From Symbiodinium natans (Eukaryota; Sar; Dinophyceae; Suessiales; Symbiodiniaceae), in NCBI GenBank assembly GCA_905221605.1, contig CAJNDS010002499.1:150001-214000 (forward strand): DNA of 64,000 nt, in the 5' to 3' direction. A program made the translations under genes and the position numbers. Positions 1-64,000 of this stretch are shown here, piece by piece. The notes under the pieces are model-generated. The model saw only the letters and a list, made by a program, of their open reading frames with translations, was not told the origin of the DNA and did not search any database. Numbering within the stretch: the first letter of the stretch is position 1; the number at the start of each line of letters is the position of its first letter.

Positions 1-659
1 CTGGTAGCACCCTCACTTCTGCACTGACGTCTGGCCGAGTATGGTACAGCATGTGGTTTGCCATGTTGGCGCGTTTCTTTGCCATGTCAGAACACGCAAG
101 TGATTTCGCCATGTCGATAGGTATATTATGTCATGTCGGCACAACGGTGTTACTTTTTCACTTTCAAACTTCCTGGACCCTCCTCCCGCAGCAATCCGTT
201 TGTCCGAGCAGGCCGCAGATTTGAAAAGCCCGCAGCTTCAGGTCTTGCCAGATCGTGGCATGCCCTTCGGCGTGCCGATGAAGCCGATTTGCTACAAATT
301 TTGTTCATCTCAGCGGGTCGGCTTTTGCATCGGCGCGTTGTTTTGCCACGATGCCGCACGATTCGCTTTTGCCATGCCGGCGCAGAGTCTAATTTGGCAT
401 GTCTGCGCGTGGCATCCCTGAGATTGCGAAGGACGACCTTGCCCAGCCTCTAAAGGTCTGTCCAGCTTTGCTTTGAGCTCAAGGAGGTGGGTCTAGACTT
501 TATTTTATAAAGCATGCGTTTGTTTCATAGGCACCTGACTCATGACCGAGATATGTTGATCGAAAGTCCTATAAGAAGGGTAGAGATCTCAGCCGTAGTT
601 CGAAAGATAGGCAGGCAGCGTAGATGACTGGATGTCACATCCAAGAGCACAATTCAAGT

Positions 660-1163
660 TCAAGCCCCCTCCCAGAGTTCATATGATGCTTCTTGCCGCG
701 TGTTGCAACATGTTGTAACATGTTGCAACTTGTCGCAACTGGGCAATACGTGCACAAGATGACCCGTGGAAACCCGAGCAGGTGCCCTCAAAGGGCGCTC
801 CGAAGCCCTTCCCAAGGCTTCCAACTCCCCCTTGCCGGTGCCTACTCCGATGCAGGTAGCCAGAGATGCCTGGTACTGAGACTGCCAACTGGCTTCACAA
901 TCTTGTTTATGTGCGGCTGTCTTTCTCAAGGTAGGTTCAGGAGGCTTAGGGTTGGGCCTGGCTAGCAAATCGTAGACATTCGACTGCCACAAGTTTTGCT
1001 GCGTCTGCCTAAGGATCGATTCAGACACATGGTTTGGGGGTTGGTGTTTCAGGAGACATTTGCCAAGAGCGCGACCGGAATTTTCGAGCAGCGCGGACAT
1101 CGGCAGGCGCTTGTAGGCCTCAGGGGTCCCTTTTTCCCCCAAAACCTCTGCACACGTCAGCAA
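660..1163 (-). CDS. Hypothetical protein, open frame of 167 codons
   Basis: Unrecognised. An uninterrupted minus-strand frame with balanced amino-acid use. The first two thirds (for example 'EAYKRLPMSALLENS' and 'SESILRQTQQNLWQ') reads like a soluble helical protein. An acceptor-like AG lies just upstream of the GCC TAC AAG codons, so the real exon may begin inside the frame. The 3' part crosses the 10-bp tandem repeat at 701-740, which argues against the whole frame being coding. No domain, signal peptide or membrane segment is visible. It could be one exon of a longer minus-strand gene or a chance open frame. Confidence 0.3.
   Translation of the reverse strand: MLTCAEVLGEKGTPEAYKRLPMSALLENSGRALGKCLLKHQPPNHVSESILRQTQQNLWQSNVYDLLARPNPKPPEPTLRKTAAHKQDCEASWQSQYQASLATCIGVGTGKGELEALGRASERPLRAPARVSTGHLVHVLPSCDKLQHVTTCCNTRQEASYELWEGA
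701..740. repeat. 10-bp tandem repeat, about 4 copies
   Basis: Four adjacent decamers related to TGTTGCAACA. The first is a perfect palindrome; the others differ by one or two bases. Confidence 0.8.
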
Positions 1164-1906
1164 AAGTAGCCATGAACGCCCAAGACCACCCTCGCCACCA
1201 GCTCTTCAAGCCCAAGAAAAAAAAGCAAACCTGCAGTCCTGAATCCTGAGCAGGAAAAAACAAACACAAAACAAAGGTCCTCTCGCCCGCCTAGAGGCTT
1301 GGGTTCTTTGGAGCCCTAAACCCTCAACCTAGCCTCAAAGCCTCAACTCAGTTTCCAAAACAACCCTAGATGTTCTAAATCGTCTGCCTATTACAAAAAA
1401 ACATGAATCGTGGTATCCTGGGGTTGTTGGAGTTTTTGTCGAGGACTCGGCCATTCTGAAGTCTCGGAGCTCCGTGCTTTTTGACCCTGAAAGCCTGGAG
1501 CCTGCAAAGCAAGCCCAGTTGCTTTGGTCTCCTCGTCTGGAGCTATGTAGCAGCTTCTCACATGTGCGCCAGAAACAGACGCACTTTATAGCAGTGAAGT
1601 ACATTCGGGGTCAAACACAAGTAGCCAAATAAGCTATTTCTACTCTACAAACGCAGGCCAGGGCCTGGCAGGGCCAAGAAACTCCCAATTCACATCCCAA
1701 ACATCCCCAAGCCCTGAACCCTACTATTTGCTTAAGAACCCCAAAAAATATGAAACAAACACTACGATATTGCCCTTATAAGATTCATCTTCAGCAACTA
1801 GTAGAACCTTGGCTGCGCCATGTCCCTCTCTCCTGTTCACCTTCTCCCTTCTGACCCAGTGGCAGCAGGGCCGGAAGCCGACATGCCGGTGAGCTCTCCT
1901 GTAGGA

Positions 1907-1936
1907 GGGTTTAGGGTTTAGGGTTTAGGGTTTAGG
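1907..1936 (+). repeat. Interstitial telomeric repeat, TTTAGGG type
   Basis: About four TTTAGGG units, the plant and dinoflagellate telomere type, inside ordinary sequence. Confidence 0.9.
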
Positions 1937-2360
1937 TAAGCATCGGCTGGGGGAGCTGATGGAAAGGTTTAGGGGTCACAACGCAGGATTTGACGGAAGT
2001 GGATTCGCTGGTGGATTTGTCGGCGGCTTGGCAAGTTCTTCACTGCAAATCCGGAAGCTTAAACAAACTCTCGAATTTGAGAAGGTTTGCCACAACTCAG
2101 CCTCACGGGCAACAGCGTTCGGGGTCAACGGCAGCAGCTGGCCGCCTGCAGATTGGGCTGCTTGCTCAATGAGAACTTGAAAGGTTTGCTAGCTCGTTGT
2201 GACAATCACATGCAATGTCTGCATTGAATGCTTTCATGCCAGCTCCACAAAGAGCGTGATCGGTGAGAACATGTGGAAGCGGTGGCTGGATGTTTTGGGC
2301 AAGGCCACCTTACGATCTCAAGTTCAGGCACTGACAAAACCGAACTTCAACCCCAAAATG

Positions 2361-2475
2361 GGGGGGGGGGGGTTTCCGAAAATCGGGGTACCTTGTTGGG
2401 GTCCTCATTAGAAGCCTACTATTTGGAGGTCTATTTTAGGGGTCCCCTTTTTTCCGTAAACCCCCAAATGCTCCC
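2361..2475 (+). repeat. Dispersed repeat, copy A
   Basis: Begins right after a poly-G tract (about 2360-2371). It contains TTTCCGAAAA, then GGGGTACC, TGTTGGGGTCC, CCTACTATTTGG and AAACCCCCAAATG. Parts recur near 9989-10070 (copy B) and 14465-14550 (copy C). Function unknown; possibly a short non-autonomous element. Confidence 0.6.
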
Positions 2476-2989
2476 CACATCCCTGTTTGGGCATTGGCGC
2501 ACCTTGCCTTGCCGAGGCTTTGCATTCGGGGGGCAGCCGTGGCACTGCTTTAACAAGGATGCGCGGCTTGGGCTTTAACGCAAGGATTCTCGAGACAGCT
2601 TTGGGCAATGCTCCAAGCATGAAGAGAGTTTGCAGTAAGCCGGCTAAACAAATCGAGGGAAACATCAAGGGCTCATTCTCGGAGTCAGGGTTTGAAACGA
2701 ACAGCCATACTGTCCATACTTGTGCCCTAAAGCATGGTGCCTGTCTGGCGGTGTGTTGGGCTAAGGATGAAGGGGGGGCACGGGGGGTAGGTCTTGAGCT
2801 TCAGGGCTTGCAGGGACAAGGGTCAGTCAGCTCAAGCAACTTTGCGCTGAGAAGTGTGGCGGCATGCAGATTCGACATGTAGGGAAATGCCCTGAAGCTG
2901 GACCCCCTACAAGGTGGCATTCAGATGATTAGATGGCTCCTTGAGCTGAACTTCTCCCTGTGGGATCTCCAGCCTTGGCTTCCTATGAA

Positions 2990-3017
2990 TTTAGGGTTTG
3001 GGGTTTAGGGTTTCGGG
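2990..3017 (+). repeat. Interstitial telomeric repeat (degenerate)
   Basis: Three to four TTTAGGG-like units with single-base changes, followed by a short GT run. Confidence 0.8.
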
Positions 3018-3680
3018 TGTGTGTGTGTGTCCATGTTTCGTCCATGTGAACACTTCTGTGTCGCCCTCACGAAAGGTTGGACGAGCCCTACGGCAACTAC
3101 CTACACCCCACCGACTTTTGCCACAGCAACACGCAAGAAGCCCAGTGCTCAACCTATTTGCGTCAGCTCCCACACCCGCCAAACATCATCCAAAAACCAA
3201 CGCCCGGAATGGGTCATAACCCAGCACCTGAGGTTTTAACGTCCGATTAAGGACACACGTCCTTCTTGCTTGGCATGGTTGGGAAAATTCGAAACATGGA
3301 GCCCTTCAAATGTGGTCGCGTGTTTCATGGAGAGAGATTATTCCACAATAGCAGGCACGCAAACCCACAACACCCAGAAAGCACTGGACAATCTGTCAAG
3401 CATCCCAAACTCCGGAAAAACTATCGGGGTTTATTCAGGCCTTACCCAGGCCAGGGCATCTGCTTAGCCGTACCCTCTTCGAGAATGTAACGGCCGCTCG
3501 TCCTTTTTCAAGCGCATCTTAGCACGCGGTAAATTCAGTTGGCAAATTCAGTCGTAAGCTCGACTAGCGGTTTTTGCGCAGCTGCGTCTCTTTGACGCTT
3601 TTTGACGCTGCGAGATTCGAGCTCACGGGTCATCTCCACCTATCAGAAAGTCACAGATCTGGCAGATGTGTCGTTGTTCT

Positions 3681-3708
3681 TGTGCGTGTGTGTGTGTGTG
3701 TGTGTGTA
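3681..3708 (+). repeat. GT dinucleotide microsatellite
   Basis: About 13 consecutive GT units with one interruption near the start. Confidence 0.9.
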
Positions 3709-4589
3709 GCTGAGTTTCAGAAAGCCGTTGGGGAATCCAAGCTACGATGCGATATCATATGGCAGGATGGGGTAAGACATGCTGTTCATTCGGGCCCTTG
3801 CTACTGGGGTACATAATCAGAGCTCGTTTATTCTCAGGGACTGAAAACCAACAACCCGAAGCGTGGATAGTTCCACTGAAGGTGCAGTGCCAGTATGGCG
3901 TATGAACACTTGAATGGTTTGGGTCTCCGTCGTTCGCCAATCGTGAGCCCAGGCCTGACACTAAAAACGCTAAACCCTGAGAGCCCCACGGCTGTACCCC
4001 TTGCTCCCAAGAACACGGCCAACATCGGCCAAATGTGCCCTGAGCCCTGCGCTCCCAATTCCAGGGCTGCGACTCCTCTTGCATTTGAGTTGATGCAGAG
4101 ATCTGTGGGGTGCTTGAGGAAAGTGTACATTTCAAGTTTGGGAAAATATTGGGACGACTTTGGGAAGTTGGGCAGAGTTGGGGGGTGGTGCAGAGTTTCG
4201 AGCACAGGTCCCTTATGAGTTGCTCGTCTTTGATTTCAAAATTCACGCATGGAAACCTCATAGAGGCCCTCACAGTGTAAAATCGAATTCTGCCTGCAAG
4301 CGAAATATCATCGATAAAGCCCAAAGAACTTGACACGCATATAGTATACCGTCTCCCGACAACTTGTGACAACCAGCGTGCGCATTGTGTTCAACCAAGA
4401 CACTCGCAACATTCCCTTAAGATCTACGGACATGGGCGTGCGGCTTTTTAAGTGCCTGTCTGAAACTGACGTTGCTCATCAGTCCTTGCGGAAGCCACAA
4501 ACGAAGGACAATGTACACCTGGCTCGTCAAACTTAGCCGCTGGAGGCTCGAACCCAAGTTGGAATCCATGAGCCACTAAGGCCTACAGT

Positions 4590-4847
4590 TCATGCTGCGC
4601 AAAGGGCTCGGAAGTTCACTCCAAAGATGAGTCCCGGTGAGCTAACCAACATCTTCTGCAATGGTTTCAACCCCAAAGAGCGAAGCATCGCAACATACTG
4701 CAAGACATGCCCGGGATGCGAGGCTGCCGCGGCAATCGCGAGGATGCCGGCAGTTTGTAGCTGGCATTTATGGCGGTGGTGGATTCGTAACCGCTCTGAA
4801 TTTGACAACTTTGATGCGAGTTCAAGGCTATGATTTATCAAGCACAA
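4590..4847 (-). CDS. Candidate exon, possibly mTERF-like
   Basis: The minus-strand frame holds 'YVAMLRSLGLKPLQKML' followed by 'VSSPGLIF'. The order hydrophobic helix, 'SLGL', a second helix, then 'P-G-L' resembles one helical repeat of the mTERF family, whose members bind nucleic acid in organelles. A CTTGCAG acceptor lies just before the TAT codon and a GTTAGC donor-like site follows 'KML', so the exon may be only about 50 nt. One repeat is not enough to assign the family. No neighbouring exon with a second repeat was found, and the call rests on pattern only. Confidence 0.27.
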   Translation of the reverse strand: MCLINHSLELASKLSNSERLRIHHRHKCQLQTAGILAIAAAASHPGHVLQYVAMLRSLGLKPLQKMLVSSPGLIFGVNFRALCAA

Positions 4848-6838
4848 ATAGTACGCCGTGGCGGCCAGGTGGGATTCGAAGAAAAGGAGGAAGAGGAAGA
4901 GAGAGGAGTAGACGGGGAAGGGGGGGGGGGGGGCAACCCCTCAAAACCTACACCTCCGAGAAATATACTACTTCGAAGCCCTTCTGCAGTCACAACACGG
5001 AGGGGCTGCTGACAGTGCACGGCCCTGCTAACATCGAATGCTGGCTGTTGCACCAAAGCATGGATTAGACCCAGAATCCAGAATCAATACAAACGGACCA
5101 AATGGACTACGCCGACTACGCTGGACTGAGCCCGACATCTCTGGAAACTGCCGGGTACAAGGGTCAGGTCACCGGTCGCCTCATGCTCGGTGGCCTGCGG
5201 AGTTGGGGTTTGGAGGACGAACTGAGCAGCGAGACTTTCGACACTTTGGAGCTCGTTGGCTTTAGACTTTCTGCTGTCAGGAAGGGCGCAACTCCAGAGA
5301 TCAAGTTCGGAGCGGAATGAGGACATGTCAGGTTCATTGTACTCCTGGGAGACAAGAAATCCTTGAGAACAAGTGCTCCTTGCCTGTTAAGCTTCAAGTG
5401 ATTGGAAGTGTTTGGTGCTGGTTCAAGAGGAGGGCGCTCAGTCCGCACTGCCCCAAATAGACAGCAAAGTTGTCTGGCGTTAGCTGCATCCGCGGCGATG
5501 CCTGAACTTGGAGGGTTAGGATACGGATTTACTCGCGACACCTCGAGACTTACACCAGAGCTTCGGGCATTGCCAAAGCAACGGGGCATTAGGTTCCTAC
5601 ATGTTCCTACATGCTTGTCGACACCCAGCTGGGTGGGGAGGGAGAATCATAACTTTGGAGCTTCCTAGGATGTCACAACGCGCTCAAGCACAGAATCAAC
5701 TTCAGAGCCCTACCCGGCCAAGACTCCGTGAAGACTCCGTGACTCCGAACCCCCCAGATTGGCCTTCCACACCATGAGCCTTGGTGGAACTGAAGGGGAT
5801 CAAGGTTGAAGTTCTCAGGCTTTCGGACTCAAAGCCTAATGCCTCGGGATTTGCGCTTGAGAATTTAGGAATTCGGCGTTGCCGCTTGACGGTACGAACA
5901 GGAGATCGGGGTGTCACGACTGTCCCGGTCTCACTGAAAACTCCAAGCCAGCCCCTTTCATCTCACAACTGGGCCTGAACCCTCATGAGCCGATTGCTCC
6001 AGTAGCGGCGCTAGCGCGTGGCCCACGCGGTGGCGCGCTGCCAGTGTGGATGGAAGAAATGTCGAACCACTTTACGCACTGACATGCCAATTTCACCGCC
6101 CGCCACCTTTCAGCAGTGTCTGAGATGGTATATGTTGACCAACATCTTGCACCCCGTCCTAAGAAGCTACCAATTTTATGCGGGGTCATGATTCAATAAA
6201 AATAGAAAAAGCAGAAGATTTTTTACTAGCCCCTGCTGGAGCCCCCTGTGGAGCCTGAAGCTTCAAGGCCCCATGCCCCTCAGCCCTAAAGTTCAAGCTT
6301 TGTTTGGGCAGATCAGGGGGTGCTGACACGACATGGAAGATCAAAACAACCACAAGAGGCCACCCTATATCACGAATCATCTTCTGCGAAGTCACAAATC
6401 GCAGCAAAGGGCGGGCGTCGGAGTGCGAAGTCGCGCATGTCAGATTTCACGCCGTGTGAAGTCACAAACCAGAGGCATCAACATCAACGCTTTTGATTTG
6501 GCAAGTTCGCCAGCAACCATTTCTGATGCCACGCTCAGGTCTTTGTATGGTTCAGGGTCAGAACGCTTGAAAACTGTGCGATGCGCATTTCGGGGTTCAG
6601 GGTCTTGGCGCAGGAGAAGCTGTGTAGAGTTTGGGGCGGCTAGGAGGTCCTGAAGCAGGGCAGCTGTACACCATCATCACCAATGTGCACGCGCTGGACA
6701 GTGCGCCCGCTGCATGCAGGAGCGTAGACCCCTCCCAGGATTTCCCAACTCTTTTCATCCTAGCGTGGCAGGATCGGTTTGGAGATGCAACGTCACCGCC
6801 TGTAATACCCAAGCAGGTTAAAGGCTCAGCATTTTGGA

Positions 6839-6964
6839 ATGAAGGACCACGAACACCTGAACTCCTACATCAAGAATGCAGTCGAGGAGCCCGAAAGCCA
6901 CAAAGCCCAGGAGGAGGAAGAGGAACTTAAAGCACTGGCAGATCTCCTGGGCGAAGGCTTATAA
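6839..6964 (+). CDS. C-terminal exon, acidic helical tail, unrecognised protein
   Basis: Forty-one codons and a TAA stop. The frame runs 'MKDHEHLNSYIKNAVEEP', then 'SHKAQEEEEELKALADLL' and 'GEGL'. The run of five glutamates inside a Lys/Leu/Ala helix, and strong codon-like composition, make chance unlikely. The Met at 6839 need not be the start: the frame is open upstream through 'LKAQHFG' to a possible AG|G acceptor in AAGCAG|GTTAAAG, near 6815. I read it as the last exon of a plus-strand gene. Upstream plus-strand pieces such as 'QLYTIITNVHALDS' near 6660 may be earlier exons, but I could not join them in frame. Confidence 0.5.
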   Translation: MKDHEHLNSYIKNAVEEPESHKAQEEEEELKALADLLGEGL

Positions 6965-6975
6965 CAACGCTCGTC

Positions 6976-7095
6976 ATGGCGGAGCTTGGCAAGTTTGATG
7001 GAGAGGGTTTACCTCTGTTGGGGTTTTACGAGCCTTCCCTCGGCAATGTGATGTGTCGACTTCATACTGCCCCTGGAGCTCCCTGGCCAATGTAA
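6976..7095 (+). CDS. Small open frame of 39 codons
   Basis: ATG to TAA, with 'MAELGKFDGEGLPLLGFYEP' at its start. It begins 12 nt after the stop of the preceding frame and is in another frame. It could be a short protein, the first exon of a further gene, or chance. No family recognised. Confidence 0.25.
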   Translation: MAELGKFDGEGLPLLGFYEPSLGNVMCRLHTAPGAPWPM

Positions 7096-9016
7096 CCATG
7101 CGGCATCGGCAGGAAGACCGGCTCAGGTATGGTTTAGGAGTATGCTTGCGCGCCCTCCAGTGGCTCCTGTTCTGCTTGCTTGCACTTTTTGAGGTTGGGG
7201 CGGGGGGGGGGGGGGGGAATAAGGTCCTTAGTCATGAGGACGGTGGGGCTGGGCAGGGGGCGGGGAGAGCGGGGATGAGGGTGGGGTGCGAGGGTGTAAG
7301 GGAGAGGGGCAGGGGATGGGGGTGGCAGGTGAGGGACGGGAGTGGGCGGGCATCGCTCGCTCCGCTTTGTCGCAGACCCAGGGGCAGGGTGATATGAACA
7401 ACTGGTATTTGCACGGAGAGATGACCAAATTACAGAAGGCATAAGACATGAAGCTGATGTTTCATGCGACGGAACATTAAGCTGCCACCTGCACAAATAC
7501 CCCAAGCCCCAACGCCAAGTCCTGAAACCCTAATAATTTTCAGGTTTCAAGGTGTCGGCTTGCGTGCCGGTATCGTCAAATCTTCCGTCCCCAAACCTTT
7601 TGTAAGCACCGAAGGTGATCGGCAAATCGCGGCACATGTCGGTGCTTGACGCTCATACTTTCGGGTCCAGCCCCAAAAGCCCTGTCTCTGAATTTCAAGC
7701 CCCTGCTCCAAGAACAGGCCCGTCCAGTTCTCGAAAAGCGGCACTCTCCCAAACTTCCCAAACTTCCTACTAGAACCCCAGCCAGGAGCCCCGGCTGCCA
7801 TGGAGCCCGGACTGAAGGAGCGTTGTGCGCTATGCGGAACGCATCGGGCGTCGCCAGGCGTGATGTGATGAGTTCAGTTCAGTTCAACGACGGTTTCGAG
7901 GGACATCTGCAAATTCCGGAGCTTTGTCGCTGTTTTCGGTGGAATTTCGGGTGATGCTGTGACAGAGCTTTGTGGAGGTGCTTAGAGCTAAGGGTCAGAC
8001 ATTTCAGATTCTCGAGTGCCGGATGTTTGTAGTGTCAAGTCATGCTCTTGGTCTCCATGCTGATGATCATGCCGGCTGCGATCCCCAGATCCTACCCTCA
8101 CCGATGACCCTATGATCCCTATGACGCTGAACTCCGGGAATTTTTTTAAAGCCTTCCTCTCCCCCATGGGCCCGTCTGAGTGCAACCCTGAGGCTTGAAC
8201 TCCTTAAAGCCTGGTGTAGACATGTGCCGGGTGCAACCGATACCAGCCTGAAGGCTCAAACCGTCTTCCCCTCATGATGATACGAGAGCCCTTCACCATG
8301 ACCTCAGCCTTTCTACATCTTCGCACGATCTGAGTACTCCCCTTTCAAGCGATGAGATGGCCGGACAAACTCTTGCGGCTTTGGATACATGTGGTTCTGC
8401 TCACAGCCTTTGTAACTGCGTCATTATCATGCTGCAGAAGCTGGGCTGCTGTTTTATGAAAAGATATTCTAACTAGAGGGCTTGATCTCACAACAGCAAC
8501 CTGGCTTGCAGCAGGTGGATGGCTTTCCCCCGGAGCAGGGCAACTCCGTCAGCCCAACCCTGAATCCCTTCATCAAAGCGCTCGAATCCTAGAAAGCTCA
8601 CTAAATGCGAAGTGGCCCTAAACCGTAATTCTCGTGGCATTCTGTGATACAATGCGGACCCTACATGCTGATCACCCTTGCAGTTGTAACAAATCGCAAT
8701 GGCAAACAAACTGTAGCTGGTGGGCCAAACTTGCAAACCGGTATACCTTATATTGCAGCCCAGACAATTTCCGGACAGGCAAACACTAGTAAAAAGAAAG
8801 TTTGATAGTGGTTCCAAGATATTGTGTAAACAGCTTGCTTAGGGACAGAGGCTCAGATATAGCGAGAATCACAAGGTGCTGGAGCCCCAATTCAAATTGC
8901 AACGCTGGTCGCGTGCAAATAACCTTGGAGGATTCTCAAGAAACGGTGCCAGGGTTGAATGAGCAGGTTCGTGCGGTTCAGTTGCAGTTTAGGGGCCTGA
9001 AGGTCTCGCTCCCTCC

Positions 9017-9510
9017 GTGAGAACTCACTTCTTCGAAGTGAGCGGGGTAAGCCACCTCATCCATCAAACGATCTACGGTACAAGTCTGAACTCCACACCC
9101 GAGACCGTGATCCGAAGGACACGGTGCCTCAGGCTAGGTCAAGAGTCAAGACGGATATTCGATGCCATAGTACCTGCAACAAGACTCATAGGACCAGATT
9201 CTGAGTGTCTGAGTGCACATGAGAAACAGGACATGGACGGTGAAACATCGTGGTGGATAACCAAGCCTTTACGTGAGGGGTACTTTAATAGAGAATTCAT
9301 GCAAGCTACATTCCAAGCCGTATCCAGCCTATGCCCCTCCTCCCTGTGCTTTCTGGAGAGCGCGCCTGACATCACCCTGTCGGCCTTCAAGTGGCATGGG
9401 CCAGGCGAGCAGTGTTTCCACGTACCTGAACCGCCAAGGCAGCCAAGCTTACCCGCACGCATAGGGGCCCCAATCCTCACACTGAGCCTGGGCAGAGCCG
9501 GGGCTTGCAC
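9017..9510 (+). CDS. Hypothetical open frame upstream of an AT repeat
   Basis: About 165 codons with balanced composition ('RRIFDAIVPATRLIG', 'WWITKPLREGYFNREFM') before the frame runs into the AT microsatellite at 9511. The part inside the AT repeat is not coding. The opposite strand is also open over the same interval, so the strand is uncertain. No motif recognised. Confidence 0.25.
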
Positions 9511-9511
9511 C

Positions 9512-9544
<33 letters not shown>

Positions 9545-9569
9545 TATTTTGTTATAGGGGATATAAACA

Positions 9570-9609
<40 letters not shown>

Positions 9610-9623
9610 GATATATGGTACCT
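9511..9623. repeat. AT microsatellite, two blocks
   Basis: Two long TA tracts separated by a short A-rich spacer. Each is followed by ATAGGGGATATA, so the block looks like a duplication and could fold into a hairpin. Confidence 0.9.
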
Positions 9624-9738
9624 TATTCCCCCATTCCCTACTAGCCAACAGTAAGTTGTTTCCCCAAGATCTTCGAAGCTCGGAGCAGGGTGTCAGGATT
9701 CTTGCTGACGGTGGGGGAGTCTCTGGAGGAAAACACTC

Positions 9739-9816
9739 AGGGTTTAGGGTTTAGGGTTTAGGGTTTAGGGTTTAGGGTTTAGGGTTTAGGGTTTAGGGTT
9801 TAGGGTTTAAGGTTTA
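9739..9816 (+). repeat. Interstitial telomeric array, longest G-strand copy
   Basis: About ten near-perfect TTTAGGG units, the last ones degenerating to TTTAAGG and TTTAGAA. Confidence 0.95.
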
Positions 9817-9937
9817 GAAGCCCCGGAACAAAGGGGGGGGCCGGTCCAAGGAAGGGTCACTCCATTTGCTCCCGCAGGGCCTTCGCCCACTCGAGGGCTT
9901 CAGCCTCGTCCAGATATCTGGGTTTACGATACTAGTT

Positions 9938-9988
9938 GGGGGTTTAGGGTTTAGGGTTTAGGGTTTAGGGTTTCGGGTTTAGGGGGGG
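9938..9988 (+). repeat. Interstitial telomeric array
   Basis: About six TTTAGGG units ending in a run of eight G, directly followed by dispersed repeat copy B. Confidence 0.9.
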
Positions 9989-10070
9989 GTCCTTGCTTTA
10001 AGGGAATCCTACTATTTGGGTCTATATCGGGGCTCCTTTTTCGCAAACCCCCACGTCTGGGTGTCTCTGA
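9989..10070 (+). repeat. Dispersed repeat, copy B
   Basis: Shares with copy A the order GGTCCT, CCTACTATTTGG, GTCTAT, GGGGCTCC and CGCAAACCCCCA with small gaps. As in copy A, a G-run sits at the 5' edge, here preceded by a telomeric array. Confidence 0.55.
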
Positions 10071-10548
10071 ATTTCGTCTTGGAGCGCAGGACTCTGAGTT
10101 TGGGCTCTGGTTTGGGCCCCACCAAATCCAGGCACACTTCCCCCCCCCAAACCCTGAATCAGGCACCCAATGTTGTTTCCAGAATCAGAATTCAAACTTC
10201 AGTACAGCATAGGACGACATGACAAACCACTTGAAGCATCTCTGAAGTCACCAAGCTCGGTTCCTTGCTAGGGTTTCAAAAACGACGCTGAAGCTTGACG
10301 GTACTTTGCACTTCGTGTTGCCCAAGCTGCCCATCAGTTTTTGTCTTACCCTCCAGAGCAGAGAGCTTCATAGGAACCACCAGGCGGCAGATGGGGGTGT
10401 CAGATCAGTCGAGTTTCGGATCAAGGAGTGTTGGTCCCGTCAGATCATCCGAGGGCCGCAGGGTCAGCGATCCGTTTCATTGTGCGCAAGAAGCCAGATC
10501 ACAGTCAGGGCGTTTGGCGCAGTGCTTTTATACACTGAATTTGCCATA

Positions 10549-10742
10549 GTGTGTAAAATCGTGCTTCGATATAGGTATGAAGTCGTGTTTACTCTAAGGT
10601 TGTCTAGTCGTGTTTCTATAGTGTGGTGAAAGCATGTTTCTATCGTGCTTCTATTATGAGGGTTTTCAAAATCTAGTGTTTCCGTAGTGTTTTCCAATTT
10701 GTGTGTTCTTTTTTTCAGCGTTCCCAAATAGTGTTTCTAGAT
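10549..10742. repeat. Degenerate TAGTGTTTCTA-like repeat region
   Basis: Variants of GTGTTTCTAT, ATGTTTCTAT, GTGCTTCTAT and GTGTTTCCGT recur at irregular 10-30 bp intervals. On the minus strand they give a Thr/Ile/Glu-rich open frame that I consider a by-product of the repeat. Confidence 0.5.
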
Positions 10743-10964
10743 GGCTCCGTACAGTATTGCATTGCAAGCGCGTACGGTTCGCCAGTTCAACATTGTTCGG
10801 TCTTGCTTCGCAGCATCGAGCACCTCAAGCCCTTCGGACAGATCCACGAGGGACCCACACGAAAGAATGCGACGGCATTGAGGCAAACGAGGCAAGTGGG
10901 TCAAAGGGGCAAGTGAGGCAACATCAACTACTGGTCGCCGTGGGCGCCCCGCAATGCACTGCGT

Positions 10965-11222
10965 CTTGGAAGCGTACCTACCATCGTGGTGGCCTGGCTC
11001 TTGGAAGCTTACCGATCATGGTGGCCGTCTGGTTCTTGGAAGGGCACGTTTTGGTCACGTGGTTCTCGGGCATGTGTACCCACCATCGTGGTCGCCATGT
11101 TCTTAGATTCTGAGAACTGTGGATGTGTATGCTACATTGCGTCTGGCCGCCTGGTTCTTGCAAGCGTGCGTCGTGGTCACCTAGTTTTTGGGCGCGTACC
11201 TACCGTCGTGGTCACCTGGTAA
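10965..11222. repeat. Degenerate minisatellite, unit about 35-60 bp
   Basis: Repeated core of CTTGGAAGCGTACCTACC, then ATCGTGGTGG or GTCGTGGTCA, then CCTGG or CGTGG. At least five diverged copies, for example near 10968, 11002, 11035, 11155 and 11190. Every frame carries parts of the repeat, so no gene is called. Confidence 0.7.
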
Positions 11223-11756
11223 AGCTACGCTGTGGGGCCTTTGAATTTTCAATTTTTCACATTGGTCAAGGAAGCTTTCTGACGTGCACAAGAGGTGTAA
11301 AAAATTGAAGACATCGAGAACTATTAACTATCCATCAAGAGCAGAAAGGCGCTCAGACCCGCGGGTTCCTTTTGGCCCCCTAGCACTAAACCCACGAGTC
11401 ACGAGCCTTCAACCCTACAACAGGACTCTTGTGAGTTGTCGCGCCTCACTCTCTGCACGGAGAAGCACGCGCTCACCCATGGCCTGAAACACATACCAGA
11501 GGTGTACGAAGCGCAACAGGTCAGGGCTTGGGAGGGCTTTCGGACAAGCAGAATTTCGCCTGCTTTGCTGGGCGGGCCTTTGATGTTGAGCCGCTGCGGC
11601 TCTCACAGATGAGCTCCAAGATGGCACCCTGCGCTTGGCTTCCAGCACTGACGTATGTTTACTCGGCTTTCTGGATTGAAGCATGGACACTCCAGAAAAA
11701 GCTCGCGATTGCAGTGCTATTGCAAACCGTAGTCAACGAGAGTCTGGCCCAGAACG

Positions 11757-12182
11757 ATGCAACAATCACCGTCGGACGATCAGTTGGCCAAAAGCCCCTA
11801 CGCAGGCTTTCTTTTGACTCACACCGATAGCTCTATGTCGCGCCGACAATACATGTCGCATCAGTCTACACTTCAAAGGGTACTAGCGTTGCTGGGACAA
11901 GCTTACGACAAGCACAAGATTGCAGATGGCAGATGCGCAGTCTGCCACGATGGACGAATGAAGAATTCTCAGGTGTTTGGGACATGCGTGCTCAAGAGAA
12001 TGCACTGTCTCCCCCCTGACCGGGTATGCAAAACCCACACAAGACGAATCTACCGCAAGCACAGCTGCCGGCAGCTAATGGTGGAAGTCTGCGCCTCGTG
12101 CCGCATCAATACCCAGCGGGTGACACCGTCGCAGAGTCGTAACTGGATTTCGTCACAGGGCAAAGCAAAGCAGGTCTTATAG
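11757..12182 (+). CDS. Hypothetical Cys/His-rich open frame
   Basis: 141 codons. The central part has paired cysteines: 'CAVCHDG', 'GTCVLKRMHC', 'DRVCKTHTRR', 'KHSCRQL' and 'CASC'. The C-x2-C, C, H, C-x2-C spacing could be a zinc-binding module, but matches no family I can name. The Met at 11757 is not an ATG, so a start inside or an upstream exon is needed. The opposite strand is open from 12050 onward. Low certainty. Confidence 0.27.
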   Translation: MQQSPSDDQLAKSPYAGFLLTHTDSSMSRRQYMSHQSTLQRVLALLGQAYDKHKIADGRCAVCHDGRMKNSQVFGTCVLKRMHCLPPDRVCKTHTRRIYRKHSCRQLMVEVCASCRINTQRVTPSQSRNWISSQGKAKQVL

Positions 12183-12505
12183 TTGCGGTTCTGAACAGTA
12201 AGAATGTAATTATTCCTAGGGCATACGCAGATCCCAAGACGATAAACAGAACCACTCCTCCTGGACTTTGCTGTTCCCGAAAAAAAGTAAACAACGAAGA
12301 GTCGCACTGAACCCAAAAAAAGAGAAAGATAGGCAAACCCTGCCCCCCCCCAAAAGCTCTCCACGCTCAAGATCGTCAACGCAAAACAACGGCGCCCCCT
12401 CGAGGGAGTCCAGGGGGGACGCCTCCACATCCGGAGGCCCCTGGGGCTCCTGGGGTTGGCCGCCGCAGACCCCCCACACACAACAGGCTTAAGAGCTTCT
12501 TAATA

Positions 12506-12599
12506 GTATTATGATTGCTATAGTTATCATTATTGTTCTATTTTTTATTATTGTTACTATTATTATTATTGTTACTACTGCTATTATTGCTATTATTCT
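12506..12599. repeat. ATT trinucleotide repeat (imperfect)
   Basis: An imperfect run of ATT/GTT/ACT triplets; low complexity on both strands. Confidence 0.9.
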
Positions 12600-13410
12600 G
12601 AGGACAAAAAGAAGGCAAGGTCCTTTCTCCACCACTGGAGCTTTCCAGCCCGGAGCTCTACGTAGCGTCGAGCCTTGCAAGGGCGTCCAGATGTGCGTTT
12701 CTGCGCTGGTGGGGGGGGGGGGGGCCCAGGGCCCAAGCCGAAAACTCCTAAAAGCATCTGAAAAGCATTTGAAAACCATCTGAAAGCCAACCAATGTGCC
12801 ATCAGCAGCCCGTCCGGGCATCAGTTGCCCAGCCCTCGAGATGTGTTTCAATGTGTCTAGCCTGCAATTTGGTGGAAAAGGGTCCAAAGGTGGCTGCGGC
12901 TTCTGGCAGCTGGAACAAGAACCCTATAGACCTAAACCCCTGCGATGCGCCAGTGCGCCAGACACCCAGGCAAAGCAACGGCATTGAAGTGAGCTTGTGC
13001 CACACACGTCAAGAGAGTAGGGAAGCTCTGTTTGCGGCCCTAGAGCTGACCACACCTAGACCACACCCTACAGAAGAAAGCCCTGGCACCGGAACCTTCT
13101 AGTTCTGGGCACCGTGAAATTAAAAAAACCCGAGCAGAAAGGGGCTTGAGCTTTGGGCCTTGAGTTTGTGATCTCGCAAGATGCGAGGAAGAGTTTCAGG
13201 GTTGACACCGGCAGCTTCGGGCCTAGGCCTCTGGCAGTTCAGAGATTTCAAGAATGATTTGGTTGCAGAAAGACATGGCAACAATGAATTTGCACAGGCT
13301 CATTGAGCCATGGCCCGCAACAACATCCCGACCATCACTCCGAGGCAGATCTAGATTTCCAGTGCTTTTGCGCACGCATGGTCGGATGTTTTCTCCATCT
13401 CCCTTTCTGT

Positions 13411-13461
13411 GTTTTTTTTTTCTCTCTCTCTCTCTTTCTCTCTCTCTCGCTCTCTCTCTGT
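13411..13461. repeat. CT microsatellite
   Basis: An eight-to-nine T run followed by about 22 CT units with scattered substitutions. Confidence 0.9.
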
Positions 13462-14100
13462 CTCTGTTTTGGCAGGCCGTGACCATGTCCCGGCGGCTAC
13501 ATTCAATGCTGGGCTGTAGACCTGCGAACCGGACCCGAAACACAATTGACACAGCTCTTGGGTTAGTTCCAAGAAGGTTAAGCCTGCGAGCACCTCACCT
13601 CCCATAACCCCAACAGACGCCAAACGTCAACTCGTCCGACTCGTGTCTCCAACAAAAGAGACGCTCTGCAAAAAACAATCTGGGGACGAGGCCCACCACC
13701 AGCCCCAACCAGACTTGAGCTTCATCTTTCCAGCCCTAGGGCTTCAGCTCTGAAGGGCTTTGGCTCCGAGAAGGTGCGCAAGGCTTGGGTCGCGAAAGGG
13801 TTTCCAATCCGACCGTTTAGGAGTACTTCAATACCAGTCGCGCACATCCGTCCTCCCCTCAAGACTTACCCGAGCTCCGGAGCCCCCTGGACCCCGAATC
13901 ACGAACCGAATGTGTCTAAAAACCCCGAAAACCCAACCCAACCCACCAATATCACAACTGAATCCAAAACTCTCGCCATGCAAAATCCAAACTCAAAGCC
14001 CGCAGGGTCTATTCGGGTGCATCTCAGGCTCAATCTCGGGGCTGCGCGCCCTGGCCCCAAGGCCCCAAGGCCCCAAGGCCAAAAAAACGAACTTCAGGCG

Positions 14101-14130
14101 TTTTTTTTTTTTTTGGGGGGGGGGGGGGGG
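14101..14130 (+). repeat. T14-G16 homopolymer junction
   Basis: Fourteen T directly followed by sixteen G. Confidence 0.95.
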
Positions 14131-14464
14131 CTTTCAGCGGACCCACGGCTTGGGGGAGCGCTTGGGGATTTGAGGGGTTAGAGGGATGCTTAGAGGCTTC
14201 AGGGATGTGAGAGGTTTTGTAGTCAGGCAGCCAAGGACTATCACCGAAATTGCAACCGCTTTCGGAGATGCTTGAGCCCTGTTACCCTGTTTTTCTTTCT
14301 ACAGATAATTTCAGGAGGGTAAAATGTGTCATGCACAAAGCATACTTTGTTGCGACCATGCATGAGCCCGAAACCCTAGAGCGAAGCTCTCGGCTCGACC
14401 TGGAGACAAACCCTGCGCTGTCAGTTCCTCACGCGAAACATGGGCACAATTAAAGTGGAGTCGC

Positions 14465-14550
14465 AAAATGGGGCTTTCCGAAAACAGGGGTACCCCTGTT
14501 GGGTCCCTTTTAGGAAATTCCAAAAAAGCGTATGCCCAAATGTATCCAAG
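14465..14550 (+). repeat. Dispersed repeat, copy C
   Basis: Contains CTTTCCGAAAACAGGGGTAC, TGTTGGGTCC and TTTTAGGAA, matching the 5' half of copy A with small differences, then GCCCAAATGTATCC. Confidence 0.55.
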
Positions 14551-15234
14551 CCTTCTCTTACGCACTGTGCACCCCATGGTATCGTGCCTGATGCTGGCGA
14601 GCTGGGTTGGTCAAACCTGTCCAGGGCACCGCTGTACTCTCCGCACAACCTTCAACTAGCACCCAATGAAGTCACGCAGGAGCGCAATTGCTTCGTGTAG
14701 TCGAGTTGAATCACTGTGCTTCAATGCAGTGGGTCCAGGATCCTGAAGGATCAAGGGCGGGCACATGCCCAGCAGTAAACGGCAGGTGCCCGGACAATCC
14801 CAAAGCACGTCTGGCTTTCTTAGTTTTAACGCCTCAGAGCTAAGAAGCAGGGCCAAGCAGGGTTCAAGGATGCACTGTTCTAGCCTGAGCGCATCTGACG
14901 CTGCCCGAGCCCCTAAACGGCACCCCTAAATGCTGCCCGAGTTTGTGTGCCAGGCCTTGGGTCCTTTGGAGGCGTGCTTGACACAGAAGCCTTGTTTGCA
15001 GAGTGAGACAGGTTTTTTGCAGTATCGCATCGCTTGCGGTTTTTGATGGTGGCTTGAAAGCTGGGCTTCATGGCGAGGTTTTCCCTACAAGGGTTGTCGC
15101 AAAAGGCTACTTGGCACTTCAGCTGGATGCTTCATGCTGGAACTACCATGAAATACCCCCCCCCCCGCCCCCGCAAACCTTCCACAACCTCTCCATTACT
15201 GTATGGCAAACACAGCGCCCCGAAACATGCAACA

Positions 15235-16479
15235 TTATGCACCATGAGCCCCTGCGCTCAAGTACCTATTCCCCGTCATCATCGCCTCAGGTCTGACGCT
15301 TGCCCCTGTCGTCGCTGCAACGTCCACATTTCTTGCTGGTGCTGGTTGCGAGGACATCGAGGACCGCTTGGGATATCCTGGATGTCCTGCCTCAGCTTGC
15401 GGTGCATGCAGCTCATGCGGTGCAGATGACCGGTGTGGGCCAGAGATTTTTGAATCTTCATCGGTCTTCTTCGGCACAGACTTCATGGAAACTGCGGCTA
15501 GAACCGTCGCACTGGCTTCCGTAGCGGCAGCTTCTTTGGCCAGCCGCGCCTCCTCGGCCTTCTTGGATTCGGCAGCGACAGCTTCTTTGGCCAGTCGCGC
15601 CTCCTCCGCCTTCTTGGCTTCGGCAGCCTCTTTGGCCAGTCGCGCCTCCTCCGCCTTCTTCGCGTCGGCAGCCTCTTTGGCCAATCGCGCCTCTTCCGCC
15701 TCCTCTGCCTTCTTCGCATCGGCAGCCTCTTTGGCCAATCGCGCCTCCTCCGCCTCCTCCGCCTCTTTGGCCAGTCGTGCCTCCTCCGCCTTCTTCGCGT
15801 CGGCAGCCTCTTTGGCCAATCGCGCCTCCTCCGCCTTCTTCGCGTCGGCAGCCTCTCTGGCCAATCGCGCCTCCTCCGCCTCCTCCGCCTTCTTCGCTTC
15901 AGCAGCGGCAGCCTCTTTGGCCAGTCGGGCCTCCTCCGCCTTCTTCGCGTCGGCAGCCTCTTTGGCCAATCGCTCCTCCTCCGCCTCCTCCGCCTTCTTC
16001 GCTTCAGCAGCGGCGGCCTCTTTGGCCAGTCGCGCCTCCTCCGCCTTCTTCGCGTCGGCAGCCTCTTTGGCCAATCGCGCCTCCTCCGCCTTCTTCGCGT
16101 CGGCAGCCTCTTTGGCCAATCGCGCCTCTTCCGCCTCCTCTGCCTTCTTCGCTTCAGCAGCGGCAGCCTCTTTGGCCAATCGCGCCTCCTCCGCCTCCTC
16201 CGCCTTCTTCGCTTCAGCAGCGGCAGCCTCTTTGGCCAGTCGCGCCTCCTCCGCCTTCTTCGCGTCGGCAGCCTCTTTGGCCAATCGCGCCTCCTCCGCC
16301 TTCTTCGCGTCGGCAGCCTCTTTGGCCAATCGCGCCTCCTCCGCCTCCTCCGCCTTCTTCGCTTCAGCAGCGGCCTCTTTGGCCAGTCGTGCCTCCTCCG
16401 CCTTCTTCGCGTCGGCAGCCTCTTTGGCCAATTGCGCCTCTTCCGCCTTTTTGGCTTGGGTGGCGGCAGCAGATGCCAT
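15235..16479 (-). CDS. Ala/Lys/Glu-rich tandem-repeat coiled-coil protein
   Basis: About 414 codons read leftward from the first ATG at 16479 ('MASAAATQAKKAEEAQLAKE'). The frame is open a little further upstream to a stop. A CCCCAG|GTAGCC acceptor there (exon start 16512) may mean the exon begins upstream and the ATG is internal. Residues 10-330 are variations of 'ADAKKAEEARLAKEA' (15 residues, 45 nt) with longer 'AAAEAKKAEEAEEARLAKEA' units. Regular charged heptads predict a long, very soluble coiled coil, like TolA-type or IgA-FC-receptor-like repeat proteins by composition only. A non-repetitive tail of about 85 residues ('VPKKTDEDSKISGPHRSS' and onward) ends at TAA 15237-15235. The plus strand is also open across the repeats but would encode Ser/Ala/Phe or Pro/Arg runs, so I prefer the minus strand. 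Function unknown. Confidence 0.6.
   Translation of the reverse strand: MASAAATQAKKAEEAQLAKEAADAKKAEEARLAKEAAAEAKKAEEAEEARLAKEAADAKKAEEARLAKEAADAKKAEEARLAKEAAAAEAKKAEEAEEARLAKEAAAAEAKKAEEAEEARLAKEAADAKKAEEARLAKEAADAKKAEEARLAKEAAAAEAKKAEEAEEERLAKEAADAKKAEEARLAKEAAAAEAKKAEEAEEARLAREAADAKKAEEARLAKEAADAKKAEEARLAKEAEEAEEARLAKEAADAKKAEEAEEARLAKEAADAKKAEEARLAKEAAEAKKAEEARLAKEAVAAESKKAEEARLAKEAAATEASATVLAAVSMKSVPKKTDEDSKISGPHRSSAPHELHAPQAEAGHPGYPKRSSMSSQPAPARNVDVAATTGASVRPEAMMTGNRYLSAGAHGA
15526..16470 (-). repeat. 45-nt coding tandem repeat array
   Basis: Units built from GCCTCTTTGGCCAATCGCGC and CTCCTCCGCCTTCTTCGC blocks (plus strand). About 20 units in short and long versions; high identity implies recent expansion or gene conversion. 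Confidence 0.9.
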
Positions 16480-17786
16480 TGTGCTTTCGTTCTTCGCTTT
16501 CTCTTGGGCTACCTGGGGCAAGTATACCGGGTCTTAAGGACGCTGAGGTTCTGATGCAAGAGAACGTGGGCAAGTTTGTTCAACATGTCCCCCATACCAG
16601 TTTGCTGCAAGGCACATCCAAAGTGATGCAATACTCAAAACCTAAACCGAGGCGGCAAAACAGGACTTCTTGATGCTTCTACTCCTCATTTATGACTCAA
16701 ACTCGATCTACATACGGCCACCCTAACATCCGAACACTTCAACAGCGGAACTCCCAAGCCACAAGCTGAGACCCTCAACTTTCATTCCCATTCCACCTTG
16801 TTTTCTCCTCCTGGTGGCTTCATACCTCGGCGTGCAGTGTTTAGGGTTGGATTCGTCCCAGGCCTTTGCTTGGATCACGAACAGCGCCGGGCTCGGAAAC
16901 TGCTCGTCCAAGGAAATTGGAAATAAAAAAATGGGACCATGGGGCCGGCAAATCTAGAAGTACCAGGGCTTTTGGGCTTAGAAATCTTGGATCTCGCATC
17001 AGGAATCTTGGATTCTTAGAGCTTGCAAACTGCAATCTGGGATCTTGGATCTGAGATCCACCTTATGAAGCTCGGGGGGCTGGGGTGAAATATATAACAT
17101 GTATCTTAATTCAGCCCTAACTGTCTCAAGTTCAACCCACCTAAAGTTATGAAATTACTGGGTGGATCAATCTTATGAGTAAGCTGTGACGTTGCACAAA
17201 TACATGCGATCAAGCATGGATGCTTGCGTGGACAGGTTTGTACACTAGCATAATGATGTTTGCAATTACCAGTTCTGTTCGCCTTCTTTCGTGGCTCATG
17301 GATTCTCATGCCCGCTCGGGATAGCTCCACTCCAAACCCGGCAGCAAACAGCACAACATAGCACAACTCACCGTGACAACTCACCGTGAAATACTATGGT
17401 AATCATAATCACTGACTGAGCACCATACCCAAGAGCACCCAGTTGTACTCGCCTCCAGCCCTTAGCTTGAGGGACCCCGGGATACTGGGGCTCAAAGCTT
17501 TCCCTGGTAGGCTAGCGGCTCAGCTTTTTCATGCTGTCTTACGCCTCACGTGGCTTCAGGATGCTTCAGGTTTTAAGGCTGTCGCAGAAATCATATGCTT
17601 CTGTGGCCGAGGGGCGCATGGGCTTAGACTTATAGATGGCATCAGGCGCAAGGCTGTCAGGGTGTTGAGTGTCTGGGCCACCGAGATCAAGGAGAAACAG
17701 TACACGGCAATAGCATTGTTCCACATGGACACAAAAGCAAGAGCAGGCAAAGAATTGAAAGCCCACTCCCCGAGCTGGAGAAAATT

Positions 17787-17882
17787 CTACAAAAAGTCGC
17801 CGCCTTCCCCTTCCGAATCCCAGAAAGCACTCCATGGATCGAAGGCAAGGATCGTCCGTACCGAGTCCACCGCAACGTCGAG
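17787..17882 (-). CDS. Candidate terminal exon, acidic/aromatic
   Basis: Thirty-one codons and a TAG stop after a clear TTTTCCAG acceptor, phase 0. It begins 'LDVAVDSVRTILAFDPWS' and ends in an acidic 'DSEGEG' stretch. Good composition for an exon, family unknown. The plus strand has a 197-codon open frame over the same place (17443-18036), so strand choice is a judgement. Upstream at 17991-18209 another minus frame ('LNKLIGGTPSLKIVIRG') might be an earlier exon. Confidence 0.33.
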   Translation of the reverse strand, partial: LDVAVDSVRTILAFDPWSAFWDSEGEGGDFL

Positions 17883-18276
17883 CTGGAAAAGCGGGGTGGG
17901 ATGCATGCCCTTAAGCTGCTATTCACACCCCTTAAGGGCTAGCTTCGACGCAACGACTGCGATTCTGGAGGGAACGGTTTCTCAGCACCATCAGCACCGT
18001 AATCCTGTGCCTGCCCAAAACACGCTGACGGCTTGAGGCTTTGATGAGCAAGCTGAAAGACAACGAAGCCCACGAATTACGATTTTCAGGCTCGGGGTCC
18101 CTCCGATGAGTTTGTTCAGAACCTCAGAACCCTTCTTGGCGCCACATGCGCCAGACAGTGCCAGATGCTGACAGGTCTCTTGAAGGTTCCTCCTCCAAAA
18201 CCCCTTCAATACCCCCTGACCCTCACCTCACAGTGTGCCTCACTGCAGAATCTGAAAGTTGTCCGGTACAGTTCAT

Positions 18277-18382
18277 TGTTATATGCTACATTATACTAAT
18301 ATATAAAATACACTAAAAACTATGTTCTACTTCTATATATTGTATACTACATTTCACATACGAATAAATATACATTGACATC
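18277..18382. other. AT-rich island
   Basis: About 105 bp of A+T-rich sequence (TATATAAAATACACT and similar) inside DNA that is otherwise near half G+C. It lies on the 3' side of the minus-strand gene at 18.5-21.2 kb; it may be a repeat remnant or a 3' flank. Confidence 0.7.
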
Positions 18383-18494
18383 CAACGACCGGAGCAGCTT
18401 TGCGCCTGGGGCAGCTCGCTCTCGGCCTCAGCGCCGCCGAACTCCTGGCCAAGCTTCTAAGGCTCAAGGCCTAAGTGGTTTATATCCTGGGCAT

Positions 18495-21172
18495 TTAAGC
18501 CGCACGCAAGTCGTAGGTTCCTTCCACACTCGCCTTTTGCACGGGAAGAATGTACTTGGCCATCGGGTCCAGCGCATGATGAGATGGGGTGACCGCTTTC
18601 CATGAATATGCCAGACTGCCGCAACCTCTTTTTTCATCTTTCCTCGTCATGCAAGTCATGCAATTCCACTAAGAGAGCTGGCCGGGTCGTCGCAAGCGGG
18701 CTGCGAAAACTTTAGGCCCTGCATCATAATGGTACCCCAACCTAGACTCCTAAACCTGACCTCTGTAAGCCCCAGACTTCCCTGAGCACTACCTAAACCC
18801 TTATCCCCTAAACCCAACGAAAATCTACAAAAATAACTCCAGACCAAAACGCTTGAAAGCCAATTCCACACTACATCAACCTAAACCCTAAACTTGCCCG
18901 AACCCTCTGCTCCATAAATACGAACCCTTGAACTCCACAAAGGCTGTAGAAAGGCCCTGTTTAGGGTCTAAGTGTTTAGGGATGCTCAGGGGATTAGGGG
19001 TTTCGGGATGTTCGGGGAAGCCCGGGCTTAGCTAGATTGAAGGCAGCAAAGGGTTTTTGAACGCCCCTGTTTGCGAGAGCGATATGAAAAGGGGCGGAGG
19101 GGCGGCGTTGTTGCAAAGCGGAGCTGCTTACACACAAGCACCGCCAATACACAAAGCCACCTCAGGAAACAAAAACCCGTGCCCCTGATGCGAAAACACA
19201 GACCCAATCCTCCATCTCGGCTTCCATCTGCTTCTGCTGCTCCAGGGCCAAGGACGCCATGTATTCCTGCGAGGACTTCGGGGCTGCTTCTTCTTGTCCC
19301 TTATCGGCATAACTGAAACATGCTGAAAACATGCTCAGTATATCATGGAAATGGAAAAAGTTACGACCTTTGGGACTTCTGGATCAGAGCTTTCGGGTTT
19401 AGCGAGCTGTAGGCCTTTAGGGCTTCAGCCCTTGGGGGAAAGGGGGAGGGGAGCTGAAAACGCTGGGTCGGATCGCGTGGGGCCCGAGCTGGATCGAATG
19501 AATCAGATCGCGCTGGACGCGAACCGGATGGAGCAGGGCCCTAAATTCCGCTGAGACGAGCCCCGAGATGCCCGATCTGTGTGTTTTCGTCTCTCTTTTC
19601 GTGTGTTTTCCAACTCGCATGTCGTTCCGAGTCGTTCCCTCTACTGAACCCACACCGACCCCCCCCCCCCCCTTCCCCCGCGAGAACTTGAAGGCCCCAA
19701 AATCCTGAAAGGCCTTGGGTGTGCTCCTCCTCAATTTACCGGCAATGCTTCCTGCTGTCTGCCGGGCGACGAAAGCAGCTACCAACAGTAACCCTCTGAG
19801 CGAGACGTGTGTCAGTTAGCTTGCCAAGCTTTTCCAGAACCTGACCGACACGCATCCTGGTGGTTTCATGCAAAAGTTAAACATGCTGGGCGCCACAGTA
19901 GCGGTGCGCGAGCCAAACCCCGAAAAAAGTAACCAAACGCACTTCGAACGCAGGGCTTTGCACAAGTCCTCCACTGAGATCTTGCTCTTGCCTGCATCCG
20001 AGACGGCCCCGTCGACAACGGCGAGACCTGGGCATGTGAGCAAAACATGTGGCTTAGGAAGATGAGAAGAAGCCTACGCAATGTAAAGGGAAACCCTGCA
20101 CAACAACCAAGAAGAAACCCCGGGAGCTTCAGGGAACGATTCATCAATGGGCGCCCAGCGCAAGAGCTCGGATATGAGGTCTGCCAGCTCCAACTCTTCC
20201 AGGCTGTGTGCCTTTTACGTCTCAGGTTTATCAATGAGGGCTGAGGCTGAGTCGCGGAAGTGCACGGGAACGATTCTAGATCAAGGGGGCGGCGCAGGGT
20301 TTATAAAGTCTACTCTCACGGCCGCGCACGCCCACACCACGCACGCACTGCAAGCACTAGGCAAACTCAAGACGTCTACACCGCAGCTCGGAACACCAAG
20401 CCCACCTCCCGGCGGAACGTGATGCTGCACACACTGCGAACCTCTGCGAGACTGACGAGCTGCATTCTGTGCTTTTTTTGCCCTATGGCAAACCCAAGGG
20501 AAACACTGCACCCCATGACCCCATGATGCCTGAACGAAAGACGCACTTGCTTAAGGAGTCCTTGCAGGTCGTAGTCCTAGGTCTTCCCACCTATAAAAAA
20601 AATGACCCGCCCTCCCATGCCAGGTTCTGGGGGCCTGCGAAAGACCCGGGAGACTTTCTGGACAGGTCACCGAACCTCCGCTTCAGCACCTTTAGCACCC
20701 TGCTTCCCTCCTTCCCCCCCTTTTCAGAAGCAGGGAGTTGGGGTCTCCCTCAAACTCTTGTCATGGCTTCTAAAGAGTTCGCGCTAACACGCGTGAACAC
20801 GTTGGAGACTTGCACTTTGGGCGAAGAGGTTGCCGAAGCTTTGAGGCCCGGGCAGCGCACGCGCACGCAAAAACACACCCGCTTGCCATGCATCCCTCAT
20901 GCGAGGTTGTGCGCTGCCGAGGCAGGTGCTTTCTTTCTGCTGAGGCCAGGGGTGCTGTTAATTTTCTGTTTACTAGTCCGGGGAAACCTCGGAAAATCTC
21001 TGCCAGCGCAGAATGGCAGCCAGGGACCACTTGCTCAAAGGGTTCTGCTGAAAAGCACAAGCGGTGGCGTGGATCAAGGCTGGTGTAGCAGCTCAGGCCC
21101 TGGCATGCGCGTCGGCCTTCTTCTGCTGTGCATTCCACTTACCCCGCCTGGCTGTTTCACGGTTCCAGGATG
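18495..21172 (-). CDS. Multi-exon gene, unrecognised helical protein
   Basis: Exons rebuilt by eye, in reading order: 21172-21105, 21047-20988 ('QNPLSKWSLAAILRWQRF'), 20576-20547 ('DYDLQGLLKQ'), 20459-20406 ('LVSLAEVRSVCSITFRRE'), 20211-20119 ('SLEELELADLISELLRW'), 20052-19939 ('SKISVEDLCKALRSKC'), 19840-19793 ('VLEKLGKLTDTRLAQR'). All these join in phase 0; six of the seven have GT donors and all have AG acceptors. The first has a GC donor. Further exons are 19312-19204 ('SLALEQQKQMEAEMEDW') and a last exon 18615-18495 ending 'KASVEGTYDLRAA' with TAA. At least one exon is missing between 19793 and 19312, and another before 18615, because phases do not match. The product is rich in amphipathic helices; 'SKISVEDLCKAL' recalls the entering helix of an EF-hand, but no calcium loop is complete. 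Start not found; 21420-21608 may be further upstream sequence. No family recognised. Confidence 0.6.
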
Positions 21173-21419
21173 CTCCAACATTTGATAGTTACGAGTGGGT
21201 GAGCACACCCTTTTGTGAGCAAGCCTCCCCTTTCACCCTGCCCCCAAGGCTTCCCTCTACGCTTCCGGCCTCACAGCCGAGACTTTCGGCCCGACCTGGG
21301 TGTGAGGAACTTGGGGCAAAAGTGGGGGGGGGGGAGGCGGGAGGCAAGTGGGGGAGGGCGCATGTGGGCGCGAGACGATTTTGGAGCTGAGAGCTGCTGA
21401 CTTCCTACCGAGTTGGGAG

Positions 21420-21608
21420 TTAGGAACCTTGGTGGCCCCAGACATTCAAGCAGCACATGGAATCAGAATCATGTTTCAACTTGCATGGCCGTCTGATTGC
21501 CTGGTCAGAAGGGCCACCCAATCGAGGCATCAGGTGTATCCTTTTCCGAATGTCATGTCGAGATCGATAGCCGTCAGTGTCGGTCCACCACTCCAGGGCC
21601 ACCATCAA
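21420..21608 (-). CDS. Candidate exon upstream of the 18.5-21.2 kb gene
   Basis: The frame contains 'VALEWWTDTDGYRSRHDIRK' then 'HLMPRLGGPSDQAIRRP', charged and aromatic in a way that looks coding. It could be a 5' exon of the next minus-strand gene leftward or a gene of its own. Exon edges not resolved. Confidence 0.38.
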   Translation of the reverse strand: MMVALEWWTDTDGYRSRHDIRKRIHLMPRLGGPSDQAIRRPCKLKHDSDSMCCLNVWGHQGS

Positions 21609-22583
21609 GACTCTTTAACTCAGCGTAAGCCCATGGGCTGCGTCTTGCAAACTCAAGAAAGAGCAAACCTCCATCGTTCCAGAGTGGTCAAAAGATACGT
21701 CTTAAGGGTGCTTGAGTGATCATTGCTGATGGTGGACCCCCGAACCCGACAAATCAAGGCCATGGCCCAGTGGACGAAGATGTACCTTAAGGGCAGACAC
21801 GATGGGGAGCCGGGTTCGTCGGAGGGGTCCTGAAAACAAAGGAAAAGACATCAACATGAGAGCCGTGACTAGCAAAGAAAAAGGGTGAGTGAAGAGACCC
21901 CTATTCGGCCGGATATTCGCCTTAGGCACAAGAAGCCTTCAACCGCTGACTTCCCTACTGTCCGAAACAAAACTTTGCGGTAGTCATCTGTGAACCCTTC
22001 AGCCAACACTCGAAATCTCAAAAACGTTCAAACTCCTCACGGTGTCGGTGACAGGCCACTTCACGACGGCTGGTGCTGCTGTCATGCCCTTAGCAGGCAA
22101 GGGGGGGTAAACTGTGTCGCGATGTCACTGCATCAAAAAAAGCCATGCCAAGTCATGTCAAGATCACCACTCAAAACCGCAACGGCAACTCAAATCCGAA
22201 GCCGAATGGTCCAACTCAGCCCACAAACCACAAATCGATTTTTTCTACGCGACGCGGCCTCCATCGAGGAGGCCACAGTCTCGCGCCCGAAGGTGAAACC
22301 TGGCCAGGGTCCCGAAGGATCGGAGCTTTATGAATTTTAGGAGCTTGCGGATTGCCTGCGGCTAGGCTTCTGGGGTTTAGGTCGTTAAAGGCCGTTCAGG
22401 GTGGGTGGGTGTAGAGTGGTAGGAGCCGGACTACCTAAGATCGGTTCTTCCAAGTTACCGAGAATCATTCAGATAGAGTAGGGCCCACGGGAATCTCATA
22501 TAAGCGTTCAAAGAACGGAACCTTCCCACGTGAAAAATCACGGAAGCGGCGCCCGATGCGGCAGAGAGCACCTTATACTTGGC

Positions 22584-22975
22584 TTAGCCGAGGCCCAGCT
22601 GAAGACGACACACTGCAAGCCCAGAACCTGAAGATCCCTCACGGAGTTTAACTCTCCAAACCTCCGAAGCCCCCAAAAAACAGATGCAGGGCCGGCGGAT
22701 CATGCCGAAGAGGACCAGGTCCTCCGAGAGCCATTCTTTCATCCTTGTGGCAGACGGATGCTGAAGCTTCTCGGACTGCAATAGAAACTCCGTGTCAGGT
22801 TGGCTCTGATCCACCTTGTGTGCAGCTTGAGAATCTTTACCTTCGGGCACAGAATGCCTAGACCAGGAACCCCCCCCCAACACGATGCGTTGATTGCTTC
22901 GATTGAACTGCTGTGCAAGAATCCCTGGTGCGTTTTTCCTTTCTCTGCCAGCGGCCGGCCCACTTCTTTCAGCAT
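22584..22975 (-). CDS. Candidate two-exon gene fragment
   Basis: Two coding-like pieces in different minus-strand frames. The upstream one starts at the ATG at 22975 ('MLKEVGRPLAEKGKTHQ', then 'FLHSSSIEAINAS'). The second follows an ACACAAG acceptor near 22819 ('VDQSQPDTEFLLQSEKL', then 'MKEWLSEDLVLFGMIRR') and is open to 22584. A run of nine C (plus strand) follows the first piece, in the presumed intron. Soluble, charged, no family recognised. Exact donor of the first exon not fixed. Confidence 0.45.
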
Positions 22976-23489
22976 CGCGAAGCCCTAAATCTAACTACCT
23001 CAGATGTGGAATGCGACGGTCAACCTGCAAAATCCCCTCACCCCCCGAATCCTCTAAAACCCTAAGGCCCGAAGCTCTCTCTGAAGATGGGAAGTTGGTG
23101 TTGGTTCGGAAGTGTTTCGGCGGCAGCCTTGCACCGCAAGGTCTGGGCACCCCGACTCTACAAGGCCCCCGTAGCCGGCATTGTGCCTGGGCTGCTGTGT
23201 TAAACTCCAGTGACTTCGTGGTCTATTTATCAATGGGCTGCCGGCTGTGATTTATAGGATAAGATCTTTACAAGCCAAACATTGGGGCGGCAAGGTCTTG
23301 CTGATGCTCATAGCGGAGAGACCGAAATAGTGACAGCACGATTACGTCGGCAGCATGCGGTAAAAATCAAACCGCACGCATCCAGCTACAGTGCAGTAGC
23401 TGTCCGAGTCTTCTAAAAGTCGTAGGTCTTCAGTCTATGTCGTATCTGACGCTGAAGTAAATATAGTAGCTTACAAGATATGATATATG

Positions 23490-23521
23490 TATAAATATGC
23501 ATATACATATATATATATATA
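23490..23521. repeat. Short AT-rich repeat
   Basis: Imperfect ATATAT run inside a 60-bp AT-rich patch. Confidence 0.7.
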
Positions 23522-23723
23522 AGAAGATGTACCATTTTTCGTATCCTGGTTTCCCGTGGCATGGGCCTCCTTTCAATGTGGGTTTAGGTCCAATCGGCTC
23601 GTCTGAGTGCTCATCCTGCACGGCTCTCATAGCACGACTCCCTGCGTGACTTCCTGCAACTATGAATCGTCCTTTAGTCCCTGTCCGTCTTTGCGTGCAC
23701 TGGCAGGTCAGTCCACGACCTCT

Positions 23724-24027
23724 CTACGCAAGTTGCACGATGCCACCCGCATTGGACGTTTGGCCATATGCACTGAACTTTCGTGGATCCGGGCGCGCTT
23801 CCAGAAGCAACAGGGCAGTTCTTGCGTGACCCCGCAGGCGCGTACACCACAATGACGCTTCGCCATTTGCATTGGCTAATCTCACATCGGCCCCGGCATT
23901 CAGCAACTAACGACTTTCGAGCTGCCGACTGTCGCTGCGTACCGTAGAGCTGTCCAGCCGTGTGGTTGTCGGAGCAGTTCTTTCCAGCCCCAACCTCCAA
24001 CAGCAAACGGACACGCTCCGGATTTGC
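23724..24027 (-). pseudogene. Ankyrin-repeat relic with frameshifts
   Basis: Reading leftward from 24027: 'ANPERVRLLLEVGAGKNC' then 'SDN' in one frame, 'HGWTALRYAATVGSSKVVS' in the next, and 'LLNAGADVRLANANGEAS' with 'GHARTALLLLEARPDP' in the third, ending at TAG 23726-23724. Together these follow the ankyrin consensus (D-x-G-x-T-A-L, two helices, V-x-L-L-L-x-x-G-A-D) for about two and a half repeats. The first switch fits a 2-bp insertion in the CCACAC stretch, the second a 1-bp loss before TTGCTGAAT; there is no room for introns. Ankyrin repeats bind other proteins, and such genes are numerous in dinoflagellates. I read this as a decayed fragment; indels in the assembly are an alternative. 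Confidence 0.65.
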
Positions 24028-24453
24028 ATGTTTGTTCTCAAGGTTTCCTTTTTCTCAGCTTGTTTGTCGCTGGTGACTGGTGATGCGTTTGTTCCTGGGG
24101 CAAAGGGGTCAACACTCACTTCACAAGAATCGAAAGCAGGGGCCCCGCCGACCATGGCTAAAAACTCAACCATCCCGCGCACAAGACACGCTCAAAGCAC
24201 GATGGTCTCGGAGTCCGAGATCTTCAATCCCCCCCTCCCCACCCCGAGGGACCGACCAACTTTTGAAGCAATCTTTCTTGGCGGTATGATGTCCCTTTTA
24301 AGCCAGATGGCACGGCGTTATTAACAGTTGATCCTTAGAGTCTCGCACATTATGGCAAGCCAGTCGCAGCCCCACAGCCCTACTGCACCCCTCCCATCCC
24401 CACACTGTCCTACACTACACAAGAAGCTATGTATTATACTCCCCTTCGAACCT

Positions 24454-24790
24454 TCATAAGATCAATATCTTTAATATCCTCTTGGGTTTTATATAAAGCA
24501 AACATTTAAAAAAAAAAACAATTCCCCAAGGGGAGATAGAGCTATAAGGGCAGCCATGGTGCAGTTCGAGCCGCTCTGGCTCCAGGAGGGCCCAATTGTA
24601 AGGCCTCTCGGGGTGACGAAGGGCACTAGGATTGAAGAGAATGTGCGTGCCAGGGCAACGCAAGTTGCCCGAAAGACTCTTCAGCTTCGGCGGTTTCTCC
24701 AACTCATTCTCTACTACTTGCTGTGAATCTTGCCAGGGGTCTCTGGCCACTTGACGAAAGAGCCATCGTATGCAACAACGCGCAGCCGTC
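24454..24790 (-). CDS. Candidate coding exon, unrecognised
   Basis: The frame runs through 'ELEKPPKLKSLSGNLRC', 'PGTHILFNPSALRHPERP' and 'NWALLEPERLELHHGCP', with strong coding character. A second frame overlaps its 5' end ('LRVVAYDGSFVKWPETPG', 24791-24727) and is followed by a GTAGTA donor, so two exons may abut here. The 3' end of the open frame runs into an A-rich, AT-rich stretch (24440-24520) and is probably not coding. The Met at 24750 is a GTG codon, so this is an internal exon or lacks its start. No domain recognised. Confidence 0.48.
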
Positions 24791-26209
24791 GATTGCTTTG
24801 AAATAAGGCATAAACTGGCGGGGTGCCGCTACCTACAAGAGCTGCTGCCTGGTGAGTCTTTGGCTGCTACTCACATTGCAGCTGAAATTAGGGCGGTTCT
24901 GTGGAGACTGGAAGACATTGCGAGGGGAAGACATGAAGACGTGTACCAGATGGAGTTCAAACAAAGCCGAGTGACATCAAACTTCAGGTACATCATCCCT
25001 GAGCCTACAAAATTCAATCTCTGAAGCTTCAAGTCCTCAAGCCTCACGAGATGCAAAGCCTCAAGCTGCATGCGTTGATTCTAATTTTAGGTGGGCAACC
25101 CTGAACGCCCGCCCGGTAAAGTCTCGGTATATTTGCAGAACATATTGAATCTTCTTGCCAAACTGTCACTCTGGACCCTGAACCGAAGCTCGAAAACCAC
25201 CAAAACCCCCAAGCAGTCCTTTAATACAAACTTTCATACTTCAAAGCCTATTCAGAACCTAAACGCTGCCCCGGCCCTGAGGTATCGCCGACCGCAGCCA
25301 GCACGCGGTCGACAGAGATCTGCTTGCCCGGGTGGTCCTGGCACTTGGGCTTTGATGGGCCTGTGGGGGCAAGGCAGTCCGATCGCAAATCTACCAGATG
25401 AAGGTGGTTTGGGGGCGTCTGGCGGATGTGCAGACACGTCCAGAATTTGAGCGTTGCGACAGATGAAGGGATCTGGCTTGCTCAAGTTTGCTCGACGTGA
25501 ATGACCTGAAGTCATGTCAGCTCAGGCCCCATGCTCTTGGGGGAGAGGGGCTGGCATAGCAAGCAAACATCTCACACTGGCTCAGCTTCACCCTTGGTAC
25601 ATGTTTTCAGAATAGGCTAGCAAAACAACTGACTGTGCCCCCGTCGGCAGGAGCCTGGACATGCAGCAACACGTGTATCTTCAAGGAGCTTGATACCATG
25701 CAACATATCGCAGCCCAGCATGAGCATACTGCATTCTGATCATCGGAGGCTCAGCTGTTCTTCGAAGGCAACTCCCAATGCAAAACTCAAGAGTATAGGG
25801 TCAGATGACATAAGGCGCTGCTACAAACAACTCAAGGTAACGACACGCCATACTCCCGGCAATCGGTTGGGGCTCCTTGACAGTGCGCGGCACGCGCGGG
25901 GCTTTATCTTTGCCTTTCGCCTGAGAACTGCCAAAAACAGACAGGATTAAGAGAACAGCATTTGGTTCGGGGGACTTTGGGTTCCATTCTGCAATTCTAG
26001 GCTGTCGTTTAGTAGGTCCTTAAGCATCCCGCCCGAACTAGGCAATGAAGATCTGTGTCCTTAATTGCTGCCGGCCTGTGTCTCATTCCTCCAACCCCAA
26101 CTAAGCATCAGTCACTGGATTTGATTTGCTTTGCCAGCGTCGATCCGGTGTGAGCTGTACAAGGTCCTGGCAGGAACAGCAAACTCCAGCCAAAAAAAAA
26201 GACACATAC

Positions 26210-27640
26210 TCAGCGACGGCCGCGACTGACCACACGGGATGCCTTCGGCGCCAAGGCTTCACGATCTGCCTCGGCCTTCCAGGGATTGCACGTCACGGAC
26301 ATGACTAAGTCACCAACTCGATTCGGGGAGAGCTGCTTGGCCGCCTGGATCTCCATAAGCTTGCGGCTGGCACCGCGCTGAATGTAGTCCTGGAGACTGC
26401 GGTAAGTCTCAAGGCCTGTGAGCTCCTTGAAGGAACAGGCGGGCCGTGCAACCGGGTCGTACGGGGGAAGCTGCTTCTCGATTCTGTTTTTGTGCTCCGT
26501 CCAAAGCAGGCCTCGCTGACGGAGCACCTCCTTGGCATCCTCGGCGCTCCATCTCGGCGACCTGGGCCAGCTTGGATAACAGCAGCTCCTTGGCGCAAGT
26601 CGTACTCCGTGTACGACCTGAACCTCCGCGCGGTGCTTTGCTGCTTGCTGCGTAGACCCACTGCGGCTTCTCCTTTGAGATGCCTTTGCTACGGTTAGGG
26701 CTTGGCGCCAGTAGCTGCTGATCAGGCTCTTCGTGCGGCGCTGCGCTGGCTGGAAGTCCTGGGCACTCCGACGGACGAAGCTGGTGCCAGGGACCTGCTT
26801 CAACAGCCGGCCGTCTACCTTGCCGTCGCTGTCCTCCGAACGCATCAGCCCCAACCGTGGTAATGTAGCTACGCGTGGTCTACTCACCCTGAATATTACC
26901 GCGGTTGCGGCTGATGCGTTGAGTTGGTGATAAGTAGACGACGCATAGTTGCCCTGCCAACTGCTTCTCGAGACCCAGCAAGGTCTGCTGTAGCTCCGGG
27001 AAGTCGAGGTCGCTTTGGAGATAGGTGAGGCGGGCCTGCATCAGCTCACGCCTCTTCGGCATCTGACAAGTTCCGGTCCACTTTTCGAAGCGCCGTCTCC
27101 AGCAAGGCCTCGCTCTCGTCTGGGTCTGGGAGGGTGTCGAACCTGCCGCCCATGGTTGCCAGAGTCCGCCAGCACTCCGACTGCCCGTACAGCGGCAGTA
27201 GGCAAGGCACCAAGGCCGGATCCAAGGCGACGCAGACCCCGGCCTTTCGGCTCATCTTCGAACTTCACACGTGGGCCTGCTGCTTCTGCTGGAGGAAGGA
27301 CTGCCTCGGCATGAGGAGGAGCTCTGGAGTGTTGCTGCATCAAGGCCGCCTGGAAGCTCTCTGCCTGCTGCTTCCGGCAGTCTTGGAAGCTTTCTGCCTG
27401 CTGTTTCCGGCATGCTTGGAAGTTCTCCGCCGCTTGCTGTCGCTCGGCCTGGAAGAGCTCGGCCTGGTGCTGTCGTTCGAGCTGGAAGTTCGCTGGCTCT
27501 TCAGCAAGACGTTTGAGACGCGATTGCAGACTCCTTCAAGCTGCTGCTCCATGTGCTGCGAGGAGCCTCCACGCTCCAGTTTGGGAGCCGCGGCTCCTCC
27601 TCTTCTCCCTCTTCCTGGCCTGGAGTAACCTCCACACCAT
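26210..27640 (-). pseudogene. Frame-switching coiled-coil gene relic
   Basis: Several coding-like blocks follow one another in different minus-strand frames with little or no room for introns. Order: 'MEQQLEGVCNRVSNVLLK' (27.5 kb); a Gln-rich coil with 'RKQQAESFQ' twice (27.5-27.35 kb); 'PDESEALLETALRKVDRN' (27.1 kb); 'ELMQARLTYLQSDLDF' and 'ELQQTLLGLEKQLAG' (27.05-26.95 kb), ending at a GTGAGT donor; then 'CAKELLLSKLAQVAEM', 'WTEHKNRIEKQLPPYD' and 'LQDYIQRGASRKLMEIQ' down to a stop at 26210. The switch near 27048 is explained by one extra T making a TGA. Either a pseudogene with several indels or a gene with uncorrected assembly errors. The protein is charged and helical; no family recognised. 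Confidence 0.5.
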
Positions 27641-27669
27641 CTGAGCCAGCATGCTTGTCCTCTTCATTA

Positions 27670-27761
27670 TCCCGAAACCAGTTGATGACTTAGGGTCCAA
27701 AGTGTGACTGAGTCATCAGCCACTTTCCCGAAACCACTTGATGACTTAGGGTCCAAAGTGT
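27670..27761. repeat. Direct duplication of 36 bp, 56-bp spacing
   Basis: TTGATGACTTAGGGTCCAAA and flanks occur twice (27670-27705 and 27726-27761) with one mismatch. Confidence 0.9.
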
Positions 27762-28316
27762 ACTTCAACCCGTGTACCCCCAGCTACCAGAGGTAAACAG
27801 CTGCTCTCGTCCTGAGTCTGGTCCACAGACTCTTGAAGCGAGTGCATGCCAGGCGCAGGCGCAACGCCCAAGAACTTCACGGACATGGCTGCGTCACAAG
27901 CTGCTGCTTTAGAGCCCCACTGGCTACGGCAATGAAGTCATTGGGGAACTTAGACTCAGGATCACCTTGTTTACTTGAAAAAGCTGCGCTTGTACCTATT
28001 ACTTAAACCCTCTGCCCAACCTCATGTTGGCAAGTCAGTCCATCAACGGCTGTTCGGGCTGTTTTGAGCAGCTACCTACCTTGAACCTACAAATTGCACC
28101 TCAACCACTGCCACTCAAGCGCTTCACTGACCCCACAAGACAACTAGGCAAATTGGAGCGTGGACGTCCCTGCCACGTCTCTGCGACACCGAATGAGTCA
28201 AGCGCGCAGATTTGACACATTGGATGATTGCACAAGCCCTGGTTATAACATCGACAAACTGCAGACTACCAATGCGGCTTGGAGCCAACATGCGCGCCAC
28301 GCCTAGTCCCTGAACG

Positions 28317-28610
28317 TTACAACTCCATAGTGTGCTTTCCCCCTCCACTCCACTGTTCGAGCAAACGACGCAAACAGATCCCGAGCTCTTTTGCCTTCTC
28401 GGACTTTTGCTTCTCGATCAAAGTCTCGTAATCTTTCCTCAGCGCCTGCATGGCGACATTATGCAGTCAGTGAACCTTCTAAGGGTGTTTTGGGGTGCGC
28501 CTGCGGTACCGGGCAAGCTCAGACTTGACACTGACTTGATTGTAGATCGTCTTGTTCACTTCCTTTCTCAAGCCAGCAACAGTTGCGCAGGAGGGGGAGA
28601 CTCCTGGGTC
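28317..28610 (-). CDS. C-terminal exons of a coiled-coil protein
   Basis: Two exons join in phase 0. The first (28610-28536) ends 'LRKEVNKTIYNQ' at a GTCAGT donor. The second (28445-28317) begins after a GCAG acceptor with 'ALRKDYETLIEKQKSEKAKE', continues 'LGICLRRLLEQW' and stops at TAA 28319-28317. The joined heptads make a continuous coiled coil. A 'LEKQFADLRVRLR' segment just upstream (about 28660-28620) in another frame may be the preceding exon. An 8-bp GCAGGCGC repeat lies near the donor and at the acceptor but is out of frame as a splice point, so the GTCAGT donor is preferred. Too short to name a family. Confidence 0.6.
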
Positions 28611-28826
28611 CTGAGTCTGACGCGCAAGTCTGCGAATTGCTTTTCAAGCGGTGTGCGTCTTCAACTGAGTAAAGTCTGAAGTCTGCCAGCTCTGAGAGGC
28701 CACATGTTAAACTGTTAAAGTGGCAGGAGCTCATCAGTGGGAGGGATTAGGGGGCTAATGCAGGCTAAAGGACTACGCGCCTGCGGAGGCAACGGGTCAA
28801 AAGAACCGAAACCCCAACGCCAGAAA

Positions 28827-28875
28827 ACCCTAAACCCTAAACCCTAAACCAACCCTAAACCCAAACCCGAAACCA
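28827..28875 (-). repeat. Interstitial telomeric array, CCCTAAA orientation
   Basis: Five to six CCCTAAA units with a break (CCCTAAACCAACCC). Confidence 0.9.
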
Positions 28876-28959
28876 TGGTTGACTGGCCGGCGTTTGCCTC
28901 CGCGGACATGGACTTGGCCATGCTGTCGGAAGTGAGAACCTCCCAAGTTCAGCAGCGTT

Positions 28960-30020
28960 TAAGCATGGGGCTTACCAAGCCGGCTGGGGTTTGGATCAGA
29001 ATGCTGGATAGATGCTAGGGCCTGCTAGGGTCCTTGGGCTACAGCCAATCACGGGCGAATCGACTACGGATCAGGGGAAAACATGTAGCTGAGGGTGGCC
29101 AATCCCTCGGCAAGAAGCTACAAAACTTACAAAACTCACAAACCAATCCCAACACCCCACACCGGCACCCCGAAATACCACAACCCCATAACCCCATTGC
29201 AGTACTCCACATCCTTCGGGGCCTTCATCAGGCGCTCACACACGAAGTCGAGATGCAAGTCCTGGACTTGGGGGTAAGGGCTTAGGATCAGTTTAAGTAC
29301 TTGTGGATGTTCTCTGGCTTGGGGGTCCCCGGCTTCACTTTGGGGCTTTGAGGCTTTTGAATGTATTTAAGCTGGGGCGCTCACATGCGATCACATGCGT
29401 TCACGGGAGCATTTGCGGCATGTCTTGAGGTGTCCAGGCGGCAACAGATTTGAAACTTTGGTAGACAGCAGAAGCCACCACATAGGCGAAGTTGCAACTC
29501 CGTCATTGCATGTTTGATCACATATTGCTCTCATGGGACTGTGAACATGCACATCCCTCTCCCAGACCCAGAACTGCGTAAAGCAGGAGGAGCTTGGCTA
29601 CAAGGTTACAGCAAGCTGCACTCCAACTGATACCCACATTGCCCCGGTGGAGGGGGCTTGTTGGGTTGCTGGGTGCTGACCAGTGTTAACTCTTCCCTGG
29701 AGGTTTTCTCTCCCATCCTGTCGGAGACACAGGGAGCAGTCAAAGGGCCTAAACAGCAAAACCGATTTGGATTCAAGACCAGGTAATGCGAAATCAGCCA
29801 GAATGACGGCTAAACAAAACGAAGCTTATAATCATGTTGACAACTCCTAAATCCCACCAGTAGCAGAAGCTCAGTGGCAGCTAGCAGCTATCAGGGGAAA
29901 GGGGCCTCGGGGGGGATAATGTTCAACGGTATTCTGGAGAGTTCAGCTGTGGCGCACAGTAGTTTCTCCTCGTTGCGCTTGACCTCGATGGTTGCGTGCG
30001 CCTCTGGGTCAAGTCGTCAG
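28960..30020. other. Stretch without a supported gene
   Basis: Short open frames only, none with coding character plus splice signals. Confidence 0.5.
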
Positions 30021-30023
30021 GCT

Positions 30024-30060
30024 CAAACCCTAAACCCTAAACCCTCAACCCTAAGCCCAA
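30024..30060 (-). repeat. Interstitial telomeric array, CCCTAAA orientation
   Basis: Four units, the last ones degenerate. It abuts the stop codon of the candidate exon ending at 30051. Confidence 0.85.
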
Positions 30061-30277
30061 TGGCAGGGAGTATGGTCCAAAACAGAAGCTGAAGGCTCCA
30101 AGAGTTCTATGGCTTTCTGCACGAGCGCTTCGGAGCTTCGATTTTCGTAGTCTCTGCGAAGAATACGCGTTCGCGCGCTCTCAACGTCAGTGTTGGCAGG
30201 TAGGTGCAGACCTGACGCTCTGCTCGACCACCGGCCCCTCTCATGCTCGGCTGAACCTACATCCCAGACCATGTCTT
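30051..30277 (-). CDS. Candidate terminal exon, unrecognised
   Basis: After a GGTTTCAG acceptor the frame reads 'EDMVWDVGSAEHERGRW', then 'ESARTRILRRDYENRSSEAL' and 'VQKAIELLEPSASVL', stopping at TAG 30053-30051 at the edge of a telomeric array. Charged and helical, good composition for coding. The exon enters in phase 1. The stop inside telomeric repeat DNA is odd and may mean the true donor lies a little upstream. No family recognised. Confidence 0.48.
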
Positions 30278-31132
30278 CTGAAACCCTGATACCCTCCGAT
30301 ACCCTAAACCTGTGTCGGATCTGCATGAATCTCACAAGTCTACCTATCGCTCATCCTCTCTAGAAGCCGAAACCTCGCTTGGTGCTCTTCTCCACCTCTG
30401 CCCCAACATTTCCAATTCAATAAGCTGCACAGGTCAAATCCGACGCAGCTTGCAATCACCACTTTTCTACCCGCGCCTCGCCAAGAAGTCCCAGCACCTC
30501 CGCCGAGCGCCTCACGTGAGTGCTTGAAGTGCTGATATCACGTGTTGAGTTCATGGGGTGAGGGGGTGGTGTCGGGCGGTGTCGGAGCTAAACAGCTAAA
30601 GCACCATGTGATGTTCAGGTCTTGAGCTTTGGGGCAGATTCAGTGAAGCTTGGGGGATTGGGCGGGGATTGGGCCGGAATTGGTGGCTTTTCGCGGCTGT
30701 TTACGCCTTCGTCCCTCCACTGAAGCCTTTCGAGGCGGACTTAGGCTTGGGTGGTCCGGCAATTTTGTCCCCTTGTTGTTGGGGGTTCAGGTTTTTGGCA
30801 TTGACAGGCCCTAAGCTTAGGGCTTAGGGTTGCGGAGTTCCATGCTTCCCAAGCCCTGCCAAGACGCGCATTGAGGCGTCCCCGACGGACGCTGGGGACG
30901 TCGTCGCCATTGAAGTGAATCGCCACCTCTTCTTTGTGCCGTGTTGTGTGTTTGTGGTGGGTCTGGGAGTCTTTAGGATTTGAGCTTTAAGGGCGACACT
31001 CTCCCAATCGCAACCCACCCGGGCACAGATCGAAAGACAAGGCACCAGCTTCGAGCGTACAAAGGTGCCTGAGCCCACCTGGCCACAAGGGGCGTCGAGG
31101 CTTTCCAGGCAAGGGCGTCAATGTTTCGAGGC

Positions 31133-31528
31133 CTACAGGGGGGTTCTTGAGATGCTGTTTTGAAGTCTGGCTTCTGTAGGCTTGAGCTTCCAACGCCTTG
31201 TGTAGCTTGTCAAAGGCAAACCTTGTTCTAACCAGGACATTTGCCCTTGGCAGCTGTGGATTTGACTCTTCGGGAATGTCGGGGCTGGGGTGGGAAATAC
31301 GAAGCCTCCATTTCTATGGGCGCAGCAGCCCCGCCCCCCGTTGGCAAACATGACGCATGATGTTCGCGCTTTGCACTTTTTGTGGGCTTCGACCTCCAAT
31401 TGTTCTATCGAAGCATTATCGGACAATGTTCGCAGGGCAACACCGGTCCTCTCCGGTTGTGAATGCAATGCTTTCATATGTCTCGTTCTGTTTTGCATTT
31501 TCCTTTCTCGCAAGAACAATGCACGCAT
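31133..31528 (-). CDS. Hypothetical protein, 131 codons from ATG
   Basis: A true ATG at 31528 opens 'MRALFLRERKMQNRTRHMKA', followed by 'ALRTLSDNASIEQLEVEAH' and a Cys-containing middle ('KKCKARTSCVMF', 'RGCCAHRNGG'). The plus strand is open over 31290-31616, so the strand is not certain. No family recognised. Confidence 0.33.
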   Translation of the reverse strand: MRALFLRERKMQNRTRHMKALHSQPERTGVALRTLSDNASIEQLEVEAHKKCKARTSCVMFANGGRGCCAHRNGGFVFPTPAPTFPKSQIHSCQGQMSWLEQGLPLTSYTRRWKLKPTEARLQNSISRTPL

Positions 31529-31826
31529 GATAGCTTACGAAGGGTGGCGCACATTTGCGGACACGATGCCGGCAAAACGAAAAGATTTTTGTTTTTTTCG
31601 AAGGGCCTCATCCTGATTGCACGATGCGTTTGTATCACGTAAGAAGGCGAGCCCCCATTTGATGAGTTCGGAGAAGCTTCACATGCATTTTAAATCAAAC
31701 TCAATTTCGAACTTAATTGACATTAGGGCATTCAGGGGGTTGGGAGAAGAGGGGGGGGCAGGGGTGCAGCCCTCCAAGTGCAAACGCAATGCTCATGAGT
31801 TCGGTTTTGTACGTGATTCATATTGG

Positions 31827-31970
31827 TTTTGAAGGAATGCTCATTGATGGCACGACCTTCTTTGAAGCAAGGTTGCGCGGTTCGCGGGGGACGGGCTTGG
31901 AAATGACTCATGTGGGGCATCATGTGGGTTTGAAGGAATGTCCATTGACGGTACAACATTCCTGCCAACA
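31827..31970. repeat. Diverged direct repeat, period about 101 bp
   Basis: TTTGAAGGAATGCTCATTGA at about 31828 recurs as TTTGAAGGAATGTCCATTGA at about 31929, with matching sequence after it. Confidence 0.7.
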
Positions 31971-33666
31971 AGCTTGCCTATATGATGCTTTGGAAAGGAT
32001 TCGTATCATGCTTTGGACGAATTCATGAAGGCTCTCAGGAGTATGAGGAAAGTTCACCGATATTCTTGGAAGCACGTTTGCATGGACCGCTGGGCCAGCG
32101 CCAGGAAAGGGGACGGTCCACCCCAGGAATCCCAGGAAAGGGAGCAACAAAGAGGTAGTAGAAAAAGCAGCCTTCATCCGCAAACCCGCCACTCATACAT
32201 TGCAAACTCTCAGCCCTCGGAACCTCCCACCGGAGCAACGCCCAAGCGACGCTGTCGTCCTAGCTCAGAGTTGTGGCGGAAGGACATCAGGAGGGTGAGG
32301 GTGGCTGGGCTGGGCCGCGCCGAGGGCGCCTCGGAACCGATGAAGCCCTACAGTGCTAAGAGTAAAGGAAGCAACTGCAGTCTCCTTGCCGCCTGTGTCA
32401 ACATGCTCTCCAAATCAAGGTGGGCTCCCTGAGGGGAGCTCGGTTCACGAGACCCCCCATGTTCTTGTGACGCTGGTAGAAAGCGTTACCCCCTCCCCTC
32501 CCCAAAAAATCGAACTGCTAAGCCTTCGCAAACTCCAATTTGCTTGCGAGTTTGGGTGCCCTAAGTTCCACGCAAGGCTTACGGGATCAACGCAGGACTC
32601 TGCAACTGCAGGTTGGCCTCGGGTGACACCTTTGCATCAGCTCCACAAACCGACCAAAAACCTAACTCTGAAGCTCCGGAACCCCAAAGCCGCTGAGGCC
32701 CTCCAAACTCTGAATTCCAACTCTGGGCCCGGACATCTCAATGAAGCCATAAGCCCTGGAGGTCAGAGGAAGGCTGTCGCCCGTCCGTGAGGTGGGTGGC
32801 CAGCTCGGGGATGCCGCCTGCATGCTGGGGGGGGTGTGCGGTCGAAGCTTGAGGGCTTGAGGGCTTGAATTATATGTTGAAAGTATTGATTTTCCAAAAG
32901 AGATGCATATGTCCAACGTTACTGCCTGCGCCAGCCCCGAGCAGAGATGCAGAGGCGGAGGACACACCTGAGCTTGGGTGACCAAAAGCAGGGGAGTGAT
33001 GGGCCTAGAAGCTTATGGTTGAGCTCAACCTCCTGAAGCACAGAGTGGCTACAGATTCAGCACTACGACGCAGAACAACCAACGGTTTGCAATTTGCAAT
33101 ATGGGCAAGGTAAAAGAGATGCACAAAGTCGTGGTTGTATGCCCATGACAATCAACAAGACATGCGACAGGAGGATGGGCAGCCCTACGCTAAAGCCCAA
33201 AAGCCAAAAGGCTTTCCAGCTGCACTACCCCTCTAGCTGAAACAGCAAAGCCTAAACCTCACCTACCCCCCTAAGCCTAAGCCGTATCGCTATGACAAAG
33301 CCCGGGTGCTTCCCACTCGGCGGAGCCCGGGACGTGCCATGGCGACACTTGGGAGGTTTTTCAAGCGGAGGGTTTGAAAGTCTTGGACTTGCAGGCGCAC
33401 AATCCGATTCCAAACGTCCAAGTTTTTGTTCTGTTTTTTTAGTCTTGTTTGAGATACTTGTGAGTTCGTAGCTCTGCAGCAGTGTTGCCCGGGAAAAAAC
33501 GAAAGCAGCGCACATGACAAAGTGTCAAACAAAGCTCCAAACCAGGCTTGCTATTGACGTTGATGTCCTTATTGGCACGTGCTACAGCTGGCATTCTTCA
33601 TCCCCTAAGCCCTAAGCCCTGTTGCAACCTAGAGCCCAGTGCATATTCTTTTAAGAAGAAAGCCAC

Positions 33667-33785
33667 CTGCGGCACGTTGGGGGGTGTCCAACTCATACCC
33701 CGAAACTTGTAAGGTTGCTCATGTCTCCTGCGCTGCTTGACGCAGAACACTGCAGTTCCGAGCATCTCCCCAACATCTCCAAGGC
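33667..33785 (-). CDS. Candidate internal exon
   Basis: Bounded by a GTTTCAG acceptor and a CCGCAG|GTGGC donor, entering in phase 1 and leaving in phase 0. It encodes 'LGDVGEMLGTAVFCVKQRRR' and 'FRGMSWTPPNVPQ'. The frame stays open to 33598, but the tail runs into telomere-like GGGCTTAGGG repeats, so I end the exon at the donor. No family recognised. Confidence 0.48.
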
Positions 33786-34049
33786 CTGAAACTCTGTGCC
33801 AACAGAGACACGAATTACACTGCAAGCAGAAGCAAAAAACACGCAGCACCCATAAGGGGGCATCTGGCCTTTTCACTGCAGTCACGAGCAATAGGCACGT
33901 AGCATCCCTATTTTGGGAGGCCGGCCACGTTGTTTTCACGATCTGCTCGGATGTGTGGACTGAGCTTACCTTTTCAAATGAAGAGGCCGAAGTCACATTA
34001 GGGTTTAGGCTTTTTGGTTTAGGCAATCACGGCTTTAGCTCCTGGCCAC

Positions 34050-36780
34050 AGCCACAGCAAGGTAGTGCAAGAGATTCCCTGCGCCTCTGCAGAGATAGTT
34101 GCAGTCCCACACCCTGAGCCCAGCCACCGGAATTAGGGGATTCGCGATGAAGGAGCACGTGCGAAGAAACCCTCGCACAGCTCTCAGCCTTGAAGCCTTC
34201 GAATGAGGTCCTGGACCAGAAAACCTGCTATTTCTCCCAGAAGCCTTGTCGCGAGATAAGAATTTCAGGGCATGCTGCGCAGCCCCCATTGAAGAGCCCC
34301 AGATTTGCTGGCTAAGGTCACAAACCGCAAGCCGTCACAAAGCCCACATTTGAAAGTTCAAGGCCCTTCACCTTATCTCTCTGCAGGGGCGGAATTGAAA
34401 AACTTGAACTTGCCGGAAGCAGTTCGGATGCGACGTGCAACAGGAAGCCACGCTGAAAGCCACTGAAAGCCGTAGTGAACTCGGTGGTGAAGGGGTCAAG
34501 GATGGAAGATGTTTCTGGTCAAGCACGAAGGAGCTCCGCAAAAAGGATAGCAGCAGCGAAGGCATAATGAAACGGCAGAAACCGCGCCTGACCATCAGTC
34601 CGTCTATTTTGCCCCTCATATGACGAGCATCTAGTGAGGATCGGCCTGGGAACGACTACTACGACCTTCCGTGGCGAGAAAAAGAAAAGTCGGGCAGTCC
34701 TCAGAGCTGCAAGGGACGCACCAGGGAACGCTGTAAAAAGCAAAGACTTGCAATGGCAGTCTCAAAGTCTACAATACAGATGGGATGGGCAACGCTGCCC
34801 CTACTACAGTTGAACCCCCCCCCCCCCCTCCCCCAAATCCGAAAAGGCGAAAGCGGCCAAGCGGCTCACCCCAAGGAAGAAGTTAGGATTCACTTCAAGG
34901 AGCCTGTCCCGGGGTGGTATTTGGCAATTTCCGTAGTGTGTGTGCAGTCCCTTGCAGCCGACTTGAGCCTTCAGCATTCTTGAGCCCAACGCACAGCTGT
35001 AGGTTGAGTTGAGGCTTTTGATGGTCTCGTAAGTCTAGTATCGCTGATCCAGGTGGAAGAGGGTTTGTCGGCTTCCGGGCTCCCTAAACAACGCTGAAGG
35101 GCCAAGTGCAAGATGTACACTCCGGCCAGCACCCCGAAAGCATTGGTCAGTCCTGGCAATCTCAGGCTTGACAGAAGTGCAGCACAGGCTCTGACAGCAG
35201 AAGCTCTTGGACGCAGCCAAGCCGCGATCCCCCAATTCCGCCGAGAAAGCCCTCTCTCTGACTTGGCATCAGGCCCTGCCTAGCTTCGGAGCTGTTTCCT
35301 GCCCTGTCTGAGCCCTCAGCCTGGCCTGTTGCGACGTGTTGCGGCTACTTGCGCTGAGGTGGCTGCCTGGCAGGGCAACAGCCAGGACTCCGCCGCTCGA
35401 AGTGGGGGTGGGGGCGGTAGAGGGAGCGAGAGCGAGGGGTGGGGGGGTAGGAAGGGCTCGGGGATTCAAGGTTTGAAGAGCCCACCTTCTGGCCATGGCT
35501 CAATGCTTCGGCTTCGGCAGCATTCGAGAAACTGCGGACTGAGGCGGAGGCGCCGCAGCAGCACCCCCGCGATCAGGATAGACCTTGGCAAAACGGCACT
35601 GAGCATCCCGGAAGCCTTCATAAGCCTTAAAAGAGCCGAGCACACGCAAAGTAGGAAGCCGGTCTACGGCAAGCAATCAGTCAAGGCCGAAGGTTTCTTG
35701 GCCCGGGAAGGCAAGAGCTTGCGAGTTGAGGACCTGTCTTCTTGCTCCTTTTTTCATCGGATGGCGGGGTGGTTGGCTTTTAGGGAGTTGGATGAAACTG
35801 GTTTGATACACTTATGTCTTATGTTGGTTCACTTTTAGAGTGAAGCCAGTCTTGTTGGACCCGGCCAGCTTGAGCGCCCGGGGACGAATATCTATTGCAA
35901 GGCCACTTGCTGGGTTTCAGCGGTCACGTGCAGTCTCTGTCCGCTCCCGGCGAGTCTGGCGGGTGCTCGATTCCGCGTCCCTTGCCCATCTTTGTCTGAA
36001 GTTCAACCCGGTGCTGCTGAGGAGATCCTAACTCCTGGTTTGCTTTTTTGTTGTTGCGGTCATGCGATTCACTGAAGCAAGTAGGAAGCTCCTGAGTAGC
36101 AAGCCTCTTCGGTTTCCAGCTCTCCATGTCATGGTGCCACAGTGCGCAGACCAGTTTAGCAACTTCTGAGCAAAGACAAATCAGCGTCTATCACTGCCAT
36201 CCCCATGAATTTGCAGACGTCTTATGACATCCCATTCAGCTCATACTGAGGTTGAATAAATGAACATGGTTCCTGAGCCCAGACTGCGCCCCCATCTCAG
36301 TGGCAAGCGATGAGGCCCGAAGGCGTCCTCGAGACTGACGGTAGCTACGGGGGGCCCGAGAAATTCTTCGTGCCGTTTCAGAGGGTCCCTACGAGGGCCT
36401 CCTGGGTTTGAGGAGTTTAGCATAGTTTAGCACAAACTGGCAGCTGTGGGATGTCCTGAGGTTGCCTTTTGTGTGAATTTGTCGGGTCAGGGCTAATTAC
36501 TCGGGACACCCTGAATCATATCTCCCGGCATCCTTACATCCTCTCAGGAGATATCGCCACGCACAAGTATACGAGCAAGGGCTTCAGAATGCATAAGACA
36601 TCAACATGTTGACCAGGGCTGCGATTAGCGCACCGCCGAGCAAGCGACTATTGAGCCCCCCGGAGATCCAAAAGCAAGCACCCCCCAGCGGCCTGACACC
36701 AGGCGGCAGCGATGCAAAGGAGCGCTCCTCGCAGGCTGCGACCTCGGCCGTGTGAGGGTTTGGCAAGGCTCCTGGGACTC
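34050..36780. other. Stretch without a confident gene
   Basis: Contains a 62-codon plus-strand frame at 34435-34623 ('SSTKELRKKDSSSEG'), a C-run at about 34807-34827 and open frames on both strands at 35.3-35.8 kb with biased Arg/Gly/Pro use. None has enough support to call. Confidence 0.45.
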
Positions 36781-36782
36781 GA

Positions 36783-36837
36783 AGGTTTAGGGTTTAGGGT
36801 GTAGGGCTTAGGGTTGAGGGTTGAGGGTTTAGGGTTC
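36783..36837 (+). repeat. Interstitial telomeric array (degenerate)
   Basis: Seven to eight TTTAGGG-like units, several changed to TGTAGGG, CTTAGGG or TTGAGGG. Confidence 0.9.
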
Positions 36838-37450
36838 AAGCCCCATGGCAGGGGCCCCCTTGCAGAAGGGCCTGATCTCATAGATGCCAGGCCGGGCTGA
36901 GCAGTGTCACCTTCGAGTGCCCTGGCTGCAGGCGGCTGCAGCCTACCCGGAATCATCTGCATCTAGGACCCGAGATTCGCAAGGTAGAGAGTTTGTATAC
37001 ACCTTTGAGGGATTGCCATGCTTGGATCGCCAAGAACCTAAAGCTGCAAATTTACAGAACATGGAGTTGAAGCTCAGCCAGCATTCCACCAAACTTTGGC
37101 CGGCTTTTCGACATGGAGTGCTCGCGAGGCGCTCTTTATGAAGTCTTGCATTGTTTGGGGTGTTGGCGGCATAGCACAGTTGTGGGCATTTCTTGTTTCA
37201 GGACTTCGGTTTTTCTCCTGGTTCGGAGCTTTGTACCTAAACCACATTCTGAGCATAGCAACTGGATAGTATGAGCTTGATGAATAAAGCACGAAACCCC
37301 CCCCCCCCCATGGCCCAAGGCCCCAAACTGCTTGGCTCCTGGCATTGCTGGCAATGAAGACTGTTTCCGCTGCCGCGACCTTCAGTTGCTCATTGATCTC
37401 CCATCTAGCAAAAACCGTCCTTGTACATGTGTAGTTGCAAATTCGACGCT

Positions 37451-37873
37451 TCATCCAGTTTCACCCAAGACTGCGGCAAACTGGAAGTAGTGGCGCTGCT
37501 TGTAGACTGCGTACACTCCCGTTTTATGATCTGCCCTGATGCCCTGACTTTGCACCCTTGAGTTGGTTTGGCGGGCCACGCCACGCCTTGAGCCCTGACC
37601 CTTGACAGCTACAAAACGCCCCCCCCATGGCTTTGGGCGACGTCTGGCAGACGTCCCTGTCTTCTTCTTTGGATGGGCATCCAGGAAATCGGCTAACTGG
37701 CGAACTGGGCCAGTGTGAGGCGGTGTTAAAAGGCTTTGGGCTGTGAGGAACTCCACGCGTGTGCACGAAGCAGCACGCGGGTTCTGTGGCGCTCGGGCGC
37801 GAGTGAATCTATGGTTTCCCGCCATAGAAGGCTGGCGCAGTCCTGAGCTCCCAGCTGGCGGCGGCGGCGGCAC
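37451..37873 (-). CDS. Hypothetical basic protein frame, 140 codons
   Basis: The frame includes 'VRQLADFLDAHPKKKTG', a basic 'SARRRPKPWGGRFVAVKG' and ends 'KQRHYFQFAAVLGETG'. The N-terminal part is Pro-rich and may be intron. Lys/Arg-rich composition would suit a nucleic-acid-binding protein, but no domain is seen. Confidence 0.37.
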   Translation of the reverse strand: MPPPPPAGSSGLRQPSMAGNHRFTRARAPQNPRAASCTRVEFLTAQSLLTPPHTGPVRQLADFLDAHPKKKTGTSARRRPKPWGGRFVAVKGQGSRRGVARQTNSRVQSQGIRADHKTGVYAVYKQRHYFQFAAVLGETG

Positions 37874-38132
37874 GGCTGCCCGCTGGGGGCCCTCCTGGAT
37901 GACCTGATGGGTTGCTACTTCGTTGAACCCCCATATGGGGTTTCAGCTCCAGAGTTTAAGAGTGGAATCTCTGGGGGACTTGCGTTTTGGGGGGTAGGAG
38001 ATGGGTAGGAGCTTCGTAGCTGAGAGGTCGAAAGGACTTCTTGCTTGTAGGTCCTTGCGGCTGTGTTGTTTCGCAGCTTGGTTCTGAGTTGTCCTGATGA
38101 TGGGAGCGCCCCGCGTGGGTTCTGCGGATTAA

Positions 38133-38420
38133 TTGTTTTCCTTATTGAAGCCCAAGAGCAAGAAGAGCCAGGAGACTTTTCAGGCTGAGAGTACTTCAGT
38201 TGAAGTGCGCCCTCAACCAGGAGCCATGAAACCCCCCCCAGATTGCAGATGCTCAAACAAATGCTACGGAGCATGCAAAACAAGGGCTGAAAAAAAGCGC
38301 GTTAGCTCTCCTGGAAAGCTGGGCGGCCTCGAGGGGAGGCCAGTTGAAGCTTCGCTGCATGGACGCGGCTTTGACGCCATCCTCAACCTGCCCCACAAAT
38401 TACCAGGAGATGGCCCTTAA
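38133..38420 (+). CDS. Candidate plus-strand exon(s)
   Basis: The frame contains 'PKSKKSQETFQ' directly after a TTGAAG acceptor-like site, then 'AESTSVEVRPQPGAMK', a Cys cluster ('CRCSNKCYGACK') and 'GRGFDAILNLPHKLPG'. It starts at TTG, so an upstream exon is required. May be one gene with the frames at 38.77 and 39.47 kb. Confidence 0.33.
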   Translation: MFSLLKPKSKKSQETFQAESTSVEVRPQPGAMKPPPDCRCSNKCYGACKTRAEKKRVSSPGKLGGLEGRPVEASLHGRGFDAILNLPHKLPGDGP

Positions 38421-38768
38421 AAACCCAAGGATGGCCCTTAAAACCCTCTGAAAAACATTCCGGAATATGACCCTATGAAACCCAAACAGGGGAAAATACA
38501 AGAAGGTTCCAAGGGCCTACCCAGATCATGGAGAGTCTGGAGCAGGTTTCTGCAGTTCGCAAGGGATCTGGATAACTCCGAAGAGTGGGCCTGAAAATGC
38601 CTGAAACACCAAAACCTACAAGTAAGACAGCGAGGATCCAAGTACAACATCCTCAGGAGGGTCTTGGGTTTGAGGTCGGCTGCGAGGCTTGCGGATTTGG
38701 GCGGTGTCACATCTCACCTGCACACCAAGACCCATTTGGATCCGGGGTTCGCGGTTGTATGATTCAGC

Positions 38769-39014
38769 ATGAAGCTCATTGCAGCCACAAGTTCAAGCCA
38801 CCTGCTGCACTCGCTGCCAAGTCTGCAGGTCGCTGTCGTCCTGCGTATGCGCAGATGCTCTGAGCAGCTTCGCTCTCTTTTTCTGGAAGATGTGAGGGCC
38901 GAAGGGTCGGAGTCACTTCGCCGGGTCATGCGATCATGCCCTCAGATCTGGCTGTTGAAGTGCGTATTGGCACACAAGATGGCACACAGGAATCTAGGAA
39001 AATCTAGACTGTGA
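38769..39014 (+). CDS. Hypothetical protein, 81 codons from ATG
   Basis: ATG to TGA. The first 20 residues are hydrophobic/Ser-rich; then two amphipathic helices follow, 'LRMRRCSEQLRSLFLEDV' and 'SESLRRVMRSCPQIWLLKC', with a basic end. No family recognised. The minus strand is also open here. Confidence 0.38.
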   Translation: MKLIAATSSSHLLHSLPSLQVAVVLRMRRCSEQLRSLFLEDVRAEGSESLRRVMRSCPQIWLLKCVLAHKMAHRNLGKSRL

Positions 39015-39465
39015 GGATGGGAACCTCTAACGAAATCGGAAGGGCTAAGTGAAGCCAAGTGAAGCCAAGATCTGGGCCACGGGGGATTGCTGAGGCCTTC
39101 AGGTTCTCCGGTAACCCCGGCTTGATCGCCACGGGCTGGTCCAAGCCCAGCCTGCCGCACACGATGCTTTGTTGGTGTTTGTTGTTGATCGTGTCTTTGT
39201 TCAGCGACTACAGCAACTTACAGCAACCACGGCGCCGGAAGCTTTCCCAGCCCATGAACGCATGGTGGGGCTGCCTGGAGTTCGCGCAGATTCTGTAGAC
39301 TCTTTCTCGAGTCTGTAAACTTTCTTGCTTTCGGGGAGGGCTGCAGGGCTTGAAACCAGGGATTCCGAAAAAGACCTGCATCCCGCCGACCGCAAAGACA
39401 CATCGACTCCCCTCCGGCCCTCCCTGTCGCGGCCTCTCCATTACCGCTTTTTTCCTTTCTTCCAC

Positions 39466-39708
39466 CTGAAAGAGAAATGGCGGGAACAAGAGCTTGAAGC
39501 AATGGAGGGCGTTCGCAGGTCTGAGGAACTGACAATTCTTGCGGCCGTGATTGTTCTGACCCGTGGGCGTCTCCACGGATTTGGAACTATGAGTTCTGGG
39601 TGTAAAAGCTTTGGTTTCGCGAAGCCTGAGCTACAACCTTCCATGGAAGTGCTGATGCCAGGCCCGTTGAAGCAAAATACCTTGTTGCAACCGTCCTGTC
39701 TCACCTGA
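39466..39708 (+). CDS. Candidate coiled-coil exon, plus strand
   Basis: Encodes 'KEKWREQELEAMEGVRR' then 'SEELTILAAVIVLTRGR'. CAG|GTCTGAGG after 'GV' is a possible donor, so the exon may be only about 45 nt; otherwise the frame runs to TGA at 39708 with 'PSMEVLMPGPLKQNTLL'. The helix-forming Glu/Lys start argues for coding; no family recognised. Confidence 0.4.
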   Translation: MKEKWREQELEAMEGVRRSEELTILAAVIVLTRGRLHGFGTMSSGCKSFGFAKPELQPSMEVLMPGPLKQNTLLQPSCLT

Positions 39709-40202
39709 GTGTGGGATCGAGGCAATGATCAGCAGTGCGTTGCTTGGGGCTTCTCCTATCATCTCCTGGGCTATCTGACGGCTTGCAGAATATCACCCGA
39801 CCTTTCAAACCTCGACTAAGTCTCAATCGCTCTCCTCCGACAGACCGCGCACCTTCCGCTTCGCACCACGCCAGACATGCTGCCATGGTTTCAGCTGCTT
39901 TGTAGTGGCGTTGACCTTCAAAAGCATGCATGGCCAGAGAACCTCGAAACCTAAACTGAAAACCTGGCACTGCTGAGTCCCTGAATCCATACAAAAACCT
40001 TGGCAGTGTGGGCAGCATGAACCTTTCAATGTGCCAGCGTCTGATGAACTCGAAAGCTGCCGTCTGTTCCGAAATTTGAGACCTACGAAAAAGACCTCTC
40101 GCGGGCTCCTCCTGCCACAACTCTCTTTGATGCCTACGGGGCCTCTGGAGGCCCTACGAAAGGCACACGCCTAAGCACCGAGTCGACGCTGTTCTTCTAT
40201 GT

Positions 40203-40451
40203 CTATGCTCTAGGCAAGGGCAGCTGACCCTTCCTGCACAGCGCGGCATCCAGAGCATCGCACCCAAAGCGTCGCAAATAGTGCAGAAAAGCGTGTAGAA
40301 CCCATAGAGCACCAACTAAGTGCAGCTCGAATCTGCGCAGAAAGTCTCTTGAGTGAACTGATTCTATATTGCCTTTTGGTTGTGCGAAACACCTTAGGGA
40401 AGGTGTAAACTCACAAGCCTGACGGGTCGACGCATAAGAAAGCCAGGTCAA
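40203..40451 (-). CDS. Candidate terminal exon, helical
   Basis: The frame reads 'NIESVHSRDFLRRFELHL', 'VGALWVLHAFLHYLRRFG' and 'CDALDAALCRKGQLPL' before a TAG stop. Helical with a hydrophobic central stretch that is short for a membrane span. The first codon is TTG, so an upstream exon is expected. No family recognised. Confidence 0.43.
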   Translation of the reverse strand: MTWLSYASTRQACEFTPSLRCFAQPKGNIESVHSRDFLRRFELHLVGALWVLHAFLHYLRRFGCDALDAALCRKGQLPLPRA

Positions 40452-41757
40452 CTTTTATGCCGCTAGACGAAGCCCTGAAGCGCTAAACCTGTGGCTGCGG
40501 GCCCACACATAGGACTTAGGCCCCGGAACCAACATCAATTCCCGCGCCTCCCAATAGTTCTTCGTCGGGCCTGAAACGCCCCTGCCACGCTCTGTGCAAA
40601 GATTACGCTGGTGTTTGGGTGTGAAAGGTTGAGAGGGGGTTGAGGGGTTGAGGGGAGGGGTGCTTCTCGGGCCATCCTCGCGCAGGGCCGAGAGACTGCG
40701 GCTACACGCCTACCCTTCCGGATATAAGAGTGACCAGCAAGCCGCGCCTGGTCCACCATTGTTTCTGCGAGTGTGGTGTGCCATCTTGGACCTGCACTTG
40801 AATCTTCTTGATTGCTTCATTAGCTTCGCCCTCACTGTAGTGTAGGGGAATATGGGGGGGGGGGGGTCGGGGTCGGCACGAGCTACCATGTTTTCGTTTT
40901 TCAACAAGGCTTGTGCTCTGCCATGACGTGCTTCAAAGTTTCAACACACGCAAGATCAGCTAGCGAAGGGCTGAACGTGAAGGGCATCTTGGATCAGCCG
41001 TTGGCCGCAAGACGAACTTCTTGTGACGAGCACGCCTGGTCGCGACCCGAAACCCGGAACGAATGCAACTGTTCTTCGAGACGCTGCCGGCATGTCGTCC
41101 GAAGCTTGCGCTCGCATGCATTGTCAAGAGGCCCGTCCTGTCCTGGAAACAACACCAGCGCCGAAATGGCTCGAGGACTCGGCCCTGTGTGCCCCCCGAT
41201 GACGATAAACTCCCCCCCCCCCCCCACCCAACAATAAGTACACTATTGAGTCAACATGACTCAACATCACCATGAAAAGCACCAGTGGGATGGTCAGCTT
41301 ACTTGCTCGTTCTGGCTCTGTGTAGCAAGATGCTATGGGTGACCGGTGCTGACCTGGACGATTGATGCAGGTCTCGTGGGCTTTGCGTCTTCAGGGGCCC
41401 CGCTTGAGACCTTTAGCAAGTGCAGCAAGTTGCGGGGGCCTTCATGTGAACAAAACTTAAACAAAGGGAGGCTCTTTCAAACCCAAACTGCAGGCTAACA
41501 CAGCACAGCCGCAAAACCCTAGTCGAAGACAACCGCCGCGAGTCTGAGGCCCGAGGTGCGACAACTCTGGGCTTCAGTTTCAGGGGGCGGACTGCAGAGT
41601 TTGACTGGGCAGCACGCCATCCAAGACTCGTGGCCGGCCCGCTGGAGGTAGTGGATGATGTCCACCCGATCCTTTTCAGCTTCGTGGGGCTTCACGGGGC
41701 GACATCCGACCAAGCTTTCTCAACTTGGACCTGTTGCTGTGTCGGGATGACGTTGCG

Positions 41758-41817
41758 GGCGCGCGCACACACACACACACAAACACACCCACACCCACCC
41801 ACGCGCGCGCGCGCGCA
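41758..41817. repeat. Alternating purine-pyrimidine tract
   Basis: GC units, then about ten AC units with interruptions, then about seven GC/CG units: some 60 bp of alternating purine and pyrimidine. Confidence 0.9.
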
Positions 41818-42749
41818 TCGCTGTATTGCACTTGTTCTGTACGTGAGTCTGTGTGCCCCACATAAACCTACCGTCTTGGGTTGCTCTTAACTTATTAGTA
41901 CTTATTAGTATGGCGAGGTCTCCCGGCTGCAGGTGGAAGCAACTTGGACACTCTTGTTTTGTTTCGGTAAACGAAAGCACAAAAGGAAAAAACCAAAAAA
42001 TCTCACGCTCGTTGGAACTTTTGGAAAAGCCGAGAAGAGAGGGCAACAACAATGTGGTGTTTGGTTTTTGCTTTCTGTTTCTTAACTTTTAGTTTTGCCT
42101 CCTTTTTGGTTTCTTTGGTTTACACTGGTACCCGACTAGTATAGGGCCCCTTGCAATGGCACATCCGCTCTGCGGCGCGTCCTCACAGTGGTGCAACTTT
42201 CCTTACCACCTTTTTCCCAATATTCGCATTGTAGAATCTTGAAGGCGCTTTTTAAAAAGCTCTCAAGTATCATGAGCTCAGTTGCACTCGATCCTGTGTT
42301 GCGAAAGCGGGGTACCAATGCTTGTCTTTTGACCCTACGGCTTCTGTTGCGCACTAAGACTTTCCTGTGAATGTAGACTGGACTGGGCCCGAAGTAGCAA
42401 GCGTGTAGTGGCGTGTAGCCTTTATTGTCGAAGATGTGCCCCCATGCCGAAAAGACAAAGGCGACGAAGGGCCGCGAGACTTAAACAGTCTTCGTCTGAG
42501 CTGTATTGCAAACTGAGTGAAACCTGCTTCGCTCCTGCCAGCTTTCGAGGCCGCGGAAGTTCATGTTGATGACTCCTGCAATCCCACGGAAAGTCTTGAA
42601 GCCGCCATTGCAAACCTAATCAGCTTGAGCACTATGCCGTGTTGGGAACCATAAACCTCTGAAGTGGCTATGGTCATCCTCACCAAGAGGCTTCATCAGT
42701 GAGCTCCCGCCGTTCTAGCGATCACTGGCTTCTTCCCAGCGCGTTGCAG

Positions 42750-43583
42750 GTTGCAGCCATGCGGTTTCGAGTTGCTCTCGGAATATCAGGTGCTAACCAG
42801 TGCTCTTACAAAACATCAAGCCTTGAGAACAAAGAGCCGAGGAAGTGCGGAAAAGGTGAGGTGTTCGCGCCTACCAGACATACACACTGAGCGACTTCTC
42901 AAATGCTGAAGGCCAAATGCCTAGATTTGCCCCAACTCCCGGAAAACACAGAGATGGTTAAGTCCCGGCATCCTCCCGCGAAGGCGCGAGGATTCTTGAG
43001 GAATGCCATCATGTTCCTGAAGAAGGCAGATGACCCAGAGGCTCAGGAATTTTGGGGATGTTTGGGGGGGTCGGGCCTGGGGCAGCCATGGCTCAGAGGG
43101 GTTGTGCCCTCAGTTGCAGCTGGGCTACAGCTGCGGGTGCTGGTTTGGTAGAATCTAGCCAGTCCTCAGGGTGCTGAGCGCCAGAGCCTGAACTGGGGGC
43201 TGCAAGGGCTGAACAACCTGTGTGAGTTTAGTGCTGCATTCGGTCTGCGGCACTTCTTGCCAACCCCGGAACACCCATCCTAAACTCTAAACCCTAAACC
43301 CTGAACCCTGAACCCTAAACCCTAAACCCTAAACCCTAAACCCTAAACCTGTAGACGGCTCGCTTGAAACGACGAGGCAATCCGAGGCCTCGGGCCGTAG
43401 GTGCCAATACCGGCTACCCTCCTACCCTCCTACACCTGCAGAGCCAAGAACCCCCCCAGCCTCTCAGTCCAGAGGATGCCGCTGGCTTCCAACTTCGCCG
43501 AGTGCTTGACCCAACCTTGTTAAGCAAGGCGGTTAAGGCGGCGGTTTTCGCAAGTGCGCAAGAAGGACAAGGCAGGAGATCAG
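42750..43583 (+). CDS. Plus-strand gene fragment with three candidate exons
   Basis: Three pieces on the same strand. 42750-42789 follows TTGCAG and ends at CAG|GTGCTA ('VAAMRFRVALGIS'). 42903-43151 is an open frame from ATG with 'MVKSRHPPAKARGFLRNAIM' and 'FLKKADDPEAQEFWG'. 43442-43583 follows CTGCAG and ends at CAG|GTAGTC ('SPEDAAGFQLRRVLDPTLLS', 'KAVKAAVFASAQEGQG'). A telomeric array (43280-43350) sits in the presumed intron before the third. The phases between pieces were not all resolved. Soluble, basic/helical protein; no family recognised. Confidence 0.45.
43280..43350 (-). repeat. Interstitial telomeric array, CCCTAAA orientation
   Basis: About ten CCCTAAA/CCCTGAA units. Confidence 0.95.
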
Positions 43584-44916
43584 GTAGTCAGGTCAAACTC
43601 TGCGGATACCCCATCGGACACGGGCTGACTAGATGCAGCTCCTGATGTCATGATGTCCATTTCTCGAATAGTAGGTCTGCAAGGGACATCTCGAAAATAG
43701 AACTGAAACATCGCACAGATCAATTCCGCCGTTTGCCACCGCCAAACGTTTTCTGCATGTGCTGTTAATTACAACGCTTTCAAGCCATCCGCTCCGAATG
43801 CCAACCATGTTAAATGTCGGGGGTGACAGTCTTTCCCAATGTGCGAATGTCGGAATGGACAAGATACAGCGATTTCTGCGCACTAAGGATACTCACCTTC
43901 ATGCACAGGACTATTCTTGTCAAGCTGTAGAAGGGAAGGGCTCCCCTCACTCTTCTCACAGCAAGAAGACCCCGCAGCATCGCACTTGCCGCAGCGATCT
44001 GCAAGCAAATCACCAACAAGTGCCCAGTACCGCCGTGACTGCCTCTTGTCTATGCAGGCCAACGCAATACGTCGCATGCACATTCCCCGGCATACCTTAA
44101 CTCGTCTTACCAGCGGACTAACAGTTTCACACAAAAAACCCACGCTACCCGACATCAATTTCAATTTGGACCTTGCTCTACAAATTCGTTGCGTTGCTGG
44201 GGCCCGGGCCGCTGCGCTGGTTCATCGCTGCCGTTCGCCCCATGACACCATACAAGTTGGGTCCAGCCAGGGTTCCTGGTGTCGGCTCGTTCTTGGAGGG
44301 CTTGACTTGGCTTGATGGCTTTCTAAGGCTTTCTACAGGTTTCTCAACGTCTTGGGCACGAGACCCCCAACATTGAGAAGCCCCCCCCCCCCCCCCAAAT
44401 AGCGCCACATGAATCATATGAAGGACACAACTCCGGGCTTCCAGCCGTAGGGGTTGGTGCCATCTCTGCGAATGGTGTGGCACCTTGCGGTCGCAGCTTA
44501 AGGTGAGGAATGGGACTTGCATCTTAAGACCCCAAACGGGGTCTGAACTGGGGTCTCCCCCCAAGAGTTGGCACCAGAGTGCCCCCAAAACCCATTCCGG
44601 ACTTCCGCTTGCTCACCCAATCGTTCGCTCATTCCTTTTTGGCCCCTGCGTTTCGCTAGGTGAGTTTCCCCCGCAGCCGCAGCGCGGGTCATCTGTGCAA
44701 AACTTCCTTAGGCAACATGCGCCGCTCGTTCAAAATCACTATGGATTGCCAAACTTCAGCAGTCCACGAAAGAGGTTGTCCTGCTTTGAACCCGTGGGGA
44801 TTGGAATGGGTTCTGCCTGAATCCGCCGCACGGGTCTGCAGTCAGCCAGTCCTTCCATAACCCCGAAGGGTACCCATTCCATTCCAGACCCACTACAATC
44901 TGAAGGCTCAAGTGAT

Positions 44917-45180
44917 TTGGCCGAAGGTGACCCCAGCCGTGCCACCATTACCCGCATACCAAGCTTGCACCTGGTGACAAGGTTTGCCGCCGTGCTGCCG
45001 CACGATGTTTGGCTGATTGGTGAGAACTGTTTGCGCTTTTTGGTGCCCTGCTTCGCTGGTGCCTTTGGTGCTTTGATATGCTTTGTCGGGCGCATGTCGA
45101 ATGTGTGTTTCCATTGCTTACGCCCCGACGAAGGTTTAGGGTTTAGGGCTGAAGAAGGACTCACTGTCTTCCCCCCCTAG
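44917..45180 (+). CDS. Hydrophobic open frame, uncertain strand
   Basis: Contains 'RFLVPCFAGAFGALICFVG', long enough for a membrane helix, after 'LPHDVWLIGENC'. The minus strand has an overlapping 141-codon frame (44739-45164) with a basic N-terminus. The 3' end enters a short TTTAGGG repeat. Low certainty. Confidence 0.25.
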   Translation: MAEGDPSRATITRIPSLHLVTRFAAVLPHDVWLIGENCLRFLVPCFAGAFGALICFVGRMSNVCFHCLRPDEGLGFRAEEGLTVFPP

Positions 45181-45640
45181 CACTCGTTGGGTGCTTGAGG
45201 GGTGCCGGGCCAGCAGAAAAGGTCCGGACTCTGCCAGCTTGAGCTCCAAGCGGAGGGGTGATGACGTTTACAAGTTTACGGAGCCCCTGAGATGCCGGGA
45301 TTGCTCGTGCTCTCTTGCACCAACCACCCCGTGGCACCAGGTGCTGACGGTCAGATGGCTTTTCGGGAGCAAAGTGACCGAAGCCCGAGCAAAGACTCGT
45401 GATACACCAGCCGGCCTAGGGGACATGCCTTCAAGAGCAATAGAAGCTGAGCAGCAGGCTGTGCGCAGTGCTTCCTCGGTTCACTGACCGGTCAGGATGC
45501 AACTTATGGTTCAAGGCAGTTCAAGGTCCGCTTCAGTCGTGTGTAAACCCTTAATTGGCCTCGGCCCCATGGGCGTCAGCGGCTCCCCCATAGAGACCTT
45601 CTTTCATCCCCTGCCTGGAGTGCCCTGCACTGAAAGCAGC

Positions 45641-45687
45641 ACGTCGTCACGTCGTCACGTCGTCACGTCGTCACGACGTCACGACGC
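45641..45687. repeat. 8-bp tandem repeat ACGTCGTC
   Basis: Five units of ACGTCGTC with an inverted ACGACGTC at the end; rich in CpG and ACGT palindromes. Confidence 0.9.
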
Positions 45688-46146
45688 GTCTGCGGGAGAT
45701 GGTCTGGGGCGGAGGGTTGTGAATTTTAACAGACTATAAAACCTTTCTTAGGCTGTTCAATTGACCTGAACCCTATTAGGGCTCTGCCGCCCGAGCTCTT
45801 GAAGAGCAGCTGGCCGCGGACCAAGTTGCCCTGCAGCGCGAGTTCAGTTCTCAGCTCTAAGCCTCTAAGCCGAACTCCGAGGCCCCCCCATGTTTCAGGG
45901 CTTTGGGAGGCTCTGCTTTGGGTTAGTGCTTCGGACTTTGCAAAAGTCTGTTGGATGTCAGGGTCTAGCAGTCTATTTCGAGTGAGCCCGAAGCAGTCCC
46001 TGTGCTGCTAGGTGCCTAGTAGACCGACAGCAGGCGTGTGAAACTCAAGACCTTGAGACCTTGTGGCCTTCGCCTCAGCATGCTCAAACGTTGCACCCTG
46101 AATTCCAAGCCTTAGTGCAAAGGCTATGCCAGTCGTGTCGGCCAAC

Positions 46147-46215
46147 CTCTGGAAGCACGAAGTCATCGCCGACATCGATGTCGTCGATTTGCTTGTAGGA
46201 TCTCGCGTTGCATTG
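46147..46215 (-). CDS. Candidate internal exon, 23 codons
   Basis: Bounded by CCTGAG| and CCAGAG|GTTGGC, phase 0 at both ends. It encodes 'CNARSYKQIDDIDVGDDFVL' plus 'PE', an acidic segment that looks like part of a folded domain. Neighbouring exons were not found; a longer minus frame (46008-46673) overlaps in another phase. Confidence 0.42.
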
Positions 46216-47029
46216 CTCAGGAATTGACAGGATGCAGAGTTGGACTGGCGGTCTTGCTTTACGCATGGCGTTCTTTTGTCACGTGGTGACGTGGTCTGTC
46301 CCAGGACAAATTCCGGTGATGCTCCGTGTTCTTGGACGCCTTCGTGACGAAGGTTGCACTTGGTTGGACGTCCATTCGTTTGTTTACTGCGTTTTTCTGC
46401 TGAATCGATTTTGGACTCGCCGCCAAGAATACCCCAAGCCTCAAGTTGCCATAAAGGCCGTAAACCTCTGCCCAAGCCCGTGTTACATCCTGCAGACCAT
46501 GTGAGATCCTTAAACTTTTTAGCCCCAAAGCCCGCCAAAGCCCCAGTCAAGTTTGACATCCGGTTCAGCAGTGAAGGTGGGAAGCCTTGCAGTGTTGCAG
46601 GAATTTGGAAAGAAGGCGTGCCGGGAAGAAGGCGGAGAGACTGCCAGATTTCCACCCCATCATCCAGAGCCAATGGAAACCACCCTGCCAGCCCAAGGCC
46701 TTAAGAAGCCAAATCTTCAAATCCTGTCGATCTTGCAAACTACTTACCGCTGGAAGCGTTCTTTCCAAACTCAAGGAACCTATAAATTTTGGGTTCGCCA
46801 ACACGTATAACACGTGCAGAATCTGGGTATCCGGCTTCATGAAGCTGAGAGCCCGTCGCGGCTCATGGCAGGGGAGATGGGGAGAACTTGGCAGGGTGGG
46901 GGGGGGGGAGGAGGGCTGACTTTGGGGGGTGGCTTTGGGGGCTGAGTTTTCTCTCGCTGTTTGTTGTGCTTGGGGAGGGCCTGCGGATGGCCATGCTTGT
47001 TTCTTGCCTTTCAGGGGCGAGTTGGCTTG

Positions 47030-47095
47030 GTTGAGTGCAGGAGCTTGCGAAGCTGCAGCTCCAGGGCCCTGAGTGCTCCCCGACAGCGTTGGAAG
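47030..47095 (-). CDS. Candidate leucine-rich helical exon
   Basis: After a TCGAAAG acceptor the frame reads 'FQRCRGALRALELQLRKLLH'. Leu spacing fits a coiled coil. The donor is probably AA|GCTCC or a little downstream. Confidence 0.33.
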
Positions 47096-47689
47096 CTTTC
47101 GAGCCGGACAGGATTCCAAAAGACGGTCATGATAATAACAGAAAGCCCTCTCGGGCCTTGAAACCCCAAGCCCCAAGCCGCAAGCCAGTTAGTCCCTGAA
47201 CGCTTTAGCCCTACAGAAAGTCAAGGGTTGTACAGCTGCTTGCAAGAGGTGCTTCGTGTTGCAAAACTACACGCATAGGACATAGGAGAAATACCAGACT
47301 GGATGTATGCTAGTGCAAACCATTCATCCAACGTAGAAACCTTAACCCTACGCCCGTGAACCACTCAACTCTTTTGATCGACGCCGGTCGGAGCCGAGCC
47401 GGCTCCATTTCAGCCAGCTCATGCGAAGATGGCGCGATTGGCAATGGTGTCCTTGGTCCAAACCGTGAATTTTAGGGATTCGAGCGAACCTACGCGGCTA
47501 CGCAACCATGCAACCCATGCAATAGAAACCCAAACTTTATGAGACCCCACTTTGACTTTGACAACATTTCCTGACTGCTTGGTTAAGAGTTAACACATGG
47601 GGAGGGGAAGGGTTTGCCCTCGAGAGCCGAAGCCGCTGATCTCTTGACTCGCGGACCTCTTGACCCTGAACCCTGGCAGCACATGCCAC

Positions 47690-47761
47690 AAACCCTAAAC
47701 CCTAAACCCTAAACCCTAAACCCTAAACCCTAAACCCTAAACGCCCTAAACCCTAAAAACC
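47690..47761 (-). repeat. Interstitial telomeric array, CCCTAAA orientation
   Basis: About ten CCCTAAA units with one insertion (AAACGCCCTAAA). Confidence 0.95.
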
Positions 47762-48740
47762 CTCATCCAGCCCAAAGCTCGATGCTCAGCTTCCGCCCCA
47801 GTAGGAAGCCGAGGCCGAGGAAGACCACGGTGGGCCGTGCGCGCACCTCCGGGGGCTCCGTGAGGGCTCCGAGGGCCCCTTATAAACCTCAAAGGGGGGG
47901 CCGCGTCGTGAATCCGATTCGAGGGCTCCGGCTCACAGCTTTGGGATTTTGGGGAGAGCGTGCAATGTGAGAGTTGAAGCATGCTTGCCAGAGCCCAGCT
48001 TGCTTTTTGAGTATAAGACGGGAGCACGGCCCGAGCACATGTGCAGCGATCTGGCACCTCGGACGGAGGCCGCGCCCAGCGCCCAAGGCCCTCGTCGAAG
48101 CTGTTGCCGGCCTTGCGCTGGTCAGACGCTCAACGCACTGTTAGCACCAAAAAGCCAGACTTTGACCTCGCTCGAACACTCAGAACATTCAGGGTCTGCA
48201 GCGCCAGAGTTGAATTTACATGCACAGGTTCTCACAGGTTGCCGGAGCAGGTTGCGCTGTGCTCGAAGGTAGGAAGTGCGCAGGAAGGCTACAGGAAGTG
48301 GCATCTCTAGGAGACTCTAGGGCCCTTACATTGAGGCCTCTTAAAGGAAGAGGTCTGAGCCCAGCATCCGAAGCATAGTGCTTTCGAAGAATGGGTCTGT
48401 GACCGTGCAGCCGTTCACGGCCTTATGGCTATACCATTCTGCTAGGTTAGTGTGACCTTCGTATCGAGGGCCGGGGGACGCTGAGGACGATCAGGGCGAA
48501 ATTGTGAGCAACTGTCCTGTTGAATGTCTGCTCTCAAGGTCCCGACGGGTGCCGAAAGCAGCTCCACAGAACCTGCGCCCGGGCCCAGCTCCTGCGAGTC
48601 TCTTCGATTCTCTGAGGGTCGCATGCGCAGAGATGCAGGCTAAGGGTCTAACTATGTCTAATTCTCAGTTCAGAAGTGTTGCTTCGGGTTTAGGATTTAG
48701 GGCTGTAAGTTCGGGGCTTGACATCTTTGAGGACATCCTT

Positions 48741-49502
48741 TTACGGGCAGCCCTTCTGCTCAACCGGACTTGGCCGTTCTTCTCTCGGGCTTGTTGCTTT
48801 GCTGAAGAACTGAATGCGCCGTGTTCCCTTGCGCCTCGCAAGGCTTAATGACACTGTGGGCATGAAGGCTCTGGCGGCCATTGCTTCAGGGGCAAGTTGG
48901 ATAATAACGGCATTCGGCTCCAGCCGTCCACCGCCCTTCCTCAACTTCTTCCATTCATTTGACTCCACGACAACAGCATCAGAAGAGAGCCCATTGTGCC
49001 CCCCATTTCGAGACATCATGCTGCAGCCAGGGAGCCACAGTTGGGTAGACATTCCTGGCAGAGGGTAAGGCCATGATGAAGATCCCAACTGCAAGCTGAA
49101 CAGTGAAGGATGGGATTTTGATTGGATGCATTCGAGATTCCTCCTTCGTTCCGATAACCTCAGCAATGCCCCCCCACGTCGAAGCTCGCAACGCTGAACT
49201 TCGTTAAATGCCAACCAGTTCATTCCGCGACCTGGACACCCGCAAGTTCGGAAAGCCGTGTTCGCAACTATGGAAGAACCTACCACAAGGAAAACACGGG
49301 CAGCAGGCCAAATTTGTAAAACCTCAGACGACAGTAGCCAACATGCAAGGGCTGTCCAACGATCCAATATTCTTCGCGCAACAACTCGCCTAGCGCCACC
49401 CCCTTCAAGGCCATTTCGTGCCCAGGAAAGCCCCCACAAGCAGCAAAGTAAACCCAGCAGAATAGGTGTAAGCCTGTATTGGCCTTCCCCCTCTCGGGGC
49501 AC
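48741..49502 (-). CDS. Long open frame, 253 codons, unrecognised
   Basis: One of the longest minus-strand frames not made of repeats. The best coding-like segment is near 48850-48985: 'SDAVVVESNEWKKLRKGG', then 'RLEPNAVIIQLAPEAMAARA'. An upstream hydrophobic stretch ('TPILLGLLCCLWGLSWA') could be a signal or membrane helix, but may be intronic. Probably one or two real exons inside a longer chance-open frame. The plus strand is open at 49258-49629. Confidence 0.33.
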   Translation of the reverse strand: MPREGEGQYRLTPILLGLLCCLWGLSWARNGLEGGGARRVVARRILDRWTALACWLLSSEVLQIWPAARVFLVVGSSIVANTAFRTCGCPGRGMNWLAFNEVQRCELRRGGALLRLSERRRNLECIQSKSHPSLFSLQLGSSSWPYPLPGMSTQLWLPGCSMMSRNGGHNGLSSDAVVVESNEWKKLRKGGGRLEPNAVIIQLAPEAMAARAFMPTVSLSLARRKGTRRIQFFSKATSPREERPSPVEQKGCP

Positions 49503-50003
49503 CTTCCGCCGCCCTTGCCAGAAGCTTTACCGCTGGCAAACTTCGCACGAAGGCTTAGATTCCAAGGTATACGGCCCTTTGTGGCCTAGCTCCGAAGCAT
49601 GCCGAAACCCTCAACTGTCCCGGTCCTAGCTGTGTCGAGGGGGCCCGGAGAACGAACAGCCTGGCGGTGTGGGTCTCAAAATTGAAGGCGCAACTATTGG
49701 GATGGTTGATTGATGCCTTGGCTCCCAGTCTGCGCACCCGGACAAATCCGTCGCAGGATCATTCTGAACGTCCCGCGTCGGGCCTACTGTCACTTCGAGG
49801 TTCTTCACTCCAAGTCTACTAGTCAAAGTTTCATCCATGCACCCACAATGCCCATGCACGCCATCCCTACCCCCAAACTCCACCGTGGTGCCCTGTCATG
49901 AGTGACTCTGTGCTCAACTACTTGCCTCCTTACTGAACAGCCCGACACCTCGATCATGGCCCTTCAGCGCGCTTGCAGGCATGGAGGTGCGTGGCAAACT
50001 GGC

Positions 50004-50345
50004 TTAAACCAAGGCAAAACCATCTCCAAAAGCCCAGCTCTGAGACTCTAACTCTAAGGGCCGTAGTTGGTGGTGGAACTGTATCGGTTGTTGGACCCGA
50101 ATTCGAGACCACGCAGCCTTGCCACCATTGATCCGCCAGAGCACGTACCCTGAGCCATCCTCTGACAAGAGACATTCGACGAGGTCCTGAAAGGGCTTCA
50201 GATGCTTTCGAACTGTAGTGGGGGCTGGGAGATTTCCGAGCTTTACAAACCTATCTTCATAGATCATAAGGCGATTCCCTGATGAGGAACTAGTTGTGGC
50301 TTGTGACTGCAGATCTAGGCTTCGCCAACGTCTGCCAAGCAGCAC
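50004..50345 (-). CDS. Candidate exon(s) downstream of the PPR gene
   Basis: The frame includes 'NRLMIYEDRFVKLGNLPA', 'VRKHLKPFQDLVECLLSEDG' and 'SGYVLWRINGGK', the last ending at an AAG|GCTGCG donor-like site. Good coding character; it could be a non-PPR C-terminal domain of the gene at 51.5-60.3 kb or a separate gene. Not joined to either. Confidence 0.4.
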   Translation of the reverse strand: MLLGRRWRSLDLQSQATTSSSSGNRLMIYEDRFVKLGNLPAPTTVRKHLKPFQDLVECLLSEDGSGYVLWRINGGKAAWSRIRVQQPIQFHHQLRPLELESQSWAFGDGFALV

Positions 50346-50814
50346 CCGATCTCAGCTCACCTGGCCAGGTGACCCCAAACTCCCCCAACTCCCGCCAAAA
50401 CTCCCCCCCAAACGCCGGCCTCCCGACTTCCGAAGCATGAAAGCATGAATCCCTCTAGGAACAGCGCATTCCTGTGCAACATGTTGCGGTTTGGGGTTTA
50501 GGATACATCAAGCCACGGCAACAGCAACCACAAAGAAGCCGAATTAAAACCAGACCAATCCATTACAGTAGGTTGTACGAGCTGGAAGCTAGTCGGGACA
50601 CGTCCCCTCAGCGCTTGAAGCCTGAAACCTGCATCAGCAAGGAGGGCCTGGATACGCTGTTGCCTCCTGCAGGCAGGGTCCAGCTGGTTGATGCGGGCTT
50701 CGCAGTCAGTTCTGGGACTCGGGTTTGGGGCTTGAGTTCTGGGTTTGGGGCTTGAGATCGGGAAGAAGGGTGCTTTTGCACATGGGTAGCGGGTTGTTGG
50801 GAGATCGTCGTTCT

Positions 50815-51000
50815 TCAGGTTACCAAGATCCTGACGACGGCATCGTGAAAACTTTCCAAGCATGCCTGGATTTCGGAGTTCGGGCTGAAAGTGCTGGGCT
50901 CTGGTCTTAGGTCTGCTCGATCGGAGATGAGAAAAGGCCTGAGACGCTCCAGAAGTGGATCAGAAGCAGTACCTTTGTACTGCACGCTTTGACACCTCAC
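50815..51000 (-). CDS. Candidate exon between the PPR gene and the 50.0 kb frame
   Basis: The frame reads 'SDPLLERLRPFLISDRADL' and 'SEIQACLESFHDAVVRILV'. It may be a 3' exon of the PPR gene. No PPR signature in it. Confidence 0.33.
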   Translation of the reverse strand: MRCQSVQYKGTASDPLLERLRPFLISDRADLRPEPSTFSPNSEIQACLESFHDAVVRILVT

Positions 51001-51555
51001 CCTTTCCCCATTTGGGGCTCGAAAACTGCGGGACGGCTCACGCCCGGACAGGTCTTTAAATGACCGGGGCCCCTGGCTGCAAGAACCTGTAGGACACTTT
51101 CCCGCTACATTTGCCCGCGCCTAGCCCGGTGGCACGATGCTCTTGCTGTCTTTGGATGCACAGTCGAATTATCTTCGCAGTCTTCTCTCGAGAAATGGGG
51201 TGGTGGCAGCTTCAACAAGATGTGAAGCCCTGCTTAGGACGGGTTGAGCGCTTGAGCAGAAGGCTACAGTAGACTGCAGGCTGCTAGCCGAAAATGCAAA
51301 CCCCTCTACGACTCTGCGAGTAGCAAGCCCAGCTCACACCAAGCAGCTGATCTGTGCCAGCCTTCAAAGGTTCAGCGCACGTGCTGCCGAAACACCAGGA
51401 AACCCTCGCAACCATGAACAGGCGTTGAAGAACCATAAGTTTTGGGCTTTTAAAGTTAAAGGACCCTAAGCTCTTTACAGTTGCACCTTGTTTTCGTAAG
51501 CTTTGTATTTCAGACTCTTGGCCTTTCCAAAAGCATCCGCAACTCGAAGCAGCAC

Positions 51556-54500
51556 CCCGCTGACTCGCACGAAGCCACCGCGGAGGCCAGTGTGATCGCG
51601 TTCCTTGCGAGGCCCCAGGGACTGCCCTCCCCCGCCCCTGCCCCGCCCCAGTTCTCAACTCACAACACACACAACACACCCACACACCCACACACCCACA
51701 CACCCACACACCCACACACAAAGAGTGCTGTGCACCCATTTCATTTGTTATTTTCGGTGAAGGCGAAGAAAAGGAGCGCCTCAAGAACACAACAGGTGCA
51801 CAGCTGAAAGGGCCTTTCCCCTCTTAGCAAATCCCCTACGCTATTCCACATGTTTGAATTAAATGCTATAAGAAACGCAGAACATGGAAAGGGGCTCTTT
51901 TCTCCCCCTTTTTTCCACAGGTTGGCTCAGACCCAAGTCTCGGCTCCAGGGCGCTCGCGGCCATGTCTGCGCACAAGTGCAGCACCCGCCGCCACTCACC
52001 CGCCTCTGAGAGGAAGGAGGAAGCGAGGAAGGGAGGAAGAGAGGGATTTGTGTTTATGGTTTCTTTCTTCTCACAGACTCTCACAGACCCCCCCCCCCCC
52101 CCCCCCCCGCAAATTGAAACATACTAAAACCGCGCTCTCAAAGCCCCTCAAGCCGCAGCCCTCACATCCCTGAGAAGCGCACCCACAAATCGTCACACCC
52201 TGATCTGGGACCTGTTGGCAGGCGCCAAGAGCAGCAGAGAAGGCTGCTACGCCAGGCTCGAGGCTCTCCCTCCTTCGGCACTGGGCATTTGAAGATGTAA
52301 ATGCACTTCGGTTGGGAAGCATGCGGGAAGCTTATGCCAAAGCAGAACTATCAGAACGTGGGAGGATAGGAAGATAGTCATGTCAGCACCCGAGCACAGG
52401 CAGCTTGAGAAGCCCGTGCGATGCGTGCCTTGATCTGTTCAGGAGGTGGAGGGCGCCAGGCCACTGAGAGGCCTTCCTCGGGCTCTTGCAAGCAGCCCCC
52501 CAAGCAACCACTCCCTGTCATTCATGAGGCCATTGCAGAACTTGCTGTGCTTTGGTCCAATCTAGGCCATCTAGGCACCAAAATCATCAACCATGAGGTA
52601 TACACCCAAGAACCCACACAAATACCCAAGCAATTTGGAGAATTTAGGAAGGTCACGGAATGTCACAGACATCAAGCCGACAGATGATTGCAAGCAAGGT
52701 GCCCGCATGCGCTGATGGCTGCGCTTCTGAGTCCAGAGTTTGACAGTTAAGGGTTTGCATCAATTCTTGGTTTGGGCTCGGTGCTGTTCGGTGCGAAAGT
52801 GTAAAATCAAGAAGCTGCACACATTACATCAGCGACTGTGGATTCACGGGAAGCGGTGTCAGGCGCTGTGAGCCCTACATCAAACCCAGCTGAAGCCCTC
52901 ACCTCAAGCCTAGTTTGGTAAGCTCTGAAGGCCCAGAAAAGCCCCCTGATCCAAATAGAGTCCGGAGCACAAGGTGATCAGGTTCACCCGCAGTCCCTGG
53001 TGCTCCGCTGTTGCCAGCAACTGCAGGGCCCGCCGCCACTCCGCTGCCTGGCACGGTCGACTTCGTGCCCGTTCCAGCTCGCACATCTGGCGAGGCCTCT
53101 TTAGGTCAAGTAGAGTCTTAGCATGCTTCATCCCGGGCCAAACGTAACATACAGATATTCTTAGATCCTTGCAGCAATCCCGAAAACTGTCGAGACGGTG
53201 CCTGCTCGCACGCGCTGATGGCCGCGCTGCAACTTGTCACGTCTGCCTGTAGCCGCCAGGCCTCCAAAGGGTGACATGAAGGCGAGCACCGCCAGGCGCC
53301 CTAGCTTCAACCCACGCTGGCTCAATCAATAGCCACCTCTCAAAATACCCAAATCACCAACGCTCAGCGAAGATTTCTTGAAGTTTCTGAGCTTGCGCTG
53401 GGCCGACAGGAGGCCTCCAGGTCAGCCAACAGCCTCAAGGCTTCTTCCCACCGCACGGCCTTCTCCTGAGAATCGCGGGGTTCGAAGTTTTCAGGATCCT
53501 CACGTTTAGTTTTAAAACTGTTAAACGCAAGCTCCTCCAAACAACAAGTGTCAGGGCTGAGGGAGCATGAGGTTTACAATTTTATGGAACACTTAAGACT
53601 GCACCAAACAACCTCGTCGGACCCTTACTTTCACCCTTACAGTTGCCAGCGGACAAAGGACATGATCGGAAATGCCTGTGGTGCACTGGCCTCGGGTACT
53701 GTACTCCTGGGTTAGAGAGATGATGTACTGGCACTGCCATTCTGTCATCCGCCGCGACTACAGGAATACGTGCGCACGATTCAACGGACTTAGATTCGAC
53801 AGAGGCTGCAGCTGCTAACCGCTTGTTACCAGCGGCCAGCCCCAACGGAAATGCATGAGGTACAACATGGGAGTAGTCGATATACCACGGTCTCGGTGCA
53901 AATGCGAATTACAGCTCGTTTTGGATTTTGAGCAAGTTATGCATAAACCAAAATGGCCCAGAGAACCCGACCCCAGACCCCAGTTCACCTAGTTCACGTG
54001 AGGGTCGCATGCGCTGATCCCGGCGCTCAGCACCACGATGTTGAGGCGCAGTTGGCAGGCCCGGGCTGAGGCCAAAAGCGCCAGGGCTTGATCCCACTGG
54101 CTGGCCTCCGATTTGGGTTTGGGTTCCTTGCTTTGGGGCTTCTTTGGGCATTGAAAGGTAAGGCTTGGGGTGCAGGGCATGCGCACGTCATGCGTCGAAA
54201 CCCACGAGAAGGTGGCATTTTTGAGGGGAAGCCAAAACAGGTACAAGCCAAGAAGCCAAAACCCTGAACCGCCCTCTGAGCCGCTGAAAGCCAATACCAA
54301 AGAAGGGCCCGCACAAGCATGACGAACCCCCAATGAAGCTAAAAATCCCCTCTGTAGGCCTTTAGTAACACCAAAGAAAGGCACACTAAGCATGACAACC
54401 CCCCCCCAAAAGCCACCTTGACGCCAAGCAAGCCCTTCTGTTAGCCTTCTCGCACGCGCTGACCGCGGCCCCGCAAGTCACCACATCTATGGCCAGCTGC

Positions 54501-57500
54501 TGCTGTTCTGCCCCGGCCACCAGCAGGAGCGCCTGACAAGCTTCCACAAGTTTACTCGGTGCCCAGGGCTTTTAAGCTCGCAGCGTGCGCTCTTGGTACT
54601 GTGTTTTTGGTTCCACACAACCACAAAGCAGTTCATGCACGAAGCAACAAATTCCTGAACAGCGCGATGAAGAAACATGGAAAAGCTGTAGCAGGACGTA
54701 GAACAAAAGAGAGCGGCGCATGTTGCCGAAATAACCAGTTCCCACTGCTCAGCTCCCACAACTACTGCCGGCCTCCTGCCATTGCTCCCCTCGGCCGCAT
54801 GCGCTGATAGCAGCGTTCCTGGGCTGGCCCCCTGTTCAAAAGGGCCCTGGCTCTGGGAGTGCAGATTGACAGGGCTTGAGGTGCCAAGGTTGGTGAGGTC
54901 CGAAAACTCTGTCGGATGCACACGGAGAAAGTGAGGGAAAATCTCATCTTTGGGCGCGAAGAAATCAACGTCCTGCCTCCTGAAAGAGACTTGTTGACCG
55001 TTCGGTGATCATGAAGTTCCTACAGCAGACTCCGAGAACCGGAACCTCGTTCCATGCCGTGGCTCACAGCAATAATGCTCCGTGGAAGGCGCCGAGTGCC
55101 CATCTCACCCAGAAGCTGCAGGGCCACCGAGGCCTCGCAACGATCTTCGGGGTTTGGGTTCTTGCGGTGTTTCCATGCCTAGGGCTTCCAGGGGCTTAGG
55201 AGGAGGTCAAGCCATATCACTCTGCCTTACCGCGTCCCCTCTCACCAAAGGCCTCCTCCCCCTCGAGGGGTTTCAAGGGTCCATGCTGCATCTGATCCAT
55301 GCTCCGTGCCGCTCAGCGCCGCTGAGAAGCAATGGCGTCCGGGAGAACCGAAAAAGAGCCGCGCTCAGTGCAGTGCAGGGCACGTTTGAAGACGAGGGCA
55401 AGGGTCCAACACCCCGAGGCAATGGCCCCATAATGGCACCCCCTAGGGCAGTGGGGGCCAAGCGTCCAACCCTCGAGGCAAAACAGGGCGCAGCACAGCT
55501 GGGCATGGCAGTGGGCGGTGGGGCACAAACGTCTGCAATACCCAGACGGTCCACTGGACAGAAGGGGCGCAAAGGCTGGGCTGTCAGTTGCAGAGGTTTC
55601 GACCAGAAAACGCGCAAGCGCGACGAGAAAGCAGGCATGTAAGGCCTGGAAAGCAGGAGCTGTACTGCAGTCGCAAAGCAATGAAGGCAGCAGGGCCGTG
55701 GCGGCAAAGAAGCGGCAGCCGGCAGAAGAGCCCAGAACACAAGAAGCTGCCCCCAACGCCGTGAATGTCAAAAGCCAAGCCTATGTGGGGGGGGATGTGA
55801 GCCATGGCAGCAAACAAAGAACAAATGCGAAGGTGGCAACGCCACACAACCAAAGAGCAGACAAATTCGAGACTGCCACGGGCAACCGATGTAAAACCAC
55901 CGAGAGCCCAAACCCAGAAGCCCAGCAGCCTGCATATGCCGACCCACCACTAAGACTGCTCAAACCCCCCTCACCCCGGTGCCTGTCCGTCACAAGCGCT
56001 GAGGGCAGAGACGTAGGAGATCACGTCAGGCTGCAAGCCCCTGGTCTCGACCTGGTTCAGGGCCGGACTGTTTCTCGGGCTCTAGATTGGGGCAGGAAGA
56101 AGCATCCTACGATAAGGCTCCCTGAGGTGGCAAAGGGGGCCCAGGTGCGGGCGACAATTGGCCGCACACAGATACTTTGGATTTGAGTTGAGGAGCTGTG
56201 AAGAGGTTTGAGGCATGTTCTAGGTGCATTGGCTTCGTGAGTCAGCGGGCTTTGCTGGAACCCCAAGCTGCCTGCCGCAGGAGCTCCAGAGCAAGGCGCC
56301 AGTGCCCACCTTGCTCCTTGGGACAAAACAGGACAAAACGGGAAGTGGTAAGCTCACCACACCCTCATCGCGGATAAGGATCGTCTACCTCAAGAAGGAC
56401 AAACCGAACTTGTCTCAACTCTTGCATCGCAAGAATGCTGTCAAAGACAGCGCGAGCTGATTCAGAGTGAGCAAAAATGGAAGATGAACCAATTACGAGC
56501 ATAATTATACGAAGTGCACAAGTTCCGTGGGTTCAGAAACCTCCGGGCCCCCGGAAATTTCGAGCGGGAAGGCATGCTACATGAGGTAGGCCTACCCCTT
56601 GTACCCATAGGCATGAGAGGTGCCAACTGCTGGCATGCGGCTGTTTTGGGGTTCTAGACCTACAAGCAGAAGCTCAAAAAAAAAAGGAGCCCGAGATTCG
56701 AGGGCGCGGAGCGCGAGGTTGTACGTGAAGACATCGGGCTTCAACTGCTTGGCCTGGGCCGCTCTTCAGAGCGAAGGTGAGTTCCAGGGAGCTGAGCATG
56801 GCTCTCCAGACTTGGATCCTAAGAATTTTAGGGGGGGGTCGCGGGCTCCAGAGCTGAAGCACAAGCTCCCTGAGAAGTGTAAGGAACATGGGTGTGTGTA
56901 GGGGTGTGTAGCTTCGCCAAGTTTACGCACCCTCGGAACCTACCCAAGTCTCCGGACTTCAAGATTGTGCAGTCCGGAAGTCAGGATGATACTCCCAACA
57001 GGTATGCAAGCACTTCTTGCGAATAAATGTGGGCCAAATCGAAGTCGGGGAGAGGATTTGGGTCGCTGGAAGGCCCCTCCCCCCTGCCTCGAGCGTCTCA
57101 AGCAAGCCACAGCTTAGCAGCCACAGGCCAGGCCCCTGGCCTCGCTGAACTGCCCCTAAAAAAAAGAGGACAATTCTGAAGTTTACCGGGCTTTCCCCTG
57201 TTGCAGCCTTTGATGTAAGCTGACATGGCAGAAGCCCTGGGCTGAAAAAGAGGTGATCTTTCGGCCCAAAACCCAACCAATCCTCGATGCAAGAGTTGCA
57301 ACATTCTCCAGCACCTTCAATATCTTCAATCAGGCTCAGTGGCAGGCACAGATACCCGTGTTGAATGTCACGATGTCAGGAGCTAGAGATGTGGCTTCGG
57401 TCTCCTGTCGGAGTCCAGCAGAACTCTTTCAAGGGCTTGGGATTCTGGCTTTTTGCTGTGGGTGTTGCTGAAGCTTCTTCCAGGGCTGGTGAGGGAGGAG

Positions 57501-60257
57501 CGGGGTCAGAGGTGTAGGCCGGTCCACTTTTCTGGGGTCGGGTGAGTCTGATGATGAAGGTTCGTGAGTAGCTGAGTAGATGTGAGTGGCACTTTGACAG
57601 CGGCTTCCTGCACCATGCGAAGAGCCAAGTCCCAGCGCTGAGCAGCTCCGCAGGCACTGATGGCAGCATTGTACCTGCGACACAAAAAGACCCACCATGC
57701 CCAGCTTGAGTGATGCTGAGCGGTTGCGGCAAGTCAAAGTTTAAGGAGTGTATCTGGGTTTTGGCATGTTTTGACGCTGGCTGTCGTCTTGAGCACACCA
57801 CAAACCTGGAGAGAACCGGGCCCAATTCTAATTTAATCGGAGCACACGAAGATGTCCAGCTGAAGCGCATGCCTCGAGACCTCGGGTTTGGGGGACAGCT
57901 CAGATGGACCCAGGGATTTAGGATTTAGGGTTCAGGGTTCAGGGTTTCGGGTAGCTAAGAGAACGGAATGCTCACAAAAAGGCAGCTTCTCCCGCGCCTC
58001 CTTGAGCAAGGCAAGGGCCGGTCCCCAGCCGGAAGGTGACTGGCAAGAGGAGATGGCCGAGGTGTAGGTGACCAGGTCCTGGGAGCTGGGGCGCATTTGG
58101 GGGGGTGTCATAAAGGGGTCTCACGAAGCCTTCGAGTGACTTTAGGGTTTTTGCACTGCCAGCATCCAACGAAGTGTCTTGGCAATGGCTCTGGGAGTTT
58201 ACAATTTGAGGTTTGGAACATGCCCACCCCCTCCGTTGAAGAAGAGGCCCGGAGCCCGTTGCCGTAATGGCTGAGCATTTTTGCAAGAAATGGCAATCAG
58301 AAATCCTCAGTGTGAGAAATCTCCGGGAGGTGGGCACGTACGCGCATCCGACTCATACCGAGCAACACAACTGTAAGTCAATTTGCGCCGCGTTGAGCCT
58401 TGCTCGCAAAACCTTGTGTATTCAGAATAGATGTAAGTATTTAAGGAGTCATACTGTTGCATAAGCAGCATCAGAGTCTAACAAGCTTAAAACAGATTAT
58501 GACCCGAACAGGCGCAAGCGGCCGAAAGGGAACCAGGTTGCCGGCGCCCTCCTGTGTGCTACGCTACCCTGCGTTTGTAGTGCACAAGTCAACGTTGTGG
58601 CCACAGCTCCGGACGACCCGGGCGCCTTTATAGCCTGCCCCAAGGGCAGCTCCTCCTCAGGTCCTATAAGGCCATCCCCACCACCTGAAGCCAAGCCTCC
58701 CGACACCCTCAGCCCTAAGCTGCCTAAGCTGGACTAGCTGAGGTTGCTGCCGAGCCTCCGGCTGAAGCTGTTGGGACTCCATTTCCGCCTTGGGACGGTC
58801 TCAGCATCAGTCCAGTCCCTTCCATCCTAGACATGAGACGTTTCTTTCACCATGACCTGGAATCCAATCCAATATGATTTGGCTAGGTTTAGGAATTGTA
58901 TGTAGCCTGATATCACAAGCCGTCCGAGCAGCGATCAGTGCCACCGCCTGCCACCATATGTCCGCATCATTATCCAGACAAGTGCCTCGGTCATGTGGAG
59001 AAATCCCACACATCATGCATCCTGTCGTTGAGTTTTCATCGAAGCACCGGTAAGCAACGCAGGCAGCTAGGTGCCATCAAAGGGTTTCCAACGTTGTTTT
59101 GGCTAAGCTTCAGCACAGCGCTGCAATGGGAGCATGTCTTCGCAATCCACATCTGACAAAACCGACAAAACCTTGAATAAACTGGCAGCCAGAACCAGGA
59201 AGACCCCGCGCTACCCTGGCTGGGTTTTGGCAGCATCTCGTTCGCCATCATGGAAAGTAGCGGGAAATATGCCCCATGTGAGTTTGGAGCGTTTGGGAAG
59301 AACTCCGGGGCTGATGACGAACATATCTGGTACGAGTATTTCGGGCTTCCAATTAGTGCTGCTTCTTGTCTTCTGCGAGAACTCGAACTCGTGAACACAC
59401 ACATACACACACTCTAAATTGCCTTTGTGTTGGACTTCGCTCCTCGACAAAACAGACGCAGCCGCAAGTTATTTGAAAACCTATTGAAAACGCCTTTTTA
59501 CATACCTTTACGGTGCTTGCCTGCATTGACTAGCAGCTTGCGTGCGCAAGTTGCAACTCGAAGAACAACGAAACACTGAGTTTTCTATGGCTCCCAAGTT
59601 TTGGGCCTTCGGATGTTGGGCCGTGGTGGGGTTAGGCTTGGGTCTTCTCGCAGCCGAGGCACTGATGGCGGCGTTGTAGGTGACAGTTTCCGGTATAATT
59701 TGCTTCTCACCCAGCTCATGTAGTAGAACCACGGCCGTTCGCCATTGACCCTTCTGCTTGCAGGCACTGATGGCCACGTTGTACGTTCTGAGGTTGGGAT
59801 ACATCCGTTCTTCTTCAATAGCTGCAATGAGGAGGCAAGCCTCCTGCCAGCGCCCTGCCTTCTTGCAGGCACTGATTGCAGAGTTGTAGAAAATCACGTC
59901 GGCTTGCAGGGATTCAGTTGTTGCGCGGCTGAGTAGCTGCAATGCATGCTCCCACCTTCCACCGCGTTCACATGCTCTGACTGCAGTGCTGAGGGCCACG
60001 GCGTCGAGGCGCAGATGCCTCTCTGCTGCGTCCGCCAGAACAGCCAGTGCCACCAACCATTGAGCTGCCCGCTTGCATACATCCAGGAGAGCGTTGTGCA
60101 CTCTCAGACTCGGCTGGAACTCCTGGAGGGGCATTTCTGCAAGGAATGCGAGCGCTTGCCGCCACTTCGCCGTGCGTCCGCAGGATTGGATGGCATTCTT
60201 GTACGCGTTGACACTGAGCTGGGCACCTCCCGCCCTGCAACCTTTGCACTCCAGCAT
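51556..60257 (-). CDS. Pentatricopeptide-repeat (PPR) protein, at least 20 exons
   Basis: PPR proteins bind RNA, usually in organelles, one 35-residue helical hairpin per base. Exons, in reading order: 60257-59663, 58985-58907, 58085-57998, 57880-57846, 57674-57593, 56747-56700, 56316-56272, 56051-55988, 55144-55066, 54818-54773, 54532-54446, 54105-54007, 53465-53415, 53261-53202, 53047-52971, 52726-52703, 52476-52429, 52272-52212, 52003-51942, 51603-51556. Joined, they keep one frame for about 590 codons and about 17 repeats of the pattern W-x2-AL-x-LL-x7-L-x-P-D-VVTYNAAISACEK. Examples are 'DVVTCGAAVSACEK', 'ASQWDQALALLASAR' and 'AAEWRRALQLLATAEHQGL'. Donors are GC, GA or GT; acceptors AG. 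The 60257 ATG is the first in frame; the open frame extends to 60383 without one, so an upstream exon may exist. The 3' end beyond 51556 (GG|GTGCTG donor) was not found. Junctions after exons 1, 2 and 8 are the least certain. Confidence 0.82.
51663..51720. repeat. ACACACCC microsatellite
   Basis: About seven units of CACACACC and related, inside the region between PPR exon 20 and exon 19. Confidence 0.9.
52087..52109. repeat. Poly-C tract in a PPR intron
   Basis: Twenty-plus C on the plus strand (poly-G in the sense of the gene), in intron 18. Confidence 0.95.
55180..55985. other. Strand-asymmetric, stop-poor insert in PPR intron 8
   Basis: The plus strand is very poor in T and rich in A, G and C. 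All six frames have long open runs, including plus-strand frames at 55082-55642 and 55518-56186 of 186 and 222 codons, biased to Ala, Lys, Arg, Gln and Pro. The encoded sequences show no fold signature. I treat it as a compositionally unusual intron insert rather than a gene; a nested antisense gene is possible. Confidence 0.5.
57914..57951 (+). repeat. Interstitial telomeric array (degenerate)
   Basis: Five TTTAGGG-like units (ATTTAGG, TTCAGGG), in PPR intron 3. Confidence 0.85.
59663..60257 (-). CDS. PPR gene, first recognised exon (six repeats)
   Basis: Carries six PPR motifs without an intron: 'SVNAYKNAIQSCGRTAKW', 'SLRVHNALLDVCKRAAQW', 'DAVALSTAVRACERGGRW', 'DVIFYNSAISACKKAGRW', 'NLRTYNVAISACKQKGQW' and 'ETVTYNAAIS'. 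The repeat is cut at the last motif by a GTGCCT donor. The codons for the expected next residues (TGC GAG AAG) lie five bases after GCC in the unspliced DNA, but out of frame. The 5' part ('MLECKGCRAGG') may be presequence or misread intron. In contrast to the rest of the gene, this exon is intron-free. Confidence 0.85.
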
Positions 60258-60440
60258 ACAGTGTTCAGTGTTGGGTCTCCAGTAGGGCACGTGGCAAGAC
60301 GTGAATTCTTCAGGGCGCCATGGCACGAAGCATCTGCAACACAATCTGCAACAGCAGAGAGCAGCTGATCCGAAAGGCAACAAATCCCCGCAGACACTTG
60401 TGCATTGACCGAAGGTCTAGAATTCGACTGCTGTTTCTCT

Positions 60441-60572
60441 CTCTTTCTCTCTCGCTCCCTCGCCCTCGCCCTCGCCCTCGCCCTCGCCCTCGCCCTCGCC
60501 CTCGCCCTCGCCCTCGCCCTCGCCCTCACCCTCACCCTCACTCTCACTCATTCTCTTTATCTCTCTCTCTGG
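60441..60572. repeat. CCCTCG hexanucleotide repeat flanked by CT repeat
   Basis: About 13 CCCTCG units, then CCCTCA, between two CTCTCT tracts, about 190 bp upstream of the first ATG of the PPR gene. Confidence 0.95.
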
Positions 60573-61250
60573 GGTGAAGCTGGAGTGTCTCCCTCCCTGG
60601 GAGGCCTTGGCGGTGATGCGGGAGCCGCGGGGGGCTAAACCAACGGCTGCATCCAGAGCCTGGCGTCCTGTTGTTTCAAGCGCACGACATATAAGATTGC
60701 TTTATACAGATGGCCGAAAGATTTCTGCTGGAGATTTCTTAAGGCTGCCAATTGAACGGCAGGGTTTTGAGAGATGCGGAGATTTCTGGCCACAACAAGT
60801 TTCAGGACTGGGATTGAGGGTGTGGCGACTGATGCTGCTTCTGCTTTCAGATGATTTCAGGCGCTTACCGCATAACCTTTCAGCCATATACGGCTTAGTA
60901 CAGAGAGCGACAGACAGCCGTGCATCTGGATCTTACGAAACATCTTCGTAACCCAGACACTGCCAAGCTCGGTTCAGGGCTTGGATTTCTGTTTGGACTC
61001 ATGCTTAGACCCATGCTTGGACCCTCGACCTGCACAACAGACCTGCACAACAAACGCCCCAGCAACTTCAGAGAATCCTGCACCAGGCCGGCCAACAAGT
61101 CGAACCTCAGTTCGCTCTGTCGGAGGCTCAGGAGATCTTAGGGGCTTAGGTTGCCAAGGTTTGTGGCGCTTTGGGGTTTGGAAGGACTTTGGTGGATGGT
61201 GTTGGGGCTATTGGGGCTCCTGGGTTCTGGAGATTTACAATGTGGAAACT

Positions 61251-61433
61251 ATGAAATCCTGGAATGCTTGTGCCAATGCTTCGTGTTACAATTCCGAGTG
61301 CAAGGCCTGCCAGACTGCAGAACTGTTTTCTGTGATCAAGCAGCAAGCATACAACGCATGGATCGCAGTGTTAGTGACTGTTAGTGACTTCGTGCGGAAG
61401 TTGACTGCGACTGGGGTGTCGCCAGTTTTGTAG
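61251..61433 (+). CDS. Small Cys-rich/hydrophobic open frame, 60 codons
   Basis: ATG to TAG with 'NACANASCYNSECKACQTA' and then 'NAWIAVLVTVSDFV'. It could be a short secreted or membrane peptide, but the minus strand is also open (61286-61705) and no family is recognised. Confidence 0.25.
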   Translation: MKSWNACANASCYNSECKACQTAELFSVIKQQAYNAWIAVLVTVSDFVRKLTATGVSPVL

Positions 61434-62358
61434 GAGATAGGATGGCGTGCCCCTGCAGCTGCCCGTGAAGGTAGAGCAGAAAAATGTCCAAAGCCAGAAA
61501 CGGCGGACTCAGCGTGTGCCGCAGCAGCAACCGACTGGAACACTGAATCCCGACCACGAGCGGAGAGCGAACCGCAAAAGCACCAAAGTCCCTCTCGGGC
61601 GCCCTCCGCCATGGATGTTGCCGCGGGCCACGTTGCCAGGTCGTAGTTGCAAGCGTCGGGCGACAGGATGCATGTGGAGTGGTGGGATACTGAATCCATA
61701 CTCACCCCAAAAATCTTGATCCCTCGTGGGCTCAGGCGCCAGCAAGGAACCGATCTCCCCGGCTCAGCGGCCTGGACAAGCTCTCAAGAATTGAGTCGCT
61801 TACTCCGACTGAGTCACTTCGTCCTGCTGGAGATTTGGGAGCCAGGGTTCTTTGAATTCCTAGGGTTGGAAACGCTGAGGAATCATGATGTTGAGTTTAG
61901 GATGTTAAGTTTTGGCTAAGACTTCTGCAATGATTGTGCTGCCTCCCTCTCGAACAAGTACCAACAGATATTCATGCTCCCGCTGCGCAAAAAGAAGTTG
62001 GTGGTCGCTTCTGAACATGATCCGCTGAACAAGTGTTCCAACAAAAGAAGCTCACACATCCAAGAAATGATTTTCATTCCCAGAACATCTAAGTCCTCCG
62101 TATCCGCTCCAACCAGCTTGAACCCACCACAAGGTTAGGCCCCGCCAAGCCTCCGCAGAACACGCAAACTTCAGAAGCCAACTCTTGCAGAACTCGTGAG
62201 ATCCCGCACTGCATCGGCCTGTCAGCCTGTGCCCAACCGGGACTACCTGCGTTCGCGGAAGCCTGGCAGCTTAACACTTTGGGGCACCGTTTGGGAATCT
62301 GGTGGGATGTAGGCTGGGTGTTTGCGGGGGTCTAAAGATCCTGTCGCACCGCCATTGA

Positions 62359-62682
62359 ATGCTTCACGTGTTAGCCATCTTATCGACAATACTTCAGCTG
62401 CTTAGACCCTTGAAAGCTAGGCGGGCTTTCAACGCAGAACCGAGGGCTCCTGCGGAGAAGCTTGGGAACAGAGAAAAATCGTGTATGCAGCGTAGTTCTC
62501 CCAGAGCACAAGCCATACGAAAGAAAGAGCATCCCAATGCAATACTCACTGCTGTCCGGAAGCAGCACGATCGCCCAAACTCATATTGTGCCCTAAAGCC
62601 AGACTCCACAAGGCCCCCCCGAGACCTCAGCCACGAGGTCGCCCTGCTGCAGCGCCAAGCGCTTGACGCCCGCAGGGCCTGA
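62359..62682 (+). CDS. Hypothetical basic helical protein, 107 codons
   Basis: A true ATG opens 'MLHVLAILSTILQLLRPLKA', a hydrophobic N-terminus that might be a targeting or membrane helix, followed by a basic middle ('AIRKKEHPNAILTAVRKQ') and a helical end ('SHEVALLQRQALDARRA') before TGA. It could be complete or a single exon. No family recognised. Confidence 0.4.
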   Translation: MLHVLAILSTILQLLRPLKARRAFNAEPRAPAEKLGNREKSCMQRSSPRAQAIRKKEHPNAILTAVRKQHDRPNSYCALKPDSTRPPRDLSHEVALLQRQALDARRA

Positions 62683-63108
62683 AAGCAAGCTGCACGAGTG
62701 AGTCATTTCCCAGAGAGGACCTGAAATCCCGAGATAGGGCCTCAAACAACAACTCAAGTAACTAAAGGACAAGCCTCGCAGCAAGAAGATGGGCTTCGTT
62801 TGGGAATGCTGGTTGTGCGTCCACTACATAACTCAGGCTGACACGGCATCTTGGGTGTTGGGAAAGGGGGGGGGAGGGGCGGGCGCATTGGCCAATTGAA
62901 ATCAAATTTGTCAACTTGAGCCAAGGACAACTTTCAACCTATGTCTGACATCGGCATAAGAACCAGAATTCCCAAGATGAGTTTTCAACAGGGTTTTGTG
63001 ATGTATTGCTTTTTCTTTGGATGATTCGGCGTGGGATTCAAGACGTAAAGAGTGCTGTGCACCGCGGCACCGCGGCCTCCTGTCCACAGCGCCAGTGCAT
63101 CGGCCTCG

Positions 63109-63450
63109 ATGCCTGCCAGCTTTACTTCTTTCGAAAACTCTCTTTTAAAGTCTTTTTTGGTGCATGATGGGGCCTATATAGCCTATATCGGACGATCGAG
63201 CCTATCACTTTGCAAAGTTGGAAGCCCCCGGAACTCGCCATCCCGAATCCGAAACTTCCTGTTCGGGCGCAGAGATAAGGACTTCAAGCCTTCAATGGCA
63301 GAGCGAGGCCGGACTGACCCGGATTGTTTGAGGTGGATACCTGTTGTCTATCCTCCCATTCAAATTGCACATCGTCAAGAGCCTCGGGTCATTCGTCCGT
63401 CGCGGGCAGTTCGCAACCGCAAGGTTCCAAATGATCCGCTTGAGGTTTGA
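63109..63450 (+). CDS. Hypothetical protein, 113 codons from ATG
   Basis: The frame is open from 63052, but the first ATG is at 63109 ('MPASFTSFENSLLKSFLVHD'). It continues 'GAYIAYIGRSSLSLCKVG', a basic 'RIRNFLFGRRDKDFKPS' and 'CLRWIPVVYPPIQIAH', and ends 'RNRKVPNDPLEV'. Even composition supports coding; no family recognised. Another plus-strand frame overlaps its end (63344-63571). Confidence 0.42.
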   Translation: MPASFTSFENSLLKSFLVHDGAYIAYIGRSSLSLCKVGSPRNSPSRIRNFLFGRRDKDFKPSMAERGRTDPDCLRWIPVVYPPIQIAHRQEPRVIRPSRAVRNRKVPNDPLEV

Positions 63451-64000
63451 GGCTGTCCATGATTTTTGGCTCACCACAAAGATCCGAAACGAAACCCCTC
63501 ACCGTACTGTACCCAAACCTTGCCAGGTACACGGGCCTGGAGGCTCGGGCAGCGCGGTGACGATGTCCTAGCTGCACACTTGCAGGGTCAGGCTACCTGG
63601 GTAGCTGTATCACCTCACACTAGCGCGAGCTACCCGCATCCCGCTGAGGCCATATTTGATGCCATGGCTTTCGGCCACTCTTCGCGACCCAGGGTTGATG
63701 ACCTTTTTTTTCTGCTTGGCTGCTGCGAAGGCGGGCTTGCCTTCCTTTGCCTTCTCAGATTCTGAGGCCCCTAGGCTGTCTCAGACTTCCTAGGGGTCCG
63801 ACAGGTCCTACACCTTAAGCTGTGTACGAGAACGGCACAGTTCCATACGGAGTTTCAGGATGCTTTTTGGGCTTTTTCAGGGATCTCACACGCTCGCCCC
63901 CCTCGCAATGCTAGGGCTTCGGGCAAAGCGGTCCGATCCGTAGGGCTCCTGCCGTCCTTGGCTGAGGCCTCGCTTGCGTCTAAGCCCTCACCATCCCTCA

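Follow-up and report, generated by a model that had tools for sequence, protein, structure and literature searches.

The minus strand of a 64,000-nucleotide stretch of the Symbiodinium natans genome (the window; G000:C2187:150001-214000) carries a PPR gene in which most introns begin with GC or GA rather than GT. On the computational evidence presented here, this gene is real and of a known kind. In 64 introns from the window gene and a further 12 PPR loci of this genome, the start of the intron tends to copy the start of the following exon. The locus is probably an ordinary intron-rich dinoflagellate PPR gene, whose donors were inherited from the target duplications of intron insertion.

The gene was modelled by a spliced dynamic programme with a cyclic 35-position profile, built from 42 and later 160 PPR units of other loci in the same genome (759,417,921 bases in 2543 contigs) with the window gene excluded. 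Any dinucleotide was allowed as donor, AG was required at the intron end and stops were forbidden within exons. The minus strand between window positions 61000 and 51000 reached 329 nats, as compared with 0.2 for the plus strand, at most 3.5 for four scrambled profiles and at most 1.5 for both strands of five other 10-kb windows, in agreement with the PPR exon chain read by the initial annotation. The part downstream of 59640 alone scored 190 nats, whereas neither its plus strand nor any of four scrambled profiles exceeded 1.0. The PPR HMM search proposed in that annotation was likewise positive: the joined 619-aa protein, a composite of two spliced models, matches Pfam PPR_2 at 1e-52 and PPR_3 at 5e-46, its C-terminal 375 aa, starting at the end of exon 58078-57990, match PPR_2 at 2.8e-29, and the first long exon matches PPR_2 unspliced at 1.2e-18. 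Written out, the exons form 11 consecutive repeats of exactly 35 residues, spanning 20 introns and followed by an in-frame stop, a fit that arises partly by construction, as junctions were picked to suit the profile.

The gene extends from an in-frame ATG at 60257, a candidate start, to the TGA at 51512-51510 on the minus strand, with about 20 exons (Table 1). Its end had been placed at 51556, and the terminal exon runs on past this position to the stop; weak model exons downstream of 51510 were set aside because of that in-frame stop. The spliced models gave no confident placement for the half repeat between 59661 and 58788, and several acceptors shift by a few bases between models. The predicted protein comprises about 17–18 PPR repeats with a putative role in organellar RNA binding; the gene is presumably spliced and functional. 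Directly upstream of the gene start there is a tandem GAGGGC array (window 60460-60540, minus strand). Among the 13 longest open reading frames listed near the gene, 10 have no Pfam match at 1e-3, and no part of the window attained the threshold of any Rfam family.

Table 1. Exons of the PPR gene on the minus strand in window coordinates, with donors, first bases of the following exon and donor posteriors (EM where marked).
Exon	Position (strand)	Donor	Next exon starts	Posterior	Remarks
First long exon	59661..60257 (-)			0.48/0.27 (59663/59661)	ATG 60257, start candidate; four full and two partial PPR repeats; 3' end 59663 or 59661
AVALI	58933..58947 (-)			0.63 (58933)	tentative small exon; alternative start 58985
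AEMESQQLQP	58759..58788 (-)	GA	GA	0.94	dLL GA +2.1, GT -2.5
DLVTYTSAISSC...EAR	57990..58078 (-)	GA		0.80 vs 0.13	initial annotation: 57998, GC
HALQLDIF	57846..57872 (-)	GT	GT	0.86 (EM)	
YNAAISACGAAQRWDLALRMVQ	57608..57674 (-)	GA 57608 or GC 57605		0.41/0.39	
ETEATSLAPDIVTFNTGICA	57344..57404 (-)	GCCA	GCCA	0.70	
QGPGLWLLSCGLLETLE	57088..57140 (-)	GC or GA			
AKQLKPDVFTYNLALRAL	56700..56753 (-)	GA	GA	0.94 (EM)	alternative start 56763
EQGGHWRLALELLRQ	56272..56316 (-)	GC		0.92 (EM)	
VETRGLQPDVISYVSALSACD	55988..56051 (-)	GA		0.84	
RCEASVALQLLGEMGTRRLPRSIIA	55066..55144 (-)	GA	GA	0.93 (EM)	acceptor uncertain
NAAISACGRGEQWQE	54773..54818 (-)	GC	GC	0.96	
ALLLVAGAEQQQLAIDVVTCGAAVSACEK	54446..54532 (-)	GC	GC	0.95 (EM)	
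ASQWDQALALLASARACQLRLNIVVLSAGISAC	54007..54105 (-)	GA	GA	0.99 (EM)	flat-model start 54100
EKAVRWEEALRLLADLE	53415..53465 (-)	GCCT	GCCT	0.97 (EM)	repeat length 4
AWRLQADVTSCSAAISACEQ	53202..53261 (-)	GCA	GCA	0.97 (EM)	
AAEWRRALQLLATAEHQGLRVNLIT	52971..53047 (-)	GT		0.97 (EM)	
SAAISAC	52703..52726 (-)	GC	GA	1.0	dLL GT -8.9
KASQWPGALHLLNRSRHA	52420..52476 (-)	GC		0.76 vs 0.17	initial annotation: 52429
LEPGVAAFSAALGACQQ	52212..52263 (-)	GT		0.92 (EM)	acceptor 52263, 52265 or 52269
AGEWRRVLHLCADMAASALE	51942..52003 (-)	GA	GA	0.99 (EM)	
Terminal exon	51510..51603 (-)				read by translation; in-frame stop TGA 51512-51510

The donor grammar of the gene was examined by comparing likelihoods under different donor sets. 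With AG acceptors and the 42-unit profile, the marginal likelihood was 274.5 nats for GT only, 354.3 for any dinucleotide and 370.7 for GT/GC/GA. Decoy sets of three dinucleotides reached 334.7 (C-), 300.6 (T-) and 293.5 (A-); GT-only falls below all three, a deficit that stems partly from the lower flexibility of one dinucleotide against three. As sole donor under the 160-unit profile, GC ranks first (410.6), GA second (389.9) and CG third (386.7), and GT is tenth of the 16 dinucleotides (347.1, 63.5 nats under GC); GT/GC/GA jointly reach 443.2 and flat donors 421.4. Six rounds of donor EM from a flat start converged on weights of 0.384 for GC, 0.340 for GA, 0.131 for GT and 0.067 for CG, and the original statement that most donors are not GT is thereby upheld. 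In a one-by-one donor test of 25 introns, 20 (58759 to 51942) enter the tally, the five upstream ones (60317 to 58933) being uninformative. GT is the best of four donor classes at three of these 20 (57846, 52971 and 52212); at the remaining 17 it scores 0.6 to 8.9 nats worse than a flat donor. The best GT/GC/GA path over the same 20 joins uses GC nine times, GA eight times and GT three times, with the joins at 57608 and 57088 ambiguous between GA and GC. The initial annotation, which counted 19 joins, had about nine GC donors, four or five GA and five or six GT. Simulation of 160 GT introns produced 121 calls, of which 105 were GT and 16 were not, indicating that the GT shortage in the real gene, where the flat model calls GT at 2 of 19 introns, is not a failing of the method.

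On the acceptor side, 21 sites span 58788 to 51603, and in 18 of them the AG, which the model imposes, is followed by G; the initial annotation counted 16 such acceptors. With GT/GC/GA donors, AG acceptors are favoured over free acceptors by 27 nats (370.7 vs 343.5), and the donors scatter once the acceptors are also freed. The 35-residue period works as a test of splice grammar and argues strongly against an all-GT gene. The stronger proposal that the period independently proves each junction goes too far: the period provides a statistical donor signal, but it needs the assumption of AG acceptors and does not fix single donors. Proof by the period alone was rejected, as the fully free model, with no donor or acceptor assumption, leaves the donors scattered. 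At the level of single junctions, 11 of 14 exon ends named earlier are supported with an EM posterior of at least 0.86 (56272, 54446, 53415 and 53202; 56700, 55066, 54007 and 51942; 57846, 52971 and 52212), and under a flat donor prior the posteriors of the same 11 range from 0.33 to 0.98. The other three ends, 57998, 52429 and 57593, have EM posteriors of 0.15, 0.28 and 0.00, and better positions are 57990, 52420 and 57608 or 57605, respectively.

A direct repeat between donor and next exon emerges from the 64 introns, a set limited to introns shorter than 1500 bases whose flanking exons each exceeded 8 nats; the same filter kept 42 of 66 in an earlier set, and among the 12 other loci, L001 and L006 lie next to each other on a single contig. 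The coupling is tightest for GA. In the donor table, which holds the 47 of 64 introns with GT, GC or GA under the flat model (17 other donors left out), 15 of 16 GA donors precede an exon starting with GA, and conversely a GA donor stands before 15 of 16 GA exons (Fisher 3.3e-10). The relation holds in the 12 other loci (9 of 9, p 3.6e-8) and in the window gene (6 of 7, p 0.009), where the sole exception, 55988, has an uncertain acceptor. By comparison, exons starting with GT follow GC (10) or GT (5), those starting with GC follow GC (9) or GT (2), and no GG donor was called among the 64 flat-model introns. Accordingly, the +2 bases of donor and exon belong to the same purine or pyrimidine class in 41 of 42 flat-model introns, a count restricted to G[TCA] donors before exons starting with G (17 of the 64 introns with other donors and five with non-G exons left out), and in 47 of 50 under the GT/GC/GA model. 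Copies of four full nucleotides also occur, namely GATG, GAAT, GATC (locus L072) and GCAC (locus L070).

Position-wise matching between the two junctions shows the same repeat. In 42 introns of other genes, positions +1 to +3 downstream of the junction match in 61 of 126 comparisons against 32.8 expected, and the upstream positions -4 and -3 show no excess (17 of 84, 20.3 expected). Over all introns, 4-nt matches amount to 139 of 256 against 89.4 by random pairing. The effect is weak in the window gene alone, with 37 of 76 filtered 4-nt matches against 30.9 (p 0.07, flat model) or 37 of 68 against 30.7 (p 0.04, GT/GC/GA donors). The 4-nt count is biased upward in simulations with independent donors (214 vs 175.5) and is unbiased in a GT-only simulation (163 vs 164.6); because of this bias, weight is placed on the GA/GA table. 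GA/GA coupling is absent when independent donors are simulated on window-gene exons (9 of 31 GA donors, p 0.98) and strong when 4-bp duplications are simulated (30 of 32). The rule was recognized post hoc, in the same genes before tabulation and with about three of the 64 introns new, so that its p-values are descriptive. No statement of a GA-donor/GA-exon rule was found in the passages of the dinoflagellate-intron literature consulted, whose coverage is partial. It is conceivable, though we consider it rather unlikely, that GA does not form a donor class of its own in this lineage and occurs only within direct repeats with a GA-starting exon.

The pattern fits what old introner-type insertions would leave, and the donor–exon repeat likely gives the origin of the non-GT donors. 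In the model we favour, the spliceosome would remove at least 20 AG-ending introns with GC, GA or GT donors, and each intron would have arisen from an inserted element that itself supplied the 3' AG and produced a second copy of a short GNNN target. The leading copy would have turned into the donor, and the trailing one would have come to open the next exon; GT and GC copies would then have drifted by transitions, with GA copies remaining matched to GA exons. What the analysis shows directly is the chain of exons, the predominance of non-GT donors and the donor–exon repeat; element insertion is our interpretation of the repeat. A crude ungapped comparison of 10-nt intron ends revealed no clear terminal inverted repeats in the 64 introns (2.36-3.41 matches for an intron's own ends vs 2.49-3.20 for random pairing, own ends being slightly higher at 5 of 7 offsets). 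A DNA search with the window gene, which skips very common words and scores best candidates only, matched only simple repeats elsewhere in the genome. These searches thus reveal no family of elements, and under the insertion model the introns would need to be old. The simple repeats lie in two introns (window 57912-57952 and 51658-51725, CCCTGAACCCTAAATCC-like and GTGTGGG-like) and are the only parts of the gene region with copies listed elsewhere.

A different reading of the same repeats is that GA is no donor, the cut being made in another register of the repeat (following GA or GANN on both sides, for instance), such that GA-AG would be an alignment convention. We regard this as unlikely, although it fares best among the alternatives. 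It accommodates the fact that 15 of 16 GA donors share at least GA with the next exon as a direct repeat, within which all registers yield the same mRNA, as well as the properties of U1. One U1 copy was read (L074, G000:C479:105100-105310; 16 U1 matches are listed in the genome, 11 above the cut-off), and it has the usual 5' end ACUUACCUG; complementarity to U1 at 27 inferred donors is barely above background (3.48 vs 2.97 of 9). A U1 altered to read GC or GA was considered, but the one copy read has the canonical 5' end, and given this copy and the weak donor pairing, neither a changed U1 nor strong U1 pairing explains the donors. On the other hand, a shifted register loses the AG acceptor, which the model favours by the likelihoods given above, and the GA donor at 55988 has no GA exon, albeit with its acceptor uncertain. 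The transcript alignment proposed in the initial annotation would confirm the exon joins and be partly blind to the cut before GA, since nearly all GA donors belong to a repeat shared with the following exon and several cut registers produce the same mRNA.

Two side observations concern the U1 locus. The stretch directly upstream of the U1 copy read includes CAGGTAAGT, which is exactly complementary to the U1 5' end, and on contig C479, U1 matches alternate with spliced-leader copies at a spacing of about 3.8 kb. The 21-nt dinoflagellate spliced leader has 205 exact copies in the genome, and the reversed control has none, which marks the genome as that of a dinoflagellate.

Tandem duplication of exon segments containing AGGN, instead of element insertion, would also yield GN...AG|GN direct repeats, and several GC donors of the window gene have AG just before them. 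In the unfiltered window gene, the flat model gives more matches than expected at the upstream positions -4 and -3, namely 21 of 50 vs 14.7 (p 0.03; with GT/GC/GA donors 21 of 54 vs 17.6, p 0.18), which runs contrary to target duplication, as the latter does not predict it. However, tandem duplication predicts upstream matches in general, and the other genes show none in excess at these positions, making this origin improbable.

The possibility that the locus is a decaying pseudogene appears slightly less probable still. The half repeat between 59661 and 58788 that could not be placed would suit it, as would the end of the first long exon (window 59650-59665, minus strand), where GCCTCGGCTGCGAGAAG resembles the codons of SACEK interrupted by five bases; this stretch may be an exon end, a variant or damage. 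Against decay, about 20 exons keep the frame, the 35-residue period and a final in-frame stop, in a model that forbids stops within exons. Lastly, that the donors are GT everywhere and that both the earlier reader and the protein-guided model misplaced the junctions is highly improbable: donor positions are not exactly fixed unless AG is assumed, 16 of the 121 calls in the GT simulation fell on other dinucleotides and the GT-only deficit partly reflects lower flexibility, but the tenth rank of GT, its disfavour at 17 of 20 introns and 2 of 19 GT calls against 105 of 121 in simulation all oppose it.

Our comparison with known systems places the window gene well within its family. According to the portions of the published reports available, GC is about as frequent as GT in Symbiodinium minutum, where GA occurs too and AG is often followed by G (PMC4083563); the predominant donors of S. 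microadriaticum are GC, GT and GA, with 21.8 exons per gene and a mean exon of 109.5 bp (PMC5177918); and GC/GA-AG introns account for 25-74% across Symbiodiniaceae (review, PMC11453091). The window gene shares with these introns the donors, the AG-then-G acceptors, about 20 exons per gene and exons near 100 bp, and as far as those portions go, nothing essential differs, GA being here about as frequent as GC and GT being few. Mostly non-GT donors in this gene are thus ordinary for Symbiodiniaceae. The 12 other PPR loci (45 introns, flat model) have 14 GC, 9 GT, 9 GA and 13 other donors, indicating that the window gene is like its relatives. It stands as the useful test case it was first proposed to be, but its mostly non-GT donors do not single it out.

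The closest parallel for the direct repeat is found in the introners of S. microadriaticum, which, in the part of the report available, have 4-bp target-site duplications from which the 5' splice site is drawn (Gozashti et al., PMC9860276). There, likewise, a short repeat joins the donor to the start of the next exon and the intron provides the 3' AG; the difference is that the DNA search gave no copy family for the introns of the window gene and the crude end comparison showed no clear inverted repeats in the 64 introns. Three introns of Symbiodinium peridinin-chlorophyll protein genes have the borders MWG|gy ... sag|GY (PMC4201569), that is, a GY donor before a GY exon, matching the GT/GC class here; the available text covers these three only, with no GA class among them. 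In Amoebophrya, non-canonical introns and introners have 3-5 nt direct repeats spanning their exon/intron borders (PMC7789003), but, as far as the accessible passages describe them, their splice dinucleotides have no clear signature and inverted repeats are present, whereas the donors here are mainly G[TCA], with no GG called among the 64 flat-model introns. At the protein level, the window gene has the same repeat sequence and period as the ISACEKGGQW-type PPR proteins of this genome (PF13041, PF13812, PF01535), a large family. Most listed matches to this family lie in long open frames, whereas the window member is spread over about 20 exons, and L070 and L072 are likewise partly split. Many such matches in long open frames are clustered on single contigs, for example C613, C1535 and C2205.

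The periodicity of a protein repeat makes donor grammar learnable from one genome without transcripts, and this gene is a useful worked case. The GA/GA rule also carries a warning, namely that RNA-seq is unable to confirm GA donors; if the rule is general, the true cut in GA introns would not be decidable from any transcript data. The candidate rule, that a GA donor implies a GA exon, would explain the origin of non-GT donors: if it is general, GC and GA donors would be fossils of target-site duplications, and the splicing machinery would hardly read the +2 base.
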